The position numbers and the translations under genes were made by a program. A model generated the notes under the pieces. It made no database searches, was not told where the DNA came from, and was given only the letters and a program-made list of their open reading frames with translations. Positions 1 to 55,037 of a stretch of DNA of 55,037 nucleotides are shown one piece after another (position 1 is the stretch's first letter; each line of letters opens with the position of its first letter). This DNA is from a virus. The stretch is taken from positions 1 to 55,037 of the IMG/VR virus record IMGVR_UViG_3300032223_002281; one strand, given 5' to 3'.

Positions 1-323
1 AAAACCTGATCCCAGTCTTTTGTTAATTGATAAGGTTTAGAAATAAATAAAAAATGAGTATAGTCTTTTAACTTTTGATTTTCTACACATTGTTTTCTAT
101 AAAACCATGGACTTATTAATTCATCCCACCAAACTGGATTATAAAAAACATTTTTATATTTAATAAACTTTTCGTATCTAGTTAAATTATTTTGATCATC
201 TATATATATATCAACGTCAACACTATTTGCTTGTGAAATTAAATTATCCACAACATCAATTAATTCAGTTTGTTTATAACCGTATATATGAACAAAGATT
301 TTATTTATGCTAATGGAATCCAA
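1..323 (-). CDS. Unidentified protein, C-terminal part cut by window edge (possible glycosyltransferase)
   Basis: The reading frame stays open on the minus strand from about position 323 to the window edge, so the C-terminus is missing. The visible part begins KIFVHIYGY after a short lead and contains VDVDIYIDDQNN and YNPVWWDELISPW. An opening strand followed by an acidic IDD-type motif recalls nucleotide-sugar glycosyltransferases, but this is a weak resemblance. No ATG is available; a TTG at 323 or an ATT at 314 would be the start, overlapping the end of the upstream oxygenase gene, which suggests translational coupling. Confidence 0.45.
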   Translation of the reverse strand, partial: MDSISINKIFVHIYGYKQTELIDVVDNLISQANSVDVDIYIDDQNNLTRYEKFIKYKNVFYNPVWWDELISPWFYRKQCVENQKLKDYTHFLFISKPYQLTKDWDQV

Positions 324-940
324 TGCTGCTCCTTAGAATTAGCAATTTCGCTTAGAGGAACAACGTCATAGGCAATTGTTATTCTAAAATCATCTTTTTC
401 CCAACTTTGAATGCCATGTGGATGACCTGTTTCTGACAAAATTGCACGATTATTAACGTTTACATTTGCAAATCTTTCACCATTAATTCCACCTATTTTA
501 TAATAAGTATTTGATGGTTCTGCATTTACACAATAATATCCATGAAAATCTGGAGCGCCTTTTCCATTCATATGGTCGTGCAAAAATTCATCTGGCAAAG
601 GTTCTGGTTTTTTAAACTTATCAAAGTTAAACCATCCTTGAATCATATAATTTTTTTCTTTAAAATCAATACCATAATAATCGCATGCTTCTTTAATCAT
701 TTCTGAAACTGCTGAATATAAATTATGTATTTCTTTATTATGAAATTGAAAAACATTATATTGCATGCCAAGTTTAGTTGCTACTGCATCAAATTTTAAT
801 CTTGCAAAATCTTCCCGAGTAATTCCAGGAACCATTCCATCTGACATCTCTTTCATCTTGATAGATAAAAAATTTGTTAAAGAAACTAAATCATTGTCAA
901 GTTTTCTTTCAAAAAATTTGTGTTTTGGTTTTTCTATCAT
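305..940 (-). CDS. 2OG-Fe(II) oxygenase-like protein, paralogue A
   Basis: A protein of 211 residues that looks like a 2-oxoglutarate/Fe(II)-dependent oxygenase of the double-stranded beta-helix type. Candidate iron ligands are HDH at residues 121-123 and GHPH at 172-175, with Arg186 in a following RITIAYDV strand as candidate 2-oxoglutarate binder; HGYYCVNAEPSNTYY after the first motif is typical of the phage 2OG-FeII_Oxy_5-like group. The ATG at 940 overlaps the stop of the upstream paralogue (ATGA). Both paralogues end in SEQHWIPL or KEQHWIPL, so they are a tandem duplication. Substrate unknown. Confidence 0.75.
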   Translation of the reverse strand: MIEKPKHKFFERKLDNDLVSLTNFLSIKMKEMSDGMVPGITREDFARLKFDAVATKLGMQYNVFQFHNKEIHNLYSAVSEMIKEACDYYGIDFKEKNYMIQGWFNFDKFKKPEPLPDEFLHDHMNGKGAPDFHGYYCVNAEPSNTYYKIGGINGERFANVNVNNRAILSETGHPHGIQSWEKDDFRITIAYDVVPLSEIANSKEQHWIPLA

Positions 941-1566
941 AGTAACGGTATCCAATGCTGTTCGGATGTATTTGCATTAATTAATGACTGCAAAGGAACA
1001 ATGTCATATGCAACAGTAATTCTTGGTCCATCCCAATCCCAATCTGCTTGTGCATGTGGGTGACCCATTTCTGAAATAATCATTCTATTATCAATGTTGT
1101 TATTTGCTACTTCTCTTTGTGGATCATTAAATATTCTATAATAGGTAACTGATGGCTCTGCTTTTACAGAATAATATCCATGAAAATGTGGAGCAAAAGG
1201 TCCACCATGATCATGCCAATTTAATTTTCCAGTTTTATTATAATTAACATTAAACCAACCTTGTACCATGTAATTTTGTTTGTCAAAATCAACATCGTAA
1301 TATTCGCATGCTTCTCTAGTTACTTCTGAGATTGCTTTGTATAAAGTATAAAGGTCTTTGTTTAAAAATTGAAAAACATTATATTCTCTCCACTTTACAG
1401 TTGAAATACTACCAGATTCAGTCCAAAACTCTTTATCTCCTAAAGTTTTAATACCTGGCAAAGTTGCATTTTTAATTTTATCTGACTGCATTAAAAGATA
1501 ATTTACAAGTTTGGTTGTATCAATATCTAAATGTTTGTCAAAGAACTTATGTTCTTTTGTGCTCAT
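937..1566 (-). CDS. 2OG-Fe(II) oxygenase-like protein, paralogue B
   Basis: Sibling of the downstream gene (209 residues), with the same order of motifs: YNVFQF, a QGWFN strand, HDH at 118-120, HGYYSVKAEPS, GHPH at 168-171 and Arg182 in PRITVAYDIV. The chosen ATG at 1566 follows an AAGGAG ribosome-binding site; a longer frame upstream has none. The motifs fit a non-haem iron oxygenase using 2-oxoglutarate, but whether it hydroxylates a protein, sugar or nucleobase cannot be read from the sequence. Confidence 0.75.
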   Translation of the reverse strand: MSTKEHKFFDKHLDIDTTKLVNYLLMQSDKIKNATLPGIKTLGDKEFWTESGSISTVKWREYNVFQFLNKDLYTLYKAISEVTREACEYYDVDFDKQNYMVQGWFNVNYNKTGKLNWHDHGGPFAPHFHGYYSVKAEPSVTYYRIFNDPQREVANNNIDNRMIISEMGHPHAQADWDWDGPRITVAYDIVPLQSLINANTSEQHWIPLL

Positions 1567-1598
1567 GGCTTCTCCTTTTAACATATTATTATTATACA

Positions 1599-2336
1599 CT
1601 ATAGGTATTCTTTTCTTCTCCAGGCATATTTTTTATAGTAACCAAATAGTCTGCTTCTTCTATTTTCTAGTTCATAGTCTTTTTTATCAATTTCTTTTTC
1701 ATCTGCAGAAACTTCCATTTTCCAGTCTTCCCTTTTAAACGGAATTAATTGAAAAATTGGTGTTCCTCTTGGTATAGTTCCAATAAAATTCTTTTTTAAA
1801 AAGAAAGTAACAAAAACTGGAATACCCATTAAATCCGATTCAATAATTCCAGATGGCACTATAAAAGGTAGGTCAAACCTATTCATTGGGTGTGTTAATA
1901 AAATAGAATAGCCTGGTGGAGTTTCATAATACCAGTGCATTCTAAAACCAAAGTGTATTGGGTGATATCCTGCAGGAATTGGTATATCAGCAATATATCT
2001 TTTATCAAGCATTAAAAAATCTTCATTGTCCCAAGAAATGTAAGGCTTTCCATCTGGATCTAAAGTAACGTTAAGATCTTCTGTAAGTCGATACATGTAG
2101 CCAGCAGTCATGGCATCTCTAAATGGGTAGCACATTTTTGTTGAAACATTTGCACCGTCTGTACCCCTATCATTAACAGGATTTAAAAACTCTACTTTAT
2201 TTGTATTATAATGTTGTGCTAAATCTTTATACCATTCTGGAATATGTTTTATTGCAGGCTCAGGAGGCAAAACATTTAAATTATTATACATGTTTATGTC
2301 ACTTGGTAAAAATTTAATTTTATTGCTCAATGCCAT
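1599..2336 (-). CDS. Conserved phage-type protein, DUF6065-like
   Basis: A 245-residue protein related to its upstream neighbour. Shared landmarks are IPEWY near the N-terminus, MCYPFRDAMTAGYM, a PPGYSILLTHPMNR segment, PSGIIESD, and the C-terminal GTPIFQLIPFKREDWK. This order matches what I remember of DUF6065-type proteins, of unknown function. Its start overlaps the upstream stop by ten bases and AAAAAGGA precedes the ATG. The C-terminus is very basic (YYKKYAWRRKEYL). No catalytic residues were recognised. Confidence 0.6.
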   Translation of the reverse strand: MALSNKIKFLPSDINMYNNLNVLPPEPAIKHIPEWYKDLAQHYNTNKVEFLNPVNDRGTDGANVSTKMCYPFRDAMTAGYMYRLTEDLNVTLDPDGKPYISWDNEDFLMLDKRYIADIPIPAGYHPIHFGFRMHWYYETPPGYSILLTHPMNRFDLPFIVPSGIIESDLMGIPVFVTFFLKKNFIGTIPRGTPIFQLIPFKREDWKMEVSADEKEIDKKDYELENRRSRLFGYYKKYAWRRKEYL

Positions 2337-3046
2337 TCCTTTTTATGCCAAAAATTTTTTTTATAATAATTAAAAAATTTACTTCTAATTAACATCCTTT
2401 GCTTTTTTTGGTTATCTTTTGAATCTTTGTATTCAATATATTGACTTGTCCAAGCATCTCTTTTAAAAGGAATTACTTGAGCAATTGGAGTTCCTTTTTC
2501 TATAATACCCTTAAAAGTGTTTTCAACTTTAAAAGATAAAAACCCCTCACTCATATACGAGTCAGTATCAATAATCCCTGGAACAATTTCAAATGGTTGA
2601 TGATCTTGATGCATTGGTTTTATAAAAAGAGCGCTATATCCATCTGATGTTTTAATTGACCACATAGGATTAATTCTTAAAACATCTTTATGCATATTTG
2701 GTGGCATTGGGTAATGTGTGACTTGCTCTGGAGAATGTGTAGTAAAAAGTTCTTTCTTTAATCCAGCAATAGCAATTGGAATATTATAATCAAGTTTAGA
2801 AGGATCAGTTGCATCTACATAAATATCTACTGGGCAATATAAAGTATATCCAGCAGTAAGTGCATCAAAAACAGGCATACATTTTTTAATAGTAGAACCA
2901 GAAACACCTTTTTTTAAAAATTCTTCTTTATTAACATATGCTGGTTGTTTTCTATACCATTCTGGTACATTTCTATGTGTAGGTGTTGGTTTATCTATTA
3001 AACCTTCTGCATCATCACTCCATGGATGAAATTCAATATTTGGCAT
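2327..3046 (-). CDS. Conserved phage-type protein, DUF6065-like paralogue
   Basis: A 239-residue sibling of the next gene: VPEWYRKQPAY, KKCMPVFDALTAGYT, SDGYSALFIKPMHQDH, PGIIDTDSY and GTPIAQVIPFKRDAW occur at matching places, and both end in a basic FNYYKKNFWHKKEW-type tail. The gene overlaps both neighbours by a few bases, so the three genes from 3714 to 1599 look like one translational unit. The pair may be a duplication; function unknown. Confidence 0.6.
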   Translation of the reverse strand: MPNIEFHPWSDDAEGLIDKPTPTHRNVPEWYRKQPAYVNKEEFLKKGVSGSTIKKCMPVFDALTAGYTLYCPVDIYVDATDPSKLDYNIPIAIAGLKKELFTTHSPEQVTHYPMPPNMHKDVLRINPMWSIKTSDGYSALFIKPMHQDHQPFEIVPGIIDTDSYMSEGFLSFKVENTFKGIIEKGTPIAQVIPFKRDAWTSQYIEYKDSKDNQKKQRMLIRSKFFNYYKKNFWHKKEWH

Positions 3047-3714
3047 TATGCCCTTCTTTCTTTGCTATTATAAAAATTATAAATTTGATTATAATCATTT
3101 TTATTAATTTTTATTTTAATATCATACATTGCTGTACCTATACTAATTTTACCATGCTCTGAATTTAGCATATGCTCACCATTTTTTTTAAATAAAAAAT
3201 TAACAAAGTTTGGTTCTATAATTATAACATCTGTGTTATTTTTTTTAAAAATACCTTCTTCAATAAGAAAAGGGGTTTTTTCATCTTGTACTTGCAAAAT
3301 TTCAAAATCAATGTCAAGATCTACAAACCATGGACAATAAAACTTATAAGTAGTTAAAAAACAATTTTTATTTTTCATTTGTTTATTAGATGGATAAAAC
3401 TGTCTTATCCATGGTCTATCTAAAAAATAAAAACCTTCATTATAATTTTTTTTAATCCAAATTTCTGCATGAGTTCTTTGCCTTAAATATAAATAACCAT
3501 CTTCATATTTAATTAAGTCTGGTTTTGGATATAAATGATAAACGTAATCATTAATTGGTTTAATTAATGAGTTAGCAATATAATTATTAGATAAAATATA
3601 TTGATATTCAACATATAGTCGTCTACAATTACTTTTGTTTACAATTTCAGAAAACTTTAAGTTTGCCGAATTTGCCCAAAATTCAGATGCCTTAGGATTT
3701 CTATCCCCACGCAT
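3046..3714 (-). CDS. Hypothetical protein, first gene of the DUF6065-like trio
   Basis: A 222-residue protein I do not recognise. It is rich in Asn, Lys and aromatic residues and contains FYCPWFVDLDIDFEIL and PFLIEEGIFKK, which vaguely parallel the central strands of its two downstream neighbours; it could be a distant relative that lost the IPEWY and PFKR motifs. Its stop overlaps the next ATG (TAATG), indicating coupled translation. Confidence 0.5.
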   Translation of the reverse strand: MRGDRNPKASEFWANSANLKFSEIVNKSNCRRLYVEYQYILSNNYIANSLIKPINDYVYHLYPKPDLIKYEDGYLYLRQRTHAEIWIKKNYNEGFYFLDRPWIRQFYPSNKQMKNKNCFLTTYKFYCPWFVDLDIDFEILQVQDEKTPFLIEEGIFKKNNTDVIIIEPNFVNFLFKKNGEHMLNSEHGKISIGTAMYDIKIKINKNDYNQIYNFYNSKERRA

Positions 3715-3719
3715 ATGAA

Positions 3720-5084
3720 CTACTTATTGTGAGTAACTACGTCGCCTGCAATAATTAAGTCAACTGGCTCAGCGCTGAATGTATAAACTGTTTTTGAACC
3801 AGTTAATACGTCCATGCTGTTAACAACAACTTCATCTGTTTCTCCAGTTGTTGGATTATACTTAAATATTGAATCTCCAACTTCAATTTCAGCAACCATT
3901 GAGAATACATAATTTGATACTCCCTCTACAGTCTTTTTTACCAAAATTGGATGCTCTAAAGTAAATTGTGCAGAATGATCATTATTGAAGCAAACTGTTT
4001 GGCTTCTTACACTTTCTTCAATATCAATAATTGTTGTTTCAGCATCTGCTGTAAAAGTTAGTGAATCTGACTTCCACATAAATACTTCATAATCTGGCTC
4101 ATCTTGATTAATTTCAGAATAGGTAATAGAGTAAATAGTATCTCCAATTGATATATCTTTTGCTTGCTTAGCAATAATATTTCCATTAGAATCTTTTAAA
4201 GTTACCTTGCCAGTTTCAGGGTCGGTTGATTGTGTTCCAACTCCTGGACCAGTTCTAATAAATGTTTCACCATCGATACATCTAATTCCATAGTTTCTTG
4301 GAGAGAATCCAAATGGAGAAAATCCAAATGGTGAGAATCCAAATACACCGAATGGAGAAAATCCAAATGGTGAGAATCCAAATACACCGAATGGTGAGAA
4401 TCCGAACACACCAAATGGTGAGAATCCAAAAACTGAAAATGGCGCAAATGAAAATGATGATGTAATTGATCCAGATGTACCAGTTCCACCATCTCCATTA
4501 GCATTTGTTGCATAAACTGTATAAGTTTGTGCAGTTCCTGATTCTTGTGCAACTGTAATAGAAGTAGACCCTGTATTTCCAGACTTTCCATCAGAAGATG
4601 TCCAGTGGTAGTTTGTAATTCCAGATCCACCATTTGCTGGTGCTGACCATGAAACTGTATCTGTTGCAGTATTTGCAGTTCCTTGAGGTACTGTTGCATC
4701 TCCAGATGCTACTGTAGATACTGAAGGAGTTCCAACTGTATCTGGCACTGTAGTTGCAGTAATTGCTGCTGTTGCACCAGATGAATCAGAAGTTCCATAA
4801 CTATTAGTTGCAGTTACAGTAAAGGTATAAGATGTATTTGACCGCAATCCTGTTACAGAAATTGGAGAAGAGGAACCTGTTCCAGTATATCCATCAGGAG
4901 AAGAAGTGACAGTAAAAGATGTTGCTGCATTTCTTGGATCAGCAGTAAAAGTAACATCTGCCCGTCCATTGTTAAATGGTCGACCTGATCCTACATCAGT
5001 TGCTGTTCCAATCGTTGGTGCATATGGTGCTAAGAAGTCATTCGCACCCTGTGCGTGACCACCAATTTTCTTATTTACTGCCAT
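3720..5084 (-). CDS. Virion-type adhesin with fibronectin III domains and a C-terminal Hint domain
   Basis: A 454-residue modular protein. Residues about 20-205 form two fibronectin type III-like domains (SYTFTVTATN, QTYTVYATN). A phenylalanine-rich repeat of FGFSPFG and VFGFSPFG units follows at about 212-262. From Cys269 to the end is a Hint (hedgehog/intein) domain: CIDGETF at its start, the block B TLEH motif, VYTFSAEP, and AGDVVTHN followed by only one lysine. Known Hint domains cleave the bond before the first Cys or after the terminal Asn; here almost nothing follows HN, so release or attachment of the N-terminal part is the likelier outcome (inference). The domain closely matches the end of the protein at 14925-16361. 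Confidence 0.8.
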   Translation of the reverse strand: MAVNKKIGGHAQGANDFLAPYAPTIGTATDVGSGRPFNNGRADVTFTADPRNAATSFTVTSSPDGYTGTGSSSPISVTGLRSNTSYTFTVTATNSYGTSDSSGATAAITATTVPDTVGTPSVSTVASGDATVPQGTANTATDTVSWSAPANGGSGITNYHWTSSDGKSGNTGSTSITVAQESGTAQTYTVYATNANGDGGTGTSGSITSSFSFAPFSVFGFSPFGVFGFSPFGVFGFSPFGFSPFGVFGFSPFGFSPFGFSPRNYGIRCIDGETFIRTGPGVGTQSTDPETGKVTLKDSNGNIIAKQAKDISIGDTIYSITYSEINQDEPDYEVFMWKSDSLTFTADAETTIIDIEESVRSQTVCFNNDHSAQFTLEHPILVKKTVEGVSNYVFSMVAEIEVGDSIFKYNPTTGETDEVVVNSMDVLTGSKTVYTFSAEPVDLIIAGDVVTHNK

Positions 5085-5115
5085 TTTTTATCTCCTTATT
5101 CCTATTAGAATTTTA

Positions 5116-6741
5116 TTATGCTGACAAATCTCCGTAAAGAACCCAAGTATCGGTTGCTCTCTTAAATAGAGTTGCGCCTGACCACTGTGTTCTTAACTTT
5201 AGTCCTGGTGTTGCGTTAATTGTAACTCCAGCATTTGCTGCTACAGTAATTTGTCCTGTTCCAGTTTGAAGAATATCGATAGATGTTCCTACTGGATAAG
5301 CAACTGTTGAATTTGTAGGAACTGTAAGTGTAACTGCTGAACCAGATGCAATTTCAATTACAGAATCTCTTTCAGAAAGTGCTGAAAGTGTGTAAGATGC
5401 TGTTTTTTGTACGATTGGTGTACGTGAAGGAACGCCTTCTTTAGTTTGTGTTCCATCAGTAAAAATTATTCCTGAAGAATCTACAGTTACTCCACCAGTA
5501 AATGATGGTGATGCTTTAGGTGCTTTAGATGCAACAGTAGTTGTTAATGCTGATGCTGCAGATTCATCTGAGGCCAATTGTGTAGCAATTTCTCCCAAAG
5601 TATCTAATGCTCCTGGTGCAGCATTGACAAGATTTGTAATTGCTGTTTGAACATATGCTGTTGTAGCAATTTGTGTTGTATTAGTTCCTGAAGATGCTGT
5701 TGGTGCTGCTGGTGTACCAGTAAAGGTTGGAGAAGCAACTGGTGCTTTTGCAGTCAATGCTGAATCCAAACCTGAAACTTTTGATGTTGAGATGGCTGCT
5801 GAAGAAGAAATATCTGCATCGACAATTGTTCCATCTGCAATTTTTGCTGATGTAATTGCAGAGTCTGCAATTTTAGCAGTTGTAACTGCTGTATCTGCAA
5901 TTTTTGCTGTAGTTACATTTGCATCAAGAATTTTAACAGTTGTTACTGCATCAGAAGCAATCTTTGTTGCTGTTACAGAAGCATCTGAAGGTGTACGTGC
6001 ATTTGAAAGACGTGAATCAGATGTGTAAACAAGGTTAGCAGTATCTGAGATACCATGTACGCTTGTTGTTGCTGTATTGTGCGCTGTTAATGCTGAAGAA
6101 GCAGCAGATGTAGCACCTGTTTGTGCATCAGAAGCCTTATTATCTGCATAAGACTTAGTTGCAAGTGCTGAAGTATCTGCAATTCCATGAACGTTAGTAG
6201 TTGTTGATTTATGTGAGTTTAGGTTTGTAACCCCATCCGCAATATTTACACCATAAGTACTTAATGTACCAGTATGTGTTGAAACTGTAGACTGCAAAGA
6301 ATTATATTCAGATGTAAGTGTGCTTACATCACTTCCTAAACCATTTAAAGTTGTATCAATTTGTGCAATATTTCCAACAAGTGTACCAGCAAGGCTTGAA
6401 CCATTACCAATAATTGTTGCAATTTCATTAAGTGTGTCAAGTGCTGCTGGAGCACCTGCAATAATATTACCAAGTTGTGCAGATGGAATATTTCCAGTGT
6501 TATCAAGTGTTGCTACACCATTATGAGCACCTTTTTGTGTAAGAAGGATATAGTCATCTAAAGAAGATCCAAGATCTTCAAGGTTTTTAAAGTAAGAGAG
6601 ATCGCTCCAATTTGAAACCCCATCGCCAAGTTTGAATTGATTGGTATCTGTTTCTACTCCAATTTCACCAGCAGCAAGTACTGGATCTGCGCTTGTCCAT
6701 TGTGTAGAAGTTCCTCTACGCTGTTGCATTCTTGTTGTCAT
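5116..6741 (-). CDS. Tail fibre protein with Mtd_N-like N-terminus
   Basis: A 541-residue fibre. The first 50 residues (QQRRGTSTQW, LAAGEIGVETD, FKLGDG, WSDLSYF) match the small N-terminal domain found in many tail fibres and in major tropism determinant proteins, which anchors fibres to the baseplate. The centre is a run of TAKIADTAVTTAKIADS and similar repeats, typical of triple beta-helical shafts. The C-terminal 100 residues (VTINATPGLKLRTQWSG, TWVLYGDLSA) resemble the end of the protein at 16369-16998. GGAGAG precedes the ATG. Confidence 0.85.
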   Translation of the reverse strand: MTTRMQQRRGTSTQWTSADPVLAAGEIGVETDTNQFKLGDGVSNWSDLSYFKNLEDLGSSLDDYILLTQKGAHNGVATLDNTGNIPSAQLGNIIAGAPAALDTLNEIATIIGNGSSLAGTLVGNIAQIDTTLNGLGSDVSTLTSEYNSLQSTVSTHTGTLSTYGVNIADGVTNLNSHKSTTTNVHGIADTSALATKSYADNKASDAQTGATSAASSALTAHNTATTSVHGISDTANLVYTSDSRLSNARTPSDASVTATKIASDAVTTVKILDANVTTAKIADTAVTTAKIADSAITSAKIADGTIVDADISSSAAISTSKVSGLDSALTAKAPVASPTFTGTPAAPTASSGTNTTQIATTAYVQTAITNLVNAAPGALDTLGEIATQLASDESAASALTTTVASKAPKASPSFTGGVTVDSSGIIFTDGTQTKEGVPSRTPIVQKTASYTLSALSERDSVIEIASGSAVTLTVPTNSTVAYPVGTSIDILQTGTGQITVAANAGVTINATPGLKLRTQWSGATLFKRATDTWVLYGDLSA

Positions 6742-6798
6742 TTTATCTCTCCTTTGTACGGGCTGCGTACGACTTTCTAATTATTAAATTTTCTTTCA

Positions 6799-8319
6799 TT
6801 ATGCTACCCCGCCACCATCGAGTATTAGATTAAATGAACCAATATGATCAAATGCATACTGAACAAAGGCAGTAGTTGCAATTTGAGTTGTATTTGTTCC
6901 ACCTGTTGCTGTTGGAGCATGTGGTGTTCCAGTTAACGTTGGTGATCCAAGGTTTGCTTTAAGATCAAGTGCTGTTTGAGTTGCTGTTGATACTGGCTTA
7001 GCAGAATCTGCAGTGTTATCAACTGATCCGAGTCCTACCATAGACTTTGTAATTCCTGAAACAGTTCCAGTGAATGTAGGTGAAGCAAGTGGTGCCTTAA
7101 GTGCTACATTTGAAATTGTTTCATATGTTGATGCTGCTGTAGTAGAAGCAAGTTTTGCATCTAATGCTGTTTGAGTAGCAGTAGAAATTGGCTTATTGGC
7201 ATCTGAGGTATTGTCAACATTTCCAAGACCAACCATAGACTTTGTAATACCTGCTACAGTTCCTGTAAAGGTAGGAGAAGCAATTGGAGCCTTAGCATCT
7301 AATGCTGTTTGAGTTGCTGTGGAGACTGGTTTGTTTGAATCAGAAGTATTATCAACATTGCCAAGTCCTACCATAGATTTTGTAATACCTTGAACTGTTC
7401 CAGTAAAGGTTGGATTTGCAGAAGGTGCCTTAGTTCCTACCAAAGTAGCAAGTGATGCTGCTGTTGATTCATCTGCTGTAAGTGCATCTGCAAGTTCCTT
7501 AAGTGTATTAAGGGCTTCTGGTGCTGAGTTTACAACTGCTGCAACTGCAGTAGATGCTGCATTATCAGCATATGTTTTTGTTGCAAGAGCAGAAGTATCT
7601 GCAATACCGTGAATATTTGTTGTATCTGCTTCATGTGAAGCAAGAGCATTTGCTGCTGTAGTTTCTGCACCTGACTTAGCATTATTAGCCTTTGTAGTTG
7701 CATCTGATGCAGCAGCAGTCTGTGCATCAGAAGCCTTGCCATCTGCATATGTTTTTGTTGCAATTGTTGAGTCAACTGCTACTGTAATTGTATTCGCTGA
7801 ATCATTATAGGTCTTTGTAATACCTGATCCCGCAGTAAGTGCTGAGTTAACAGCATCTTGTGAAAGTTCTGTAATATCTGCTGAATTAGCCTTAAGATCA
7901 AGAGCAGCCTGGGTTGCTGTTGAAACAGGCTTATTAGCATCAGATGTATTATCTGCATTTCCGAGGCCAACCATGGCCTTTGTAACGCCTGCTACTGTTC
8001 CAGTAAATGTTGGGTTATTGATTGGAGCCTTAGTTGCAAGGTCAGAAGTCATTGTTCCGATAAAGTCTGGGTTATCGCCAATAGAGGCTGCTAACTCATT
8101 AAGTGTATTAAGTAGGTCTGGTGCACCATCAATAAGGTCTTGAATGGCTGCTGCAGCATCTGCGGTAAAGTAGACAAGATCTGCCCAACGGTTAGTTCCA
8201 TCACCAATCTTAAATTTGTTTGTATCAATTTCAAAACCAATTTCTGCTGCTGCAAGAATAGGGTTTGCTGATGTCCATTGAGAGGCTGTACCTCTACGTT
8301 GCTGTTGTCTAACTGCCAT
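6799..8319 (-). CDS. Tail fibre protein with repeated VGLGNVDNTSD modules
   Basis: A 506-residue fibre sharing the N-terminal QQRRGTASQW, GFEIDTNKFKIGDG module with its downstream neighbour. It then carries at least four copies of a module of about 40 residues containing SMVGLGNVDNTSD, NKPVSTATQ and PTFTGTV, a repeat widespread in long tail fibres. It ends in GTPHAPTATGGTNTTQIAT, also present in the neighbour, and a short Gly-rich tip. The role is likely host-surface binding. An AGGAGG-type ribosome-binding site precedes the ATG. Confidence 0.85.
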   Translation of the reverse strand: MAVRQQQRRGTASQWTSANPILAAAEIGFEIDTNKFKIGDGTNRWADLVYFTADAAAAIQDLIDGAPDLLNTLNELAASIGDNPDFIGTMTSDLATKAPINNPTFTGTVAGVTKAMVGLGNADNTSDANKPVSTATQAALDLKANSADITELSQDAVNSALTAGSGITKTYNDSANTITVAVDSTIATKTYADGKASDAQTAAASDATTKANNAKSGAETTAANALASHEADTTNIHGIADTSALATKTYADNAASTAVAAVVNSAPEALNTLKELADALTADESTAASLATLVGTKAPSANPTFTGTVQGITKSMVGLGNVDNTSDSNKPVSTATQTALDAKAPIASPTFTGTVAGITKSMVGLGNVDNTSDANKPISTATQTALDAKLASTTAASTYETISNVALKAPLASPTFTGTVSGITKSMVGLGSVDNTADSAKPVSTATQTALDLKANLGSPTLTGTPHAPTATGGTNTTQIATTAFVQYAFDHIGSFNLILDGGGVA

Positions 8320-8372
8320 TTACTTCCTCCTTATGGGTGCTGCCCACATGTATCTTATTATAACATCAATTT

Positions 8373-8831
8373 TTAATTGAAATTATCTATTGCTATTCCA
8401 CCATCTATAGTAGATGTAAAAGTTGTATCTGATGCATTTCCAGAATCAGTGCTAGATGTCATTGGACTATCTGGAAAACCAGACTCAATATACATGCTAA
8501 CAATTAAACCAGTTCCATCAATTGCTGTATCGTGAATGTGCTGCGGAATATTATGTGTATCATCAAGCGTTGCCTGTGTATACCATGATCCCTCATAATA
8601 GAAATTAACTCTATTTGTTATAGTATCTAACCATTGTGTTCCATTAGTTGGTGAAGAGGGAGCAGCATCTCCGACAGCCATTGAGCGTGAATCGACATAC
8701 TCCTTTGTTGCTGCGTGTACATTAAGAGTAGGTGTTCCTACTTCAACTGCCCCGCCAAATGAACCGCCGTTTGTTACGATCAGGCCATTCTTAACTCTGA
8801 AGTCTTTATCGACTGTCACTGATAATGTCAT
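8373..8831 (-). CDS. Small tail-fibre-associated protein
   Basis: A 152-residue protein. Its N-terminal VDKDFRVKNGLIV is the same opening module as VNKDFKIKSGLIV in the next larger fibre upstream. THAATKEYVDSR and SPTNGTQWLDTITNRVNFYYEGSW resemble fibre collar segments, and PPTNG-type turns recur in other fibre genes here. It is probably a structural component of the same tail-tip complex. Confidence 0.7.
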   Translation of the reverse strand: MTLSVTVDKDFRVKNGLIVTNGGSFGGAVEVGTPTLNVHAATKEYVDSRSMAVGDAAPSSPTNGTQWLDTITNRVNFYYEGSWYTQATLDDTHNIPQHIHDTAIDGTGLIVSMYIESGFPDSPMTSSTDSGNASDTTFTSTIDGGIAIDNFN

Positions 8832-8866
8832 TTACTTCTCCCTCTTCCAACTATTTTTATTTTTTA

Positions 8867-10735
8867 TTAAGCAAGTAATGTTCCAACTAATGTAACTGTT
8901 GAGTTATTGTTAACTGTTGTTACCTGAAGTTGTACATCATTTCCTGCAATACCTGCTGAAACTGATGATGCTGAACCATTTGTTCCAACAATTCCATATT
9001 CAGTAATTGCAATATTGTCAGAAGTATCAAGTGTAACAAGTACCTTTGAAATTTCTGTATGTGATCCATATGCTACCTTTACAAGGAATTCTGCTGAACG
9101 ATAATCAGCCTTAGCCCATGCATATCCTGTTGCAATTCCTGCAACTGGTACTGAAGTTGTTGCTGCAACCTGCTTTGCAACTGAGTTTAACTCAACTGCT
9201 GTAAAGTTTGGAACCACTGCCTCAAGAGCATCTACTGCTCTCTGTGCTGTAAAGTAAAGGTTTGAACCTTCTGTCAAGTCAGATGTTGTGGAATCTGCTA
9301 CACCGTTTTCTGCGGTAATAGTAAGTCCTGCACCTGAACCTGTAATTGTAATATTTGTAAGATTTGCAGAAGTTAAAAGATCTGCTGCTGATGACTTAGC
9401 ACGAGAATCTGTAAAGTATTCATTTGAACCTTCTTCAATATCTGATGTAGTAAGTGCATTAATTGCGCTGTCTGTATAATTTTCAGCATTTTGTTGTGCT
9501 GTTGCAGCAGAACCATTTGCATCGTAATTACCAGCAAGGCTATCTGCGTAGTTTTCAGCATTTTGTTGTGCTGTAGAAGCAGAACCATTTGCATCATAAT
9601 TGCCTGCAAGGCTATCTGCATAGTTTTCAGCATTTTGCTGTGCTGTTGATGCATATCCTTGAGCATTTGTATCTGATGATGACGCTAAACCATCTGCATA
9701 AAGTTCTGCATTACCTTGTGCTGTTGTGGCATAACCTTGCGCTGCTGTATCAACACCTGAAATTTCTGAATCAACATAAGTTGTATCAGCCTTTGCTGCA
9801 ACTAAATTTGCAACATCTGATGCATAATTTGGATTATCAGCAATTGCTGCAGCCAATTCATTAAGTGTATTTAAAAGATCTGGCGCAGAATCTACAAGAT
9901 TTGCTACTGCTGTATCAGTATAGCCTTCTGCTGCAGTGATTGCTTCTGACTTAGCAGTTGCAATAGCATTATTTCTATTTGTAACTTCTGTTGAAATTGC
10001 AGAAGAAATTGCTGAGTTACGATTTGTAACTTCAGAAGAAATTGCAGAATCTGTATATCCTTCAGATGTTGAAATTGCTTGACTCTTAGCAGTTGAAATT
10101 GCTGAGTTGCGATTTGTTACCTCTGTTGAAATTGCTGAATCTGTATAACCTTCAGCAGTAGAAATTGCCTGAGATTTAGCAGTATTTATTGCATTATTAC
10201 GGTTTGTAACTTCTGTAGAAATTGCCGAATCAGTGTAATTTTCAGCATTACCTTGTGCTGTAGTTGCATATCCTTGTGATGCTGTGTCTAGAGAAGAAAT
10301 TTCTCCATTTACATATCCACGAGTTGCAATTTCATTATTTGATGATTTTGCACCATAGTATGCTGATCCATCTGGATTAAGAACGATATCGCCTGAGTCT
10401 GAGTTAAGAGCAATATCATCTGATGCAGAAAGAACGATTCCATTATTAGAACCAACTTCTGTATCTCCATTAACAACATCAATACCGTTGTTTGTTGAAC
10501 CACCAACATAGAGTGTATTTACTGTAACATTGTTAGCAGCAAAATCTCCTGAACCATCACGCTTTACAACTGTGTTTGGTGTATTAGCAGAAGTTGCTGT
10601 TCCACCAATAAGACCAACAATATAGTCTTGATCATCTTGCTTTTTTGTAAGAATGTCGTAACCGTTAATTGTACCTGTTGTACCTTCAACGATAAGCCCA
10701 CTCTTAATTTTAAAATCTTTATTTACTGTTGCCAT
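8867..10735 (-). CDS. Long tail fibre with heptad-like Ala/Ser/Asn repeats
   Basis: A 622-residue fibre. After the DFKIKSGLIVEG opening there is a beta-rich head with the GSADIVLNPDG-type turn seen in phage fibres, then long repeats built on YTDSAISTEVTNRN and QGYATTAQGNAENY, and three copies of AQQNAENYADSLAGNYDANG. These give a probable trimeric coiled or beta-helical shaft. SDLTEGSNLYFTAQRA is another common fibre motif. The last 100 residues form a globular tip. It belongs to the same minus-strand tail operon. Confidence 0.85.
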   Translation of the reverse strand: MATVNKDFKIKSGLIVEGTTGTINGYDILTKKQDDQDYIVGLIGGTATSANTPNTVVKRDGSGDFAANNVTVNTLYVGGSTNNGIDVVNGDTEVGSNNGIVLSASDDIALNSDSGDIVLNPDGSAYYGAKSSNNEIATRGYVNGEISSLDTASQGYATTAQGNAENYTDSAISTEVTNRNNAINTAKSQAISTAEGYTDSAISTEVTNRNSAISTAKSQAISTSEGYTDSAISSEVTNRNSAISSAISTEVTNRNNAIATAKSEAITAAEGYTDTAVANLVDSAPDLLNTLNELAAAIADNPNYASDVANLVAAKADTTYVDSEISGVDTAAQGYATTAQGNAELYADGLASSSDTNAQGYASTAQQNAENYADSLAGNYDANGSASTAQQNAENYADSLAGNYDANGSAATAQQNAENYTDSAINALTTSDIEEGSNEYFTDSRAKSSAADLLTSANLTNITITGSGAGLTITAENGVADSTTSDLTEGSNLYFTAQRAVDALEAVVPNFTAVELNSVAKQVAATTSVPVAGIATGYAWAKADYRSAEFLVKVAYGSHTEISKVLVTLDTSDNIAITEYGIVGTNGSASSVSAGIAGNDVQLQVTTVNNNSTVTLVGTLLA

Positions 10736-10752
10736 TTTTTATATCTCCTTAG

Positions 10753-11199
10753 TTATGCCTTAAGCCCCATACGTGCAAAACGTACAGTGACTGGCTTGAT
10801 CGCTTGATCTGGAGTGACTGTTAAAGCCACGGTATTTCCAGTGCGAGAGACATTAATGGTGCCAATATTCCCATCATTGTCGATTGTGCCATATTCGCTG
10901 ACAGAAACATCTTGTCCGTCAACTAAAATTGTTAATTCTGTAGCATAGAACTTATTGTCCCCTGCTGAAGTTTTAGCGATTGAAACCATGTACTTTACCA
11001 TTCGCCAAACTGTAGCATCAAAGTTATCGATTACTGTTGGGTTTTCAATTCCAGTGATTGTATTTTCATTATTACCTGCTATTCCAAGATCTTGTCCAGA
11101 ACCAGCAAGTGTGTCAATTAAATCCTCATAATCTGCCTGGGTTGGGCGATCACCTGTTTGGAATTTTGACTTTACGGATGCAATTGATACTTTAGCCAT
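10753..11199 (-). CDS. Small tail-associated protein, probable fibre head
   Basis: A 148-residue protein opening with MAKVSIASVKSKFQTGDRPT followed by DYEDLIDTL, a motif I associate with short phage structural proteins upstream of fibre genes. Its C-terminal half parallels the tip of the long fibre at 8867 (VSEYGTIDNDGNIGTIN versus ITEYGIVGTNG). A TATAAT box lies exactly six bases before the ATG at 11199, so the transcript is probably leaderless and this may be the first gene of the downstream fibre cluster. Confidence 0.7.
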   Translation of the reverse strand: MAKVSIASVKSKFQTGDRPTQADYEDLIDTLAGSGQDLGIAGNNENTITGIENPTVIDNFDATVWRMVKYMVSIAKTSAGDNKFYATELTILVDGQDVSVSEYGTIDNDGNIGTINVSRTGNTVALTVTPDQAIKPVTVRFARMGLKA

Positions 11200-11233
11200 G
11201 TTGTAATTATAACATATATTTTAACTAATTTAA

Positions 11234-11455
11234 TTAAAGAATATAATTGCTGTAACCAATAACCTGTAAAGGAATTGCTGGGATCATTCCACGAATGTCT
11301 TGAATTTGTATTGAGGTAAATTTTACTCTAAATGGAAGAATTTCTTCAATAACTGCCGAATGATTTGAATCCTTAATCGTAATTATAGAATAATCTTTTG
11401 GTTCTATAAATTTAACAGAGTTTTTTATATCATCAAATAATATAGATGTTGCCAT
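11234..11455 (-). CDS. Small hypothetical protein in tail cluster
   Basis: A 73-residue protein without a recognised family. It overlaps the stop of the upstream gene by one base (TAATG), so it is translated together with it. The content (ILPFRVKFTSIQIQDIRGMIPAIPLQVIGY) is beta-rich and compatible with a small structural or assembly protein. Confidence 0.5.
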   Translation of the reverse strand: MATSILFDDIKNSVKFIEPKDYSIITIKDSNHSAVIEEILPFRVKFTSIQIQDIRGMIPAIPLQVIGYSNYIL

Positions 11456-11853
11456 TAATCAGTTACATCTTCAAGAATCTTCATGCTACCCTGACAAACT
11501 GTCCAAACTCTTGTTGGATCGGATAACTGAATATCAAAAATGTCTCCTGTTTGAAGTTGAACTGATTGTGCTGCAGTAAGCCAAACTGTAAATTCACCAA
11601 TTTGATCATCGTCATCTGGTGCGGGAGTTAAAGTAAAAATTAATGTGGCGTCATCAGTAATAATTCCAGGAGTAGATACTGGTCTTTTAAATTTCATAGA
11701 TATATTCCAATCTGGAATATTTAAAGGTTGTTTAGCATCATCTGTTGCATATACCCTAAATCCAGAAGTATCCCCACGTACCACAGTCCAAATTACAGTA
11801 GGTGGTTTATTTCCAATATCATATGAAGAGACATTTCCACGAGTTGTAGCCAT
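11455..11853 (-). CDS. Beta-sandwich tail protein, BppU N-terminus-like
   Basis: A 132-residue protein of the general form VIWTVVRGDTSGFRVYATDD...WNISMKFKRP...FTVWLTAAQSVQLQTGDIFDIQLSD. Two other genes here (18104-18463 and 19300-19677) have the same plan: an opening strand, a (K/R)GD(T/S) turn, a modelled polynucleotide-free beta sandwich and a final VxxGxxxI strand. This arrangement is known from baseplate upper proteins of Gram-positive phages, so a baseplate or fibre adaptor role is plausible. A TATAAT box six bases before the ATG points to a leaderless transcript. Confidence 0.6.
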   Translation of the reverse strand: MATTRGNVSSYDIGNKPPTVIWTVVRGDTSGFRVYATDDAKQPLNIPDWNISMKFKRPVSTPGIITDDATLIFTLTPAPDDDDQIGEFTVWLTAAQSVQLQTGDIFDIQLSDPTRVWTVCQGSMKILEDVTD

Positions 11854-11872
11854 TTTTAAATTATACCATTGA

Positions 11873-12379
11873 TTAGGATAGTCCAGCCTTTAAGGCTCCC
11901 CAAGTTCCATTACCTTTTGCTTCAACTATTATTATCCCAGAAGATGCAGCATGTGCAACAATACCAACTGCACCAGTTCCTGAAGTATTTGTTAAACCAC
12001 CAGTTTCTCCAACATATAAAACATCTCCATTAGAAAATCCTGAAGTATTAATATCTTCTAAAACTCCAGCAACAATACAAATTCCTTCTGAATTAAGATC
12101 TAATGGTTGTTTTAATAAACCAAGAACTGGGTGTGTTGTATTTGGTAAACATTTTCCAACTGTTGTTTTTGTTGTATACCCTTTTGCATAAACTGGAGTT
12201 CCTGCAGGAAGATATTCGCCACTAGAATTAATTACAGAAATTTGAAAAGCAGATAATCCTAATGGTGGCAAAACTATTTTTAATCTATCTGCAAGTGCTT
12301 TAATATCTCCATGCACATTAACTGGATCAGTAGATTCTGGAAATGGTAAGTTAAATATTCCATCATTTGTTGTTGCCAT
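11873..12379 (-). CDS. Tail-tip or fibre protein with Ala/Gly-rich beta domain
   Basis: A 168-residue protein. The motif LPAGTPVYAKGYTTKTTVGKCLPNTTHPVLGLL, followed by GDVLYVGETGGLTNT, is common in phage and prophage structural proteins annotated as capsid decoration or tail fibre domains. Position at the head of the leftward tail block agrees with this. A TATAAT box lies eight bases before the start codon at 12379. Confidence 0.65.
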   Translation of the reverse strand: MATTNDGIFNLPFPESTDPVNVHGDIKALADRLKIVLPPLGLSAFQISVINSSGEYLPAGTPVYAKGYTTKTTVGKCLPNTTHPVLGLLKQPLDLNSEGICIVAGVLEDINTSGFSNGDVLYVGETGGLTNTSGTGAVGIVAHAASSGIIIVEAKGNGTWGALKAGLS

Positions 12380-12405
12380 AATAAATAATTATACCATGTT
12401 AAAAC

Positions 12406-12434
12406 TTGACTTTTGGGTTAAAAGTGGGTAAAAT
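12406..12434 (+). promoter_or_regulatory. Promoter of the lysin gene
   Basis: TTGACT (12406-12411), 17 bases, TAAAAT (12429-12434). It is followed by a small hairpin, ACACCT-ACCA-AGGTGT (12454-12469), directly before the AAGGAGG ribosome-binding site. An alternative -10 box TATACT lies a few bases downstream. Confidence 0.6.
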
Positions 12435-12492
12435 TATGTTATACTTATACTAGACACCTACCAAGGTGTTATTGTTTTCTAAGGAGGAAACT

Positions 12493-13050
12493 ATGATGAA
12501 CGAGAAATTAAAAGAACAAGTAATCATTGGAATACTTACGGTGACTGGCATCTTCGCCGTTTTTTCAAATAATGCTAATGCAGTAACAGTTAATAATACT
12601 AATAGTGAACAGTCTCAGCCCGTGATAGCCCCTTCAGGGGCTTTTTTGGTTTCTAAGACTGCAAATCTTAGTAAGTTAACAAAATATGTAAGCCAAGATT
12701 CTTTAACAGACAAACAACTAAAAGATCTTCTTTATAACGTTGGTTTTCGTGGACAACATTTAAAAGAGGCTTGGGCTGTTGCCAAAAAAGAAACTAATGG
12801 CAGACCATATGCTTTTAATAAAAATGGAAAAACAGGAGATAAGTCATATGGCTTATTTCAAATTAATATGTTAAGAGATCTTGGTCCAGATAGAATTAAA
12901 AAGTTTGGACTTAGCGATAATCAAGATCTTTTCAACCCAGTTATTAATGCACAAGTTGCATTTTGGATGTCCAAAGGTGGACTAGATTGGTCTTCTTGGC
13001 ATGGACTTACTGCCGAGACAAAAATGTGGATTAAAAAGTTTCCGATTTAA
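12493..13050 (+). CDS. Secreted lytic transglycosylase-like lysin
   Basis: A 185-residue protein starting at ATG 12493 (or 12496), behind AAGGAGG. A hydrophobic signal segment (QVIIGILTVTGIFAVFSNNANA) ends in a plausible signal peptidase site. After a linker, the C-terminal domain has the lysozyme/SLT layout: KKETNGRP with the candidate catalytic Glu, SYGLFQIN, and NAQVAFWMS...DWSSW. It probably cleaves peptidoglycan glycan strands, either at lysis or as a virion- or Rpf-like secreted enzyme. It is the only rightward gene between two leftward blocks, and its end overlaps the SGNH gene on the other strand by 20 bases. A terminator-like hairpin lies inside the linker codons. Confidence 0.8.
   Translation: MMNEKLKEQVIIGILTVTGIFAVFSNNANAVTVNNTNSEQSQPVIAPSGAFLVSKTANLSKLTKYVSQDSLTDKQLKDLLYNVGFRGQHLKEAWAVAKKETNGRPYAFNKNGKTGDKSYGLFQINMLRDLGPDRIKKFGLSDNQDLFNPVINAQVAFWMSKGGLDWSSWHGLTAETKMWIKKFPI
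12627..12647 (+). terminator. Terminator-like hairpin inside the lysin coding sequence
   Basis: AGCCCC-TTCA-GGGGCT followed by TTTTT: a perfect six-pair, GC-rich stem with tetraloop and U-tract, in the linker between the signal peptide and the catalytic domain. By sequence it is a textbook intrinsic terminator, but it lies about 135 bases inside the reading frame, so it would work as an attenuator. Coincidence with the codons for IAPSGAF cannot be excluded. Confidence 0.55.
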
Positions 13051-13972
13051 ATCCTTTTTCTAACATTTTGCTGTAATAAAATTCAGCATAGTGTAATTGG
13101 CGATGAAGCCCTGGGTGTGGAGTTCTAGTAATTTTCTTTCCTGGGGCTTCTCCAATTTTATGATAATCATAACCATAGTCAAAAATATTTGTGTATTGAT
13201 CAAACTCTTTTTGGTGGCAGCCTATAGCATCCCACCCCTTCATCTTATAAAAAGGCAGCAGCCCATCAACTGTTTTAGAATCTATGTAGAACTCAAAATT
13301 AGGTGGGAACTCTTTGCGTACCCGATCCTGAATATAACTATCAAAATTATTAATAAGAAACTTTTCTTGCTCTTCTGATAGTGAGTTAGTCCATGTTGAC
13401 CAGATCAAACTAATATTATTGACTCTACAGAAAGCCTCAAGCATTTGTATGTAGTTTAAGTTATTTTGATATACCCATTCATATGGTATTGTTGCTGAAT
13501 AGTCCCAAGGAGCAGAGTCTTTTGTCTTCCTTGGTTTGTTACCCAAACAATAATCAGTCATCTTGGATCCATCACCAGAAATAAAATAAAACCTTTCAAG
13601 TGGGGCAAAGTTGCAGATAACATAATCAGGTAAATAGTTATATTTATTAATCATGCCAAAGAAACTAGAAATAATCTGATTTACAGACCCTCCGCTATAT
13701 GAGATATTTCCAACTGATAGTCCTGTAAGATCTGAAAGTATGTTTGACCACCTTAGATCTACTGGAAGACCCTGTCCTAGAGTTATAGAGCATCCTAGGG
13801 CTACTATTGGGGGTTTGCTTTCAAACTCTATGGATCTAATACCGTCTGAGTTCCAGCAATAGTTATACTCTTTTCTTGCAACCTCTGCATGAGTTACAAG
13901 TATGTCAGAGACTGGACCTTCGCCTGGTCTTGGATGAGAAATAATTCCAGATTTAAATATATTAAACAGCAT
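13031..13972 (-). CDS. SGNH/GDSL-type hydrolase
   Basis: A 313-residue protein with the SGNH blocks: ALGCSITLGQG around residues 58-68 (nucleophile Ser62), GNISYSGGSVNQ (block II Gly), and a C-terminal HPGLHRQLHYAEFYY that would supply the catalytic His. Members of this superfamily hydrolyse or transfer acyl esters on sugars and lipids. In phages they usually act on host surface glycans or on virion decoration. It is related in plan to the protein at 46366-47334. The 3' end overlaps the lysin gene by 20 bases. Confidence 0.75.
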   Translation of the reverse strand: MLFNIFKSGIISHPRPGEGPVSDILVTHAEVARKEYNYCWNSDGIRSIEFESKPPIVALGCSITLGQGLPVDLRWSNILSDLTGLSVGNISYSGGSVNQIISSFFGMINKYNYLPDYVICNFAPLERFYFISGDGSKMTDYCLGNKPRKTKDSAPWDYSATIPYEWVYQNNLNYIQMLEAFCRVNNISLIWSTWTNSLSEEQEKFLINNFDSYIQDRVRKEFPPNFEFYIDSKTVDGLLPFYKMKGWDAIGCHQKEFDQYTNIFDYGYDYHKIGEAPGKKITRTPHPGLHRQLHYAEFYYSKMLEKGFKSETF

Positions 13973-14054
13973 TAATATATCCAGTTTTTCTTTTTAATAT
14001 TTTTATACTTTTTATATTCTTTATATTTAAAAAGCATACGCTGTATAAAACTAA

Positions 14055-14258
14055 TCACCATTTACCAAGCGGACAAGTTGCTTCTTCCAGTTTAACCTTA
14101 AGGTGCATCAAACATCCGCACTTAGCACATTGCTTTGTTAAGGAAATAAATTCTGGACACCAATTACAGATATCATATCTTTCTTTAGCAACCTCATCAT
14201 TTGATCTTGGTTTATTGGGATTTAATAGATCCCAAGGTTTAACAGTTTTTTTGTTCAT
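14055..14258 (-). CDS. Cysteine-rich DUF6171-like small protein
   Basis: A 67-residue protein with NPNKPRSNDEVAKERYDICNWCPEF, then CAKCGCLMHLKVKL and CPLGKW. The pattern C-x2-C...C-x2-C-G-C...C-P-x2-K-W is that of DUF6171-type phage proteins and suggests metal binding. A paralogue sits at 20250-20447. In both places a 2OG-Fe(II) oxygenase gene lies next door, which hints at a shared pathway (inference). Confidence 0.75.
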   Translation of the reverse strand: MNKKTVKPWDLLNPNKPRSNDEVAKERYDICNWCPEFISLTKQCAKCGCLMHLKVKLEEATCPLGKW

Positions 14259-14340
14259 TTTTACTCCTTATTAAAATTGTATCATAGATCTCTTATAAAT
14301 GGTATTCTAAGCGCCCTTGGTTCTAAAATAATTTAAAATA

Positions 14341-14916
14341 CTAACTAATATCTTTTTCATTTTGTTTTCTAATATTTGTGTATAAATATTCTGGCCCCTC
14401 TGTAAAATACCAATGTTCTGGTTCGCAATAAAAAAAGAAAGCGTTGCAGACTATATTAGTATCGGGATCTGGAAAATCTTCTCTCCAATGCTCTTGATCG
14501 TTTCCATAGGATATCACTGCCTCATTCTCTAAAGGAGTAAACTTCTTTCCTTTTACATAAAAATCCCAGGGAGTTTTTGCAAATACTGTTAGATTTATAT
14601 GATAAGTACAGGCATTATCATCTTTATGCTTCCAAAGTCTTGCTTCTTTACCCTCATAAATGCTAATTAGGCACCAAGATGGCTTTAGTGTTTCTGAGTC
14701 AAACTCTATTTTTGCAGTTGATAAAAGTTTATTATGAAAATATTTTAATGGAAGTAAATGTTCTGGAACTGACTTACCCCATAAAGCCCATTGATGTCTT
14801 CCAAAACCTTTATCAAAAGTACTTTTATCTCTTTGATAAATGTTTATTGCATATTCTTTTAAAACTTTAAAATCTGATTCACTAAAAACATTTTTTATTA
14901 AATATGGATCTTTCAT
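14341..14916 (-). CDS. 2OG-Fe(II) oxygenase-like protein
   Basis: A 191-residue protein. H97-K-D99 in LWKHKDDNACTYHINLTV and His143 with Arg145 in YGNDQEHWREDF form the HxD...H triad expected for a non-haem iron oxygenase. DFYVKGKKFTPLENEAVISYGN is the beta-hairpin between them and has clear counterparts in the genes at 20463 and 22027 (WPIYVYDDSFQLNKNEAVIFSGN). It thus belongs to the same subfamily, with the H-W-R ending. Substrate unknown. It lies directly downstream of the Hint protein gene. Confidence 0.75.
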   Translation of the reverse strand: MKDPYLIKNVFSESDFKVLKEYAINIYQRDKSTFDKGFGRHQWALWGKSVPEHLLPLKYFHNKLLSTAKIEFDSETLKPSWCLISIYEGKEARLWKHKDDNACTYHINLTVFAKTPWDFYVKGKKFTPLENEAVISYGNDQEHWREDFPDPDTNIVCNAFFFYCEPEHWYFTEGPEYLYTNIRKQNEKDIS

Positions 14917-14924
14917 GATCTCTC

Positions 14925-16361
14925 CTACTTATTGTGAGTTATGATATCGCCTGCTATAATAATATCGCCTGGTTCTGCACTAAATATATAAACTGGATCA
15001 GCATTAGATAATATATCAATAGAATTGATTTTTGTATTATTATAAAGTCCAGTAGATTGATCATATTTAACAATAATATCTCCTACCTCTAATTCTGCTA
15101 CCATTGCAAATTTCCAAGAATCTACATTATTTTCTAATTTATTAACAAGAATTGGATGCTCTAAAGTAAACTGCACTGATTGATCATCATTAAAATAAAC
15201 AGTTTGTGTTTTATTTAATTCTTGAACATCAACAATTGTAGTGGTTGAATTTTCAATAAATGTTAACGAGTCTGATGACCAAGTAAACACCTCATAATCT
15301 GGAGAATCAATATTTATTTCTGCATAAGAAACAGTCATAATCTCATCTCCAATCTCAATATCCTTTGCTTGTTTTGCAACAATATTTCCATCTGAATCTA
15401 CAAGTGTAATCTTTCCAGTTATTGGATCTATAGACTCTGTACCCAGTGCTGAAGAAAGTCTTATAAAAGTGTTTCCAGAAATACACCTTACTCCATATGT
15501 AGTTGTGGAGAATGAATATGGTGTTGGTGTAGGTGTTGGCGTTGGTGTAGGCGTTGGAGTTGGAGTTGGTGTAGGAGTTGGAGTAGGCGTTGGAGTTGGA
15601 GTTGGTGTAGGAGTTGGTGTAGGCGTTGGAGTTGGAGTTGGTGTTGACACTGGATCACCACAACATTGCCACCCTTGTGGAACTGAATACTGTAAATAAT
15701 TTCCTAAATAGTTAAATCCTAATTCAAGACAAGTTTTTGATGTTGGGTTAGTTGCCTGTCCAGGACATGATGGTGGTGTAGGAGTTGGTGTAGGAGTTGG
15801 TGTAGGAGTTGGTGTAGGAGTTGGAGTTGGTGTAGGAGTTGGTGTGGGAGTTGGAGTGGGAACTGTTGGACAGGTCCAAGATTCTGTTCCTGCTCCAGGA
15901 CATCCTGCAGGAATTACATAAATATCAACACTTATAACAGATCCATTACATACTCTTGCTTCACGATAACTATAAACTGGTGTACAGTTTGGAGTTGGCG
16001 TTGGTGTCGGTGTTGGAGTTGGCGTTGGTGTCGGTGTTGGAGTTGGCGTTGGTGTCGGTGTTGGAGTTGGCGTTGGTGTCGGGGTTGGTGTTGGGGTTGG
16101 TGTTGGTGTCGGGGTTGGTGTTGGAACATATGTATAGTATGTAAATGAAATATTTGTTTCATAATCTACTAGCGTTCCACTAGAAATAGATTGAAAAGAA
16201 ATATGATTATCTAAATTAATATTGTATGTGCCAGTTGATCCAGAATTTAAAAAATTTAAACCAAGAGAAGTTAATAATGCTTGGGCTTCAGTTACAGTTT
16301 TTGTAGATAAGTCTGGTACTGAAACCATTCCTTTAGATGCCCATTGAAATAAATTTAGCAT
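14925..16361 (-). CDS. Pro-Thr repeat virion-type protein with PASTA-like start and C-terminal Hint domain
   Basis: A 478-residue protein. The first 80 residues ([23 protein letters not shown]) resemble a PASTA domain, a peptidoglycan-binding module. Three long (PT)n blocks then alternate with two short Cys-containing segments ([17 protein letters not shown] and [21 protein letters not shown]). From about Cys293 to the end runs a Hint domain with RCISGNTF, block B TLEHP, and AGDIITHN plus one Lys, closely matching that at 3720-5084. A cell-wall-binding, self-processing surface or tail protein is a reasonable reading. The start codon follows the upstream stop by few bases. Confidence 0.8.
15520..16120 (-). 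repeat. Pro-Thr coding hexanucleotide repeats
   Basis: Three blocks of degenerate GTTGGxGTxGGx-type repeats on the plus strand (CCxACxCCxACx on the coding strand), at about 15520-15645, 15773-15860 and 15990-16125. They encode the PTPT linkers. Synonymous third positions vary within higher-order units, which points to repeated unequal exchange or slippage. Confidence 0.85.
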
Positions 16362-16368
16362 CTTATAC

Positions 16369-16998
16369 CTAAGCCGTCAAATCGCCAACAAGCAACCAAG
16401 TATTTGTATCAACTTTTACAAGTACACAACCTGCATATTGAGAAGATATTTTTTTGTTTGAATTCTTGCTATTAATTGTAACGCCAACTGCGCCAGCAAT
16501 AGAAACATTTCCAGTTCCACTTCTTACAATTTCAATTTTTTGTCCATTAGAAAAAGAAGTAGTACTATTTGCTGGAATAGTAATAATTACATCAGATGAT
16601 GAACTTACATTAATTGTTTTACCAGCATGGTCTTTATTTAATTGAAAACTAGATGTTTGAAGTGATAAAGTTGTTGAATCATTGATCCAACGCCATTCTC
16701 CATTGTAATAATATTGAATTTGATTTATAACAAATCCATCATTGTCTTGTCTAATAAAACAAACAATTCCATTTGTTGGAGAAACAATTGCAGCATCTCT
16801 AGCAGTTGGATTTTGAAAATTATTTACTCCAGCCTTTGCATTAATAACCATATCAAAATTAACTACTGAAGAAAAATGTTGATCTGCAGTCCAAGTGTAT
16901 TGTGCATTTGTATTAACTGCCCCACCAATTGCATACCAAGTATCATTTTGTTGATTATAAATATATGCTACTTTTCCATCTGAATTAATTGTTGACAT
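16369..16998 (-). CDS. Tail fibre-type protein
   Basis: A 209-residue protein. The C-terminal half ([37 protein letters not shown]...[10 protein letters not shown]) is homologous to the tip of the fibre at 5116-6741, and [12 protein letters not shown] parallels the NFYYEGSW segment of the protein at 8373. This is therefore a short fibre or tip module of the same family. Its ATG overlaps the upstream small gene by 14 bases. Confidence 0.75.
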
Positions 16999-17110
16999 CT
17001 GATGTAATCCCCAATGCTCTTAATTCTGCTTCTGTAATTCCAGTAACTGAAATTAATTTAGCAATACCACTTTCACGAAGTTGTTGTTCTGTTGTTTTTT
17101 CTTTAGCCAT
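16985..17110 (-). CDS. 41-residue small protein between fibre genes
   Basis: A short gene starting MAKEKTTEQQLRESGIAKLIS and ending [13 protein letters not shown]. Its ATG overlaps the upstream stop (TAATG) and its end overlaps the next gene by 14 bases, so it is embedded in the operon by translational coupling. The helical, charged composition suggests a small assembly or connector peptide; no family recognised. Confidence 0.6.
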   Translation of the reverse strand: MAKEKTTEQQLRESGIAKLISVTGITEAELRALGITSDVNN

Positions 17111-17535
17111 TATGCACCTATTGCTCTCCATTGAGTTCCAGACCAAACATATAGTGTTAATGGACTAGTATCGGAATCTACCCATAATGCACCAGTTGAT
17201 GGGTTTGATGGGGCAGATGTTTGATACGAAGAAACTGCATATTGTACATTAGAAGTTGCTGATGTTGTAGAATCTACCCAAATATACCCATTATCAATTC
17301 CTGTAGGTTGTGTAGATGCAACAGAAGACCCTAATGCTTTATCTTTAATTGTTTGAATATCAGTTTCAATGCTATGCAAATGACCAACTAATGAATTTGC
17401 AACAATATCTCCAGTAGTTGCAACTGTATTTGATGTTCCATAATGGTATAACTTTAATGCTGCTTGAATATCAGCGGGATCGTCAAGACCAGGTATTTTA
17501 GTTGGGTAAACTGAACCTATATTTTCTGCAGCCAT
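17110..17535 (-). CDS. Tail-associated structural protein
   Basis: A 141-residue protein. IPGLDDPADIQAALKLYHYG and VGHLHSIETDIQTIK are recurrent in phage tail proteins, and TGALWVDSDTSPLTLYVWSGTQWRAIGA is the short WxG-type strand pair found at the end of many fibre-adaptor proteins. A TATAAT box seven bases before the ATG suggests a leaderless first gene for the four-gene unit that runs to 16369. Confidence 0.7.
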   Translation of the reverse strand: MAAENIGSVYPTKIPGLDDPADIQAALKLYHYGTSNTVATTGDIVANSLVGHLHSIETDIQTIKDKALGSSVASTQPTGIDNGYIWVDSTTSATSNVQYAVSSYQTSAPSNPSTGALWVDSDTSPLTLYVWSGTQWRAIGA

Positions 17536-17543
17536 ACATAAGA

Positions 17544-18101
17544 TTATACCATAGAAATAAACAAATGAACTGTTTTATTACCAGATAAATTAGACCAAGA
17601 ATTATCTATTAGTTCTTTTGCATGTATAGTAATTGGCAAAGCCTGTTCTCCAGAATCAGTATTAATTTCACCAATTTGCAAAGAAGATGCTATTGGATTT
17701 TGCCCCAAAATATTATATTGAACGTTTAGATTACTTGATGTTATTGTAGAAGAGGTAATGTCAATAACTGGAACTAAAACAGTCCATACCCCAGAAACAA
17801 ATGCAATATCTGTATAATTTTTACTATAGAAATTTGAAACAAGTTTAAATAATGGTGTCCAAGAACCATCTACATATTGATACATAAATTGATACTGATC
17901 GTCTGTAGGAGAAATGTTTATTGCAATATCATAAACTAATGGGGTTTCTGGAATATAAGTATTTTGATCATTTGGCTGCCCACTTACGGCATAAATATAA
18001 CTTCCACGTTCACCTGTTGCTCCAAAATCTAATTCTACGTTAATTGTTTCAGGACCACCTAAAACTGCTAAATCATCTGTACTTAAATTTATATCTACCA
18101 T
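17544..18101 (-). CDS. Tail protein, beta-rich
   Basis: A 185-residue beta-rich protein. NVELDFGATGERGSYIYAVSGQPND resembles the collagen-like or hinge start of phage tail needle proteins, and the rest (NVQYNILGQNPIASSLQIGEI) is globular. It sits between two genes of the baseplate-like beta-sandwich group. Function is inferred from context only. Confidence 0.6.
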   Translation of the reverse strand: MVDINLSTDDLAVLGGPETINVELDFGATGERGSYIYAVSGQPNDQNTYIPETPLVYDIAINISPTDDQYQFMYQYVDGSWTPLFKLVSNFYSKNYTDIAFVSGVWTVLVPVIDITSSTITSSNLNVQYNILGQNPIASSLQIGEINTDSGEQALPITIHAKELIDNSWSNLSGNKTVHLFISMV

Positions 18102-18103
18102 GA

Positions 18104-18463
18104 TTAAGAAACGCTTACCTGATCCGTGACTGTAATTGATCCAGTTAACACTGTATGAACTTGATTATATGGTGTACCTGATTTGGTAATTTCTACATCA
18201 TAAACATAATTTGTTCCTGCATTTAAATTATTTGCATCCGAAGGTCTTATTGCACACAAAATATATCCTTCAGAAGCATGAAGAATAGAGTATGCTTCGT
18301 GATATGTTGATGATCCAGCAGATCCACGATTTTGTGAAAAAGAAAATTTTACAGAATATCCTGTAAGTGGATAAGGTTGACCAGAAGCGTCTTTTGGATA
18401 AATCCTAAACTCATAAGTATCACCCTTATAATATGAAATATTGTATGTACCTGGAAATGCCAT
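18104..18463 (-). CDS. Beta-sandwich tail protein, BppU N-terminus-like
   Basis: A 119-residue protein starting MAFPGTYNISYYKGDTYEFRIYPKD. The KGDT turn, SVKFSFSQNRG and final TVLTGSITVTDQ strands match the plan of the proteins at 11455 and 19300. The start is placed at 18463, not at an upstream ATG, because an extended -10 box (TGGTATAAT) ends exactly six bases before it, implying a leaderless transcript. Confidence 0.65.
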   Translation of the reverse strand: MAFPGTYNISYYKGDTYEFRIYPKDASGQPYPLTGYSVKFSFSQNRGSAGSSTYHEAYSILHASEGYILCAIRPSDANNLNAGTNYVYDVEITKSGTPYNQVHTVLTGSITVTDQVSVS

Positions 18464-18480
18464 AGAATTATTATACCACG

Positions 18481-19203
18481 TCAAACCACAGAAACATAAA
18501 TACTTTTTAGTTTTCCAATTGCATCAAAATCTGTTCTTATTTGTGGAACTCCACCTGCAGCCCACATATTTTGATCCTCTATAAAAAATTGTTGATCTAC
18601 AGAAATATCATACGTGTATTGATATTTAAACGATCCAATTAACTTTGACGGAGAAAATTTTGTTGATGAAAATAATGTTCTAAACCATACCTCAGTATTA
18701 TTAGTGTATGTTGTTAATTCAAAATTATAGGTTACATTTACAATAGCACCAATCTCCAATGGTTTAAATGTTAAAGATTTTGAATTAAAATTATAAAGGC
18801 TGGTTCCAAAAGCAGATTCTGGCATAAAATTTTCATTTTTAGTTGAACCTTTTTCAATTAATTCTAAAGATACCCAACCATCGTCACCATTTGTTATTCC
18901 AAGTCTTGCTTCTGGCGATTTTAAGTTTGTATAAGATGCCCAACCTGCTTGTTGTCCAGAAGCAGACAAAGAACTTTTTCCATCTTCTCCTTTTGGCCCT
19001 CTGTCACCTTTAGGACCACGAGCACCATCTTTACCAGCATCTCCATCTTTTCCTGGTTCTCCTTTAGGACCTTGCAAACCTTTTGGACCTTCTGGACCAG
19101 GAACTGGAATATATGTTGCCATATCTGTTGAGGGAACTTGCTGCTGTAATACTTGAGAAGCATAAGCATTTTTAGGAAAATCCATATTTTTTGAAACAGC
19201 CAT
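18481..19203 (-). CDS. Collagen-like tail fibre protein
   Basis: A 240-residue protein. Residues about 33-75 are uninterrupted Gly-X-Y triplets (GPEGPKGLQGPKGEPGKDG and on), which would form a collagen-type triple helix. The C-terminal 150 residues form a globular tip (NYFNFELTTYTNN-like beta strands, KLIGSFKYQYTYDISVDQ). Collagen-like segments are common in phage fibres and drive trimerisation. Confidence 0.8.
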   Translation of the reverse strand: MAVSKNMDFPKNAYASQVLQQQVPSTDMATYIPVPGPEGPKGLQGPKGEPGKDGDAGKDGARGPKGDRGPKGEDGKSSLSASGQQAGWASYTNLKSPEARLGITNGDDGWVSLELIEKGSTKNENFMPESAFGTSLYNFNSKSLTFKPLEIGAIVNVTYNFELTTYTNNTEVWFRTLFSSTKFSPSKLIGSFKYQYTYDISVDQQFFIEDQNMWAAGGVPQIRTDFDAIGKLKSIYVSVV

Positions 19204-19213
19204 TTTGTCTCCC

Positions 19214-19300
19214 CTATTTATTTACTTTATAAGTTTTATTTTCAATTTTTATTACTGGTGGAAGTTGAGGTCTGGGTGTTGTAACTTTTACTACTGCCAT
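19214..19300 (-). CDS. 28-residue micro-protein
   Basis: MAVVKVTTPRPQLPPVIKIE and a short basic end. Its ATG overlaps the upstream stop (TAATG), so it is coupled to the beta-sandwich gene before it. Pro-rich strand-like composition suggests a structural peptide; no family recognised. Confidence 0.5.
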   Translation of the reverse strand: MAVVKVTTPRPQLPPVIKIENKTYKVNK

Positions 19301-19677
19301 TACAATGCTCCAGAAATATCACCAATTACAGTGATTGTTCCAATAACTGGTGTCCAAATATCTCCACTAATTGTTACTTCAAGATCAAAAGTTAGTTCTG
19401 CTACCTGGGATGTATATCCAGTTCCCCAATATGTAGTAATATCAGGAGTTGCTTTAATTTCAACATATCCATTATGTGAGACAACTTGTAATTCATCAAT
19501 TATGTCTCCTTTTGGGTCATAAGCGCTTGCTTTATATGTCCATCCAGAAGTAGAAAAATAAGTGATTTCATCATTTTCTAAAAATTCAACCCTCAAAGAG
19601 GCTGAATCTCCTCTAACAACATTCCATTTAATTTTTACTGGGTTAGCACCAAAAATTTCAGGTCCACACATAGTCAT
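19300..19677 (-). CDS. Beta-sandwich tail protein, BppU N-terminus-like
   Basis: A 125-residue protein with KIKWNVVRGDSASLRVEFLENDE, WTYKASAYDPKGD and WTPVIGTITVIGD. It is the third copy of the (K/R)GD(S/T) beta-sandwich plan. An ATTATA complement gives a TATAAT box seven bases before the ATG at 19677, so this is probably the promoter-proximal gene of the block that ends with the collagen-like fibre. Confidence 0.65.
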   Translation of the reverse strand: MTMCGPEIFGANPVKIKWNVVRGDSASLRVEFLENDEITYFSTSGWTYKASAYDPKGDIIDELQVVSHNGYVEIKATPDITTYWGTGYTSQVAELTFDLEVTISGDIWTPVIGTITVIGDISGAL

Positions 19678-19702
19678 AACATTGATTATACCATTAAATT
19701 AC

Positions 19703-19749
19703 AAAAAAAATACCTAGGATAGGTGGGTATAAAAAGACTATCCTAGGTA
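19703..19749 (-). terminator. Intrinsic terminator downstream of the holin-like gene
   Basis: A perfect 12-pair stem, TACCTAGGATAG (19711-19722) with CTATCCTAGGTA (19738-19749), followed on the minus strand by eight T (complement of 19703-19710). It separates the holin-like gene from the leftward tail block. Confidence 0.85.
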
Positions 19750-19947
19750 CTTTAAAATTATATCATATCAAGACTATTTGGACATTGAGATTAAAGTTTA
19801 CCTAATTGTTACAATTCCTTTTGTCCGTTTTGTTAGGTTATAGATACTTTTGTCATAGTTATCAATAGTGTATACTTTAATATATATAAGAAAAAAGAAC
19901 TATCTTTAAAGGTTTATATATAATATATCTTATATATAGTATATAAG

Positions 19948-20202
19948 TTATTTGTTATTTGCAGCAATATGTTCTAAAAGGGTATCATACATCTTATCTA
20001 ATTTTTGATCCATTCTGCAACGTTGTTCATCTGCTTCCATTATTTTTTGCTCTAAACGTTTAACGGAATCTTTCAAACTTGAACCACCATTTGGTTTTAA
20101 TTCTGCAAGGTAGTGTTTTGTTAGCCATTTAATACTATATGCTATAGAAGCAATTATTGTTGTTATGCTGACAATAAGTCCAGCCCAATCTGCAGGTGTC
20201 AT
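19948..20202 (-). CDS. Holin-like single-span membrane protein
   Basis: An 84-residue protein: a short N-terminus, one membrane span (LIVSITTIIASIAYSIKWL), then a charged, helical tail (SVKRLEQKIMEADEQRCRMDQKLDKMYDTLLEHI) likely to form a coiled coil. This is the layout of DUF2746-type and other actinophage holins. It is close to, though not adjacent to, the lysin. The region 19750-19947 downstream is very AT-rich and I see no gene in it. Confidence 0.7.
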   Translation of the reverse strand: MTPADWAGLIVSITTIIASIAYSIKWLTKHYLAELKPNGGSSLKDSVKRLEQKIMEADEQRCRMDQKLDKMYDTLLEHIAANNK

Positions 20203-20249
20203 AATAACTTATTATAACTAGATTATTTAAAATGTGATATGATTTTTAT

Positions 20250-20447
20250 ATGGAAGATGTAAAATTTAGTGATCTTTTTGATCCTTCAAAACCTAGGTCA
20301 GATAAAGAATTAATAGAAAAACGCTTATCTATTTGCAATCAATGCCCTGCTTTTAATAAAAGACTTGCAAAATGTAAAAAATGTGGATGTTTTATGAAAT
20401 TAAAAAGCACTTTGCAACAAGCAAGATGTCCTTTAGATAAATGGTAA
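20250..20447 (+). CDS. Cysteine-rich DUF6171-like small protein
   Basis: A 65-residue paralogue of the gene at 14055: DPSKPRSDKELIEKRLSICN, C-x2-C, CKKCGCFMKLKSTL and CPLDKW. The cysteine spacing suggests a zinc or iron-sulfur site. TATGAT lies six bases before the ATG, so the message is probably leaderless. The next gene is a double 2OG oxygenase, repeating the pairing seen at 14055-14916. Confidence 0.75.
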   Translation: MEDVKFSDLFDPSKPRSDKELIEKRLSICNQCPAFNKRLAKCKKCGCFMKLKSTLQQARCPLDKW

Positions 20448-20462
20448 TGATATAATGTTTTA

Positions 20463-21683
20463 ATGAATATTAAAGCAATCAAGCCTACATTAATTAAAGA
20501 CATATTTAATAATGAAGACTATGAGTATATTTATAAAATTATTAATATTGCTTTACAATCTGAAAACAAATATGAAAAATTTATTATAAATGGTAATGGA
20601 ATGAAAAGATATGTTTTTGGAGAACAATCTAAAATTATTAAAAACTTACAAAATAAAATAAGTGAGTTATTAAATATTGAAATAGATCATTCTGGTGGAT
20701 TTTTTGCTAGATATAATAAAGATTTAAATGGAAAGCCAGCACTGCCACCACATCATGATAATGCTGGTGATGGGTTTTTTTGTTTAACCTTTACAGCACA
20801 ATTAGATTCAAATACTGATTGGCCAATATACGTTTATGATGATAGTTTTCAATTAAATAAAAATGAAGCAGTTATTTTTTCTGGAAATACAAACATTCAT
20901 TGGAGACCATCTAAAGAATTTTCAGATACAGATTTTTTAGATATTTTTGTTTGTCACTTTTATTTTAAAGGAAAAGATTTTTTATTACCTGAAGAAAATA
21001 ATCTTGAAATGAAAATGCAAGCAAAAACATATGAACAAAAATATGCAAACTTAATTTCTATAGAAAATGAAAAAGATCAAGAAAAAATATTTAATGGATT
21101 TTTTGACACAAAAATTGATAAAGTTTTTAGTGATGAAGAAATTGAAGCAATATATAAAGTAAGATTTGATGATGCAATAAATAAAAAAATGTCAAATGGA
21201 CAGCCATATGTTTTTTCAGATTCATCCTGTGGCTATATAACATCTGTTTATCCGTTGCCCGAATTTGCTAGAAAAAAATTATTAGATTTAGTTAATTCTT
21301 ATGTAACAATTAAAATTAAAGAAGAGGGTATTCATTTTCCAAGATACACTCTTGAGTCTGGATCAACACCACAACTTAAACCACATTATGATGTTGGATT
21401 AAATCACCACGCTTTTACATTAAGTGTACAACTAAAAAATACCAAAAATTGGCCAGTATATGTAAATGATAATAGATATGATTTGGGATTTAACCAAGCC
21501 GTTATTTTTTCAGGAACTAATCAAATTCACTGGAGACCAGATATTGACTTTACAGAAAATGATTATTATGATATTTTAGTTTGCCAATATACAGCAGAAA
21601 AAGATCCGCTTCCTCTATCAGATAAGCACAGAGCCAAAATGAAAGAAAAAGCGGATCAATACGTACAAAAATATTTTAATTAA
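20463..21683 (+). CDS. Tandem two-domain 2OG-Fe(II) oxygenase
   Basis: A 406-residue protein made of two similar oxygenase domains. Domain 1 (about 1-185) has HHD at 97-99 and HWRP with His146; domain 2 (about 205-406) has HYD at 308-310 and HWRP with His356. The strands WPIYVYDDSFQLNKNEAVIFSG and WPVYVNDNRYDLGFNQAVIFSG align closely. Both domains keep all iron ligands. TATAAT lies six bases before the ATG, again leaderless. The role could be hydroxylation of a repetitive or dimeric substrate; this is open. Confidence 0.8.
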   Translation: MNIKAIKPTLIKDIFNNEDYEYIYKIINIALQSENKYEKFIINGNGMKRYVFGEQSKIIKNLQNKISELLNIEIDHSGGFFARYNKDLNGKPALPPHHDNAGDGFFCLTFTAQLDSNTDWPIYVYDDSFQLNKNEAVIFSGNTNIHWRPSKEFSDTDFLDIFVCHFYFKGKDFLLPEENNLEMKMQAKTYEQKYANLISIENEKDQEKIFNGFFDTKIDKVFSDEEIEAIYKVRFDDAINKKMSNGQPYVFSDSSCGYITSVYPLPEFARKKLLDLVNSYVTIKIKEEGIHFPRYTLESGSTPQLKPHYDVGLNHHAFTLSVQLKNTKNWPVYVNDNRYDLGFNQAVIFSGTNQIHWRPDIDFTENDYYDILVCQYTAEKDPLPLSDKHRAKMKEKADQYVQKYFN

Positions 21684-21967
21684 TCACGAACAACTGGAAA
21701 ATTAACCTTTTCCAATGCTTCAATAAGTGGCGGATCAAGTTCGACGTAAAGTTTCGCCGTAGATTCTCCAGTATTTGAATTAATGTGAGTAATAGTTGTT
21801 GAAAGAATATCTTGTGCGCTTTCAATAGATTCAACATTATTTGCAAATGTTTTTATGATAATAATGTAATCGCAAAAATCTTTAAAAATAAAATCTTTTG
21901 CTTTCTTATTACCTTCTTGTGTTTGATACCAATCAGTTTCTACGAACTGACCACGTTCTAACTTCAT
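21680..21967 (-). CDS. Hypothetical protein
   Basis: A 95-residue protein (MKLERGQFVETDWYQ...). The start at 21967 has a GGGGG ribosome-binding site, unlike most single-gene cassettes here; a TATACT box lies further upstream at about 22003. It contains IESAQDILSTTITHIN and AKLYVELDPPLIEALEKV. It is convergent with the double oxygenase and overlaps it by four bases. Not recognised. Confidence 0.55.
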   Translation of the reverse strand: MKLERGQFVETDWYQTQEGNKKAKDFIFKDFCDYIIIIKTFANNVESIESAQDILSTTITHINSNTGESTAKLYVELDPPLIEALEKVNFPVVRD

Positions 21968-22026
21968 AATTTCCCCCATCTAGTAGAACTTATAAAGTAT
22001 ATCATATTCTGTGATAAAATAGGGGT

Positions 22027-22713
22027 ATGACTCAAATAAACCCAATTAAACCATATTCTGAAAAAAATTTTTTTTCGGCAGAAGAGTACTCTGCAATCTA
22101 TAAAACAATTAACGACACGATGGAACTTGGAATACAAGATTCGGGTGATAAGTGGCAACACTTTAGAAAAAATACAAACAATGGTTTTAATGTCGTTTTT
22201 TTGAGCGAAAGAAGACAAGGCGATCTTCCAGGTTTGCCACAGTTTGTCGAAGATAGTATTCGAAATAAGTTCGAAAACGTCGCAGGAGGCCCTGTCGGAC
22301 ATATAGGCATACTATGGGCTAGGTACACCCTTGAAAGTGGTGAAATGCCCACTCTAATGCCTCATCAGGACCGTTCTGAAACACATGTAGCCTTTATGTT
22401 TACTACAGAATTAGATTCAAACATTGATTGGGATTTTTATGTAGAAGATGAAAAATTTACTATGGAGAAAAACCAGGGAATTTGGTTTAGCGGTACTCAT
22501 CAATCCCATTGGAGACCAGATTATGATTTCCAAGAAGGAGATTATTATGATATTATTTTATGTCAAACACATGATGCAGCAGATCCAAATCCACTAGAAG
22601 AAGAACATTGGCTAGATGGGGATGATCATTCAAATGAGGTATCAGAGAAGTATGCTACACTATTAATGAATTCAAGAGCAAAAGCAGCCATGATGAATGG
22701 CCCTTGTCAATAA
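22027..22713 (+). CDS. 2OG-Fe(II) oxygenase-like protein
   Basis: A 228-residue single-domain relative of the tandem oxygenase: RYTLESGEMPTLMPHQD (HQD 113-115) and FSGTHQSHWRPD (His161). RYTLESG is shared word for word with domain 2 of the gene at 20463, so one probably arose from the other. TAAAAT lies six bases before the ATG, giving a leaderless message. Confidence 0.8.
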   Translation: MTQINPIKPYSEKNFFSAEEYSAIYKTINDTMELGIQDSGDKWQHFRKNTNNGFNVVFLSERRQGDLPGLPQFVEDSIRNKFENVAGGPVGHIGILWARYTLESGEMPTLMPHQDRSETHVAFMFTTELDSNIDWDFYVEDEKFTMEKNQGIWFSGTHQSHWRPDYDFQEGDYYDIILCQTHDAADPNPLEEEHWLDGDDHSNEVSEKYATLLMNSRAKAAMMNGPCQ

Positions 22714-22723
22714 TGGAGAAATA

Positions 22724-22900
22724 ATGAATAAGCAAGAAGTAGTCGATTTGATGACTAATACAGTTGTTGAGTGGAATAAGCGTATGGCATCAGAACAAAA
22801 TATTGATATCGAGCCATGGCTAGAACAAGCAATGCCTCAATTGGTATATGCTAATGAGTTATTGTATGATGCGTTGAACGCTAATGGTCTCATCAAGTAG
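22724..22900 (+). CDS. Small helical protein
   Basis: A 58-residue acidic helical protein (MNKQEVVDLMTNTVVEWNKR...ELLYDALNANGLIK). The start at 22724 is set by GGAG seven bases upstream; it lies just after the oxygenase stop and overlaps the next gene by 17 bases. No family recognised. Confidence 0.6.
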   Translation: MNKQEVVDLMTNTVVEWNKRMASEQNIDIEPWLEQAMPQLVYANELLYDALNANGLIK

Positions 22901-23201
22901 AGTTTGCACTCTTTGTCCCCTCGAATGTAAAAAATTTAATAAATGCACTTGGGCTTCAAACCCTAATTTACCTGAACACTTTCAGCCATCCATATCTGGT
23001 GTTTTAGGATTACGTAGAGGTCAAAAATATATTGTTTTAACAAACATGAGATCAGAAGTAAATGAGGAAGTCATTGATTGGTATATAGCAGATTCTATTA
23101 AGAATGGTTATAACTTAGCATACCGTCGAAATAATCAAGATCATTTTATAGGTGATCCTAATTTTGTAAAATTAATGTATGGGAGTTTAGGGTCTTCCTA
23201 G
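22884..23201 (+). CDS. Cysteine-rich hypothetical protein
   Basis: A 105-residue protein with an N-terminal cluster of four cysteines (VCTLCPLECKKFNKCTW) followed by a region with LGLRRGQKYIVLTNMRSE. The cysteines could bind zinc or an iron-sulfur cluster. It is the last gene of a three-gene rightward unit; its 3' end overlaps a small minus-strand gene by 15 bases. Confidence 0.6.
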   Translation: MVSSSRVCTLCPLECKKFNKCTWASNPNLPEHFQPSISGVLGLRRGQKYIVLTNMRSEVNEEVIDWYIADSIKNGYNLAYRRNNQDHFIGDPNFVKLMYGSLGSS

Positions 23202-23309
23202 ATCTTCCCAAAATTTTTCTCTACCCATAGCATCTGTTTCAGGAATAGGTTTAGACTCAAACTGAAAATTATCATCCCAAGCATTTTCTAGGTTTTCTAA
23301 TATTGCCAT
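23187..23309 (-). CDS. 40-residue small protein with leaderless promoter
   Basis: MAILENLENAWDDNFQFESK, ending EKFWEDLGRP. Acidic and aromatic. A TATAAT box (complement of 23316-23321) ends six bases before the ATG, matching the leaderless pattern seen throughout. No family recognised. Its promoter position is the main reason to accept it. Confidence 0.55.
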   Translation of the reverse strand: MAILENLENAWDDNFQFESKPIPETDAMGREKFWEDLGRP

Positions 23310-23468
23310 GTATTTATTATACAGCCAAATCTGAAAAAATTTTCAAAATTGACTTTTGCCAAAATCTGAATATTTTTGTCAGATGTATGATACACATTTT
23401 AAAAACAAAAAACACAAAAATATAGTGAGCACATAATATACCCACTATACACAGGTTAGCGTTTAATA

Positions 23469-23669
23469 CTACACACCCGTCAGTGTTTTTTTACCTTGCA
23501 ACCAACCATTGTGAATGCCTATAATTGGAGCGTCAATACATACTGCCGTTCCAATAGGCAACAACTCTTTGTATTGTTCAATAAATGTTAATACATTTTC
23601 TTTTGTATCAAACACCATGTCCTTAGTAGTTCCTGATGTTGATGTTAATCTAACTTTGATCATATACAT
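23469..23669 (-). CDS. Small protein, paralogue of the rightward gene at 25043
   Basis: About 66 residues (or 64 from ATG 23663). The segment FIEQYKELLPIGTAVCIDAP and the GxxxGxLxGK ending line up with FVSQYPEKLPVGVSVKISCD and RGVLKGK of the protein at 25043-25234. The two genes belong to the opposing small-gene operons on either side of the control region. Function unknown. Confidence 0.65.
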   Translation of the reverse strand: MYMIKVRLTSTSGTTKDMVFDTKENVLTFIEQYKELLPIGTAVCIDAPIIGIHNGWLQGKKTLTGV

Positions 23670-23672
23670 AAC

Positions 23673-23831
23673 CTACTTTCCTGAGCACACATAGGTGCTA
23701 CGCATTGTTGTCTTACCTGTCACATGGCTTGTGTGTGATACACGATATAGCCCACACACCTTAGCGTGTGCAGGTGTAGGTGCTACTAGAGGTAGTAGTG
23801 CTAGTGTTAATGTTAATATAATCTTATTCAT
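23673..23831 (-). CDS. Secreted 52-residue cysteine-pair protein
   Basis: MNKIILTLTLALLPLVAPTP then AHA, a convincing Sec signal peptide with an A-x-A cleavage site. The mature peptide is about 27 residues (KVCGLYRVSHTSHVTGKT...YVCSGK) with two cysteines that could form one disulfide. It is directly coupled to the upstream gene (TAA followed by ATG). A phage-encoded secreted micro-protein could act in superinfection exclusion or on the cell envelope; that is inference. Confidence 0.65.
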   Translation of the reverse strand: MNKIILTLTLALLPLVAPTPAHAKVCGLYRVSHTSHVTGKTTMRSTYVCSGK

Positions 23832-23963
23832 TTAGTTATTCTCCTTAGATACGCATTCGCATTGGGTTATTGTTATTGTGTTACCCTCGTGGATAACTGT
23901 TGCTAGAGTATCACACTCGTCGCAGATGTAGACATAATCTAATTCATCCATAATGTTACCCAT
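23832..23963 (-). CDS. 43-residue zinc-ribbon-like protein
   Basis: MGNIMDELDYVYICDECDTL...ITQCECVSKENN. Two Cys pairs, C-x2-C and C-x-C, separated by 20 residues suggest a small metal ribbon. It resembles the proteins at 32348 and 38510 in layout. It lies one base after the upstream stop and is followed immediately by the secreted micro-protein. Confidence 0.6.
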   Translation of the reverse strand: MGNIMDELDYVYICDECDTLATVIHEGNTITITQCECVSKENN

Positions 23964-23964
23964 T

Positions 23965-24192
23965 TTATTTAACTCCCATCACTAGGGACATATAACGCTT
24001 AGCGATAATAATCGCCTTAGGGTTAAGTGTCATATCATAGCGACTAGAACCTGTCGCAGGATATTTATTGTTAATGCGTTGTGCAATTCGCACAGGTAGC
24101 ATTTTAGGTGCAGGTGCGTAACCTGCAGCCTCTAGACCAAAGTCCTTAGCAATATCAGAACGGATTTCGTTATAGTATGTAGTGTAGTTCAT
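23965..24192 (-). CDS. Small hypothetical protein
   Basis: A 75-residue protein (MNYTTYYNEIRSDIAKDFGL...). The segment MLPVRIAQRINNKYPATGSSRYD is basic and could contact nucleic acid. AAAGAAAGGTGGT precedes the start, the same ribosome-binding element used by the rightward gene at 24821. It is first in the downstream part of the leftward small-gene operon, with its own promoter at 24313-24341. Confidence 0.6.
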   Translation of the reverse strand: MNYTTYYNEIRSDIAKDFGLEAAGYAPAPKMLPVRIAQRINNKYPATGSSRYDMTLNPKAIIIAKRYMSLVMGVK

Positions 24193-24312
24193 ATTGAACC
24201 ACCTTTCTTTTAATTCGATAACCTTGTGTTATCTGTTTCCTTGACCTAGGTTATTTGCTCTATATTCTAGAGGCTCACTAGGATTTAGCCTTATTTAATT
24301 TTCGATACTGTA

Positions 24313-24341
24313 AGTATAGCATAGAAATGTCAAAAAGTCAA
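24313..24341 (-). promoter_or_regulatory. Leftward promoter for the gene at 24192
   Basis: On the minus strand TTGACT, 17 bases, TATACT. The spacer contains TTTTTGACATTTCT, shared with the other leftward promoter at 24547. The -35 box overlaps the stop region of the preceding small gene. Confidence 0.75.
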
Positions 24342-24343
24342 GT

Positions 24344-24508
24344 TTAGACACGGACAATTCGGACATTTTCTGTGTGATTTACCTCACATCCCTCATGGTA
24401 TAGGGCAGGTGCTAGGACTACCTGTCCGCAAGGGCAGAGGTTCATCAAACCTCTTGGATAATCGGATACTGTAGCGAATCCTCTCGCTCTTTCATGTAGT
24501 GAGTTCAT
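24344..24508 (-). CDS. 54-residue small protein with Cys motif
   Basis: MNSLHERARGFATVSDYPRG then LMNLCPCGQVVLAPALYHEGCEVNH. The CPCG knuckle plus a further Cys and two His could bind zinc. GAAAGGAG lies five bases before the ATG, and a full promoter lies at 24547-24575. The codons for the C-terminal part contain a perfect TGTGA-N6-TCACA palindrome. Confidence 0.65.
   Translation of the reverse strand: MNSLHERARGFATVSDYPRGLMNLCPCGQVVLAPALYHEGCEVNHTENVRIVRV
24373..24388. promoter_or_regulatory. CRP/GlxR-like palindrome
   Basis: TGTGATTTACCTCACA. It matches the TGTGA-N6-TCACA consensus of Crp-family regulators and, with TA at the centre, the GlxR form TGTGA-N2-TA-N2-TCACA. It lies inside the small gene 24344-24508. 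Confidence 0.55.
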
Positions 24509-24546
24509 TTGGAACTCCTTTCTTTTTTAATCTTTCTAATACTAGT

Positions 24547-24575
24547 ATTATAGCACAGAAATGTCAAAAAGTCAA
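24547..24575 (-). promoter_or_regulatory. Leftward promoter for the small-gene operon
   Basis: On the minus strand TTGACT, 17 bases, TATAAT, with TTTTTGACATTTCTGTGC as spacer. It is the first promoter of the leftward array and stands divergent to the rightward promoter at 24742. Confidence 0.8.
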
Positions 24576-24585
24576 ATCGAAACAC

Positions 24586-24742
24586 GGCGTGTCGCAATAA
24601 ATCTTTTGTGATCTACACCACATTCGGGCCGACCATAGTTATCCACATGATGTACATCACACCCACGATTTACGCTTAAGTTATCCACATGATGTAAGTC
24701 ACAATCCCTTTTGTCCACTATGTCCGTTTTGTACACCCCTAA
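24586..24742. promoter_or_regulatory. Central control region with DnaA-box-like and Crp-like sites
   Basis: This non-coding stretch between the divergent small-gene operons holds GGCGTGTCG (24586-24594), TGTGA-N6-CCACA (24607-24622), GGGCCGACC, two copies of GTTATCCACATGATGTA (TTATCCACA at 24639-24647 and 24681-24689, each running into an N6-TCACA half-palindrome), and TTGTCCACT followed by TGTCCGTTTTGT. TTATCCACA is the consensus DnaA box. It could be a replication origin, an operator cluster, or both. Confidence 0.5.
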
Positions 24743-24765
24743 ATGTCAGACCCCCCTGCTATACT
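24742..24765 (+). promoter_or_regulatory. Rightward promoter of the AATGTCAG class
   Basis: AATGTCAG (24742-24749), ten bases, TATACT (24760-24765). No good TTGACA lies upstream. It drives the first rightward small gene through a 55-base leader ending in AAAGAAAGGTGGT. Confidence 0.65.
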
Positions 24766-24820
24766 TACTAGTATAAAGATTGAACAATAAGTAAATCTAC
24801 TAAAAGAAAGGTGGTCTCAA

Positions 24821-24985
24821 ATGACTACACTAAATGAAACTCTATTCTCTACTATCGTACACGAGTACCATAACGGAGGCGTTAAGTCATCTTATGGCTT
24901 AGACGCTTACACTCGTAAAGAGTTAATCAGATTCCTGTTTGACTCTAAGCGTAACCCTCAGTGCTTCTGCATTGAGTGTTTGTAA
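24821..24985 (+). CDS. 54-residue small protein, first rightward gene
   Basis: MTTLNETLFSTIVHEYHNGG, then TRKELIRFLFDSKRNPQCFC and IECL. The C-terminal C-x-C-x2-C may bind metal. It is monocistronic, because a new promoter starts within its stop codon. No family recognised. Confidence 0.65.
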   Translation: MTTLNETLFSTIVHEYHNGGVKSSYGLDAYTRKELIRFLFDSKRNPQCFCIECL

Positions 24986-25009
24986 AATGTCAGTCCCCTC
25001 TGATACAAT
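24980..25009 (+). promoter_or_regulatory. Rightward promoter of the AATGTCAG class
   Basis: TTGTAA (24980-24985), 18 bases including AATGTCAG, then TACAAT (25004-25009). The -35 hexamer overlaps the stop codon of the preceding gene. It drives the four coupled genes that follow. Confidence 0.65.
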
Positions 25010-25042
25010 AATCCTAATAAACAAAAAAAGAAAGGTAGTCAA

Positions 25043-25234
25043 ATGACTTACACTATGAAAATCGAAACCTTCTCAGGTTCAGTAACAAAAATCAACCTCC
25101 CTTCTCGTGGAGCAGTTGCTCAGTTCGTATCACAATATCCTGAAAAGTTGCCTGTTGGCGTTTCAGTAAAAATATCTTGCGACCTAATGGGTTTGCGTGG
25201 AGTTCTTAAAGGAAAGGCGTTGGTGTCTAACTAA
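25043..25234 (+). CDS. Small protein, paralogue of the leftward gene at 23469
   Basis: A 63-residue protein (MTYTMKIETFSGSVTKINLP...FVSQYPEKLPVGVSVKISCD...VLKGKALVSN), homologous to the 23469 protein. AAAGAAAGG lies upstream. The stop overlaps the next ATG (TAATG). Likely a small beta-rich early protein; function unknown. Confidence 0.65.
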   Translation: MTYTMKIETFSGSVTKINLPSRGAVAQFVSQYPEKLPVGVSVKISCDLMGLRGVLKGKALVSN

Positions 25235-25428
25235 TGATAACTATTCCTCACTCTGTTAATTTTGTAACTGAACTAGATGAAACTAATCCAATAGTTCAAC
25301 GCCTGCTTCAAGTTGTAGAGCCTTCAAAGTTTCTTGCTGATATGCTTGCACAACTTTTAATCTCTGAGGGCTTTATTGATAAGTTAAATGAAGGCAATTC
25401 TTATGCAACTCTAAAGGTGGTTAAATAA
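25234..25428 (+). CDS. Small hypothetical protein
   Basis: A 64-residue, mainly helical protein (MITIPHSVNFVTELDETNPI, then LADMLAQLLISEGFIDKL). It overlaps both neighbours by one base and so is translated in a chain. Not recognised. Confidence 0.6.
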   Translation: MITIPHSVNFVTELDETNPIVQRLLQVVEPSKFLADMLAQLLISEGFIDKLNEGNSYATLKVVK

Positions 25429-25601
25429 TGGCTATTTATACTCGTAAAACTTTTATCGCTGTTGCTAATTTGCTAAATGAATATGCTGATTTAATCGACG
25501 AATTTACCTTTGAAGATTTGGTCGCTGATTTTGGAGATATGTTTTTTGCAGATAATCCAAACTTTGATTTTAAAAAATTTAGAAGTGAGTGTAATAAATA
25601 A
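25428..25601 (+). CDS. 57-residue acidic small protein
   Basis: MAIYTRKTFIAVANLLNEYA, then DEFTFEDLVADFGDMFFADN and KKFRSECNK. The YTRKxFxxxAxLLxEY start is common in small actinophage proteins of unknown role. The start overlaps the upstream stop, and the stop overlaps the next ATG. Confidence 0.65.
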   Translation: MAIYTRKTFIAVANLLNEYADLIDEFTFEDLVADFGDMFFADNPNFDFKKFRSECNK

Positions 25602-25723
25602 TGATTAGACTAATAACAACACTCGTTCAAATATTTTTATTTATTCCCGCAATGATTGGATTGCGTTGGATGTATTTAGATATAAAAAACGAATACAAGA
25701 ATTTAAATTCTCAAATTAAATAA
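25601..25723 (+). CDS. 40-residue membrane micro-protein
   Basis: MIRLITTLVQIFLFIPAMIG then LRWMYLDIKNEYKNLNSQIK: one membrane span with a charged cytoplasmic tail. Last gene of the coupled set; a stem-loop of the conserved 3' family follows nine bases after the stop. Confidence 0.6.
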   Translation: MIRLITTLVQIFLFIPAMIGLRWMYLDIKNEYKNLNSQIK

Positions 25724-25731
25724 AATGAAAT

Positions 25732-25755
25732 CCTGAACACGATCTAAAACTGTTC
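25732..25755 (+). ncRNA. 3' stem-loop element, copy 1
   Basis: CCT-GAAC-ACGATCTAAAACT-GTTC. Stem of four pairs and a 13-base loop. One of five copies that share CCT before the stem and a loop of exactly 13 bases, with different but still pairing stems. Confidence 0.6.
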
Positions 25756-25800
25756 CCAATTTTTTGGGCCGACGCACTCGGGCGTGTCGTGGTTTACGTA

Positions 25801-25816
25801 TGTGAGATTAATCACA
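25801..25816. promoter_or_regulatory. CRP/GlxR-like palindrome
   Basis: TGTGAGATTAATCACA, identical to the site at 27287-27302. It lies between GGGCCGAC (25767), GGCGTGTCG (25781-25789) and a second GGCGTGTCG (25930-25938), in the intergenic region before the operon that starts at 26002. Confidence 0.6.
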
Positions 25817-25945
25817 CGACTTGAGCGTCTCATTATTTAAGAATACTCGCTAGTAAGTTGATATTTTTAGAGTAATAGGCTAGACTTACATAGTAAGAAA
25901 AAATAAATAAAAAAAGATTTTATCGTTACGGCGTGTCGTTTAGGA

Positions 25946-25969
25946 AATGTCAGCCATATCTGATAGGAT
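25946..25969 (+). promoter_or_regulatory. Rightward promoter of the AATGTCAG class
   Basis: AATGTCAG (25946-25953), ten bases, TAGGAT (25964-25969). The -35 region is poor. It precedes the six-gene operon 26002-27235. Confidence 0.55.
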
Positions 25970-26001
25970 ACTAGTATCAAATAAAGAAAGAGGTAGCCCC
26001 T

Positions 26002-26217
26002 ATGTCAGCAAATGTCTATTCAATAGAAAACCTACTTGTAGGAAAAATGTATTACTCAAATACTTTAACAGGAGAAATTATCTCCGCAGAAAAACACCCT
26101 CATGCAGTTTGGTATCAAGATTGCGAAACTTATCTTGTAGAGGTTGCACCTAATAGTGGAAGCAACACTTGGGGTCGTAGAACTTATCGCACAGTTGCAG
26201 TAAAGACGGAGGAATAA
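26002..26217 (+). CDS. Small hypothetical protein
   Basis: A 71-residue protein (MSANVYSIENLLVGKMYYSN). The segment VWYQDCETYLVEVAPNSGSN is beta-like. AAAGAGG lies upstream of the chosen start. First gene of a six-gene operon. Not recognised. Confidence 0.6.
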   Translation: MSANVYSIENLLVGKMYYSNTLTGEIISAEKHPHAVWYQDCETYLVEVAPNSGSNTWGRRTYRTVAVKTEE

Positions 26218-26219
26218 TA

Positions 26220-26363
26220 ATGGGATATGTAGAAATTTTTAGAATTGACGAAAATGGTGCAGGTTGGGTAGACTTATCTGAAGCAACACCTGATGAAAAA
26301 CTTAATATCGAATTAGGCTTACTCAATGAGGGTGCGCTATTTACAACGAAAGAGGCTAACTAA
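26220..26363 (+). CDS. 47-residue small protein
   Basis: MGYVEIFRIDENGAGWVDLS, ending ELGLLNEGALFTTKEAN. GGAGGAATAATA precedes the ATG, and the stop overlaps the next ATG (TAATG). Acidic; not recognised. Confidence 0.6.
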   Translation: MGYVEIFRIDENGAGWVDLSEATPDEKLNIELGLLNEGALFTTKEAN

Positions 26364-26572
26364 TGGAATATAATTACTCACTAACTATTGCCTATGATGG
26401 TGAACTAGTATCAACAACTAGAAGTGCAGATATGCTTGAAATTGTATCTGCGTGGAATAAATGCGTAGACTTTGGTGATGCTAAAGAATATGCAACCTAC
26501 AATATGTCAGACCCTATTGGCAAAATGTATACTAAGACTTTCTATCGTAACGGAAATGTGAGCGTGAAATAA
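26363..26572 (+). CDS. Small hypothetical protein
   Basis: A 69-residue protein (MEYNYSLTIAYDGELVSTTR, then VSAWNKCVDFGDAKEYATYN). The plan of strand, short helix, strand recalls other small early proteins here. Coupled to both neighbours by TAATG overlaps. Function unknown. Confidence 0.6.
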   Translation: MEYNYSLTIAYDGELVSTTRSADMLEIVSAWNKCVDFGDAKEYATYNMSDPIGKMYTKTFYRNGNVSVK

Positions 26573-26712
26573 TGCCAGTATTTCAATTTACTACTTTCAT
26601 AGATGTAAAAGCAAAAGACTATGACTCAGCAATAGAAGCGTTTGACCATAATCTAAAATATGGAAATATTAACCGAAGCGATGTATATGTCGCAGACATA
26701 GAGGAAAAATAA
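26572..26712 (+). CDS. 46-residue small protein
   Basis: MPVFQFTTFIDVKAKDYDSA, then AFDHNLKYGN and DVYVADIEEK. It resembles the strand-helix-strand pattern of the PcfM/DpnD-like small proteins at 33841 and 35912. Starts in the upstream stop codon. Confidence 0.55.
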   Translation: MPVFQFTTFIDVKAKDYDSAIEAFDHNLKYGNINRSDVYVADIEEK

Positions 26713-26713
26713 T

Positions 26714-26989
26714 ATGGGATCAGTTACAGCACTAGGTATTCAGGACAGCGTTCTTGATTTAGAAACTCAATTAGCATATCACTTGCAGGGTAATCACTAT
26801 CCACCCGTTCCACTTTCTATGGTGCAACCTTGCATCGAAGCAATTGATGCTTACTATGAAGATAACAAAAGTGAAAAACTAATTAAAATGCCTGAAGGCG
26901 TATCATATAAAGGTAAGACACACGCACCCGCTTGGGCTATCATCGAACAACACCACTTGCAATTTTGGCTTCCAGAAGAGGAGTACTAA
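26714..26989 (+). CDS. Hypothetical actinophage-type protein
   Basis: A 91-residue protein: MGSVTALGIQDSVLDLETQL, LQGNHYPPVPLSMVQPCIEAID, then MPEGVSYKGKTHAPAWAIIE and LQFWLPEEEY. The HYPPVP motif is one I associate with small conserved actinophage proteins of unknown role. One base separates it from the upstream stop. Confidence 0.65.
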   Translation: MGSVTALGIQDSVLDLETQLAYHLQGNHYPPVPLSMVQPCIEAIDAYYEDNKSEKLIKMPEGVSYKGKTHAPAWAIIEQHHLQFWLPEEEY

Positions 26990-26992
26990 AAA

Positions 26993-27235
26993 ATGGGTGA
27001 TAGAATAAAAACTATGGATTTTAAAAAGATAGATACACTCAACGTTGATCAGTTAGAGATTGATGATTTTATTTCTGTTAATGGTGAAATTGTGCAAGTA
27101 ACAGGAATTACTCCACTACCTGATGGATATGCAATTATGTATTTAGATTCCTATGAAGAATCAGATTTAATTGAAGTTGATGACTATGCAACGTTTAATT
27201 TATATTATCCATTTGATGAAAACGCAGACGAATAA
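26993..27235 (+). CDS. Small acidic hypothetical protein
   Basis: An 80-residue acidic protein (MGDRIKTMDFKKIDTLNVDQ). EIDDFISVNGEIVQVTGITP looks like a small SH3-like beta barrel, a fold also suggested for the genes at 28633 and 28907. The ATG at 27014 is an alternative start. Last gene of the operon. Confidence 0.55.
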   Translation: MGDRIKTMDFKKIDTLNVDQLEIDDFISVNGEIVQVTGITPLPDGYAIMYLDSYEESDLIEVDDYATFNLYYPFDENADE

Positions 27236-27286
27236 TTATTCATAACCCTGCATAAAAATCGGACCGCCCCGTTCGGGCGTGTCGCA

Positions 27287-27302
27287 TGTGAGATTAATCA
27301 CA
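27287..27302. promoter_or_regulatory. CRP/GlxR-like palindrome
   Basis: TGTGAGATTAATCACA, ten bases upstream of the -35 box of the promoter at 27313, and directly after GGCGTGTCG (27276-27284). At this distance from the -35 box a bound Crp-family protein could activate or block the promoter. Confidence 0.6.
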
Positions 27303-27312
27303 TTTACGTAAG

Positions 27313-27342
27313 TTGACATTTTTGCCCAATGTGTGCTAAGAT
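27313..27342 (+). promoter_or_regulatory. Promoter with consensus -35
   Basis: TTGACA (27313-27318), 18 bases, TAAGAT (27337-27342). The -10 box ends six bases before the ATG at 27349, so the transcript should start at the start codon itself. Confidence 0.8.
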
Positions 27343-27348
27343 TATTTT

Positions 27349-27507
27349 ATGAAACAGAGAAAAACAGTTGAGGAATTACGTAAACTTATGGAGTTACGTA
27401 GGTCTAACGCTGCCTCTGCCGTGCCTTCCAAAAAGACATATACTCGCAAGGGTAGAAAATGTCAGTCGGAAATGCTAAGATATAAATATCAAGAAAAAGG
27501 AGAATAA
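27349..27507 (+). CDS. 52-residue basic protein, leaderless
   Basis: MKQRKTVEELRKLMELRRSN, then KKTYTRKGRKCQSEMLRYKY. Strongly basic and helical at the N-terminus, so nucleic-acid binding is possible. There is no ribosome-binding site and the promoter predicts a leaderless message. A second promoter (AATGTCAG 27458-27465, TAAGAT 27476-27481) lies inside the gene. Confidence 0.65.
   Translation: MKQRKTVEELRKLMELRRSNAASAVPSKKTYTRKGRKCQSEMLRYKYQEKGE
27458..27481 (+). promoter_or_regulatory. Internal promoter of the AATGTCAG class
   Basis: AATGTCAG, ten bases, TAAGAT, located in the coding sequence of the preceding gene and followed by AAAAAGGAG and the ATG at 27512. Confidence 0.5.
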
Positions 27508-27511
27508 CATA

Positions 27512-27688
27512 ATGGGAAATATTGCAGACGAATTCTATGACGAATACTATTCTTTGGTGTGCCCTAGTTGCCACGAAAATGAATGCGATGAATTTATGCC
27601 TATGTGTCACTCTTGCTGGTTAGATGAATTAGCAAATGGATATTCTGATGAAGACGCTAACTTAGAAATGAGCCTTAATCTTGAATAA
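27512..27688 (+). CDS. 58-residue zinc-ribbon-like acidic protein
   Basis: MGNIADEFYDEYYSLVCPSC, then CDEFMPMCHSCWLDELANGY. Two C-x2-C pairs plus flanking Cys/His suggest a zinc knuckle. AAAAAGGAG precedes the start. The end overlaps the TTG start of the Gp88-like gene by eight bases. Confidence 0.65.
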   Translation: MGNIADEFYDEYYSLVCPSCHENECDEFMPMCHSCWLDELANGYSDEDANLEMSLNLE

Positions 27689-28403
27689 ATTAAAACGTTC
27701 GAATGATCGTAAGGTTGCTAACCTAGTTACTAAGAATGGTAAGCAGGCTGCAATTGCTAATACCTTTGGTCTCCCCGCAGGTAAAGAATATTCTTGCCCT
27801 GGCGCTACTAGCGTATGCGAATCTGTATGCTATGCAGGTAAATTAGAAAAAATCTTCAAGGGTGTTAAGGTTAACTTATTGCATAACTGGGATTTATTGA
27901 AAGACGCAGACTATGACACTATGGTCTCACTACTTAATGAAATGATAATTGATTTTAAAAAGGATTGTGTTAAAAAAGACGCACCTATGCTATTCCGTAT
28001 CCACTGGGATGGTGATTTCTTTAATGACACTTATGCTTATGCATGGAAACAAGTTATCATGGACCATAGTGAGGTTCAATTCTGGGTTTATACACGAGTA
28101 AAGTCTGCAGCGCTTATGCTAAAAGATATGCCTAACTTATCTCTTTATTTCAGTACTGATAGTGAGAATGTAAAAATTGGTGTTGACCTTAAAATTAATT
28201 CTGGTGTACGCCTTGCATACCTTGCTAAGAATTTTGCTATTGGTCAAGCAGACATGAAAGAAATGATTGGTAAGCCTGGTGCTAAATGTCCTGAAAATAA
28301 AAAAGCAATTCCATTAATTAGCAATGCAGGTTCCGCTTGCGTTTCTTGCGGATTGTGTGTATACTCTAAAGCAGACATAGTTTTTTCTGCAACTAAGAAA
28401 TGA
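27681..28403 (+). CDS. Gp88-family protein
   Basis: A 240-residue protein starting at TTG 27681. NLVTKNGKQAAIANTFGLPA, then C39-x6-C46-x3-C50 in CPGATSVCESVCYAG, LLHNWDLL, FRIHWDGDFFNDTYAYAW and a C-terminal C-x2-CGLC are the hallmarks of the Gene product 88 family common in actinophages. The two Cys clusters suggest an iron-sulfur or zinc site; the first cluster and the FRIHWDGDFF strand also recall radical-SAM-like folds (inference). Biochemical role not known to me. Confidence 0.85.
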   Translation: MNKLKRSNDRKVANLVTKNGKQAAIANTFGLPAGKEYSCPGATSVCESVCYAGKLEKIFKGVKVNLLHNWDLLKDADYDTMVSLLNEMIIDFKKDCVKKDAPMLFRIHWDGDFFNDTYAYAWKQVIMDHSEVQFWVYTRVKSAALMLKDMPNLSLYFSTDSENVKIGVDLKINSGVRLAYLAKNFAIGQADMKEMIGKPGAKCPENKKAIPLISNAGSACVSCGLCVYSKADIVFSATKK

Positions 28404-28409
28404 GTTAAC

Positions 28410-28463
28410 ATGCGTTGGTTGTTAATTGTATTTATTTTATTTTACTTTTTTATTATTCAATAA
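28410..28463 (+). CDS. Possible 17-residue membrane peptide
   Basis: MRWLLIVFILFYFFIIQ begins six bases after the Gp88 stop: almost entirely hydrophobic, a single potential membrane span. No strong ribosome-binding site. It could be a real phage micro-peptide or chance in AT-rich DNA. Confidence 0.3.
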   Translation: MRWLLIVFILFYFFIIQ

Positions 28464-28532
28464 CTTGACAATCCCCCGAAAGGTGGTCGGCCCAAATTTT
28501 TGATCTTGTCAAGTTACGACACGCATTTAAGA

Positions 28533-28548
28533 TGTGATGTTTCTCACA
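28533..28548. promoter_or_regulatory. CRP/GlxR-like palindrome
   Basis: TGTGATGTTTCTCACA, 28 bases upstream of a TTGACA box (28577-28582) that probably drives the gene at 28633. GGTCGGCCC and TTACGACACG lie just before it, so the intergenic module appears here in part-inverted order. Confidence 0.6.
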
Positions 28549-28632
28549 CCCGAAAATGGCATTTTAATTGGTATTTTTGACATTTTTAGTGTAAAATTAA
28601 ACTATAACCCAAACAGAAAGGCAAGACACCCA

Positions 28633-28803
28633 ATGACAATCTCAGGATATACTTACCAAATTGGTGATTTATTTACAACAAGCAAAACAGGCATTACAGG
28701 TCGTATCGCAGGTTTTTCACCAATCAGTAACAAGGTTACCAGAGTTTCACTAGTCTTGGCAAATGGCTCACGCCGTTTGGCTATGGTTAAGACCTCAAAG
28801 TAA
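28633..28803 (+). CDS. 56-residue small beta protein, tandem paralogue 1
   Basis: MTISGYTYQIGDLFTTSKTG, then ITGRIAGFSPISNKVTRVSL. Homologous to the next gene: YxxGDLFTTxKxxxTGxI is shared. It is probably a five-stranded SH3-like barrel. AGAAAGG lies upstream. Together they look like a recent tandem duplication with separate promoters. Confidence 0.65.
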   Translation: MTISGYTYQIGDLFTTSKTGITGRIAGFSPISNKVTRVSLVLANGSRRLAMVKTSK

Positions 28804-28834
28804 TCTCAAAATGTGAGAAATGTCAGAAATGGAT

Positions 28835-28864
28835 TTGACATTTTAATCTGCAAAATGTTATACT
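28835..28864 (+). promoter_or_regulatory. Promoter with consensus -35
   Basis: TTGACA (28835-28840), 18 bases, TATACT (28859-28864). It lies between the two tandem paralogues and drives the second. Confidence 0.75.
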
Positions 28865-28906
28865 AATACAGTAAGCAAAACCCCTAACAGAAAAGGAAAT
28901 AAACAA

Positions 28907-29074
28907 ATGGCAGTAAATACAGCAACTTACAAGGTTGGCGATTTATTCACAACTCAGAAGTCAAAGGTAACAGGAACAATTCTTGAAATCACACCTAACA
29001 AAGACGGACAATCAGTTCGTGTTAAGTTAGATGTAAATGGAACACCTCGTTACACAACTTGGACAGCGAAGTAA
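28907..29074 (+). CDS. 55-residue small beta protein, tandem paralogue 2
   Basis: MAVNTATYKVGDLFTTQKSK, then VTGTILEITPNKDGQSVRVK. Same plan as its upstream neighbour. AAAAGGAAA precedes the ATG. A conserved 3' stem-loop follows 19 bases after the stop. Confidence 0.65.
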   Translation: MAVNTATYKVGDLFTTQKSKVTGTILEITPNKDGQSVRVKLDVNGTPRYTTWTAK

Positions 29075-29092
29075 TTTCCACCTCCAAAAAAA

Positions 29093-29117
29093 TCCTGAGC
29101 AAGATGTAAAACTGCTC
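29093..29117 (+). ncRNA. 3' stem-loop element, copy 2
   Basis: TCCT-GAGC-AAGATGTAAAACT-GCTC: four-pair stem and the constant 13-base loop, between the small beta protein gene and the next gene. Confidence 0.6.
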
Positions 29118-29156
29118 AACTCAACCCCCAACTAACAGAAAAGGAAACAGACCCAA

Positions 29157-29579
29157 ATGGCACAACGCAAAGCAATCTCAGTAAAGATACCAACACAGCG
29201 AGTTATTGACGCACTCACAAAATCACTAGAAAAGTTAGAACTTGACTACGCATCTCAAGCAGAAAACGAAGCAAAGTTTAACAAAGCAAACGAAGCGTGG
29301 AAAAAAGAAATCTCTAACTATGCAATCGCAAACATTTCTAAAGCAGAGAACCTTCGCACTAACTATCGTTCTTGGAACAATCAGTTAAACATTGACTTCG
29401 ACATCACAGTTTCAGAATTGGATATGCCAAAGCAACCTGAGCGTGATTTCGTAACAATGCACCAGCATACATACAATGAGCAGAAAGAGGAAATCTCTAA
29501 TGCTATTCGTATCCTAAAGATGACAGATGAGGAAGTAGTTAGCACTTCTACTTACAATGCTGTTGCTCGTTACCTATAA
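29157..29579 (+). CDS. Hypothetical helical actinophage-type protein
   Basis: A 140-residue, largely helical protein. The N-terminus (MAQRKAISVKIPTQRVIDAL) precedes a long coiled stretch rich in Ala, Lys and Glu (LEKLELDYASQAENEAKFNK). AAAAGGAAA lies upstream. Not recognised beyond similarity in style to small conserved actinophage proteins. Confidence 0.65.
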   Translation: MAQRKAISVKIPTQRVIDALTKSLEKLELDYASQAENEAKFNKANEAWKKEISNYAIANISKAENLRTNYRSWNNQLNIDFDITVSELDMPKQPERDFVTMHQHTYNEQKEEISNAIRILKMTDEEVVSTSTYNAVARYL

Positions 29580-29605
29580 CTAAATAACGAAACAGGGGCA
29601 GTTTA

Positions 29606-29706
29606 GAGAGTGTTCTCGCCCAATGTCGTAAGTAAGAACTCTCATTATTCGCCAGGCTGATTAGGGCGATTATAGAAATACTATAGAGCAAGGGTACTGC
29701 AGCCCT
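29606..29706 (+). ncRNA. Candidate structured RNA with pseudoknot potential
   Basis: GAGAGTGTTCT (29606-29616) can pair with AGAACTCTC (29635-29643) with one bulge. CGCCC in its loop (29617-29621) can pair with GGGCG downstream (29664-29668), which makes an H-type pseudoknot. TATAG-AAATA-CTATA and AGGG-N8-CCCT hairpins follow. No reading frame is apparent in this 240-base gap. Folding was judged by eye only. Confidence 0.4.
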
Positions 29707-29720
29707 AAAGAAGCAGACAT

Positions 29721-29744
29721 CCTGAGCACGATCCAAAAAGGCTC
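29721..29744 (+). ncRNA. 3' stem-loop element, copy 3
   Basis: CCT-GAGC-ACGATCCAAAAAG-GCTC: same four-pair stem and 13-base loop, located at the end of the candidate structured RNA and 14 bases before the next promoter. Confidence 0.6.
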
Positions 29745-29758
29745 ACCCCACGGGGTTC

Positions 29759-29788
29759 TTGACAAATGTCAGTGGCCACGAGTACAAT
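29759..29788 (+). promoter_or_regulatory. Promoter combining TTGACA and AATGTCAG
   Basis: TTGACA (29759-29764), then AATGTCAG (29765-29772), ten bases, TACAAT (29783-29788); total spacer 18. The clearest example of the AATGTCAG class placed between normal -35 and -10 boxes. Confidence 0.8.
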
Positions 29789-29820
29789 TAATATAAACAA
29801 ACTAACAGAAAGAGGCCCCC

Positions 29821-30231
29821 ATGGACCAAACAATAGTAAATGCAACAGAAGATTTTCTTAAGTCTCAAATCAGTGCACTGCAGCAGTCAATTACATCTAA
29901 GGATGAATTCATTCAGCGGATAAACCAACGTTCATATGCAGATTCCGCAAACCTTAACCGTATCGTTGAAGACATGCAACAGTGGACCTTGGAATCACTT
30001 AGCAATGAATCAATTACAACGTCGCAGGCAGAAGAAATTGCAGCAATCTGCGGATTTGAATTAACAAAAGAAGTTGAAGTTGAAGTTACCGTAACTTATA
30101 ACTTGACACTGCAGGTGCCTCATGATGAGGACGCAGAAGATATTGTTAACGATATTGATTTTGATTCTGTATCTTATAATTCTGACTACGTAACTTGGCT
30201 AAGTTCAAATGTAGACCGTATCGATTTTTAG
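29821..30231 (+). CDS. Hypothetical protein with coiled N-terminus and PcfM-like C-terminus
   Basis: A 136-residue protein. The first 70 residues are helical (FLKSQISALQQSITSKDEFI). The C-terminal part (EVEVEVTVTYNLTLQVPHDE, DAEDIVNDIDF) has the strand-helix-strand layout of the small DpnD/PcfM-like proteins at 33841 and 35912. AGAAAGAGG lies before the start. Confidence 0.6.
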   Translation: MDQTIVNATEDFLKSQISALQQSITSKDEFIQRINQRSYADSANLNRIVEDMQQWTLESLSNESITTSQAEEIAAICGFELTKEVEVEVTVTYNLTLQVPHDEDAEDIVNDIDFDSVSYNSDYVTWLSSNVDRIDF

Positions 30232-30252
30232 TAGGGGGCTACTAAATAAATT

Positions 30253-30278
30253 CCTGGGCCATGAATAAAAACTGGCCC
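30253..30278 (+). ncRNA. 3' stem-loop element, copy 4
   Basis: CCT-GGGCC-ATGAATAAAAACT-GGCCC: a five-pair GC stem with the same 13-base loop, 21 bases after a stop codon, followed by TTTT. The stem differs from the other copies at both strands, so pairing is kept. Confidence 0.65.
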
Positions 30279-30311
30279 TTTTAAAATCCCCAAAATTTTG
30301 GGTCGGCCCCA

Positions 30312-30327
30312 TGTGATCAATATCACA
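30312..30327. promoter_or_regulatory. CRP/GlxR-like palindrome
   Basis: TGTGATCAATATCACA, followed directly by a second half-site TGTGATTTACGACAC. GGGTCGGCCCC lies just upstream. About 58 bases before the -35 box at 30386. Confidence 0.6.
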
Positions 30328-30385
30328 ATGTGATTTACGACACTATTAAGAAATGTCCGATTTATCCCATGTTTACGTAGCCTAT

Positions 30386-30414
30386 TTGACATTGTCAGTG
30401 CGTGGGTGTATGAT
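30386..30414 (+). promoter_or_regulatory. Promoter of the DUF932 gene
   Basis: TTGACA (30386-30391), 17 bases containing TTGTCAG, then TATGAT (30409-30414). TTGTCAG is followed by exactly ten bases before the -10 box, as in the AATGTCAG class. Confidence 0.75.
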
Positions 30415-30445
30415 TATATTAACAACAACAGAAAGAAGGAAACTC

Positions 30446-31468
30446 ATGGCACATGACCTCGAAACTCAAAATGGAAAAGCATCTTTTGCATCTTTCCGTG
30501 AGCCTGCATGGCATGGATTGGGTACTGTCTTTACAGAAGAAAAAACAACTACAGAAATGTTGGAATCAGCAAATCTTAATGGTTGGAATGTTCGTCTGGA
30601 AGATTTAGAGACCCCATCTCATCTAACAAGCGACAAGGCTTATCAGTACGTTTTGCGTACTAACCCTACAGATAATACCCAAACAGATATTTTGGGAATC
30701 GTTGGTGAACGCTATCACCCATTGCAAAATGAAGATTTATTTTCATTTGGTGATAACATTCTCGATGGTGGTGGACGTTGGGAAACTGCGGGTTCAATCA
30801 AGGGTGGACGTGTAGTATTTGGCTCCCTTGCTCTTGAACGTGAAACAGTTCTTGACCCATCAGGTGTTGCAGATAAGGTTAAAACTTATCTTCTCATCAA
30901 TACATCACACGATGGCTCTATTGCAATTCAGGCATCAATCACACCTGTGCGTGTTGTCTGCGCTAATACTCTTAATCTTGCTCTTGGTGGCGTAGGTCGC
31001 AAGAAGAATAAGAATATCAAGCAATCATTCAAAATTCGTCACACACAAACAGCAAATGGCAAAGTGCAAATTGCTCGTGAGACTCTTGGTCTTGCTAATG
31101 CTTACATGGACGAATTCGACGTTATGGCTAAAGCACTTTTTGAAAAAGAAGTTAATGCTAAGCAATTTAACGACATCATTCTTGCAGCGTATCCAAAGCC
31201 TGAAAAGGATTCTAAGGGTGCAATCAAGAAATGGGAAAACAAAGTTGATATTATTAACGACATCTACACAGGTGAATTTAATGGTATGATTGCAGGTAAC
31301 GCTTGGGGTGCATTTAACGCACTTACCGAACGTCTTGATTGGTATCGTTCTGCTCGTGGTGGCAACAATGAATCAATGCTTGCTTCTGCATCTGGTTTTG
31401 ACCCTGCAATCAATGCAGAAAAAAATCGTTTGCTAAAAGTTGTACAAAATGTAATGCAACTCGCATAA
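30446..31468 (+). CDS. DUF932 / phage-plasmid-like protein
   Basis: A 340-residue protein starting at ATG 30446 behind AGAAAGAAGGA; a longer upstream frame overlaps the promoter and is rejected. PAWHGLGT near the N-terminus, VLRTNP, ILGIVGERYHPLQNEDLFSF and RVVCANTLNLAL are the typical landmarks of the DUF932 (TIGR03299) family, widespread on phages and plasmids. Function is unproven; a role in DNA metabolism is often assumed. It is the largest gene of the early region. Confidence 0.85.
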   Translation: MAHDLETQNGKASFASFREPAWHGLGTVFTEEKTTTEMLESANLNGWNVRLEDLETPSHLTSDKAYQYVLRTNPTDNTQTDILGIVGERYHPLQNEDLFSFGDNILDGGGRWETAGSIKGGRVVFGSLALERETVLDPSGVADKVKTYLLINTSHDGSIAIQASITPVRVVCANTLNLALGGVGRKKNKNIKQSFKIRHTQTANGKVQIARETLGLANAYMDEFDVMAKALFEKEVNAKQFNDIILAAYPKPEKDSKGAIKKWENKVDIINDIYTGEFNGMIAGNAWGAFNALTERLDWYRSARGGNNESMLASASGFDPAINAEKNRLLKVVQNVMQLA

Positions 31469-31476
31469 CAAAAATT

Positions 31477-31500
31477 CCTGAGCATGAATTAAAACTGCTC
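31477..31500 (+). ncRNA. 3' stem-loop element, copy 5
   Basis: CCT-GAGC-ATGAATTAAAACT-GCTC, nine bases after the DUF932 stop and six bases before tRNA-Asp. Same 13-base loop. Confidence 0.6.
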
Positions 31501-31505
31501 TTCAT

Positions 31506-31579
31506 GGTCCGTTAGAATAGTTGGTTAGTTCGCTACCCTGTCACGGTAGAGGTCACGGGTTCAAGTCCCGTACGGATCG
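31506..31579 (+). tRNA. tRNA-Asp (GTC)
   Basis: Cloverleaf by eye: acceptor GGTCCGT/ACGGATC (one G-T), D-stem GAAT/GTTC, anticodon stem CTACC/GGTAG with loop CTGTCAC, T-stem ACGGG/CCCGT with TTCAAGT. Discriminator G; CCA not encoded. Confidence 0.9.
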
Positions 31580-31625
31580 CAATAAATAAATATGCAAGCC
31601 AGTGCATAAAAATGCGGGGCGGTCC

Positions 31626-31703
31626 AAAAAATGTCATGATCAAATTTAATTACGATGACCGCCACAAATCTCTAAAAATGTCAAACTAAAATTTAATTAC
31701 GAT
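31626..31703 (+). repeat. Two direct repeats upstream of a promoter
   Basis: Two imperfect 33-base copies, each running AAAAATGTCA, a few variable bases, AAATTTAATTACGATG. The copies start at 31626 and 31674, 48 bases apart (close to five helical turns). They precede the promoter at 31708. Probable operator pair. Confidence 0.6.
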
Positions 31704-31707
31704 GGAC

Positions 31708-31736
31708 TTGTATTTTTGCCGAAGTTAGGGTAGAAT
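31708..31736 (+). promoter_or_regulatory. Promoter after the direct repeats
   Basis: TTGTAT (31708-31713), 17 bases, TAGAAT (31731-31736). It serves the run of small genes from 31769. Confidence 0.65.
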
Positions 31737-31768
31737 TAATACATAACCTACTAACTAAAGGACCCAAA

Positions 31769-32194
31769 TTGAGAGAAAGATCAAAAGGCTATATTGGCCA
31801 AATCGTTGATGGCAAAAAACTAGCAGTAATCGCTAATGGAATCTATAATCTACAGTATAGTAGTAACTTTAGTGAATGTACTGTAGATAATCTTCTATTC
31901 GTTACCCTTGAAGAAAAAAATGTATTTGGCGACAATAAATATGCCTTAGTTTGTTCAGAGGGTGTTGGCTGGGAGCAAGACACTTACGGATGTTTAGAAG
32001 TACCAACAAACATTGGCCAAATGGGTCTATGGAATGGAAGAGTCTTTATATCAGTAGATACAGTTAAAGAATGTCTAACAGATCAAACAGAAGATATCGC
32101 AGACTACATCCGTGTTTTTGGTTCTAGATTAGATAATAACTGTTCCCTATGGCAGTCCAAAATGTCAGTAGTAGACAGTACACTAGCAATATGA
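31769..32194 (+). CDS. Hypothetical protein with TTG start
   Basis: A 141-residue protein (MRERSKGYIGQIVDGKKLAV). AAAGGA lies eight bases before the TTG at 31769, which is used because no ATG fits. The first 40 residues look like a beta barrel; the rest contains GVGWEQDTYGCLEVPTNIGQ. Not recognised. The stop overlaps the next start (ATGA). Confidence 0.6.
   Translation: MRERSKGYIGQIVDGKKLAVIANGIYNLQYSSNFSECTVDNLLFVTLEEKNVFGDNKYALVCSEGVGWEQDTYGCLEVPTNIGQMGLWNGRVFISVDTVKECLTDQTEDIADYIRVFGSRLDNNCSLWQSKMSVVDSTLAI
32161..32184 (+). promoter_or_regulatory. AATGTCAG-class promoter inside a gene end, leaderless
   Basis: AATGTCAG (32161-32168), ten bases, TACACT (32179-32184), six bases, ATG at 32191. 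It combines the AATGTCAG element with leaderless spacing. Confidence 0.6.
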
Positions 32195-32346
32195 CCCAAA
32201 CATACAAACCTTATACCATAGACGAATTAGTTACTCTCATTTATGAGGATAATCTAGAACATTTTGATGACAGAGATACATCAGAAGACTGTGATTGTTA
32301 TATTCATACTACTATTAGAACTATTGTAAAATATTGGGATGAATAA
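32191..32346 (+). CDS. 51-residue acidic small protein
   Basis: MTQTYKPYTIDELVTLIYED, then DDRDTSEDCDCYIHTTIRTI. The start is placed at 32191 because it overlaps the upstream stop (ATGA) and lies six bases after a -10 box. Not recognised. Confidence 0.6.
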   Translation: MTQTYKPYTIDELVTLIYEDNLEHFDDRDTSEDCDCYIHTTIRTIVKYWDE

Positions 32347-32347
32347 T

Positions 32348-32554
32348 ATGTGGACTAAGTATAGTTATCTATGTACTGAGTGTGATTCTCTTATTGAGGT
32401 TATTACTAATAAAACTCCCGTGATGGATCCAGGCTGTGTATGTGGTATTGATACCTTCGTTACCCGAACAGCAGTAGAACCTGAGCAGATGGCTCCTGTG
32501 ATTAGTATCACACCTTCAAACCTTGTAAAAATCAACTCAAACCCCTATAATTAA
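32348..32554 (+). CDS. Zinc-ribbon-like small protein
   Basis: A 68-residue protein: MWTKYSYLCTECDSLIEVIT, then DPGCVCGIDTFVTR. C-x2-C and C-x-C form a likely zinc ribbon, as in the proteins at 23832 and 38510. Its gene contains a perfect TGTGA-N6-TCACA palindrome at 32497-32512. Confidence 0.65.
   Translation: MWTKYSYLCTECDSLIEVITNKTPVMDPGCVCGIDTFVTRTAVEPEQMAPVISITPSNLVKINSNPYN
32497..32512. promoter_or_regulatory. CRP/GlxR-like palindrome inside a gene
   Basis: TGTGATTAGTATCACA, within codons of the zinc-ribbon gene, so it may be chance. It lies 46 bases upstream of the next start. Confidence 0.35.
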
Positions 32555-32557
32555 TAT

Positions 32558-32710
32558 ATGGACCTAAACACATTAAAAGAATATATAAAAATACACAAGA
32601 TATCTCTAGAACAAGACCTAGATGAATGCATGGGAGATTGGGCTATCATTGATGACCTTACTCCCCGTATTGAGACCTTACAGTATGTATTGGAGTTAAT
32701 AGATGAGTGA
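32558..32710 (+). CDS. 50-residue helical small protein
   Basis: MDLNTLKEYIKIHKISLEQD, then ECMGDWAIIDDLTPRIETLQ. Helical and acidic. It starts three bases after the previous stop; the end overlaps the next gene by eight bases. Not recognised. Confidence 0.6.
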   Translation: MDLNTLKEYIKIHKISLEQDLDECMGDWAIIDDLTPRIETLQYVLELIDE

Positions 32711-32942
32711 TAAGTATCCTTTAATCCCCGAACATTTAGAAAAAGGTTTGGAAGATATAACTATCCCATTAATTGATTTAATGCATGGACACCTTAAAGT
32801 TGAAATGCTTGACTGCGAAGAAGCAATGAAAGATAATACTGATAGATATTTGGAAGGGTATATGGAGGCCTTGACAAATATGTATTGCCTAACGTATAAT
32901 TTATCTATAGACCGTAAACACATAGAGGAGACCCTAGTATGA
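32703..32942 (+). CDS. Small helical protein
   Basis: A 79-residue acidic helical protein (MSDKYPLIPEHLEKGLEDIT) with DRYLEGYMEALTNMYCLTYN. A related YxxGxxxAL(T/E)xxYxL pattern recurs in the next gene (NGFAVGLERAYYILF), so the two may be paralogues. Overlaps both neighbours. Confidence 0.6.
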   Translation: MSDKYPLIPEHLEKGLEDITIPLIDLMHGHLKVEMLDCEEAMKDNTDRYLEGYMEALTNMYCLTYNLSIDRKHIEETLV

Positions 32943-33151
32943 CAGACCTAGTCATAGTAAAAGCAACACTTGAAAAAGAAATAGATGAGGCTTGGCACAT
33001 CTTTAATCAGATTGCTACTGAGGAAGAAGAAGATGGCTACTCAGACGCTATGCAATCTATGGAACGAACTGAGGCAAATGGTTTTGCTGTTGGCTTGGAA
33101 CGTGCTTATTATATTTTGTTTAACGAACGCTATATCTCAGAGGCTAACTAA
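32939..33151 (+). CDS. Small helical acidic protein
   Basis: A 70-residue protein (MTDLVIVKATLEKEIDEAWH) with NGFAVGLERAYYILFNERYI at the end. Overlaps the upstream stop by four bases (ATGA) and is directly followed by the next ATG. Function unknown. Confidence 0.6.
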   Translation: MTDLVIVKATLEKEIDEAWHIFNQIATEEEEDGYSDAMQSMERTEANGFAVGLERAYYILFNERYISEAN

Positions 33152-33424
33152 ATGGGAATGCATGATGAATCTTGGTGTGCAGGCTGTGGCTGTAGCATAA
33201 CTTATACAGATGATGAAACAGCACAGTGTGGCACATGTGAACGTGACGACGCTATCTATTTCATTGAAGGTATTATTAGATATGTAGAGAATACCAAAAA
33301 CGAATTAGAGGAGCGCTTGACATTAGCAGACGGGGCTGATAGTATTTATCCATACCTTGAAGGCGCTGTAGAATATACAGACCTTATCCTACTAGAGATA
33401 AAGGATAGATATCAAAATGCCTGA
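33152..33424 (+). CDS. Zinc-ribbon protein with helical tail
   Basis: A 90-residue protein. SWCAGCGCSITYTDDETAQC then GTC give a four-Cys zinc ribbon (C-x2-C...C-x2-C) at residues 9-29; the rest is helical and acidic. Ends eight bases inside the next gene. Confidence 0.65.
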   Translation: MGMHDESWCAGCGCSITYTDDETAQCGTCERDDAIYFIEGIIRYVENTKNELEERLTLADGADSIYPYLEGAVEYTDLILLEIKDRYQNA

Positions 33425-33854
33425 GACATTTATTGAAATGGATTTTGATGAATGGTGCGATAAATACAAACCTATTCAAAACCACATTGACAAGAATGCT
33501 TCATTTGATGGAGCAATGTTTGAAACTTATGGCGATGAAGTTGCATTTGTAAAGGAGCAGGATGGTTCTTATATCTGGACTTATGGCGATGGTGATGATG
33601 GTGGCAGTTATATTTGGAATGGTTGGCATTTTGTTAATCGTATTGGTTACTTTATCACTGAGGTCCCTTGCCCTATTGATACTACAATCCAAATCAAGGT
33701 TAGTTCATATTGGTACTATTGCGAAGGCTGTGATGCTGAGATTGAAGATGATGGCCAATTGATTAATGAAAAGTTCTATGATTTTGAATGTTGCCCGCAA
33801 TGTGCAACACCTGAACAACTAAAAAAAGTAGAGGAAGCATATGCCACTGTTTAG
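33417..33854 (+). CDS. Hypothetical acidic protein with C-terminal zinc ribbon
   Basis: A 145-residue acidic protein. A Gly/Asp-rich aromatic region (IWTYGDGDDGGSYIWNGWHF) is followed by a likely zinc ribbon, YYCEGCDAEIEDDG with CCPQCATP. This composition suggests a conserved phage protein of unknown role. It overlaps both neighbours. Confidence 0.65.
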   Translation: MPETFIEMDFDEWCDKYKPIQNHIDKNASFDGAMFETYGDEVAFVKEQDGSYIWTYGDGDDGGSYIWNGWHFVNRIGYFITEVPCPIDTTIQIKVSSYWYYCEGCDAEIEDDGQLINEKFYDFECCPQCATPEQLKKVEEAYATV

Positions 33855-34020
33855 AATTGAAGCAACACGAGAAACCGTGTATGAGTTTGAGATTGAGGCA
33901 GCAACTGAAGAAGAAGCAGAAGATCAAGTAAGACAAATAGAACTCACGGATGATATTGAAACATATGCCTATGACTGGTATCCTTTAGAAGTACAATCTA
34001 TCGAAGAAGAAGAGGAATAA
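33841..34020 (+). CDS. 59-residue DpnD/PcfM-like protein
   Basis: MPLFRIEATRETVYEFEIEA, then TEEEAEDQVRQIELTDDIET and DWYPLEVQSIEEEEE. A strand, a helix containing ATEEEAEDQV, and a W/Y-containing second strand match the DpnD/PcfM-type layout. Function unknown. The start overlaps the upstream stop by 14 bases. Confidence 0.6.
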   Translation: MPLFRIEATRETVYEFEIEAATEEEAEDQVRQIELTDDIETYAYDWYPLEVQSIEEEEE

Positions 34021-34021
34021 A

Positions 34022-34390
34022 ATGGGAGCACGTATTAATTTTGTTTTTGAAGATGGGTCTGATTCATCTGTAGTACTCTATTCACACTGGGGCCAAGACT
34101 CATGGCAGAAGGACCTTGCAGGTGCCCTGCAGCATGCACAAAAACGACTTGGCGACTCTTCATATGCAACCCGTATGATGATTAGTTATCTTATTCAAGA
34201 TAGTATTTTGGATGAGACTGGTTTTGGTATTTATGCTGTTAATGAAAACGAATATGATTTAGGCGAACAAACCGTAGTCATTAATTTTGTTAACAATACT
34301 ATTACTGATAATGTTGCAGTAGATTTTGATAAGTTTGTGGCAGCGTATGCCACTGTGGCTGAGGACACTGGGTCTCTCCTCAGCGTGTAA
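34022..34390 (+). CDS. Hypothetical conserved actinophage-type protein
   Basis: A 122-residue protein: MGARINFVFEDGSDSSVVLY, SHWGQDSWQKDLAGALQHAQ, then RMMISYLIQDSILDETGFGI. The pattern of an opening strand with FEDG, a SHWGQ motif and a helix is one I have seen in small phage proteins of unknown role. A large terminator-like hairpin follows the stop. Confidence 0.65.
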   Translation: MGARINFVFEDGSDSSVVLYSHWGQDSWQKDLAGALQHAQKRLGDSSYATRMMISYLIQDSILDETGFGIYAVNENEYDLGEQTVVINFVNNTITDNVAVDFDKFVAAYATVAEDTGSLLSV

Positions 34391-34391
34391 T

Positions 34392-34429
34392 AGGAATGGG
34401 GCAGGCTATTGGGTGGCTTGCCCCTTCCT
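34392..34429 (+). terminator. Long GC-rich hairpin after the early operon
   Basis: AGGAA-T-GGGGCAGGC pairs with GCTTGCCCC-TTCCT (one bulge, one G-T), about 14 pairs with a nine-base loop. There is no long U-tract, so it may be a processing or protective element instead of a true terminator. Confidence 0.6.
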
Positions 34430-34463
34430 CCTATATTTGGTACAATAAAGGGTTAGGAGTTAT

Positions 34464-34658
34464 ATGAGACATAAACTTACGGAAGAAGAAAAGGTAGTTA
34501 TTAAACTAAATAATCTATTATCAGACCTAAGACTAGATATAGAAATGATAGGCAGATACCTAGCCAAGATAAGTCCCACAGTCGTGTATAATAGACTTAT
34601 AACTATAGCAGAATCAGCACAATATGAAAAGGAATCTAATAATGACCACAGAATTTAG
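34464..34658 (+). CDS. Small helical basic protein
   Basis: A 64-residue protein (MRHKLTEEEKVVIKLNNLLS, DLRLDIEMIGRYLAKISP). TACAAT at 34441 and TTAGGAG before the ATG form its promoter and ribosome-binding site. It overlaps the next gene by 17 bases. Not recognised. Confidence 0.6.
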   Translation: MRHKLTEEEKVVIKLNNLLSDLRLDIEMIGRYLAKISPTVVYNRLITIAESAQYEKESNNDHRI

Positions 34659-34902
34659 TAAGCGTTGTGAAATCCTATCAGACCTATGGATGAAGTATGG
34701 ACAAGAAGAAGAACTATCTGATTACATGGAATACAATGATTTGGGATTGGCTTTGGCTTTCTCTATCCATGAAGATATTGTAAAATCTACTAATGTTGCA
34801 GAGGCTTACATTAACGAATCCTTTGAACTATTGCTAGAATCTATGAGTATAGAGGATAAAGGGTTTGATACACTAGAGGAGATCTTGTCTAGTAGCAATT
34901 AG
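34642..34902 (+). CDS. Small acidic helical protein
   Basis: An 86-residue protein starting at ATG 34642, seven bases after AAAGGA. MTTEFSKRCEILSDLWMKYG and SDYMEYNDLGLALAFSIHED suggest an all-helical fold. Last gene of the operon; a strong terminator follows four bases after the stop. Confidence 0.6.
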   Translation: MTTEFSKRCEILSDLWMKYGQEEELSDYMEYNDLGLALAFSIHEDIVKSTNVAEAYINESFELLLESMSIEDKGFDTLEEILSSSN

Positions 34903-34906
34903 AATG

Positions 34907-34927
34907 AGAGGCGAAAGCCTCTTTTTT
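34907..34927 (+). terminator. Intrinsic terminator
   Basis: AGAGGC-GAAA-GCCTCT followed by TTTTT: six pairs, GNRA tetraloop and U-tract. It closes the early operon. Confidence 0.9.
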
Positions 34928-35062
34928 CTTTTAACCGACTTTTTTAAAACCGCCCTTTACGAACGACCTTAAAAAATCGCTGGACTTTACGATCCCTCTT
35001 TTACGATCCACTGGATTATACTCCCAAACCTTATATTTGTCAAACAATGGTATAATAATTTT

Positions 35063-35338
35063 ATGAGTCCAAGACATTTTGCAAACTATGCCAAACAACA
35101 TCCTAAAGAATACAAACAATTTTCAGATAACATGTGGAATGGGTTTGTATCTATTACGAAGCATGTTCCTATAGTTAATCGTTTCTTTTCTTTTACCCCC
35201 GACTTCTTGGCAGAAGCCATTGATCTTAAGGATTCAGAAGCAGCAACGGCTTTGGGCGAGGCGCTGGCCGAGGTATACCAATTTTCCCAGGGTATACCAT
35301 TAGATCTCTTTAATACACAATCATTCTTTGAAGAGTAA
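35063..35338 (+). CDS. Hypothetical helical protein, leaderless
   Basis: A 91-residue protein (MSPRHFANYAKQHPKEYKQF, LAEAIDLKDSEAATALGEAL). TATAAT (35051-35056) lies six bases before the ATG. The region just upstream holds three TTTACGA words (34967-35010). Not recognised. Confidence 0.6.
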   Translation: MSPRHFANYAKQHPKEYKQFSDNMWNGFVSITKHVPIVNRFFSFTPDFLAEAIDLKDSEAATALGEALAEVYQFSQGIPLDLFNTQSFFEE

Positions 35339-35760
35339 CAAACACTCTATATAGACAAACAAGTGTTTTTAAATGTTTCCAAACATTTTGTTTGATATAT
35401 TTTAATTTAAAACAATCTAATTAATTTTATTACGATTTAACTCAAAATTTGCCAAAAATCCTTTTACGATGTCACATGTTTTGTGTCAAAACAAAGTTGA
35501 CAAACACTAATGTTTGGTATATAATGCATCCTAATTTGGCAGATATAAAGGTTTGACAAAGGTTTGAAAGTGTGGTATAAGTGTTTGGATATGGGGGGTT
35601 TGAAAAAAGCGGGATTACGACGGCGCCTTTAAAAATGCTCTATTCCCCACTATGCTCCACAACACTCCACTTCTAGACTATTTAATTAAATAATCAGTAA
35701 GATCTATCTGTGGATAAACCTGTGTATAACTATGATTTAAAACCATGATATTATCATTCT
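35339..35760 (+). promoter_or_regulatory. Non-coding region with tandem promoters and DnaA-box-like sites
   Basis: No convincing gene in 420 bases. It holds several AAACA(C/T)T/TGTTTG words, two TTACGAT words, two strong promoters (TTGACA-17-TATAAT at 35497-35525 and TTGACA-17-TATAAG at 35553-35581), and DnaA-box-like sites TGTGGATAA (35709-35717) and TGTGTATAA (35721-35729); another lies at 35862-35870. The transcript from the promoters would run about 180-230 bases before the next start codon. Confidence 0.6.
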
Positions 35761-35859
35761 ATGGACCTATGGATACTATACATTTACTGGATTTACGCTA
35801 TGTTAGGCATATCAGCAGTAGCAATCATTGCTGCTCTTTACGAAGCATTTAAAGACTAA
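35761..35859 (+). CDS. 32-residue membrane micro-protein
   Basis: MDLWILYIYWIYAMLGISAV, AIIAALYEAFKD: one membrane span. TATTAT lies six bases before the ATG, so the transcript is probably leaderless. A DnaA-box-like TGTGGATAA follows the stop. Confidence 0.5.
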   Translation: MDLWILYIYWIYAMLGISAVAIIAALYEAFKD

Positions 35860-35911
35860 CCTGTGGATAACTACTATTGACAAACATTTTTAAAAGGAGT
35901 ACAATTGAAGT

Positions 35912-36067
35912 ATGAACATATACAGAGTATCGTTATTGGATTACGCAACGGCATTTGATCTTGATATCTTTGCCTCAACAGCAGATGAAGCCAAAGCCAT
36001 GGCTATGAAAGAAGAACCTAATATGAGTGTTACTAGAGTAGTTAATCTAACTCCACATGACTCATGA
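35912..36067 (+). CDS. 51-residue DpnD/PcfM-like protein
   Basis: MNIYRVSLLDYATAFDLDIF then ASTADEAKAMAMKEEP and VTRVVNLTPHDS. Strand, helix (STADEAKAMA), strand, as in the 33841 protein. TACAAT lies six bases before the ATG. Overlaps the next gene by 11 bases. Confidence 0.6.
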   Translation: MNIYRVSLLDYATAFDLDIFASTADEAKAMAMKEEPNMSVTRVVNLTPHDS

Positions 36068-36191
36068 TTGCAACTATGAACTAGACCTAGATGGTCAAGT
36101 AACCTGTATTATATGTGGGGCTATGGATGATGACATGAGTCACTCTGATAACAAAAAATCTATGTTTGAGTCTCAGATAGATTTTGAGTAA
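36057..36191 (+). CDS. 44-residue small protein with Cys/His motif
   Basis: MTHDCNYELDLDGQVTCIIC then GAMDDDMSHSDNKKSMFES. The HDCxYELxxDGxxxCxxCG pattern suggests a small zinc knuckle and is frequent in phage micro-proteins. Overlaps the upstream gene. Confidence 0.6.
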   Translation: MTHDCNYELDLDGQVTCIICGAMDDDMSHSDNKKSMFESQIDFE

Positions 36192-36193
36192 AA

Positions 36194-36520
36194 TCAGGGA
36201 ATATCAAGACTTTTAATTGCCTTATTGACCATACGGATCAAACCTTTACGAGTAACCTTATTAGCATCAAATGTCTCAGTATATCCATTTTGAGGCATAT
36301 CCTCCTTACTTAGGAAGTGTCCGTGTTTAGCCCTTAGTGTATTTAGTACTATAGATTCTACGGCTTTTGCCTTATCCCCCTCAAAAAAATGCCAATAGGC
36401 TACAAGCAACCATCCTTTGGTCTTATGGGCAGCAAACCTCTTACCTGATATATTTGATATGCCTATCTTGACAGCCCTATGATATGGGCTATATATTATG
36501 TAAAGTATGGTTTCATTCAC
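36194..36520 (-). CDS. GIY-YIG nuclease-like protein
   Basis: A 109-residue protein starting at GTG 36520, because a TATAAT box ends six bases before it. LYIIYSPYHRAVKIGISN is the GIY-YIG-type core (LYII...VKIG), followed by RFAAHKTKGWLLVAYWHF and AKAVESIVLNTLRAKHGHF with the conserved Glu. This layout matches the T5orf172/Mug113-like branch. It lies convergent to the small genes and next to a tRNA, a common spot for mobile endonucleases. Confidence 0.7.
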   Translation of the reverse strand: MNETILYIIYSPYHRAVKIGISNISGKRFAAHKTKGWLLVAYWHFFEGDKAKAVESIVLNTLRAKHGHFLSKEDMPQNGYTETFDANKVTRKGLIRMVNKAIKSLDIP

Positions 36521-36537
36521 AGTATTATTATACAATG

Positions 36538-36608
36538 CTTCGGGTGATGGTTACGATCCATCTTTATCAGGTTCGGAACCTGGAGTACTACCATTATACG
36601 AACCCGAA
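36538..36608 (-). tRNA. tRNA-Arg (CCG)
   Basis: On the minus strand: acceptor TTCGGGT/ACCCGAA, D-arm GTAT/GTAC, anticodon stem CCAGG/CCTGA (outer C-A mismatch) with loop TTCCGAA, T-stem GATGG/CCATC. Discriminator G, no CCA. The T-loop ATCGTAA is atypical. Confidence 0.75.
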
Positions 36609-36663
36609 TAGATTATAAGTATATCACAGTTGACAAAAAGCATTCTTTTGGTATAATAGTTAT

Positions 36664-36834
36664 ATGAAGAAAGTATATCGCTCACTAGTTAACGGTGCAC
36701 CCTTTATTCTTGCTATGTCTTTAGGGTTAGCACTATTGGAAAATCATATTAATGGGTGGAAGTGTGCATTCATTGCCCTTGCACTTTTGAACAGCGTAAA
36801 ATATCTTATGGATTATGAGTATGGAAATGAATAA
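36664..36834 (+). CDS. 56-residue membrane protein
   Basis: MKKVYRSLVNGAPFILAMSL then GLALLENHINGWKCAFIALA: two hydrophobic segments separated by a short polar loop. TATAAT lies six bases before the ATG, so it is leaderless. It overlaps the next gene by 14 bases. Confidence 0.6.
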   Translation: MKKVYRSLVNGAPFILAMSLGLALLENHINGWKCAFIALALLNSVKYLMDYEYGNE

Positions 36835-36967
36835 AGAAATCAGAGTAAAAGACCGTTATTGGGTTCATATTGGATATTCATGGCGTGGTTTTGGTCTAGG
36901 TTTTAGAATAGACAAATACAGCATAAACCTAGATTTTCTATGGTTTTGGATTGGAATTGAATTTTGA
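36821..36967 (+). CDS. 48-residue aromatic small protein
   Basis: MEMNKEIRVKDRYWVHIGYS, then FGLGFRIDKYSINLDFLWFW. Aromatic, beta-type; possibly membrane-associated. A similar compact GFGxGFxI...LxFLWFWIGIE pattern is familiar from small phage proteins without known role. Confidence 0.55.
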   Translation: MEMNKEIRVKDRYWVHIGYSWRGFGLGFRIDKYSINLDFLWFWIGIEF

Positions 36968-37086
36968 TTAAAAACATTATTATCTTATTATTGGCTTTGA
37001 TGCTTTCAATAGTAGCCATTGATGATGACCACCAAAGAGCAATTGTTAAAGACCTTAACACCTACATATCTCAAATTGGTGAATAA
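36964..37086 (+). CDS. 40-residue membrane-anchored peptide
   Basis: Start at TTG 36964: MIKNIIILLLALMLSIVAID then DDHQRAIVKDLNTYISQIGE. One N-terminal hydrophobic segment with a short polar tail; it could be a signal anchor. The stop overlaps the next ATG (TAATG). Confidence 0.5.
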   Translation: MIKNIIILLLALMLSIVAIDDDHQRAIVKDLNTYISQIGE

Positions 37087-37292
37087 TGATTAACTTTGAG
37101 ATACCTGATCCATTTGAAACATTTGTAACTAAAAAGTATGCCAACTATAATGGTTCTAGGTATAACTTCTTTGCCAAAGAATGGGATTTTAACTGTGGGT
37201 GTTGTGGTGAATTACTCAATGCCCCAAACAAAAAAACGCTAACCAAGATACGTTTATATCATACTAGAAATGAGTGTTTAAATGGATACTGA
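37086..37292 (+). CDS. Zinc-finger-like small protein
   Basis: A 68-residue protein (MINFEIPDPFETFVTKKYAN). WDFNCGCCGELLNA followed by YHTRNEC gives C-x2-C plus H and C, a possible zinc site. Overlaps both neighbours. Confidence 0.6.
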   Translation: MINFEIPDPFETFVTKKYANYNGSRYNFFAKEWDFNCGCCGELLNAPNKKTLTKIRLYHTRNECLNGY

Positions 37293-37404
37293 ACAAACCT
37301 TCGACCAAGAGTTTACTGTTGAAGAATTAACTAAGATTATTGTAGATAACGCTAAGGCTGAGGTTAAGAGTAGGTTTGGCAATAAGAAAAGACATCGTCA
37401 ATGA
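37282..37404 (+). CDS. 40-residue helical small protein
   Basis: MDTEQTFDQEFTVEELTKII, then VDNAKAEVKSRFGNKKRHRQ. An acidic start and a very basic end. Overlaps the previous gene by 11 bases and the next by four (ATGA). Not recognised. Confidence 0.5.
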   Translation: MDTEQTFDQEFTVEELTKIIVDNAKAEVKSRFGNKKRHRQ

Positions 37405-37493
37405 AAGAATGTCAGCATACTTGGTATATGCGTGAACCTGGAATACAATGTACTAAGTGCTTAGTTGTTTGGGAGAAAGATGAAAGAGCCTAA
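37401..37493 (+). CDS. 30-residue Cys/His micro-protein
   Basis: MKECQHTWYMREPGIQCTKC, LVVWEKDERA. The C-x-H...C-x2-C pattern is that of a minimal zinc knuckle, a type frequent in actinophage small genes. Overlaps both neighbours. Confidence 0.5.
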   Translation: MKECQHTWYMREPGIQCTKCLVVWEKDERA

Positions 37494-37605
37494 GATCGTT
37501 TCTATGGATTGGCGTAGCCTTGGCTATTGGCCTGTGTGGAAAGATGGAAAGAAGGTATGGGTGCCTAAAGATAAAGTAACAGATAGCGAGTCGCAAGACT
37601 CGTAA
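37480..37605 (+). CDS. 41-residue small protein
   Basis: MKEPKIVSMDWRSLGYWPVW, KDGKKVWVPKDKV. Basic and aromatic. The stop codon lies directly after a perfect hairpin (CGAGTC-GCAA-GACTCG, 37587-37602). Not recognised. Confidence 0.5.
   Translation: MKEPKIVSMDWRSLGYWPVWKDGKKVWVPKDKVTDSESQDS
37587..37602 (+). terminator. Hairpin with GNRA tetraloop at an operon end
   Basis: CGAGTC-GCAA-GACTCG overlaps the last codons of the preceding gene. GGTTGTTTT follows, so it may act as a weak terminator or as an RNA end stabiliser. Confidence 0.5.
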
Positions 37606-37668
37606 GGTTGTTTTGCCCATCTATTTTGCGCCGAACTTTAAAAGCATATAAATGCTATACTTAAAATA

Positions 37669-38331
37669 ATGAAAACAATTATAATCAACTCAGCGCCCCG
37701 CACTGGAAATACTTTTTTATCTGATTGTTTAGACTATCTTTTATCATTTAATAATATAAAAAATAATTTTAATCTTTACTCACATTTGCATGATTTTAAA
37801 AAATTATCTAATAATGAACCAGATTCTTTTACTTATACTATTTTGCGTGAACCTATAGATGTAATAACCTCTAGCGTTTTTCATGCCGTTGCTTCTGATG
37901 GCAAAAACCATACTGACCCTTTGGATCATTTTAAAGATAGGGTTGCCTTTAATGCAATTGAAAGATATAGTAAATTTTTAACAGAAATGCTAATACAGGA
38001 ACATGTCAGAATTATATTATTTAATAATCTAATATCTAAACCACATAATGTGTTAGATAAAATAATGATTGATCTTGGTGTTGAACAATATAAAAGAATT
38101 AGAATTGAAGATGTTAAAGAAAGCATTGCCAAAAGAGATGAAACTTTAAATAAAAACCTATCTCCAGAACATTTTGGATTCTTAAACCATTTGCCACATG
38201 CAAAAAGATCTATTAGATTTTATAATGATCTGGAGTCTTTTTTAAAAAGAAATATAGACTTTATTAATTTACAAAAACAATATGATGAATTATTGCTTAG
38301 AATCAATATGATTAATAAACAACTGTACTAG
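37669..38331 (+). CDS. Sulfotransferase-like P-loop protein
   Basis: A 220-residue protein. IIINSAPRTGNTFLSDCLDY is the 5'-phosphosulfate loop of sulfotransferases, and TYTILREPIDVITS with Arg and Ser corresponds to the 3'-phosphate binding strand (RxPxxxxxS). They would move sulfate from PAPS to a sugar or other hydroxyl. TATACT lies seven bases before the ATG. A second, divergent member is at 49647-50354. Confidence 0.75.
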   Translation: MKTIIINSAPRTGNTFLSDCLDYLLSFNNIKNNFNLYSHLHDFKKLSNNEPDSFTYTILREPIDVITSSVFHAVASDGKNHTDPLDHFKDRVAFNAIERYSKFLTEMLIQEHVRIILFNNLISKPHNVLDKIMIDLGVEQYKRIRIEDVKESIAKRDETLNKNLSPEHFGFLNHLPHAKRSIRFYNDLESFLKRNIDFINLQKQYDELLLRINMINKQLY

Positions 38332-38350
38332 TATATGGTATAATCTTATT

Positions 38351-38491
38351 ATGATTGCTATGAGATCTGTGGAAAAGTGCTATTATTGTGAAAATCCCGC
38401 AGAATTTACACAACTAGTTGGAGAGCATCCAGATGAATTTGCTGTATCTGGTGTATGTAAAAAGCATTTTGTAATGGACAGTTCATCTTGA
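38351..38491 (+). CDS. 46-residue zinc-ribbon-like protein
   Basis: MIAMRSVEKCYYCENPAEFT, then DEFAVSGVCKKHFVMDSSS. C-x2-C...C-x2-H suggests a treble-clef-like zinc knuckle. TATAAT lies six bases before the ATG, giving a leaderless message. Confidence 0.6.
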   Translation: MIAMRSVEKCYYCENPAEFTQLVGEHPDEFAVSGVCKKHFVMDSSS

Positions 38492-38509
38492 TTGTGGTAT
38501 GATTGATAT

Positions 38510-38635
38510 ATGAAAAATACCTATAAATGTTCAGAATGCAAAACATCAATTGTTATATCAACAACGGTACATACTTTGCCAGAATCAATTATCTGCCCGT
38601 GTGACACAGTAATGCCACTCACAGCATCCAAGTAG
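38510..38635 (+). CDS. 41-residue zinc-ribbon-like protein
   Basis: MKNTYKCSECKTSIVISTTV, then ESIICPCDTVMPL. C-x2-C...C-x-C like the proteins at 23832 and 32348. TATGAT lies six bases before the ATG. The stop is directly followed by the next ATG. Confidence 0.6.
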   Translation: MKNTYKCSECKTSIVISTTVHTLPESIICPCDTVMPLTASK

Positions 38636-38764
38636 ATGTACATAGATTGCTCTTGTGGAAAAAGAATGCCATATGAAACAGATCAAGATAAATTATTTTA
38701 TTTAAAATATCATTCAGAATGTACTGATGACACTACCGTTTTTGATTCAATTCTGGTATACTAA
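38636..38764 (+). CDS. 42-residue Cys-containing small protein
   Basis: MYIDCSCGKRMPYETDQDKL, FYLKYHSECTDDTTVF. C-x-C...H-x2-C could bind zinc. It ends inside the -10 box of the next gene. No gene family recognised; the third in a row of micro-proteins with Cys pairs. Confidence 0.55.
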   Translation: MYIDCSCGKRMPYETDQDKLFYLKYHSECTDDTTVFDSILVY

Positions 38765-38769
38765 AACTT

Positions 38770-39270
38770 ATGAATTTAAATCTAATTGCCAACCCAGGAC
38801 CAGCAAAAGATATTGCTGAAGCACATATCGAGCAAAGAATCCAAGTTCCTCACGTACCATTAAAATTTAATAGTGAAACAGATAATGTAACAACTGTTGC
38901 AATTTTAGAAACACCTTTTGAGTTTATTTTAAATGTTTCAGATGATTTATCTATTTCTAAAACAATCGAAGAATATAACGTATCAACTAAAAATATTTTA
39001 AATGCAACATATATTTATTCTGCAGATGATGTTATTAATAAAACTGAACAATTTATAATGGATTTGTTTAATAAATTAAATTTAGATGAAGAAAATTATA
39101 AAATTAAAACTGGAAGATTATCTTTATACGAAGATGTTTTAAATAAAAAAGATGTTCACATTAATAAAACAAATCTTAATAACAAAATAATTAAAAATGC
39201 AGAAGATTATAATTTTGAAGAATCTTGGATTTTATATAATATTGCACGGGAACGCATTATAAAATTATGA
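38770..39270 (+). CDS. Hypothetical protein paired with a nuclease
   Basis: A 166-residue protein (MNLNLIANPGPAKDIAEAHI...). It opens with a flexible segment, then beta strands (TTVAILETPFEFILNVSDD), then mixed charged helices (TEQFIMDLFNKLNLDEENYK). TATACT lies seven bases before the ATG. Its stop overlaps the start of a PD-(D/E)XK nuclease gene (ATGA), so the two probably act together. Not recognised. Confidence 0.55.
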   Translation: MNLNLIANPGPAKDIAEAHIEQRIQVPHVPLKFNSETDNVTTVAILETPFEFILNVSDDLSISKTIEEYNVSTKNILNATYIYSADDVINKTEQFIMDLFNKLNLDEENYKIKTGRLSLYEDVLNKKDVHINKTNLNNKIIKNAEDYNFEESWILYNIARERIIKL

Positions 39271-39692
39271 TAGATAATTCTAATTTTCAAGCCGAATCAA
39301 AAAAATCAGGTGATGATTTTGAGTCATTAGTTTTAGCAGATCTTTACAAACGAGGATTTGTTAATATTAAAAAAAATGTATACATGGCAAATACTGGTTG
39401 TGAAGTAGACTTTGTTGCACAAGGTGAAAGATTTGAATATATAGAGTGCAAGGGTGGCAAAGAAGGTGAAAAGAAAAGACCAGGTGCAAAAAGAACTGAT
39501 AATGTAAAAAAGGCTATTGCAAATGGATCAATAATGAAAAAAATTTATGACTCGATGTATTACGTAGTTTATTTTTCAGATGAGCCAGAACCTAATTCTT
39601 ATTCAGATGAAATGATTAAGATAGCATTAAAATATAAAATTATCGATGAAGTAAGATATCTTAAGCCATTGCAAATTTTGGATCATCTGTAA
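39267..39692 (+). CDS. PD-(D/E)XK nuclease-like protein
   Basis: A 141-residue protein. GDDFESLVLADLYKRGF supplies the helix with Glu; CEVDFVA (Asp) and EYIECKGG (E-x-K) complete the catalytic set of a restriction-endonuclease-like fold. Such small nucleases act in DNA repair, host DNA degradation or defence. The 3' end overlaps the oxygenase gene on the other strand by 32 bases. Confidence 0.7.
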   Translation: MIDNSNFQAESKKSGDDFESLVLADLYKRGFVNIKKNVYMANTGCEVDFVAQGERFEYIECKGGKEGEKKRPGAKRTDNVKKAIANGSIMKKIYDSMYYVVYFSDEPEPNSYSDEMIKIALKYKIIDEVRYLKPLQILDHL

Positions 39693-40212
39693 ACCAAACT
39701 GGTATTGCATACCTCATAGTCTCTGTTTTATTTACACCATGTTGAGAGTCTTTATCTCTGCAATCAAATAAAACTAAATCTCCTGCTTCTGGTTTATATG
39801 TAAAATTGATTTTGGGAAAAACTATTTCACCACCAAAAATTTGATCATTTAAATAAATAACTCCACTATAAATGTAGTGACTGCCCTTTCCAGAGTCTGT
39901 ATCCATATGTCTAATAATGCTAGAGCCTGGAAGTTGTTTAGATAGCCATAGTGTAGATAAAAATATTTCTTTATTATTATTGTGTAAAATTTTTGCCAAC
40001 ATCCCCGCTTTATTTGCAAACGTTCTAATTTCTTGACCAAAATCTTTTAAAGAATTTAAAGAATCTGTATTGCCGTTCATAACATCTATACCAAAGCGCA
40101 ATAATCTTCTTTTAACCATTTCATTATCTTGTTTATCATTTTCTTCAATAAAAGAAATAACTTTATTACAAATATTAACATCTAAAAAGTTTTTTATTAT
40201 GTATGGTTGCAC
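39661..40212 (-). CDS. 2OG-Fe(II) oxygenase, prolyl-4-hydroxylase-like
   Basis: A 183-residue protein starting at GTG 40212, six bases after a TATAAT box; an upstream ATG would include the box itself. HMD at 102-104, His158 in DSQHGVNKTETMRY and Arg167 form the ligand set, with GGEIVFPKINFTYKPEAGDLVLF between them, the pattern of the prolyl-4-hydroxylase alpha branch. Divergent from the next small gene. Confidence 0.8.
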   Translation of the reverse strand: MQPYIIKNFLDVNICNKVISFIEENDKQDNEMVKRRLLRFGIDVMNGNTDSLNSLKDFGQEIRTFANKAGMLAKILHNNNKEIFLSTLWLSKQLPGSSIIRHMDTDSGKGSHYIYSGVIYLNDQIFGGEIVFPKINFTYKPEAGDLVLFDCRDKDSQHGVNKTETMRYAIPVWFTDDPKFAMA

Positions 40213-40247
40213 TTTACAATTATAGCACCCCATGCTATACTATAATT

Positions 40248-40403
40248 ATGATCAAAAACTTTATTAAAATAACAATTGAATTACTTAAACAATCAATTTG
40301 TGAACATAAAAAGACCTATGATGCCTCTTGTCCTTTTACAATGAGAACATATGTTAACTGTGTTAAATGTAATAAAAGAATTAGATCAGTAAGCAATATT
40401 TAA
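40248..40403 (+). CDS. 51-residue Cys-rich small protein
   Basis: MIKNFIKITIELLKQSICEH then SCPFTMRTYVNCVKCNKRIR. C-x-H...C...C-x2-C suggests a zinc knuckle after a basic helix. TATACT lies six bases before the ATG, divergent to the oxygenase promoter. The tRNA cluster starts two bases after the stop. Confidence 0.6.
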   Translation: MIKNFIKITIELLKQSICEHKKTYDASCPFTMRTYVNCVKCNKRIRSVSNI

Positions 40404-40405
40404 AT

Positions 40406-40479
40406 GCGAGTGTTGCATAATGGTAGTGCACCATCCTTCCAAGTTGGTTGTGCCAGTTCGATTCTGGTCACTCGCTCCA
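40406..40479 (+). tRNA. tRNA-Gly (TCC)
   Basis: Acceptor GCGAGTG/CACTCGC, D-arm GCAT/GTGC, anticodon stem CCATC/GTTGG (one T-T mismatch) with loop CTTCCAA, T-stem GCCAG/CTGGT. Discriminator T with encoded CCA. Confidence 0.85.
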
Positions 40480-40480
40480 T

Positions 40481-40552
40481 GTCTCCATCGTCTATCGGCT
40501 AGGACAACACCCTTTCACGGTGTAAAGACGGGTTCGATTCCCGTTGGAGATA
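40481..40552 (+). tRNA. tRNA-Glu (TTC)
   Basis: Acceptor GTCTCCA/TGGAGAT (outer G-T), D-arm GTCT...GGAC, anticodon stem ACACC/GGTGT with loop CTTTCAC, T-stem CGGG/CCCG with TTCGATT. Discriminator A, no CCA. Confidence 0.9.
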
Positions 40553-40572
40553 CGCCCTTCTAGGCCTACTTT

Positions 40573-40644
40573 ACCTCCATAACTCAGCGGAAGAGTAACT
40601 GCCTTCTAAGCAGTAAGTCGTAGGTTCGAATCCTACTGGGGGTG
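40573..40644 (+). tRNA. tRNA-Arg (TCT)
   Basis: Acceptor ACCTCCA/TGGGGGT (one T-G), D-stem ACTC/GAGT, anticodon stem ACTGC/GCAGT with loop CTTCTAA, T-stem GTAGG/CCTAC with TTCGAAT. Discriminator G. Reads AGA, a frequent codon in this AT-rich genome. Confidence 0.9.
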
Positions 40645-41241
40645 CTTTGACAAATAAATATCCGATAGCATCCGTTCTTCTAATGCAAAACCTATTACTT
40701 GCCAATCTTTATTTTCGTTTAAGAATTGATTAGTTGCTTCAATTACTCCATACCTTTCAATATTAACAAAATAAACATAATCATTAATTGCCATAATTCC
40801 ATCATCTTTTAATAATCTTGAGGCATTGTTTATATCTTCTAAAACATCTTGGTAATCATGTGAAGCATCTATGTAAATTAAATCAAATTTTAATTTATTA
40901 TTAATTAAATCTGGCAAAACATTTTGAGACAATCCAGATATTATCGATACATTTGAATTATTTATAAATCTATTTTTGACAAAATCATATTGTGTATCTG
41001 GACAAAATCTTGGAGGAAAACCAGGCCTAGCAAGCAAAGGATCCGATTCATTAAATTTATCTATAAGTATCATTTTATTTGGTTTAATATTAGTAATTAT
41101 ATGTTCAGCAAAATCTCCAGATCCAGTTCCTATCTCAATAATGCTTAGGTTGTTAGGTAAAGTTAAAACCCAATCCCACCTATTGGAATAAACTTTGGTA
41201 TTTTTAAGTTGCTGAGACGATATTGGTGTATAAATATTCAT
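40633..41241 (-). CDS. SAM-dependent methyltransferase, class I
   Basis: A 202-residue protein. NLSIIEIGTGSGDFAEHI is the SAM-binding motif I, MILIDKF with acidic end is motif II, and KFDLIYIDASHDYQDVLEDI is motif IV of the Methyltransf_24-type group. The C-terminal half (NDYVYF...NQFLNENKDWQVIGFAL) is homologous to that of the methyltransferase at 42228. TATAAT lies seven bases before the ATG. Its last codons reach into the tRNA-Arg gene on the other strand. Confidence 0.8.
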   Translation of the reverse strand: MNIYTPISSQQLKNTKVYSNRWDWVLTLPNNLSIIEIGTGSGDFAEHIITNIKPNKMILIDKFNESDPLLARPGFPPRFCPDTQYDFVKNRFINNSNVSIISGLSQNVLPDLINNKLKFDLIYIDASHDYQDVLEDINNASRLLKDDGIMAINDYVYFVNIERYGVIEATNQFLNENKDWQVIGFALEERMLSDIYLSKHPQ

Positions 41242-41276
41242 GTAAATAATTATAGCATTAGTGGTATAATAATTTT

Positions 41277-42011
41277 ATGACTGATAGATACAAAAATGTT
41301 AAATCTTTATTTCCAGATGCAAAATATAATAATGGAAAATATCCATATTTTTTTGAAAACCATGATCAATATTTGGTAGAAGATTCTTTTACAAAAAAAT
41401 ATGGAACGGGAATTGATAATATTAAGGTAATTTCTAATTTTTTTGATAAGGATCAATGTAAGGATGCAATTGATCTTATTCAAAAATTTGAAGTAAATGA
41501 CAAAAGAGATCATTGTTATCCAGTACATATGTCTCCAGACTATCATAATAATAAAACCCAGTGGAGATATGAACAATATGTAAAAGAACTTGGTCCTAAA
41601 ATGGTAAATGCAGCAAGTGCTGCATGGAATGAAAAAATAACGCAACATGCAAGTTGCATGCTTATGGTTCATCCCAAAGGATCCTATTTAGATCCACATA
41701 CAGATATTTTAGATATTCATTATGAAAACAATGACCCATCACGGGATGAAGGAATGTCTTATGAAGATCAATTAAAGACTTTTCCAAATCTTTGGAGTGG
41801 TCATCTTTCTATTCTTATTTATTTAAATGATGATTATGGAAGAGGAGAGTTGTATTTTCCAAACCATGATTATTGGATTAAACCAAAAACTGGTGACATA
41901 GTTACTTTTCCTGGAAGTTTATATTACACTCATGGTGTTACTGCAATTGAAGGTGATATACTAAGGTATACCGCTTCACAATGGGCGTTATTTGATTTTA
42001 TGAAAAAATAG
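41277..42011 (+). CDS. 2OG-Fe(II) oxygenase
   Basis: A 244-residue protein. HTD at 141-143, His219 in YTHGVTAIEGDILRYT and Arg230 form the ligand set; LSILIYLNDDYGRGELYFPNHDYWIKPKTGD lies between them as expected for the prolyl-hydroxylase-like branch. TATAAT lies six bases before the ATG (leaderless). It starts a run of five enzyme genes that reaches 45616. Confidence 0.85.
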   Translation: MTDRYKNVKSLFPDAKYNNGKYPYFFENHDQYLVEDSFTKKYGTGIDNIKVISNFFDKDQCKDAIDLIQKFEVNDKRDHCYPVHMSPDYHNNKTQWRYEQYVKELGPKMVNAASAAWNEKITQHASCMLMVHPKGSYLDPHTDILDIHYENNDPSRDEGMSYEDQLKTFPNLWSGHLSILIYLNDDYGRGELYFPNHDYWIKPKTGDIVTFPGSLYYTHGVTAIEGDILRYTASQWALFDFMKK

Positions 42012-42023
42012 AAAAGGTATAAA

Positions 42024-42227
42024 ATGAAACAAGGCGATATTGCAATTGTTGTTGATCAAGATATTATTGGTGAAGTTGTTTTAGTAGAAAACAAAATGGT
42101 CACATTAAAACTTTCTGATGGACAAAACATAATTAAACAAGAAGAAGATTTAAAACGTAAAAAGAAGTGCGTTTGTGGAATGTCTAAAAAGTTTCCTGCA
42201 TGTGATGGAAGTCATTCAGGTAATTAA
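42024..42227 (+). CDS. CDGSH-type iron-sulfur protein
   Basis: A 67-residue protein. The first 45 residues form a small beta barrel (IAIVVDQDIIGEVVLVENKM). The C-terminus, CVCGMSKKFPACDGSH with C49, C51, C60 and H64, fits exactly the CDGSH consensus C-x-C-x2-(S/T)-x3-P-x-C-D-G-(S/A/T)-H, which holds a redox-active [2Fe-2S] cluster with one His ligand. Located between an oxygenase and a methyltransferase, it could be an electron donor, but that is inference. Confidence 0.85.
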   Translation: MKQGDIAIVVDQDIIGEVVLVENKMVTLKLSDGQNIIKQEEDLKRKKKCVCGMSKKFPACDGSHSGN

Positions 42228-42932
42228 ATGCCTAGAGTACCAAAACCACCTTTAAATCCAGATGAAATAAAATATTTTGCACCAGATGAAATTGAAAGTG
42301 CTTATAACATTTCACAAGAGCAACTTATAAATGCAAAACTATTTACCAATCGTGAAGAATATGCAAAAAGTTTGCCAAAAGGAATTTCTTATTTAGAAGT
42401 AGGTGTTGCATGGGGATATTCTGCAAAACTATTTATTGAAACATCAAGCGCAAGGGAAGCAGATTTATTAGATAATTATGATCAAGATTTAAAGTGTTGG
42501 TCCTGGCGTAGTTTTGGTAGTTGTCAATGCGAAGGTATGAAGCATGAGTTGCTATATACAAGGGATACTCATGAGCAATATATTAAAGATTTATTTTCTT
42601 ATCATGGAAAAGTTAATACGATTAAGGGTAAGGCACAAGATACAATATTAAATATTGATAAAAAATATGATTTTATCTACATTGATATTACAAATGAGCG
42701 TAATATTACAAGAAAAGTTTTACAAGATTGTTCAACTAAAATAAATGATAATGGAATAATTGGTTTAAATGATTATTTAATATATGATGGTGTCATTGAT
42801 GGAGAACCTTATGGAACCTTTCAAACTGTAAATGAATTTCTACACAATAATAAAAATTGGGTTGTTGATGGACTTGCATTACATCCCCTTGGATTTTACG
42901 ACATTTACATAAAAAAGATGGGTAGTGTATAA
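42228..42932 (+). CDS. SAM-dependent methyltransferase, class I
   Basis: A 234-residue paralogue of the protein at 40633. ISYLEVGVAWGYSAKLFIE is motif I, KYDFIYIDITNERNITRKVL motif IV, and NDYLIYDGVIDGEPYGTFQT, NEFLHNNKNWVVDGLAL the shared C-terminal part. An inserted segment with CWSWRSFGSCQCEG is unique to this copy. It starts directly after the CDGSH stop. Confidence 0.8.
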   Translation: MPRVPKPPLNPDEIKYFAPDEIESAYNISQEQLINAKLFTNREEYAKSLPKGISYLEVGVAWGYSAKLFIETSSAREADLLDNYDQDLKCWSWRSFGSCQCEGMKHELLYTRDTHEQYIKDLFSYHGKVNTIKGKAQDTILNIDKKYDFIYIDITNERNITRKVLQDCSTKINDNGIIGLNDYLIYDGVIDGEPYGTFQTVNEFLHNNKNWVVDGLALHPLGFYDIYIKKMGSV

Positions 42933-42939
42933 TATAATC

Positions 42940-43533
42940 ATGAACAGAATTTCAATAATTGAAAATTTTATAACACCAGAAGATGCTGCTACATTAATAG
43001 CAGAACAGAATAATCCATCTGAAACAAATCCATATCCAGAATATTATAAAGACAGATATGGTGGAACGTCTTTGCCATATAATAAAATAGTTATGGATAT
43101 TATGAAAAAATATGGTACAAAATCTAATGAAATGCATAAAGCATTAAATGGTTTTAACAATAATATATATGTTTTTAAAGCATTTGGTTCTAATTGGGCA
43201 CCTGGAACAAAAGGTGATCTTCATATAGATGCTCAAGGTCCTGAACCATGGATTGAATGGAGCACAATTATGTACCTTAATGATCCAAATGATTACGATG
43301 GTGGAGTAATATATTTTCCTAATCAAGGATTTGAATATAAACCAAAGCAATATTCTGCAGTCTTTTTTCCAAGCGCAGGAACTGAATATATTCATGGCAT
43401 AACTACTGTTCAACGAGGAAATAGATATACTGCACTATATATGCACACATCTTTACCACAGCATGTCGATCCAGAATTTCATCCAGGAATTAATAAATGG
43501 AAAGCAAAGGATTATCCACTTGTCAAACTTTAA
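42940..43533 (+). CDS. 2OG-Fe(II) oxygenase
   Basis: A 197-residue protein: HID at 95-97, His152 in YIHGITTVQRGNRYT, Arg162; DYDGGVIYFPNQGFEYKPKQYSAVFFPS between them. The start is placed at ATG 42940 because TATAAT lies six bases before it; the box itself covers the stop codon of the preceding gene. Prolyl-hydroxylase-like branch; substrate unknown. Confidence 0.85.
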   Translation: MNRISIIENFITPEDAATLIAEQNNPSETNPYPEYYKDRYGGTSLPYNKIVMDIMKKYGTKSNEMHKALNGFNNNIYVFKAFGSNWAPGTKGDLHIDAQGPEPWIEWSTIMYLNDPNDYDGGVIYFPNQGFEYKPKQYSAVFFPSAGTEYIHGITTVQRGNRYTALYMHTSLPQHVDPEFHPGINKWKAKDYPLVKL

Positions 43534-44188
43534 TTTTGAAGTATTAGATCTTGGAATTGTTTATTACACAGACGTAATAAAAGATCCAGCATCTTTAATA
43601 AATAAAATTGAAGACTTAGATAAACAATATGCTCAAGATAATCTACCAATGCAAACATCAGTAAAACCTTGGGTTGCTTGGACATATGGGGAAGGAAATA
43701 ACAAACTAATGTTTTGTTGGCAAAAGTTTATTCCACAAGTAGAACATATTCCTTTAAATGATATTTACCGTGAACAACAGATTGATATATCATCACAACT
43801 TTTTGGTGCACTAGATAAAACTTTAGAACACTATACAACACAACTTTATCCTTTTGCTGAAAAAAACATTAAATCACGAGAACACACTATGCACTTATTA
43901 AAATATGATACAAGTGGTCACCTTCCTGCTCATCAAGATCAGGGAATAAGTAGTAGAGTACTGTCTGTATTGTTGTACTTAAATGATGATTATGAGGGTG
44001 GAGAGATTGAATTTCAACATTCAAAATTAAAGTTTAAACCAAAGGCTGGTAGTGTATTATTTTTTCCATCAAATTTTTTGTATGTTCATGAAGTTTATCC
44101 AGTAACTAAAGGTCCAAGATATGCATTGCCAAATTGGTATCATAATATTCCTCTTTCACAAAAAAGAGATTCTACTGGAGAAGTTTAA
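43520..44188 (+). CDS. 2OG-Fe(II) oxygenase
   Basis: About 222 residues from a TTG at 43520. An upstream ATG at 43463 would overlap the preceding gene by 71 bases, so the TTG is preferred with some doubt. HQD 138-140, His190 in FLYVHEVYPVTKGPRYALP, Arg200; EGGEIEFQHSKLKFKPKAGSVLFFPS between. It is a clear member of the phage prolyl-hydroxylase-like group. Confidence 0.8.
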   Translation: MSNFNFEVLDLGIVYYTDVIKDPASLINKIEDLDKQYAQDNLPMQTSVKPWVAWTYGEGNNKLMFCWQKFIPQVEHIPLNDIYREQQIDISSQLFGALDKTLEHYTTQLYPFAEKNIKSREHTMHLLKYDTSGHLPAHQDQGISSRVLSVLLYLNDDYEGGEIEFQHSKLKFKPKAGSVLFFPSNFLYVHEVYPVTKGPRYALPNWYHNIPLSQKRDSTGEV

Positions 44189-44191
44189 AAT

Positions 44192-45616
44192 ATGAAAATC
44201 TTGGGTATAAATGAAACATCTCATGATGCATCTGTAACATTAATTGAAGATGGAAAAATATTATTTGCTGGGCATGCAGAAAGATATAGCAAACAAAAAA
44301 ATGATTGGTACGTTAATGATAATTTAATTAATGATGCTTTAAGGTATGGCGAACCAGATCATATAGCCTACTACGAGAAACCCCTTTTAAAGGCCTCCAG
44401 ACTGCTTTTAAAGGGTGGTGCAGGGGACTGGAGGCCACGCTTTGATTTGCCAAATGTACCCAGAAAATCATTTGGACATCATTATTCTCATGCTGCTGCT
44501 GGCTATTACACTAGTCCTTTTAATGATGCAGTAATCGTTGTTTTAGATGCAATTGGAGAGTATAACACTTCCACAGTTTGGACTGGAGAAGGCAACAAAA
44601 TAAAACTTAAGTATAAACAAAACTACCCTGTTAGTTTTGGTTTATTTTATTCTGCATTTACCCAATTAATTGGACTAATGCCAAACCAAGAAGAATATAT
44701 TATGATGGGGATGGCAGCCTATGGTGATTGGAAAAGATATTATAAAGAAGTTGATGAGTATTTTCCTAATTTTAGAAGTCAGCCTTATAACTTTCATACA
44801 GGAATAACAGATTGGGGATGGATTAAAGACGAGCAAGATAAATTTGATATCGCAGCAGCAGTTCAAATGGTTTATCAAACAAGACTAATGGAGTTTATGG
44901 CAGAAGCCAAAGCAATTACTGGTAAAAAGAATTTAGTTTTTATGGGTGGATGTGCTCTTAATTCTTCAGCAAATACAGCACTATGGAAATTATTTGATAT
45001 GATTTGGATTATGCCAAATCCTGGTGATGCTGGTAGTTCATTGGGCGCTGCTGCAGCGTTATATGGAAAGCACCTTGATTGGGAAACCCCTTATCTTGGT
45101 TATGATCTTGGTGGAGAGTATCCAGTAGAAAAAATTCTAGATGCAATACTAAAAAATGGTGTTGCTGCTGTTGCAACTGGAAGAGCAGAATATGGACCTA
45201 GAGCATTGGGCAATAGATCTATTCTTGCAGATGCAAGAGATCCAAATATTAAAGATAAAGTTAACATGATTAAAAAACGTGAACTATTTAGACCATTTGC
45301 TCCAGTAGTTTTGGAAGAATGTGCATCACAATGGTTTGATATGGATTTTGATTCACCTTATATGCAATACACAGTTAAATGCTTGCAACCAAATAAAATT
45401 CCTTCGGTTGTTCATGCTGACGGTACCTCTAGAGTTCAAACAGTTAATAGATATCAGCATCGTGGTTTATGGAGAACTATAAATAAGTTTTATTTACAAA
45501 CAGGTGTTCCAGTTCTTCTTAATACTAGTTTAAATATTAAAGGACAACCATTATTAAATGATGAAAATGATATAAAACTTTGGGAAAAAACTTATAATCA
45601 AACAATTATACGTTAA
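44192..45616 (+). CDS. Carbamoyltransferase, NodU/CmcH/TobZ family
   Basis: A 474-residue protein. MKILGINETSHDASVTLIED is the N-terminal Kae1-like start, FGHHYSHAAAGYYTSPF the His motif, FMGGCALNSSANTALW the nucleotide-binding turn, and EYGPRALGNRSILADAR the hallmark of the C-terminal domain. Family members use carbamoyl phosphate and ATP to O-carbamoylate hydroxyls on sugars, antibiotics or modified nucleosides. It is shorter than typical members (about 550-600). Three bases follow the oxygenase stop, suggesting one pathway. Overlaps the RsmI-like gene by 11 bases. Confidence 0.85.
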   Translation: MKILGINETSHDASVTLIEDGKILFAGHAERYSKQKNDWYVNDNLINDALRYGEPDHIAYYEKPLLKASRLLLKGGAGDWRPRFDLPNVPRKSFGHHYSHAAAGYYTSPFNDAVIVVLDAIGEYNTSTVWTGEGNKIKLKYKQNYPVSFGLFYSAFTQLIGLMPNQEEYIMMGMAAYGDWKRYYKEVDEYFPNFRSQPYNFHTGITDWGWIKDEQDKFDIAAAVQMVYQTRLMEFMAEAKAITGKKNLVFMGGCALNSSANTALWKLFDMIWIMPNPGDAGSSLGAAAALYGKHLDWETPYLGYDLGGEYPVEKILDAILKNGVAAVATGRAEYGPRALGNRSILADARDPNIKDKVNMIKKRELFRPFAPVVLEECASQWFDMDFDSPYMQYTVKCLQPNKIPSVVHADGTSRVQTVNRYQHRGLWRTINKFYLQTGVPVLLNTSLNIKGQPLLNDENDIKLWEKTYNQTIIR

Positions 45617-46373
45617 AAGATCCATTTATCGTATCAATAACAATTGATATCAAATCTGGTTCTCTAGGTGTTTCATCAAAATATTTTTTAAGTTCTAACA
45701 GTGTTCCACGAACTACTTTTTCATTTGGTTTAGTTAAGTTATAACACAAAACCGCTTTTCTTTCTGCACCCAATATACCTAGCGCTTCTGATAAAAACTC
45801 TGGTATTTCAGTGTGATAGTTTGGTTTTCCATCTTTGCTTCTTTGTAAATTCCTTAACACAAATACCATTGGAGCATGCAGGTGCCGTCTTTCAAGTAAA
45901 TATTTCATTCTATCTTCTTTGGTAAAAGGCAAAAAAGATTCAAATGAAAAATTATGCATGCATCCAGCAACAGCAACCGCTGCTATAGCAACTGAAGGAC
46001 CAGGTGTAGCAGTGACTTCAAATCCATTGGCGATGGCTGTTTTTGTAATAAGTTCTCCTGGATCTGCAATCCCAGGCATCCCATCATCAGATATTACATA
46101 AACATCTTCACCAGATTCTAGTAATGCAATAATTTTATCCATGTTTTCTAATTCATAAGATTTTCCTGCTTCTCCACCATTTGAGTCCATCTCAATAGAT
46201 ATGATATTTACATCAGGTCTTTGCATGCCAAGAGCAGGCCAAATATTTTCAAACGCTTCTTCTCTTTCAATTACAATGTTTTTAGCATTTTTAATATATT
46301 TGTATGCTCTTACTGACATGTCTTCCCAGTTTCCAATTGGCATACCAACTAAATACAATTTTCCTTTATTCAT
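45606..46373 (-). CDS. RsmI-like tetrapyrrole-methylase-family protein
   Basis: A 255-residue protein. LYLVGMPIGNWEDMSVRAYK, ISDDGMPGIADPGELI and VTATPGPSVAIAAVAVAG match the signature segments of RsmI, the 16S rRNA ribose methyltransferase acting at C1402 (canonical TPIGNLxD, SDAGTPxISDPG, PGPSA). FSFESFLPFTKEDRMKYL corresponds to the G-F-x-P turn. The C-terminal part is divergent. Known phage homologues are rare. Overlaps the upstream SGNH gene by eight bases. Confidence 0.75.
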   Translation of the reverse strand: MNKGKLYLVGMPIGNWEDMSVRAYKYIKNAKNIVIEREEAFENIWPALGMQRPDVNIISIEMDSNGGEAGKSYELENMDKIIALLESGEDVYVISDDGMPGIADPGELITKTAIANGFEVTATPGPSVAIAAVAVAGCMHNFSFESFLPFTKEDRMKYLLERRHLHAPMVFVLRNLQRSKDGKPNYHTEIPEFLSEALGILGAERKAVLCYNLTKPNEKVVRGTLLELKKYFDETPREPDLISIVIDTINGSFNV

Positions 46374-47334
46374 TAAAGATTAGTCCTTTTTTAATTAATT
46401 CATCTTTAAAACTTTTATACCAAAGTTCTTGTGCTATTTTTCCAGGATGACCATCTCTAAAACTGATATCATCTTTTGCTAATTTACCGTCAGGTCTAAC
46501 AATCTCTATAGTATTTTTATTAAATCTATATGCTTCAAAATATGTTGAATTAAAAAAGTTAGAGTTTGCAATGTTTTTATGTTCTTCTTTATCCCAAGTT
46601 GTCCACAAAAGTTTTGTTCCAACAGATTCACAATAAGCAATAAATAATGACATGGCAGATGCCCAATTTGGAAAAACAGCATGATGTTCTTGTCTCCAAT
46701 TTATAGGACTATATTCAACTTCATTTCTTTGCACATACTTCCACCTTATTTCAGATTCTTGCCATTCGTAATACCTTAATAAATTAGGGTGTAATACAAA
46801 ATAATAATCAGGTGCTCCATATTTTTCTACATAGACTTTAAAATTTAAAAATATTTGATGCCAACCATAACCACCTTTTGCAATACTAAAAAATCCACTG
46901 GTTTTAGTATGTTTAGATATATCTTTATATAATAAATAAGACCAGTTATCTTCAATATTTGAACCTACGCCTTCAGTATTTGAGCAACCGCCAAATAACA
47001 AATGCAAACCACCATGATCTTTTTTAAAATGATCAGATCTAAACAACTCATTATTAAATGAATAAGTAACTTCCCAATCTTCTTTTCCTTCTTGAATTCT
47101 TTCTGGTGGAATATGATTAAATATATAATAACCGTCTATATTTTTATAAATATACTTTTTATTTGTATCTGTTTCATCTCTTTTAATGATAGAAAAAACA
47201 AAGTTAGGAGAATCAATATCTCTTATCCACATAGTGTTAAACTTATTGGGATCAATAGTATCAAAAGGCTCTTTTAGTTTTGCCTCATTGTCTTTTATTA
47301 CAAATGTTGTTGATGATAAACTATCTTTATTCAT
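46366..47334 (-). CDS. SGNH-hydrolase-like protein
   Basis: A 322-residue protein. LLFGGCSNTEGVG holds the block I Ser (118), SIAKGGYGWHQI the block II Gly, FVLHPNLLRYYEWQ the block III position (Asn), and RDGHPGKIAQELWY the catalytic Asp/His. It has the same overall plan as the 13031 protein. GGGAG lies before the ATG; an eight-codon ORF preceded by TATACT overlaps the start. Candidate acyl-sugar esterase or transferase. Confidence 0.7.
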   Translation of the reverse strand: MNKDSLSSTTFVIKDNEAKLKEPFDTIDPNKFNTMWIRDIDSPNFVFSIIKRDETDTNKKYIYKNIDGYYIFNHIPPERIQEGKEDWEVTYSFNNELFRSDHFKKDHGGLHLLFGGCSNTEGVGSNIEDNWSYLLYKDISKHTKTSGFFSIAKGGYGWHQIFLNFKVYVEKYGAPDYYFVLHPNLLRYYEWQESEIRWKYVQRNEVEYSPINWRQEHHAVFPNWASAMSLFIAYCESVGTKLLWTTWDKEEHKNIANSNFFNSTYFEAYRFNKNTIEIVRPDGKLAKDDISFRDGHPGKIAQELWYKSFKDELIKKGLIFNE

Positions 47335-47386
47335 TATAACTCCCGTAGTTCATTTTAATAAGTATAGCATATGGTACAATTATTGC

Positions 47387-47467
47387 ATGATAAAAAAAAT
47401 TATTAAATGGTATAAAATTAAAAAAGCAGTAAAAGAAATTAATAAACCAAAAAAATATATATATTAA
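47387..47467 (+). CDS. 26-residue basic peptide, leaderless
   Basis: MIKKIIKWYKIKKAVKEINK then PKKYIY: 11 lysines in 26 residues. It would form an amphipathic cationic helix. TACAAT lies six bases before the ATG, as in the other leaderless cassettes. It could be an antimicrobial-like or nucleic-acid-binding micro-protein; chance in AT-rich DNA is possible. Confidence 0.45.
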   Translation: MIKKIIKWYKIKKAVKEINKPKKYIY

Positions 47468-47614
47468 TTAGCGTTCTGATTTTGGTTTTAGTTGTGTTGT
47501 TTTAACATAATAAGGTTCTATTTTTGCTTTTATAGTACCATCTTTACGAATTTTTACAATCCAACCATCTTTAATTACAGTATCATTAAAAGATTGCGCT
47601 TTTCTTTTTGGCAT
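47468..47614 (-). CDS. 48-residue basic small protein
   Basis: MPKRKAQSFNDTVIKDGWIV, then KIRKDGTIKAKIEPYYVKTT. Start at 47614, two bases after the upstream stop. The content (DGWIVKIRKDGTIKAKI) suggests a small beta hairpin with nucleic-acid affinity. It ends one base from the basic peptide gene on the other strand. Confidence 0.55.
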   Translation of the reverse strand: MPKRKAQSFNDTVIKDGWIVKIRKDGTIKAKIEPYYVKTTQLKPKSER

Positions 47615-47615
47615 T

Positions 47616-48335
47616 TTATAACTCGTATTTTTTTCTGGTTGGTTTAATGTTTCTAAAATTAAAGAAAGAATCTGATTTCTTCCAATCATCTGGCAGATTT
47701 GCTGTTAAACCTAGTGCTGCTGCTCTTCTTTTTATATGAGCCTTTGCTGCTTCAGGATTTTTTGCTCTTCCATAAAGCCTAATAGCATTAGCAAGATCTT
47801 TTGCATTTGCAATTGGAAATGATCCATCTGGCATTGCTGCTCCAGAAGAAGCCATTGCCCGTCTTTGATGAGTATTGAAATCTCTTTTGCCTAACTCAGA
47901 GTTTTGAGTTTCCATATCTTGACCACAATCTGGACAAGAAGCACAGTTTGTATTTAGCATCATACATGTTTCACAATCGCATCCATCATATTCTGGTGTT
48001 TGATATGTTGGTGTTGGCAATATTTCATTGTCTGATTTTATAGTCCAAATATCAACAACTCTTTTATCATGTACTCCTCCGCCAACTTGTCTTCCAAAAT
48101 TTAACATATACTGTGGTCGTTTCATTCCTACACTTGGATTAATAGATGAAGATGGGCTTGCAGGAGTTGGATCTGTTGCTATTGGATTATAAGCAACATC
48201 CATTGGCGTATCTGCTTTTTTTGATGGAATACAATTTGGAACCATTTTTCCACCTTGTCTTTTCATTCCACGTTGAACGTACCCTTCCCAACAGGGATCA
48301 TTTTTAGAAATTGGTTCTGGACAACAAGATGACAT
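47616..48335 (-). CDS. Virion-type protein with DUF6582-like C-terminal domain
   Basis: A 239-residue protein. PCWEGYVQRGMKRQGGKMVP followed by NCIP is a short motif common in phage proteins near capsid genes. The C-terminal DGSFPIANAKDLANAIRLYG with KAHIKRRAAALGL and LPDDW is the domain often fused to head maturation proteases and portal-associated proteins. The middle has a six-Cys segment (CDCETCMMLN, CASCPDC). Probably packaged or head-associated. It overlaps the Dps start by one base. Confidence 0.65.
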   Translation of the reverse strand: MSSCCPEPISKNDPCWEGYVQRGMKRQGGKMVPNCIPSKKADTPMDVAYNPIATDPTPASPSSSINPSVGMKRPQYMLNFGRQVGGGVHDKRVVDIWTIKSDNEILPTPTYQTPEYDGCDCETCMMLNTNCASCPDCGQDMETQNSELGKRDFNTHQRRAMASSGAAMPDGSFPIANAKDLANAIRLYGRAKNPEAAKAHIKRRAAALGLTANLPDDWKKSDSFFNFRNIKPTRKKYEL

Positions 48336-48790
48336 TACTCATTCTCCACATTTTTAAGTGAAGCACGTAACTGCCAATTCCATTTTTGTAATGCTGTTTG
48401 ACGATCTGCTAAGAAATTAGCCACACCATTTTGTTTTATTTCTGTAGCAACATCAAAATATTGTACATACTTTGCAATTGCAATATCAAAAGAATCGCAA
48501 AGATCTGCAATCATTGACATTGGATCAGAAGTAACTTGAGTTTCTGGAATAGAACTGAGTGCAGCCAAGCGAGAAAGGGCAAATGGTGCGTAAGAGTTCA
48601 CATCAATCATACGAATCCATTCAGCAAAAGTATCAATTGAATCATCAAGATCTTCATAGATTTCTAATAATTTTTCATGCCATTCAGGAAAATCTTCTCC
48701 TTCAACATTCCAGTGGTATCCGTGTGCTTTAAATTTAAGAGCCACCGCATCTGCTGTAAGTCCTTTTAGCGCATCAACTAGTTCATTCAT
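48335..48790 (-). CDS. dps: Dps-like ferritin
   Basis: A 151-residue protein. KFKAHGYHWNVEGEDFPEWH followed by LDDSIDTFAEWIR carries the Dps ferroxidase pattern (His in HWNV, His in EWHEK, D-x3-E). Dps dodecamers oxidise and store iron and protect DNA from oxidative damage. TATAAT lies six bases before the ATG. In a genome with ten iron-dependent oxygenases, an iron-handling role is tempting but unproven. Confidence 0.8.
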   Translation of the reverse strand: MNELVDALKGLTADAVALKFKAHGYHWNVEGEDFPEWHEKLLEIYEDLDDSIDTFAEWIRMIDVNSYAPFALSRLAALSSIPETQVTSDPMSMIADLCDSFDIAIAKYVQYFDVATEIKQNGVANFLADRQTALQKWNWQLRASLKNVENE

Positions 48791-48814
48791 GATTTAATTA
48801 TACCACGTTGTTTG

Positions 48815-48885
48815 CTTCTCATCATGGATTCGAACCACGATTCTCGCCTCCAAAGGGCGATGTCTTGCCGTTAGACGAATGAGAA
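48815..48885 (-). tRNA. tRNA-Gln (TTG)
   Basis: Acceptor TTCTCAT/ATGAGAA, D-stem GTCT/AGAC, anticodon stem TCGCC/GGCGA with loop CTTTGGA, T-stem CGTGG/CCATG with TTCGAAT. Discriminator G, no CCA. Confidence 0.9.
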
Positions 48886-48889
48886 TTGG

Positions 48890-48963
48890 TAGGGCAGGTG
48901 GGACTTGAACCCACGACAACCACCTTATAAGAGTGGTGCTCTAACCAACTGAACTACTGCCCT
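48890..48963 (-). tRNA. tRNA-Ile (TAT)
   Basis: Acceptor AGGGCAG/CTGCCCT, D-stem GTTC/GAGC, anticodon stem CCACT/GGTGG with loop CTTATAA, T-stem GTGGG/CCCAC with TTCAAGT. Discriminator A. Reads AUA directly. Most bacteria use a modified CAU anticodon for AUA, so a UAU tRNA is a special supplement. Confidence 0.9.
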
Positions 48964-49097
48964 TGGTTTACGCACCAAATAATACCATCACGCATTTCTT
49001 GATGAGTTTCCCAAAAGTCTGAATCATTGGAATCATCTAAACATTTCATGCAAGTTTTAATATTATTGTTTGATGCGTCAATAAAATCAGAACGCAT
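48954..49097 (-). CDS. 47-residue small protein running into tRNA-Ile
   Basis: MRSDFIDASNNNIKTCMKCL, then SDFWETHQEMRDGIIWCVNQ. C-x2-C suggests a metal site. Its ATG overlaps the upstream stop (TAATG) and its stop codon lies in the 5' acceptor strand of tRNA-Ile, so the mRNA and tRNA share ten bases. Confidence 0.6.
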   Translation of the reverse strand: MRSDFIDASNNNIKTCMKCLDDSNDSDFWETHQEMRDGIIWCVNQGQ

Positions 49098-49186
49098 TAG
49101 TCTTGATCTACTTTATATGTCATTGCTATATAGCATGCAACGTACCCCATTATAAAAGCGGGTATTAAAAACAGTGCGTGAATCAT
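49097..49186 (-). CDS. 29-residue membrane micro-protein
   Basis: MIHALFLIPAFIMGYVACYI, AMTYKVDQD: one membrane span. AAAGGAG lies five bases before the ATG, and a consensus promoter lies at 49211-49239. Coupled to the next small gene. Confidence 0.6.
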   Translation of the reverse strand: MIHALFLIPAFIMGYVACYIAMTYKVDQD

Positions 49187-49210
49187 AATTCTCCTTTATT
49201 GTATATTACT

Positions 49211-49239
49211 ATTATAGACTATAACAGTTATGCTGTCAA
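49211..49239 (-). promoter_or_regulatory. Consensus promoter for small genes and tRNAs
   Basis: On the minus strand TTGACA, 17 bases, TATAAT: a perfect match to the vegetative promoter. It lies inside the 3' end of the HNH gene and probably drives two small genes and tRNA-Ile and tRNA-Gln as one transcript. Confidence 0.85.
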
Positions 49240-49494
49240 TCTATTATGAGTTCTTATCCTATGGCAATTTGCACAAACAACTTCACATTTTGCAATTTCT
49301 TTTTTAATTGCTGACCAAGAAAAACCATCATGAATCATTCTTGATATATTATATTTTTTATCTCTTAAATGGTCAAAATCTAAAACTATATGATTTGATT
49401 CTCCGCAATCAACGCATCCAGAATCTTCTTTAATCTTAGCAAGTTTCTTTTTATATTCTTGCTTATTATAAGTTTCTAACTCTTTGTTAGTCAT
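49228..49494 (-). CDS. HNH endonuclease
   Basis: An 88-residue protein starting at ATG 49494, seven bases after a TATAAT box. CVDCGESNHIVLDFDHLRDK, then CANCHRIRTHNR, give the HNH zinc finger: C-x2-C, the catalytic His in DFDH, and C-x2-CH. Small free-standing HNH proteins in phages act as homing or packaging-linked nucleases. A strong inverted repeat lies just upstream. Confidence 0.8.
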   Translation of the reverse strand: MTNKELETYNKQEYKKKLAKIKEDSGCVDCGESNHIVLDFDHLRDKKYNISRMIHDGFSWSAIKKEIAKCEVVCANCHRIRTHNRLTA

Positions 49495-49523
49495 TAATAT
49501 TATTATACCGCTAAATATTAAGA

Positions 49524-49641
49524 GCCTCACGTAGGCAATTCAAGCACTATGGCCCAGGTCATATAGAATAGGTAACTAAGTCCATCCTAAGGTCCTACGT
49601 GAGGCATGCCAGATATTTATTGTCGCTGTCTCCCCCGACAA
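49524..49641. ncRNA. Candidate structured element: long stem plus hairpin
   Basis: GCCTCACGTAGG (49524-49535) and CCTACGTGAGGC (49594-49605) form a perfect 12-pair stem enclosing 58 bases. ATTGTCG and CGACAAT (49619-49642) form a second stem with a ten-base loop. On the minus strand that loop reads GGGGAGACAG. No open frame is present. It lies between the sulfotransferase stop and the HNH promoter. It may be an RNA, a recombination site or an unusual terminator. Confidence 0.45.
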
Positions 49642-49646
49642 TTAAA

Positions 49647-50354
49647 TTATACCAGAAGTTGTTTAAAAAGCCAATCACCATCTACAGGTGATGGATTGTA
49701 GGTTTCCATATCGTACTCTGGGAATATCTTTTTAACCTCTGATGCTATCTCTTGAGATACAATCGTTTTCCATAAGTTAGGATCTCCAAGAAATACTATG
49801 CCATCATTGTACTTCTTTTTACTCTTTTCAATATCTTTTAAGACAACCTTGGCTCCAACATAATCGCTAAGCCTATGTAATTCTTCTGTATTGCCTAAAA
49901 CTAGTTTATCAAAACTAAAGCATTCTCCGTGCTTAGACCAATCTGAGGTGATCTCCCTGTAACTAGAAAACTGTCTACTACCAATATAAGACAAGAACTG
50001 CTCTGAATTTGGTAGCATAGTCTTAAATAAATCAAAATTAAACATCTTGTTATCTGGCCAGTCAGGTGAAAAGCCTCTGTTGTGCATAAACAAAATAGAA
50101 AGTGCTTGACCAATAGGATGTCTTTCTGTTGTAATTATTTTATTTAACTTAGCAAATTCAAATAATCTTTCATCATTGTTATGTGCATGAATTCCTATCA
50201 CAGCATTTGATCTATTTTTTACCGTTGGATTATCCCAAAAATTTTTATCATATTTTGTAAAACGTGTTGAATAGGATTTAGTTGCAAAGCCAATTGAGTC
50301 TACAAGTAGATGAGTTCCACATCTAGGTGGTGTTGATATAAAAAAACCAGGCAT
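49647..50354 (-). CDS. Sulfotransferase-like P-loop protein
   Basis: A 235-residue protein. FFISTPPRCGTHLLVDSI is the phosphosulfate-binding loop, IITTERHPIGQALS the second binding strand, and the C-terminal half contains VVLKDIEKSKKKYNDGIVFL. Only the two binding motifs are shared with the 37669 protein. TATACT lies six bases before the ATG and is divergent, 24 bases away, to the oxygenase promoter. Confidence 0.75.
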   Translation of the reverse strand: MPGFFISTPPRCGTHLLVDSIGFATKSYSTRFTKYDKNFWDNPTVKNRSNAVIGIHAHNNDERLFEFAKLNKIITTERHPIGQALSILFMHNRGFSPDWPDNKMFNFDLFKTMLPNSEQFLSYIGSRQFSSYREITSDWSKHGECFSFDKLVLGNTEELHRLSDYVGAKVVLKDIEKSKKKYNDGIVFLGDPNLWKTIVSQEIASEVKKIFPEYDMETYNPSPVDGDWLFKQLLV

Positions 50355-50410
50355 ATAAAAAGTATACCAGAAACACCTATGGTATAATTATTATGAGCAA
50401 AGGAAGTGTT

Positions 50411-51112
50411 ATGGATCAAGTTAGATTAGACAATGCAAAACGTGGTGTCACAGTAGATAACAAGGGAAACGAATTTTCTTTTACATCACCTATTCCTGGT
50501 GTACATATTTATGATAACATCTGGCCAGATTCAGATGCATTTTTTGAAAAATTATTAACTCCAGAATTTTGGGAAACTAATAAAGATATTCCTGGAGCAA
50601 GAAAATGGGTACGTGAAGATTTTTTTGATGATGTAGAATACACAAAAGAAAATGGAAAGCAATCAGATACTTGTTGGGTTTATTCTTACCCAGAGGCAAA
50701 TGATGCCTTTAGAGATGTGGTAAATTCTTATGTATATCATTGGAACCTAGATCCAAGAAGTAGAGAAAGTCTTAGAATTTCTAGATTTTCAAATGGGGAG
50801 TTCTTTGGGGCACATGCAGATGATACATTTTCAACACCAAGAACTGTATCTTTAGTTTATTATCCAAATGATGACTATGAAGGTGGAGAACTAGAGTTTA
50901 TTCACTTTGGTGTAACAATCAAGCCTAAAGCAAAACAATTATTTATTTTTCCTTCTGGATATTCATATGAACATAGAATTACAGAGATTAAAAATGGAAA
51001 TCCAAGATGGACAATAGTTTCATTTTTAGAATTTGGCGATGATGCTGAAACAACACGCAGACGCAAAAACTTAGAATTTCCATATAAACCAATATTTAAA
51101 GAACTTTTTTAA
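50411..51112 (+). CDS. 2OG-Fe(II) oxygenase
   Basis: A 233-residue protein. HAD at 135-137, His188 in SYEHRITEIKNGNPRW and Arg199; DYEGGELEFIHFGVTIKPKAKQLFIFPS between. The start at 50411 is preferred, because AAAGGAAG lies just before it and the TATAAT box at 50383 is only four bases from an alternative ATG at 50393. Prolyl-hydroxylase-like. A bidirectional terminator follows. Confidence 0.85.
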   Translation: MDQVRLDNAKRGVTVDNKGNEFSFTSPIPGVHIYDNIWPDSDAFFEKLLTPEFWETNKDIPGARKWVREDFFDDVEYTKENGKQSDTCWVYSYPEANDAFRDVVNSYVYHWNLDPRSRESLRISRFSNGEFFGAHADDTFSTPRTVSLVYYPNDDYEGGELEFIHFGVTIKPKAKQLFIFPSGYSYEHRITEIKNGNPRWTIVSFLEFGDDAETTRRRKNLEFPYKPIFKELF

Positions 51113-51161
51113 ACAAAAAAATAGGCTAGAGGCGTTGTTTCCCCTAGCCTATTAATTTTTT
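51113..51161. terminator. Bidirectional terminator between convergent genes
   Basis: AATAGGCTAG (51120-51129) pairs with CTAGCCTATT (51144-51153), flanked by A-rich and T-rich tracts on both sides. It serves the oxygenase gene (plus) and the membrane protein gene (minus). Confidence 0.9.
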
Positions 51162-51162
51162 A

Positions 51163-51441
51163 TTACTTTTTAACTACAGCCTTCTTTGCTACTGTCTTTT
51201 TGGCAGGAGCCTTCTTGACTGTAACATTCTTAACTGCAGCATCAACTTCAGCAACTGCTGGAAGTCTTCCAAAAGCCTTATCGTTTGGATTAACTGCTCT
51301 TAATGCAACTGGTGCAAGCGCAGCAACCAAAGAATAAGCAAGCGTCTTAGGATCTGTTACACCAGACATATAAAGTGCAATTGCTGCACCCAATACTGAT
51401 CGTCCATATGATGCTAATAGTGCCTTCATCTTTTCATTCAT
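51163..51441 (-). CDS. Membrane protein with Lys/Ala-rich tail
   Basis: A 92-residue protein: an N-terminal helix (MNEKMKALLASYGRSVLGAA), hydrophobic segments to about residue 50, then a tail of AAVKNVTVKKAPAKKTVAKK type that resembles histone H1 or mycobacterial HupB tails. Such holin-like proteins are common in actinophages. AGGAGG lies six bases before the ATG. Last gene of the right-hand leftward operon. Confidence 0.7.
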   Translation of the reverse strand: MNEKMKALLASYGRSVLGAAIALYMSGVTDPKTLAYSLVAALAPVALRAVNPNDKAFGRLPAVAEVDAAVKNVTVKKAPAKKTVAKKAVVKK

Positions 51442-51451
51442 ATTATTCCTC

Positions 51452-51610
51452 CTAGGATATAACGTTTGTTAGTACTGTAAAACCAATCCATAAACCAATA
51501 ATTCCTGCGACTCCCGCAAAAACTGGTGGTGCTGGGACTGGCAATTTGAATGCTGCGAAAACTACGCCACATCCAAAACCTGTTAGTGTTGATAGTATTA
51601 CATCTTTCAT
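51452..51610 (-). CDS. 52-residue XapX-like membrane protein
   Basis: MKDVILSTLTGFGCGVVFAA, FKLPVPAPPVFAGVAGIIGL, WIGFTVLTNV. Two membrane spans with a PVPAPP(V/A) turn between them are characteristic of the XapX (DUF1427) family. Its ATG overlaps the upstream stop (ATGA). Role in phages unknown; possibly linked to lysis with the adjacent holin-like protein. Confidence 0.75.
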   Translation of the reverse strand: MKDVILSTLTGFGCGVVFAAFKLPVPAPPVFAGVAGIIGLWIGFTVLTNVIS

Positions 51611-52011
51611 TTAAAAAACTCCTCTTTTGGCAATAAAAATTTTAACTCTTCTATTGCATTGGCTAGTGTATCTATGTGTGTTTTATATGGCTCAATTTCC
51701 ATTGAACCAAATCTATTATGGTAGTCTATTGTAGACTCAGTGTCAGTTAAAACCTTATTAATTACTTTTTGAACATCTTCGATATAACCAAATGCCCAAT
51801 CTCTAGACTGTGTTACAAAATTTAAAAATCCTTCAGTCTTTTCAATGTGTTGACTATCTTTTTGATCAAGCAATGTTTTAAAAACTTGATTTTGTTGCAT
51901 AACATCAATCATTTGTGATTTTAACTTTGTATTTTTATTTTTAACTATTGTTAAATTAATTAAAATAAAAGCAAACATGGCAACAAATATAAAGACTACA
52001 AAGTAATCCAT
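51607..52011 (-). CDS. Membrane-anchored coiled-coil protein
   Basis: About 134 residues. One N-terminal membrane span (VVFIFVAMFAFILINLTIV) and a helical, charged cytoplasmic part (IEKTEGFLNFVTQSRDWAFGYI). The ATG at 52011 is chosen; GTG codons at 52023 or 52032 are alternatives. The repeated layout of a span followed by a coiled region recalls spanin- or holin-associated proteins, but no family was recognised. Confidence 0.6.
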   Translation of the reverse strand: MDYFVVFIFVAMFAFILINLTIVKNKNTKLKSQMIDVMQQNQVFKTLLDQKDSQHIEKTEGFLNFVTQSRDWAFGYIEDVQKVINKVLTDTESTIDYHNRFGSMEIEPYKTHIDTLANAIEELKFLLPKEEFFK

Positions 52012-52015
52012 AAAA

Positions 52016-52252
52016 CTATTCACTGACTCCACCCTCTCTAACTAGCATTACTACTGCACCATTATCTTCTAAAGCCTTTTTAACCTTTATCATATATTCT
52101 ACAGCATAAACCTTTTCTTCGCCAGTTAATTGCATAAAATCTTTTTCTTTTGCTAATACTGTTAAAAAAAATTCATCGTCTATAATGCTAACGCTAAATC
52201 TAGGTGGTGCAGGAATAGATCTAAAAGCCCTTTTCATTGAATCCGTATACAT
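52016..52252 (-). CDS. Hypothetical protein
   Basis: A 78-residue protein (MYTDSMKRAFRSIPAPPRFS) with VYAVEYMIKVKKALEDNGAV. Its ATG overlaps the upstream stop (TAATG). Mixed alpha/beta; no family recognised. Translated as part of the chain from 54701 to 51163. Confidence 0.55.
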   Translation of the reverse strand: MYTDSMKRAFRSIPAPPRFSVSIIDDEFFLTVLAKEKDFMQLTGEEKVYAVEYMIKVKKALEDNGAVVMLVREGGVSE

Positions 52253-52878
52253 TACTGTTTAATCCTAAAATTACCCCATTTAGAAAATTTGGTAACCACC
52301 TTATCATCTAAATCAGGATATAAATCCAAATGATTCCATTGTGAAATATCAACAAAAGATGCTTTGGCAATAGCATCGCTTTCATTTTCGGCAAAAACAT
52401 CCAGTTCGTATTCATCTAAAATAGAAGAAATTACTGTATATTTATTTTTTCCATCTAACAAGCCTTCTTTATTATTTGAATATGTAGCATTGCCAATAAC
52501 AAAATAATCATTGTCTTTTTTATTAATTCTAAACTTAAAGTTAGTAGGAAACATTAAAAAACTTCCTGCACCTAAAACATAGGTTCTGTCATTAATTAAA
52601 AGATCTACTAATAACTCTCCTTTTAAATTAATAATAAAAGATACTTTAGGTAAAATCATGCCTTCTTTGTATATAGAAAATTTAACAGAATTTTTTTCTG
52701 CATATTTACCATTTACTGATCCAAGAATTTCCTCTTTAAGATCTGCAACAAGTTTAGAATTTTCTTGTCCATACTTGTCAATATCATCTATAATTGATTT
52801 TACTTGATCCTCATTTAATAAAAAGTCTACAAGGTGAATATCATTAAACTTTAATCTGACATTGTTAGGCTGTTCCAT
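52252..52878 (-). CDS. Degenerate 2OG-oxygenase-like fold with DpnD/PcfM-like tail
   Basis: A 208-residue protein. LGAGSFLMFPTNFKFRINKK followed by FVIGNATY lines up with KAGSVLFFPSNFLYVHEVYP of the 43520 oxygenase, but the iron-binding His is replaced and no HxD motif precedes it, so it should lack activity. Residues about 145-208 (YELDVFAENESDAIAKASFV, SKWGNFRIKQ) resemble the small DpnD/PcfM-like proteins. It overlaps the WhiB gene by 28 bases. It may be a binding or regulatory protein derived from an oxygenase. Confidence 0.5.
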   Translation of the reverse strand: MEQPNNVRLKFNDIHLVDFLLNEDQVKSIIDDIDKYGQENSKLVADLKEEILGSVNGKYAEKNSVKFSIYKEGMILPKVSFIINLKGELLVDLLINDRTYVLGAGSFLMFPTNFKFRINKKDNDYFVIGNATYSNNKEGLLDGKNKYTVISSILDEYELDVFAENESDAIAKASFVDISQWNHLDLYPDLDDKVVTKFSKWGNFRIKQ

Positions 52879-53135
52879 GTATTCCACCAATCTTCTTTTT
52901 TCCTATGATTATTAAACTCTCTTGAAATTGATCCACCTTCTAAGTAAACACCACCCCAAACGCCCCATTCTTTTCCTGTAACACCAACTGCAAAACAATT
53001 TTTGCTTATTGGACAGTTAGCGCATAGTTTATCTATTGCTGGTCTTAGAAGTTCATCTTCTTCATATTTATCAAAAAAAAGATTTGTATCATAATCCAAG
53101 CATAGAGCATCGTCTTTCCACTCATGCTTTTTCAT
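52851..53135 (-). CDS. WhiB-family regulator
   Basis: A 94-residue protein. Four cysteines (C12, C38, C41, C47 in LCANCPISKNC) would hold a [4Fe-4S] cluster, and GVWGG at 58-62 is the signature turn of WhiB-like proteins, followed by a basic tail (SREFNNHRKKEDWW). WhiB proteins bind region 4 of the principal sigma factor and are restricted to Actinomycetota and their phages. It supports the host assignment and suggests phage control of host transcription. Confidence 0.9.
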   Translation of the reverse strand: MKKHEWKDDALCLDYDTNLFFDKYEEDELLRPAIDKLCANCPISKNCFAVGVTGKEWGVWGGVYLEGGSISREFNNHRKKEDWWNTWNSLTMSD

Positions 53136-53138
53136 ATT

Positions 53139-53360
53139 TTAACCCGCAAACTTTGATGGAATATCCCAACCATTTTGGCTTGGTTCATAGCGAGTTTGAA
53201 TGTGCCACTTTGAATTAAGCAGTGCACCATTTTTTGATGTTCTTCCTCGTTCAGAAGGAATTGAATTAATTACAGTCCAACCATCCCAAGACAATGTTTT
53301 GTTTGATTTTACAATTGTTTCCATTGTTTCTAAATCTTTAATAATCATATTCTTTTCCAT
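53139..53360 (-). CDS. Small hypothetical protein
   Basis: A 73-residue protein starting at 53360, one base after the upstream stop. NKTLSWDGWTVINSIPSERG, then SKWHIQTRYEPSQNGWDIPSK. DGWTV and GWDIP recall small DUF domains in phage operons. It is directly upstream of WhiB. Not recognised. Confidence 0.55.
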   Translation of the reverse strand: MEKNMIIKDLETMETIVKSNKTLSWDGWTVINSIPSERGRTSKNGALLNSKWHIQTRYEPSQNGWDIPSKFAG

Positions 53361-53361
53361 T

Positions 53362-53712
53362 CTAGTATCTAAATATTCCAACTTCAATATTATTATCTTC
53401 AGCCACTTTGACTAAATGAGATGCATTTTCTTTTGGTTGACTAAAAAATGCTAAATAGTTTATTGCTGATATATTTTCTTCAATCCAACTTGGTGGAACT
53501 TTAAAAGATCTAATTTTTTTACCACGAGATTTCATACCACGTTCTGATATATTAACAAATTCAGAAACCATTGAATTAATTTTTACAGGACCAGCGGTAT
53601 ATAAATCAAAAAATTTGTCTTCTGATGGCATGCTGGACATAGCAACACCCATGGCTCTTAAAAATACATTGTAGTCTTCAAAACTACTAGTACCTTGGAC
53701 CCCGACTATCAT
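53362..53712 (-). CDS. SLOG-like Rossmann-fold protein
   Basis: A 116-residue protein. MIVGVQGTSSFEDYNVFLRA is an opening strand with a G-T-S-SF-D turn, LYTAGPVKINSMVSEFVNIS a second nucleotide-type turn, and the SFKVPPSW and VAEDNNIEVGIF ending fits the SLOG/DprA-like plan. GGGGA lies before the start at 53712. Such proteins bind nucleotides or DNA. Assignment moderate. Confidence 0.55.
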   Translation of the reverse strand: MIVGVQGTSSFEDYNVFLRAMGVAMSSMPSEDKFFDLYTAGPVKINSMVSEFVNISERGMKSRGKKIRSFKVPPSWIEENISAINYLAFFSQPKENASHLVKVAEDNNIEVGIFRY

Positions 53713-54115
53713 TGTTATCCCCATCTCTTAATTGATCTATAATAAATAGCATCTTATCTAATTGTACCTTATCCATACTCATTGTGTCAACTACCGACGT
53801 AGTCTCTTTGTCTACCCCGTCTTGAGTCATTTTAGCAGTATATAAGGTATTATCTTTAACCCAAAATGCTTCACCATCTACAATAATTACTTTTAAATTA
53901 GTTTTATTAAAATGATTAATTGATTGAGTTTTTTTATTTGGTTTTTTTATTCCACCTATATATGGACTAACTAAATGATGAATATTTTTTTGACTATATC
54001 TATATGGATTTTTTGCATTTTCTATTGTAAACCTTGTCGAAGCAAAACGTGCAACAATAAAAAAAATAAATAATGTAGAAAAGAAACCAAGAAAATAATT
54101 ATCTAAAGCATTCAT
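53687..54115 (-). CDS. Membrane-anchored hypothetical protein
   Basis: A 142-residue protein. An N-terminal membrane span (NYFLGFFSTLFIFFIVARFA) is followed by a basic linker, NLKVIIVDGEAFWVKDNTLY, and MSMDKVQLDKMLFIIDQLRD. This ending is familiar from small phage proteins of unknown role. TATACT lies six bases before the ATG, so it is the promoter-proximal gene of this part of the operon. Confidence 0.6.
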   Translation of the reverse strand: MNALDNYFLGFFSTLFIFFIVARFASTRFTIENAKNPYRYSQKNIHHLVSPYIGGIKKPNKKTQSINHFNKTNLKVIIVDGEAFWVKDNTLYTAKMTQDGVDKETTSVVDTMSMDKVQLDKMLFIIDQLRDGDNNDSRGPRY

Positions 54116-54127
54116 GTATCAAGTATA

Positions 54128-54457
54128 TCAGCGTTCTGTTAACATTATTCTTATGATTTCTTTAATCATAGATTTTTTTGAATCATCTAGTTTACTAACA
54201 TCATTAGCACTAAATGCTTTAAATGTAAGTGTAACTGTAGGATTTTGTTCCATAGGATCAAAGTTAATAAAACCTTCTTCCCATAATGACATTAACTCCT
54301 CATGAAACATTGCTTGCTGAGATTCATAGAGTTCTGGAGAAAACTCTTTAAGTTTATTAGTAAACTTATAAAGAGGTTCCCCAGAATCCATGTCAATAGC
54401 GGTTATTTCTAACGCACCATTTAGTATTAATGTTTCTATAAAATCGTCTTCACTCAT
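54128..54457 (-). CDS. Hypothetical acidic protein
   Basis: A 109-residue protein (MSEDDFIETLILNGALEITA). IDMDSGEPLYKFTNKLKEFS and HEELMSLWEEGFINFDP suggest a winged-helix-like or adaptor fold; the last part is helical. Such proteins often occur with phage thioredoxin or SLOG genes, in my recollection. The start overlaps the thioredoxin stop by eight bases. Confidence 0.55.
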   Translation of the reverse strand: MSEDDFIETLILNGALEITAIDMDSGEPLYKFTNKLKEFSPELYESQQAMFHEELMSLWEEGFINFDPMEQNPTVTLTFKAFSANDVSKLDDSKKSMIKEIIRIMLTER

Positions 54458-54701
54458 TAACAAACTCTAAAAATTGTTCTTTGGTTTTTGCACCATTCAT
54501 TCGTTTTACTTCTTTTCCATCTTCCATTAAAATATAAGTAGGAATTGAACGAATTGCAAAGTTTTTTACCATATCAACTTCAGAATCAGCATCAATAAAT
54601 TGAAAATTAATAATGCCATCACGTTTTAATTCTTCAGCAATTGGTTTTGTTCTTTGACAAGGATTACACCATTCTGCTGTAAAATAAAGTACATGCTTCA
54701 T
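54450..54701 (-). CDS. Thioredoxin-like protein
   Basis: An 83-residue protein with the active site WCNPC (Cys12, Cys15), IDADSEVDMVKNFAIRSIPT with the cis-Pro, and a final helix. It is a little shorter than standard thioredoxin. It would reduce disulfides, for example in ribonucleotide reductase, or sustain oxygenase activity. Its ATG overlaps the upstream stop (TAATG). Confidence 0.85.
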   Translation of the reverse strand: MKHVLYFTAEWCNPCQRTKPIAEELKRDGIINFQFIDADSEVDMVKNFAIRSIPTYILMEDGKEVKRMNGAKTKEQFLEFVNE

Positions 54702-55037
54702 TAGTTATCACTTGTATCTGGTGCCTTGGCATCTGATGCTGTGACATACTTCTTATATGCTGCAGGCCAGTCTAGGATAGCCTTTTGAGCATCCGCCAAC
54801 TTAATTGTACCTGCACATACCAAACGCTTGAGAGCAGTCTCTACAACGTCTTTCTTACGTGCTCCATTGTCCGCATATGGTTGAGGCCAAAGATTTTTTG
54901 GATCAGAAGGATTACCACCTAGTTGAAGTGAAATCAAATGATCTTCTTCATAAGCACTTGCTGAAGTTCCCCAAATTTTTGTGTATGAAAGATAGGTTGT
55001 CTTTAGTTGTGTATCTTTTAATTTATTTGTATAAGTA
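54701..55037 (-). CDS. HNH-like EDHL protein, N-terminus cut by window edge
   Basis: The frame runs open to the window edge (at least 111 residues). AYEEDHLISLQLGGNPSDPK followed by NLWPQPY, KDVVETALKRLVCAGTIKLA and DWPAAYKKY is the C-terminal domain of an HNH-like family common in actinobacterial secreted proteins (motif EDHLxxLxLGGxPxDPxNLWP). His in EDHL would be the general base. Full length and any signal peptide are not visible. Confidence 0.7.
   Translation of the reverse strand, partial: TYTNKLKDTQLKTTYLSYTKIWGTSASAYEEDHLISLQLGGNPSDPKNLWPQPYADNGARKKDVVETALKRLVCAGTIKLADAQKAILDWPAAYKKYVTASDAKAPDTSDN

Follow-up and report, generated by a model that had tools for sequence, protein, structure and literature searches.

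The preQ1-I riboswitch and the frameshift pseudoknots of luteoviruses are H-type pseudoknots with an A-rich third loop. REP elements and T7 RNase III sites are 3' hairpins that stabilize bacterial and phage mRNAs, and ToxI of the type III toxin-antitoxin systems consists of tandem repeats ahead of a toxin gene. ToxI is also a small bacterial pseudoknot RNA that is mimicked by a phage (PMC3475682), and the STAXI motif (RF01728) is a pseudoknot found close to genes whose products handle DNA (PMC2864571). Flavivirus xrRNAs are described as stopping the 5'-to-3' enzyme Xrn1 (PMC5760640) and as ring-like (PMC7603331). As for cleaving RNAs, hammerheads flank genes in prophages (PMC3088659), and theta ribozymes, which are HDV-like, adjoin phage tRNAs (PMC10879173).

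Here, a recurrent element was analyzed in the window, the whole 55,037-nt stretch of viral DNA under study, which gave no megablast match to named phages. The earlier note had taken the element for a stem-loop with a constant 13-base loop, which is wrong: the loop makes a second covarying helix. A 5-bp stem (NNNNA/TNNNN) whose arms are 11 bases apart describes the copies better; at 30253 the stem has 6 bp, and at 29721 it has 4 bp plus an A.G mismatch. Inside the supposed loop, 2 to 4 bases pair with those immediately before the constant CCT; therefore, each copy is a pseudoknot. The element is accordingly an H-type pseudoknot of ~28 nt, NNN-CCT-NNNNA-nG-N'N'N'-(n)AAAC-TN'N'N'N', in which S1 has 2 to 4 bp, L1 is CCU, S2 has 5 bp closed by A-U, L2 is nG, and L3 is ..AAAC. 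The topology S1-L1-S2-L2-S1'-L3-S2' and the A-rich L3 are those of the preQ1-I and luteovirus pseudoknots, whereas L1, L2, the short S1, and a location behind genes, not in a 5' leader or within coding sequence, set the element apart. The features of the window are as follows.

25728..25755, + strand: pseudoknot copy 1, with S1 AT/AT, L1 CCT, S2 GAACA/TGTTC, L2 CG, and L3 ..AAAAC; covariance model E 3.3e-6; a few nt beyond the stop of a short ORF
29090..29117, + strand: pseudoknot copy 2, with S1 AT/AT and S2 GAGCA/TGCTC; E 4e-8; the stop of ORF 28907-29074 is 17 nt upstream
29717..29744, + strand: pseudoknot copy 3, a variant with an A.G closing mismatch, CCTGAGCACGATCCAAAAAGGCTC; E 0.049; at the end of a conserved noncoding stretch
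29759: TTGACA promoter, downstream of copy 3
30249..30278, + strand: pseudoknot copy 4, with S1 ATT/AAT and a 6-bp S2, GGGCCA/TGGCCC; E 0.0019; the stop of ORF 29821-30231 is ~18 nt upstream
30446..31468, + strand: DUF932 gene (PF06067, phrog_1221), upstream of copy 5
31473..31500, + strand: pseudoknot copy 5, with S1 AATT/AATT (4 bp) and S2 GAGCA/TGCTC; E 1e-7; 4 nt past the stop of the DUF932 gene, with the tRNA-Asp gene 5 nt further on
31506..31580, + strand: tRNA-Asp (gtc), in an arrangement conserved in relatives

The five copies reported earlier are all present, and all lie on the + strand. When the window was searched with a covariance model built solely from sequences outside its phage group (n = 95), they were the top five matches (E 4e-8 to 0.05), and the next-best match had an E of 0.8. 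The exact core of the pattern occurs 3 times in the window and was absent from 100 shuffles. Their proposed location at gene ends holds for four of the five, copy 1 lying only behind a short ORF, but not for the copy at 29721, which is ~140 nt past the stop codon of the nearest long ORF. The variant form of that copy also occurs in relatives, for which the DUF932 gene served as bait.

The earlier inference of a selected RNA structure from covarying stems is strongly supported, far beyond five copies. At least two Watson-Crick S1 pairs can be formed in all 173 distinct copies of the window's family (31 expected), which were picked without regard to S1. When 95 sequences outside this family, taken from other phages and from bacterial genomes, were aligned, all three S1 pairs covaried (UA, AU, CG, and GC types), with an S1 covariation score of 0.524 compared with 0.185 for shuffled alignments; none of 500 shuffles reached it. 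Two-sided changes were found at 3/3 S1 pairs and 3/5 S2 pairs, and pairing was 95.9%, versus about 29 to 47% in slid controls. There are thus two interleaved helices, both with covariation support, as in an H-type pseudoknot, and the covariation of S1 rules out a plain hairpin whose 13-nt loop is unpaired. A DNA-level palindrome or protein operator was likewise rejected: the loop section lacks symmetry, and all copies share one strand with the genes. Judged from these alignments, selection acts on RNA and on a pseudoknotted fold. Among matches in bacterial genomes, 17 of the 30 without S1 but only 7 of the 91 with S1 fall inside long ORFs; the mostly coding matches without S1 were treated as chance.

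No family in Rfam 15 reached its gathering score for the element, and the copies themselves gave none at E ≤ 10. The preQ1-I model did not match, and the copies follow stop codons rather than lying in 5' leaders. STAXI matched none of the copies tested in Rfam; it shares with the element a pseudoknot and a place near genes for DNA-handling proteins, but it is repeated at least twice, whereas the element is mostly single and behind genes. A DUF805b match (RF02914) in one contig, L143, concerns a different hairpin-plus-tail and not the pseudoknot. We found no paper in the open-access literature describing the motif: papers matching its sequence strings were on unrelated subjects by title and abstract, and a text search of PMC3088659 and PMC10879173 found no mention of it. 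Because every family membership test completed was negative, we regard the element as a new RNA family, found neither in Rfam nor in the open-access literature searched and belonging only to a general pseudoknot class. The novelty concerns the RNA family; the job proposed below has analogues among known 3'-end stabilizers.

The element typically lies 4 to 20 nt past stop codons. A stop codon stands within 25 nt upstream of 101 of 214 copies, compared with 4% of random positions, and the spacing to the upstream stop codon is the tightest of all. Many copies start 4 to 9 nt past the stop, as they might if the knot kept terminating ribosomes from sliding on into the gene, tRNA, or ribozyme that follows. 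Such a role in translation is very improbable, since for many other copies the closest long-ORF stop is 50 to several hundred nt away and some are in noncoding stretches (window 29721; L015 6937-7101).

Downstream, the element adjoins sites where RNA is cut or may be cut. The 5' end of a tRNA lies 3 to 9 nt beyond 43 of 190 window-family copies and 3 to 13 nt beyond 12 of 145 unrelated viral copies, against a random expectation of 0.12%; a tRNA within 30 nt upstream was found for 1 of 426 copies. The element ahead of the tRNA is kept in 80/80 relatives, in two of them as the variant form. Among the matches listed, and counting only those with a full pseudoknot and a full hammerhead descriptor, 12 predicted type III hammerheads lie downstream, with the cleavage site mostly 6 to 8 nt from the element, and none upstream; one of them also passes Rfam's cut-off. 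Counts from two patterns joining the element to a hammerhead core were set aside, as they are lower bounds and chance matches were expected to be common. Two HDV-like ribozyme descriptors start 1 nt past the element (1 in 3000 control points). Whereas these ribozymes cut, the pseudoknot sits 5' of their cleavage site. TATAAT occurs 21 times within 30 nt downstream, 9 times in the 120 nt after that, and once in the 60 nt upstream. Almost no copies lie downstream of tRNAs, hammerheads, HDV-like ribozymes, or -10 boxes. The 9-nt tail behind the element is depleted of G and unstructured. Sequence comparison likewise shows the strand, the position, and the association with cleavage elements.

The earlier note had left open a processing, protein-binding, or termination signal. 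With cleavage sites and -10 boxes a few nucleotides downstream, a role in 3'-end formation or processing fits best, but a plain terminator does not, because the 5 nt between copy 5 and tRNA-Asp are too few for a promoter. The best explanation overall, to which we give a probability of roughly 60%, is that the element marks, and probably protects, RNA 3' ends. Phages would place the pseudoknot at the 3' ends of mRNAs and noncoding RNAs, and a few nucleotides further on the transcript would be cleaved, either by RNase P where a tRNA follows or by self-cleavage of a hammerhead or HDV-like ribozyme; alternatively, a host endonuclease might cut in the unstructured tail, or the transcript might end ahead of the next promoter. 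The resulting 3' end would consist of the pseudoknot and a short single-stranded tail, and the compact knot would block 3'-to-5' exonucleases so that the upstream RNA stays stable. We infer both this protection and the presence of 3' ends at the element in vivo. In the window, an RNase P cut at the 5' end of tRNA-Asp would leave an mRNA 3' end 5 nt past copy 5. As with REP elements and T7 RNase III sites, a processed cistron would keep a structure at its 3' end, but the element is a pseudoknot with conserved unpaired bases, occurs in phages of many phyla, and is paired with several kinds of cutter. The flavivirus xrRNAs are also compact and pseudoknotted, but the exonuclease block is only proposed for the element, and its position implies a block from the 3' side.

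Neither a tRNA nor a recognized hammerhead adjoins 194 of the 214 copies outside the window's family, which speaks against 3'-end protection. Among these 194, the first 9 nt of the tail hold at least 5 T in 44 copies, versus 8 to 15 at control positions, and promoters follow some copies; these would suit a transcription terminator or attenuator with a pseudoknot in place of the usual hairpin. However, a T run is absent from most copies, the element does not conform to an intrinsic terminator, whose GC-rich stem has a U run directly behind it, and the window copies have no consistent U run. Moreover, copies stand 3 to 9 nt ahead of tRNA genes, too close for a promoter to fit in, and others have type III hammerheads downstream, so transcription must pass. 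Termination as the general function is therefore unlikely, although some copies with T-rich tails may also terminate transcription.

The unpaired CCU, G, and AAAC do not vary among the sampled sequences, although this constancy is partly built in, as the set was itself selected on CCT, nG, and AAAC; G is avoided at position 1 of L2. Such strict conservation could equally reflect a bound protein or ligand, which counts against 3'-end protection. A conserved protein of the host or the phage (an endonuclease, a ribosomal protein, or an RNA chaperone) might read the CCU/nG/AAAC surface and cut or hold the RNA just downstream, protection being secondary. The unstructured, G-poor tail and the intergenic copies without a visible cleavage element are in keeping with this. 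Yet the tRNA, hammerhead, and HDV-like ribozyme need no cutting signal and still have the element before them, and a partner in phages of so many phyla would need to be nearly universal. We consider this alternative possible but doubtful.

Protection may also be sought on the other side. In several phages and prophages, among them those of Staphylococcus, the element lies between minor-head or portal genes and scaffold/capsid genes, where the downstream RNA might rather need protection than the upstream RNA. Its recurrence upstream of these highly expressed genes and of a porin-like gene (L164) would suit a 5'-end element that, in the manner of flaviviral xrRNAs, blocks 5'-to-3' decay, here by RNase J, and so protects the downstream gene. 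In searches of limited sensitivity, the element was not found in 148 Pseudomonadaceae genomes and gave one weak match in 5426 E. coli genomes, groups that, to our knowledge, as a rule lack RNase J. However, with a tRNA, ribozyme, or -10 box behind it, the element would be severed or absent from the downstream RNA, and the tightest spacing is to the upstream stop codon; this reading, too, is unlikely.

Returning to 3'-end protection, we give about even odds to a wider proposal: an undescribed, very widespread phage RNA family whose ~28-nt pseudoknot caps 3' ends against 3'-to-5' decay, with tRNAs and self-cleaving ribozymes dicing polycistronic transcripts into separately stable messages, and in which unknown sequences right behind the element are candidate new self-cleaving RNAs. 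Conserved sequences in this position include those in L134 and L160 and the DUF2800 RNA in L131. If true, the proposal would explain what the puzzling ribozymes between phage genes are for: they would cut, and the pseudoknot would protect the upstream end. The element could then help to locate unknown cleaving RNAs and might be used as a small part that stabilizes mRNAs. The proposal is testable in Corynebacterium or Mycobacterium phages.

Carriers of the element include phages or prophages of Staphylococcus, Lactobacillus, Mycobacterium, Corynebacterium, Arthrobacter, and cyanobacteria; Corynebacterium phage phi674 and Mycobacterium phage Labelle are two named carriers. That tailed phages as well as at least one microvirus have it, spread over many bacterial phyla and with both helices covarying, suggests a common phage need. 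The element was also found once within a single spacer of a CRISPR array (L138), which was therefore rejected as a tandem family. Copies are mostly single; the sole triple tandem array seen, L253, the one locus read in detail in this respect, precedes, unlike ToxI, a 563-aa ORF resembling a primase/helicase.

An earlier note had described five copies of a stem-loop with a constant 13-base loop, and all five were found as described, on the plus strand, in the stretch of the window from 25.7 to 31.5 kb. The stem (S2) was retained, but the loop was not, because its bases pair as a second helix (S1) in 173/173 distinct copies. In the flank listing, the bases directly 5' of CCT complemented the loop bases after nG across many differing sequences, such as GGC/GCC, CGA/TCG, ATT/AAT, AAA/TTT, and ACT/AGT in relatives. 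The criteria for picking these 173 copies were CCT, nG, AAAC, and the S2 stem, with S1 playing no part, and each copy had at least two Watson-Crick S1 pairs; partner shuffling gave 31 expected by chance (maximum of 43 in 500 shuffles). The S1 register used outranked every other register tried. Thus, the element order is S1 - CCU - S2 - nG - S1' - (n)AAAC - S2', and, judged from sequence, the element is a pseudoknot.

The claim of a covarying structure was extended to 95 aligned sequences, none of them from 80 loci of the window's group. In this alignment, 95.9% of cells were paired (slid controls, 29-47%), and the covariation score was 0.524 versus 0.185 after shuffling (0/500). When the alignment was used as a covariance search model (S2 plus sequence), as had been proposed, its best matches in the window were exactly the five copies.

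The window record (55 kb, 34% G+C, virus) encodes GP88, DUF932, and tail-fibre-like proteins. From more than 400 IMG/VR relatives of its DUF932 protein, 80 loci were retained, which held about 300 element copies, with the typical loop confined to the gene strand. The DUF932/tRNA-Asp junction showed the strict pattern at 78/80 loci and, at the remaining 2, the "AAAAGGCTC" variant also found in window copy 3 (29717-29744). That copies follow gene ends held for the first two copies below but not for the third.

Copy after the DUF932 gene, plus strand, stop codon 4 nt upstream
Copy after ORF 29821-30231, plus strand, stop codon about 18 nt upstream
Copy at 29721, plus strand, closing a noncoding stretch

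A second conserved noncoding segment (29648-29720), which has no Rfam match, stops exactly at copy 3; in relatives, apparent covarying stems AAGG[G/C/T]..[C/G/A]CCTAAAG and ATAG/CTAT are retained.

The element is spread far wider than the window's phage group. Two pattern scans were made, of bacterial genomes and of viral contigs with another stem, and S1 was present in most matches listed. Among the bacterial-genome matches listed, 7/91 with S1 lay inside long ORFs versus 17/30 without it, so S1 tells real copies from chance ones. Carriers included the following.

Staphylococcus phages B166, phiETA, and 80
Mycobacterium phage Labelle and Microbacterium phage Count
Corynebacterium phi673/phi674 and Arthrobacter Molivia
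Nostoc NMeng1, deep-sea phage D6E, and a microvirus

The element occurred in 12/151 Lactobacillaceae genomes (1-3 copies each) and in 0/148 Pseudomonadaceae genomes. One CRISPR spacer of Saprospira grandis DSM 2844 consists largely of a pseudoknot copy (L138 3444-3421, minus strand). One copy (locus L164, 3999) has feoB on one side and a porin-like gene on the other and does not seem to belong to a prophage; host genes may also be served by the element. Three tandem copies spaced by about 43 nt precede a large primase/helicase-like ORF (locus L253, 199-310).

Outside the window's group, a stop codon lay no more than 25 nt before the start of the element in 101/214 copies (random, 4%). The element ended 3-9 nt upstream of a tRNA in 43/190 copies of the group and 3-13 nt upstream in 12/145 other viral copies, and a tRNA lay within 30 nt upstream in only 1/426 copies. 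TATAAT counts were 21 in the first 30 nt downstream of the element, 9 in the 120 nt beyond those, and 1 in the 60 nt upstream. RNA started at a promoter of this kind would lack the element. The first 9 nt downstream were G-poor.

A full type III hammerhead descriptor was found downstream of 12 copies, with the predicted cleavage site mostly 6-8 nt past the element, and upstream of none. Six of these copies came from a scan requiring a nearby hammerhead core; the other six were at loci retrieved with the element as the sole criterion. The bacterial-genome set had 5 hammerhead neighbours versus 0.008 expected by chance, an estimate based on how densely the remaining hammerheads lie. At locus L096, which showed the layout most clearly, a gene and its stop are followed by a pseudoknot and a hammerhead, then by a second gene with its own pseudoknot and hammerhead, and then by a third gene; one of these hammerheads meets Rfam's cut-off. 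At locus L143, an HDV-like ribozyme descriptor lay 1 nt after two element copies, compared with 1/3000 control points. A conserved, unassigned sequence of about 110 nt, a candidate unknown cleaving RNA by analogy, starts directly after the pseudoknot at L134 5516 and L160 6404. The Rfam DUF2800 RNA (RF02960) starts 1 nt after the element at L131 2981-2824 (minus strand) and L110 5432-5592 (plus strand; S1 absent from the element copy), hinting that this RNA is an element for cleavage or processing.

Several unrelated routes to an RNA 3' end converge on one site, a few nucleotides past the element. Most simply, the element would belong to the 3' end of the upstream RNA and would protect it. The sequences show the structure, strand, and position of the element; we infer that RNA 3' ends actually form at this site in vivo and that the element blocks exonuclease. 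Its neighbours are often phage head genes (head scaffolding proteins were 5/10 downstream proteins tested). Two main doubts bear on this account: the recurrent site ahead of scaffold and capsid genes would suit protection of the downstream RNA too, and the unpaired bases are strictly kept and could bind a protein.

The element matches no family in Rfam 15. A 2011 hammerhead survey places ribozymes beside genes in prophages and calls the purpose of one gene-flanking arrangement unknown (PMC3088659); a 2024 theta-ribozyme paper concerns tRNA 3' processing (PMC10879173). In a literature check of open-access papers, a text term search found no element-like pseudoknot in these two. The element gave no match to STAXI, a pseudoknot that is reported to occur in repeats (PMC2864571).

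Six perfect TGTGA-N6-TCACA palindromes, resembling CRP/GlxR sites, lie at 24373, 25801, 27287, 28533, 30312, and 32497 of the window. Several are upstream of TTGACA promoters, which suggests phage promoters under host-factor control.
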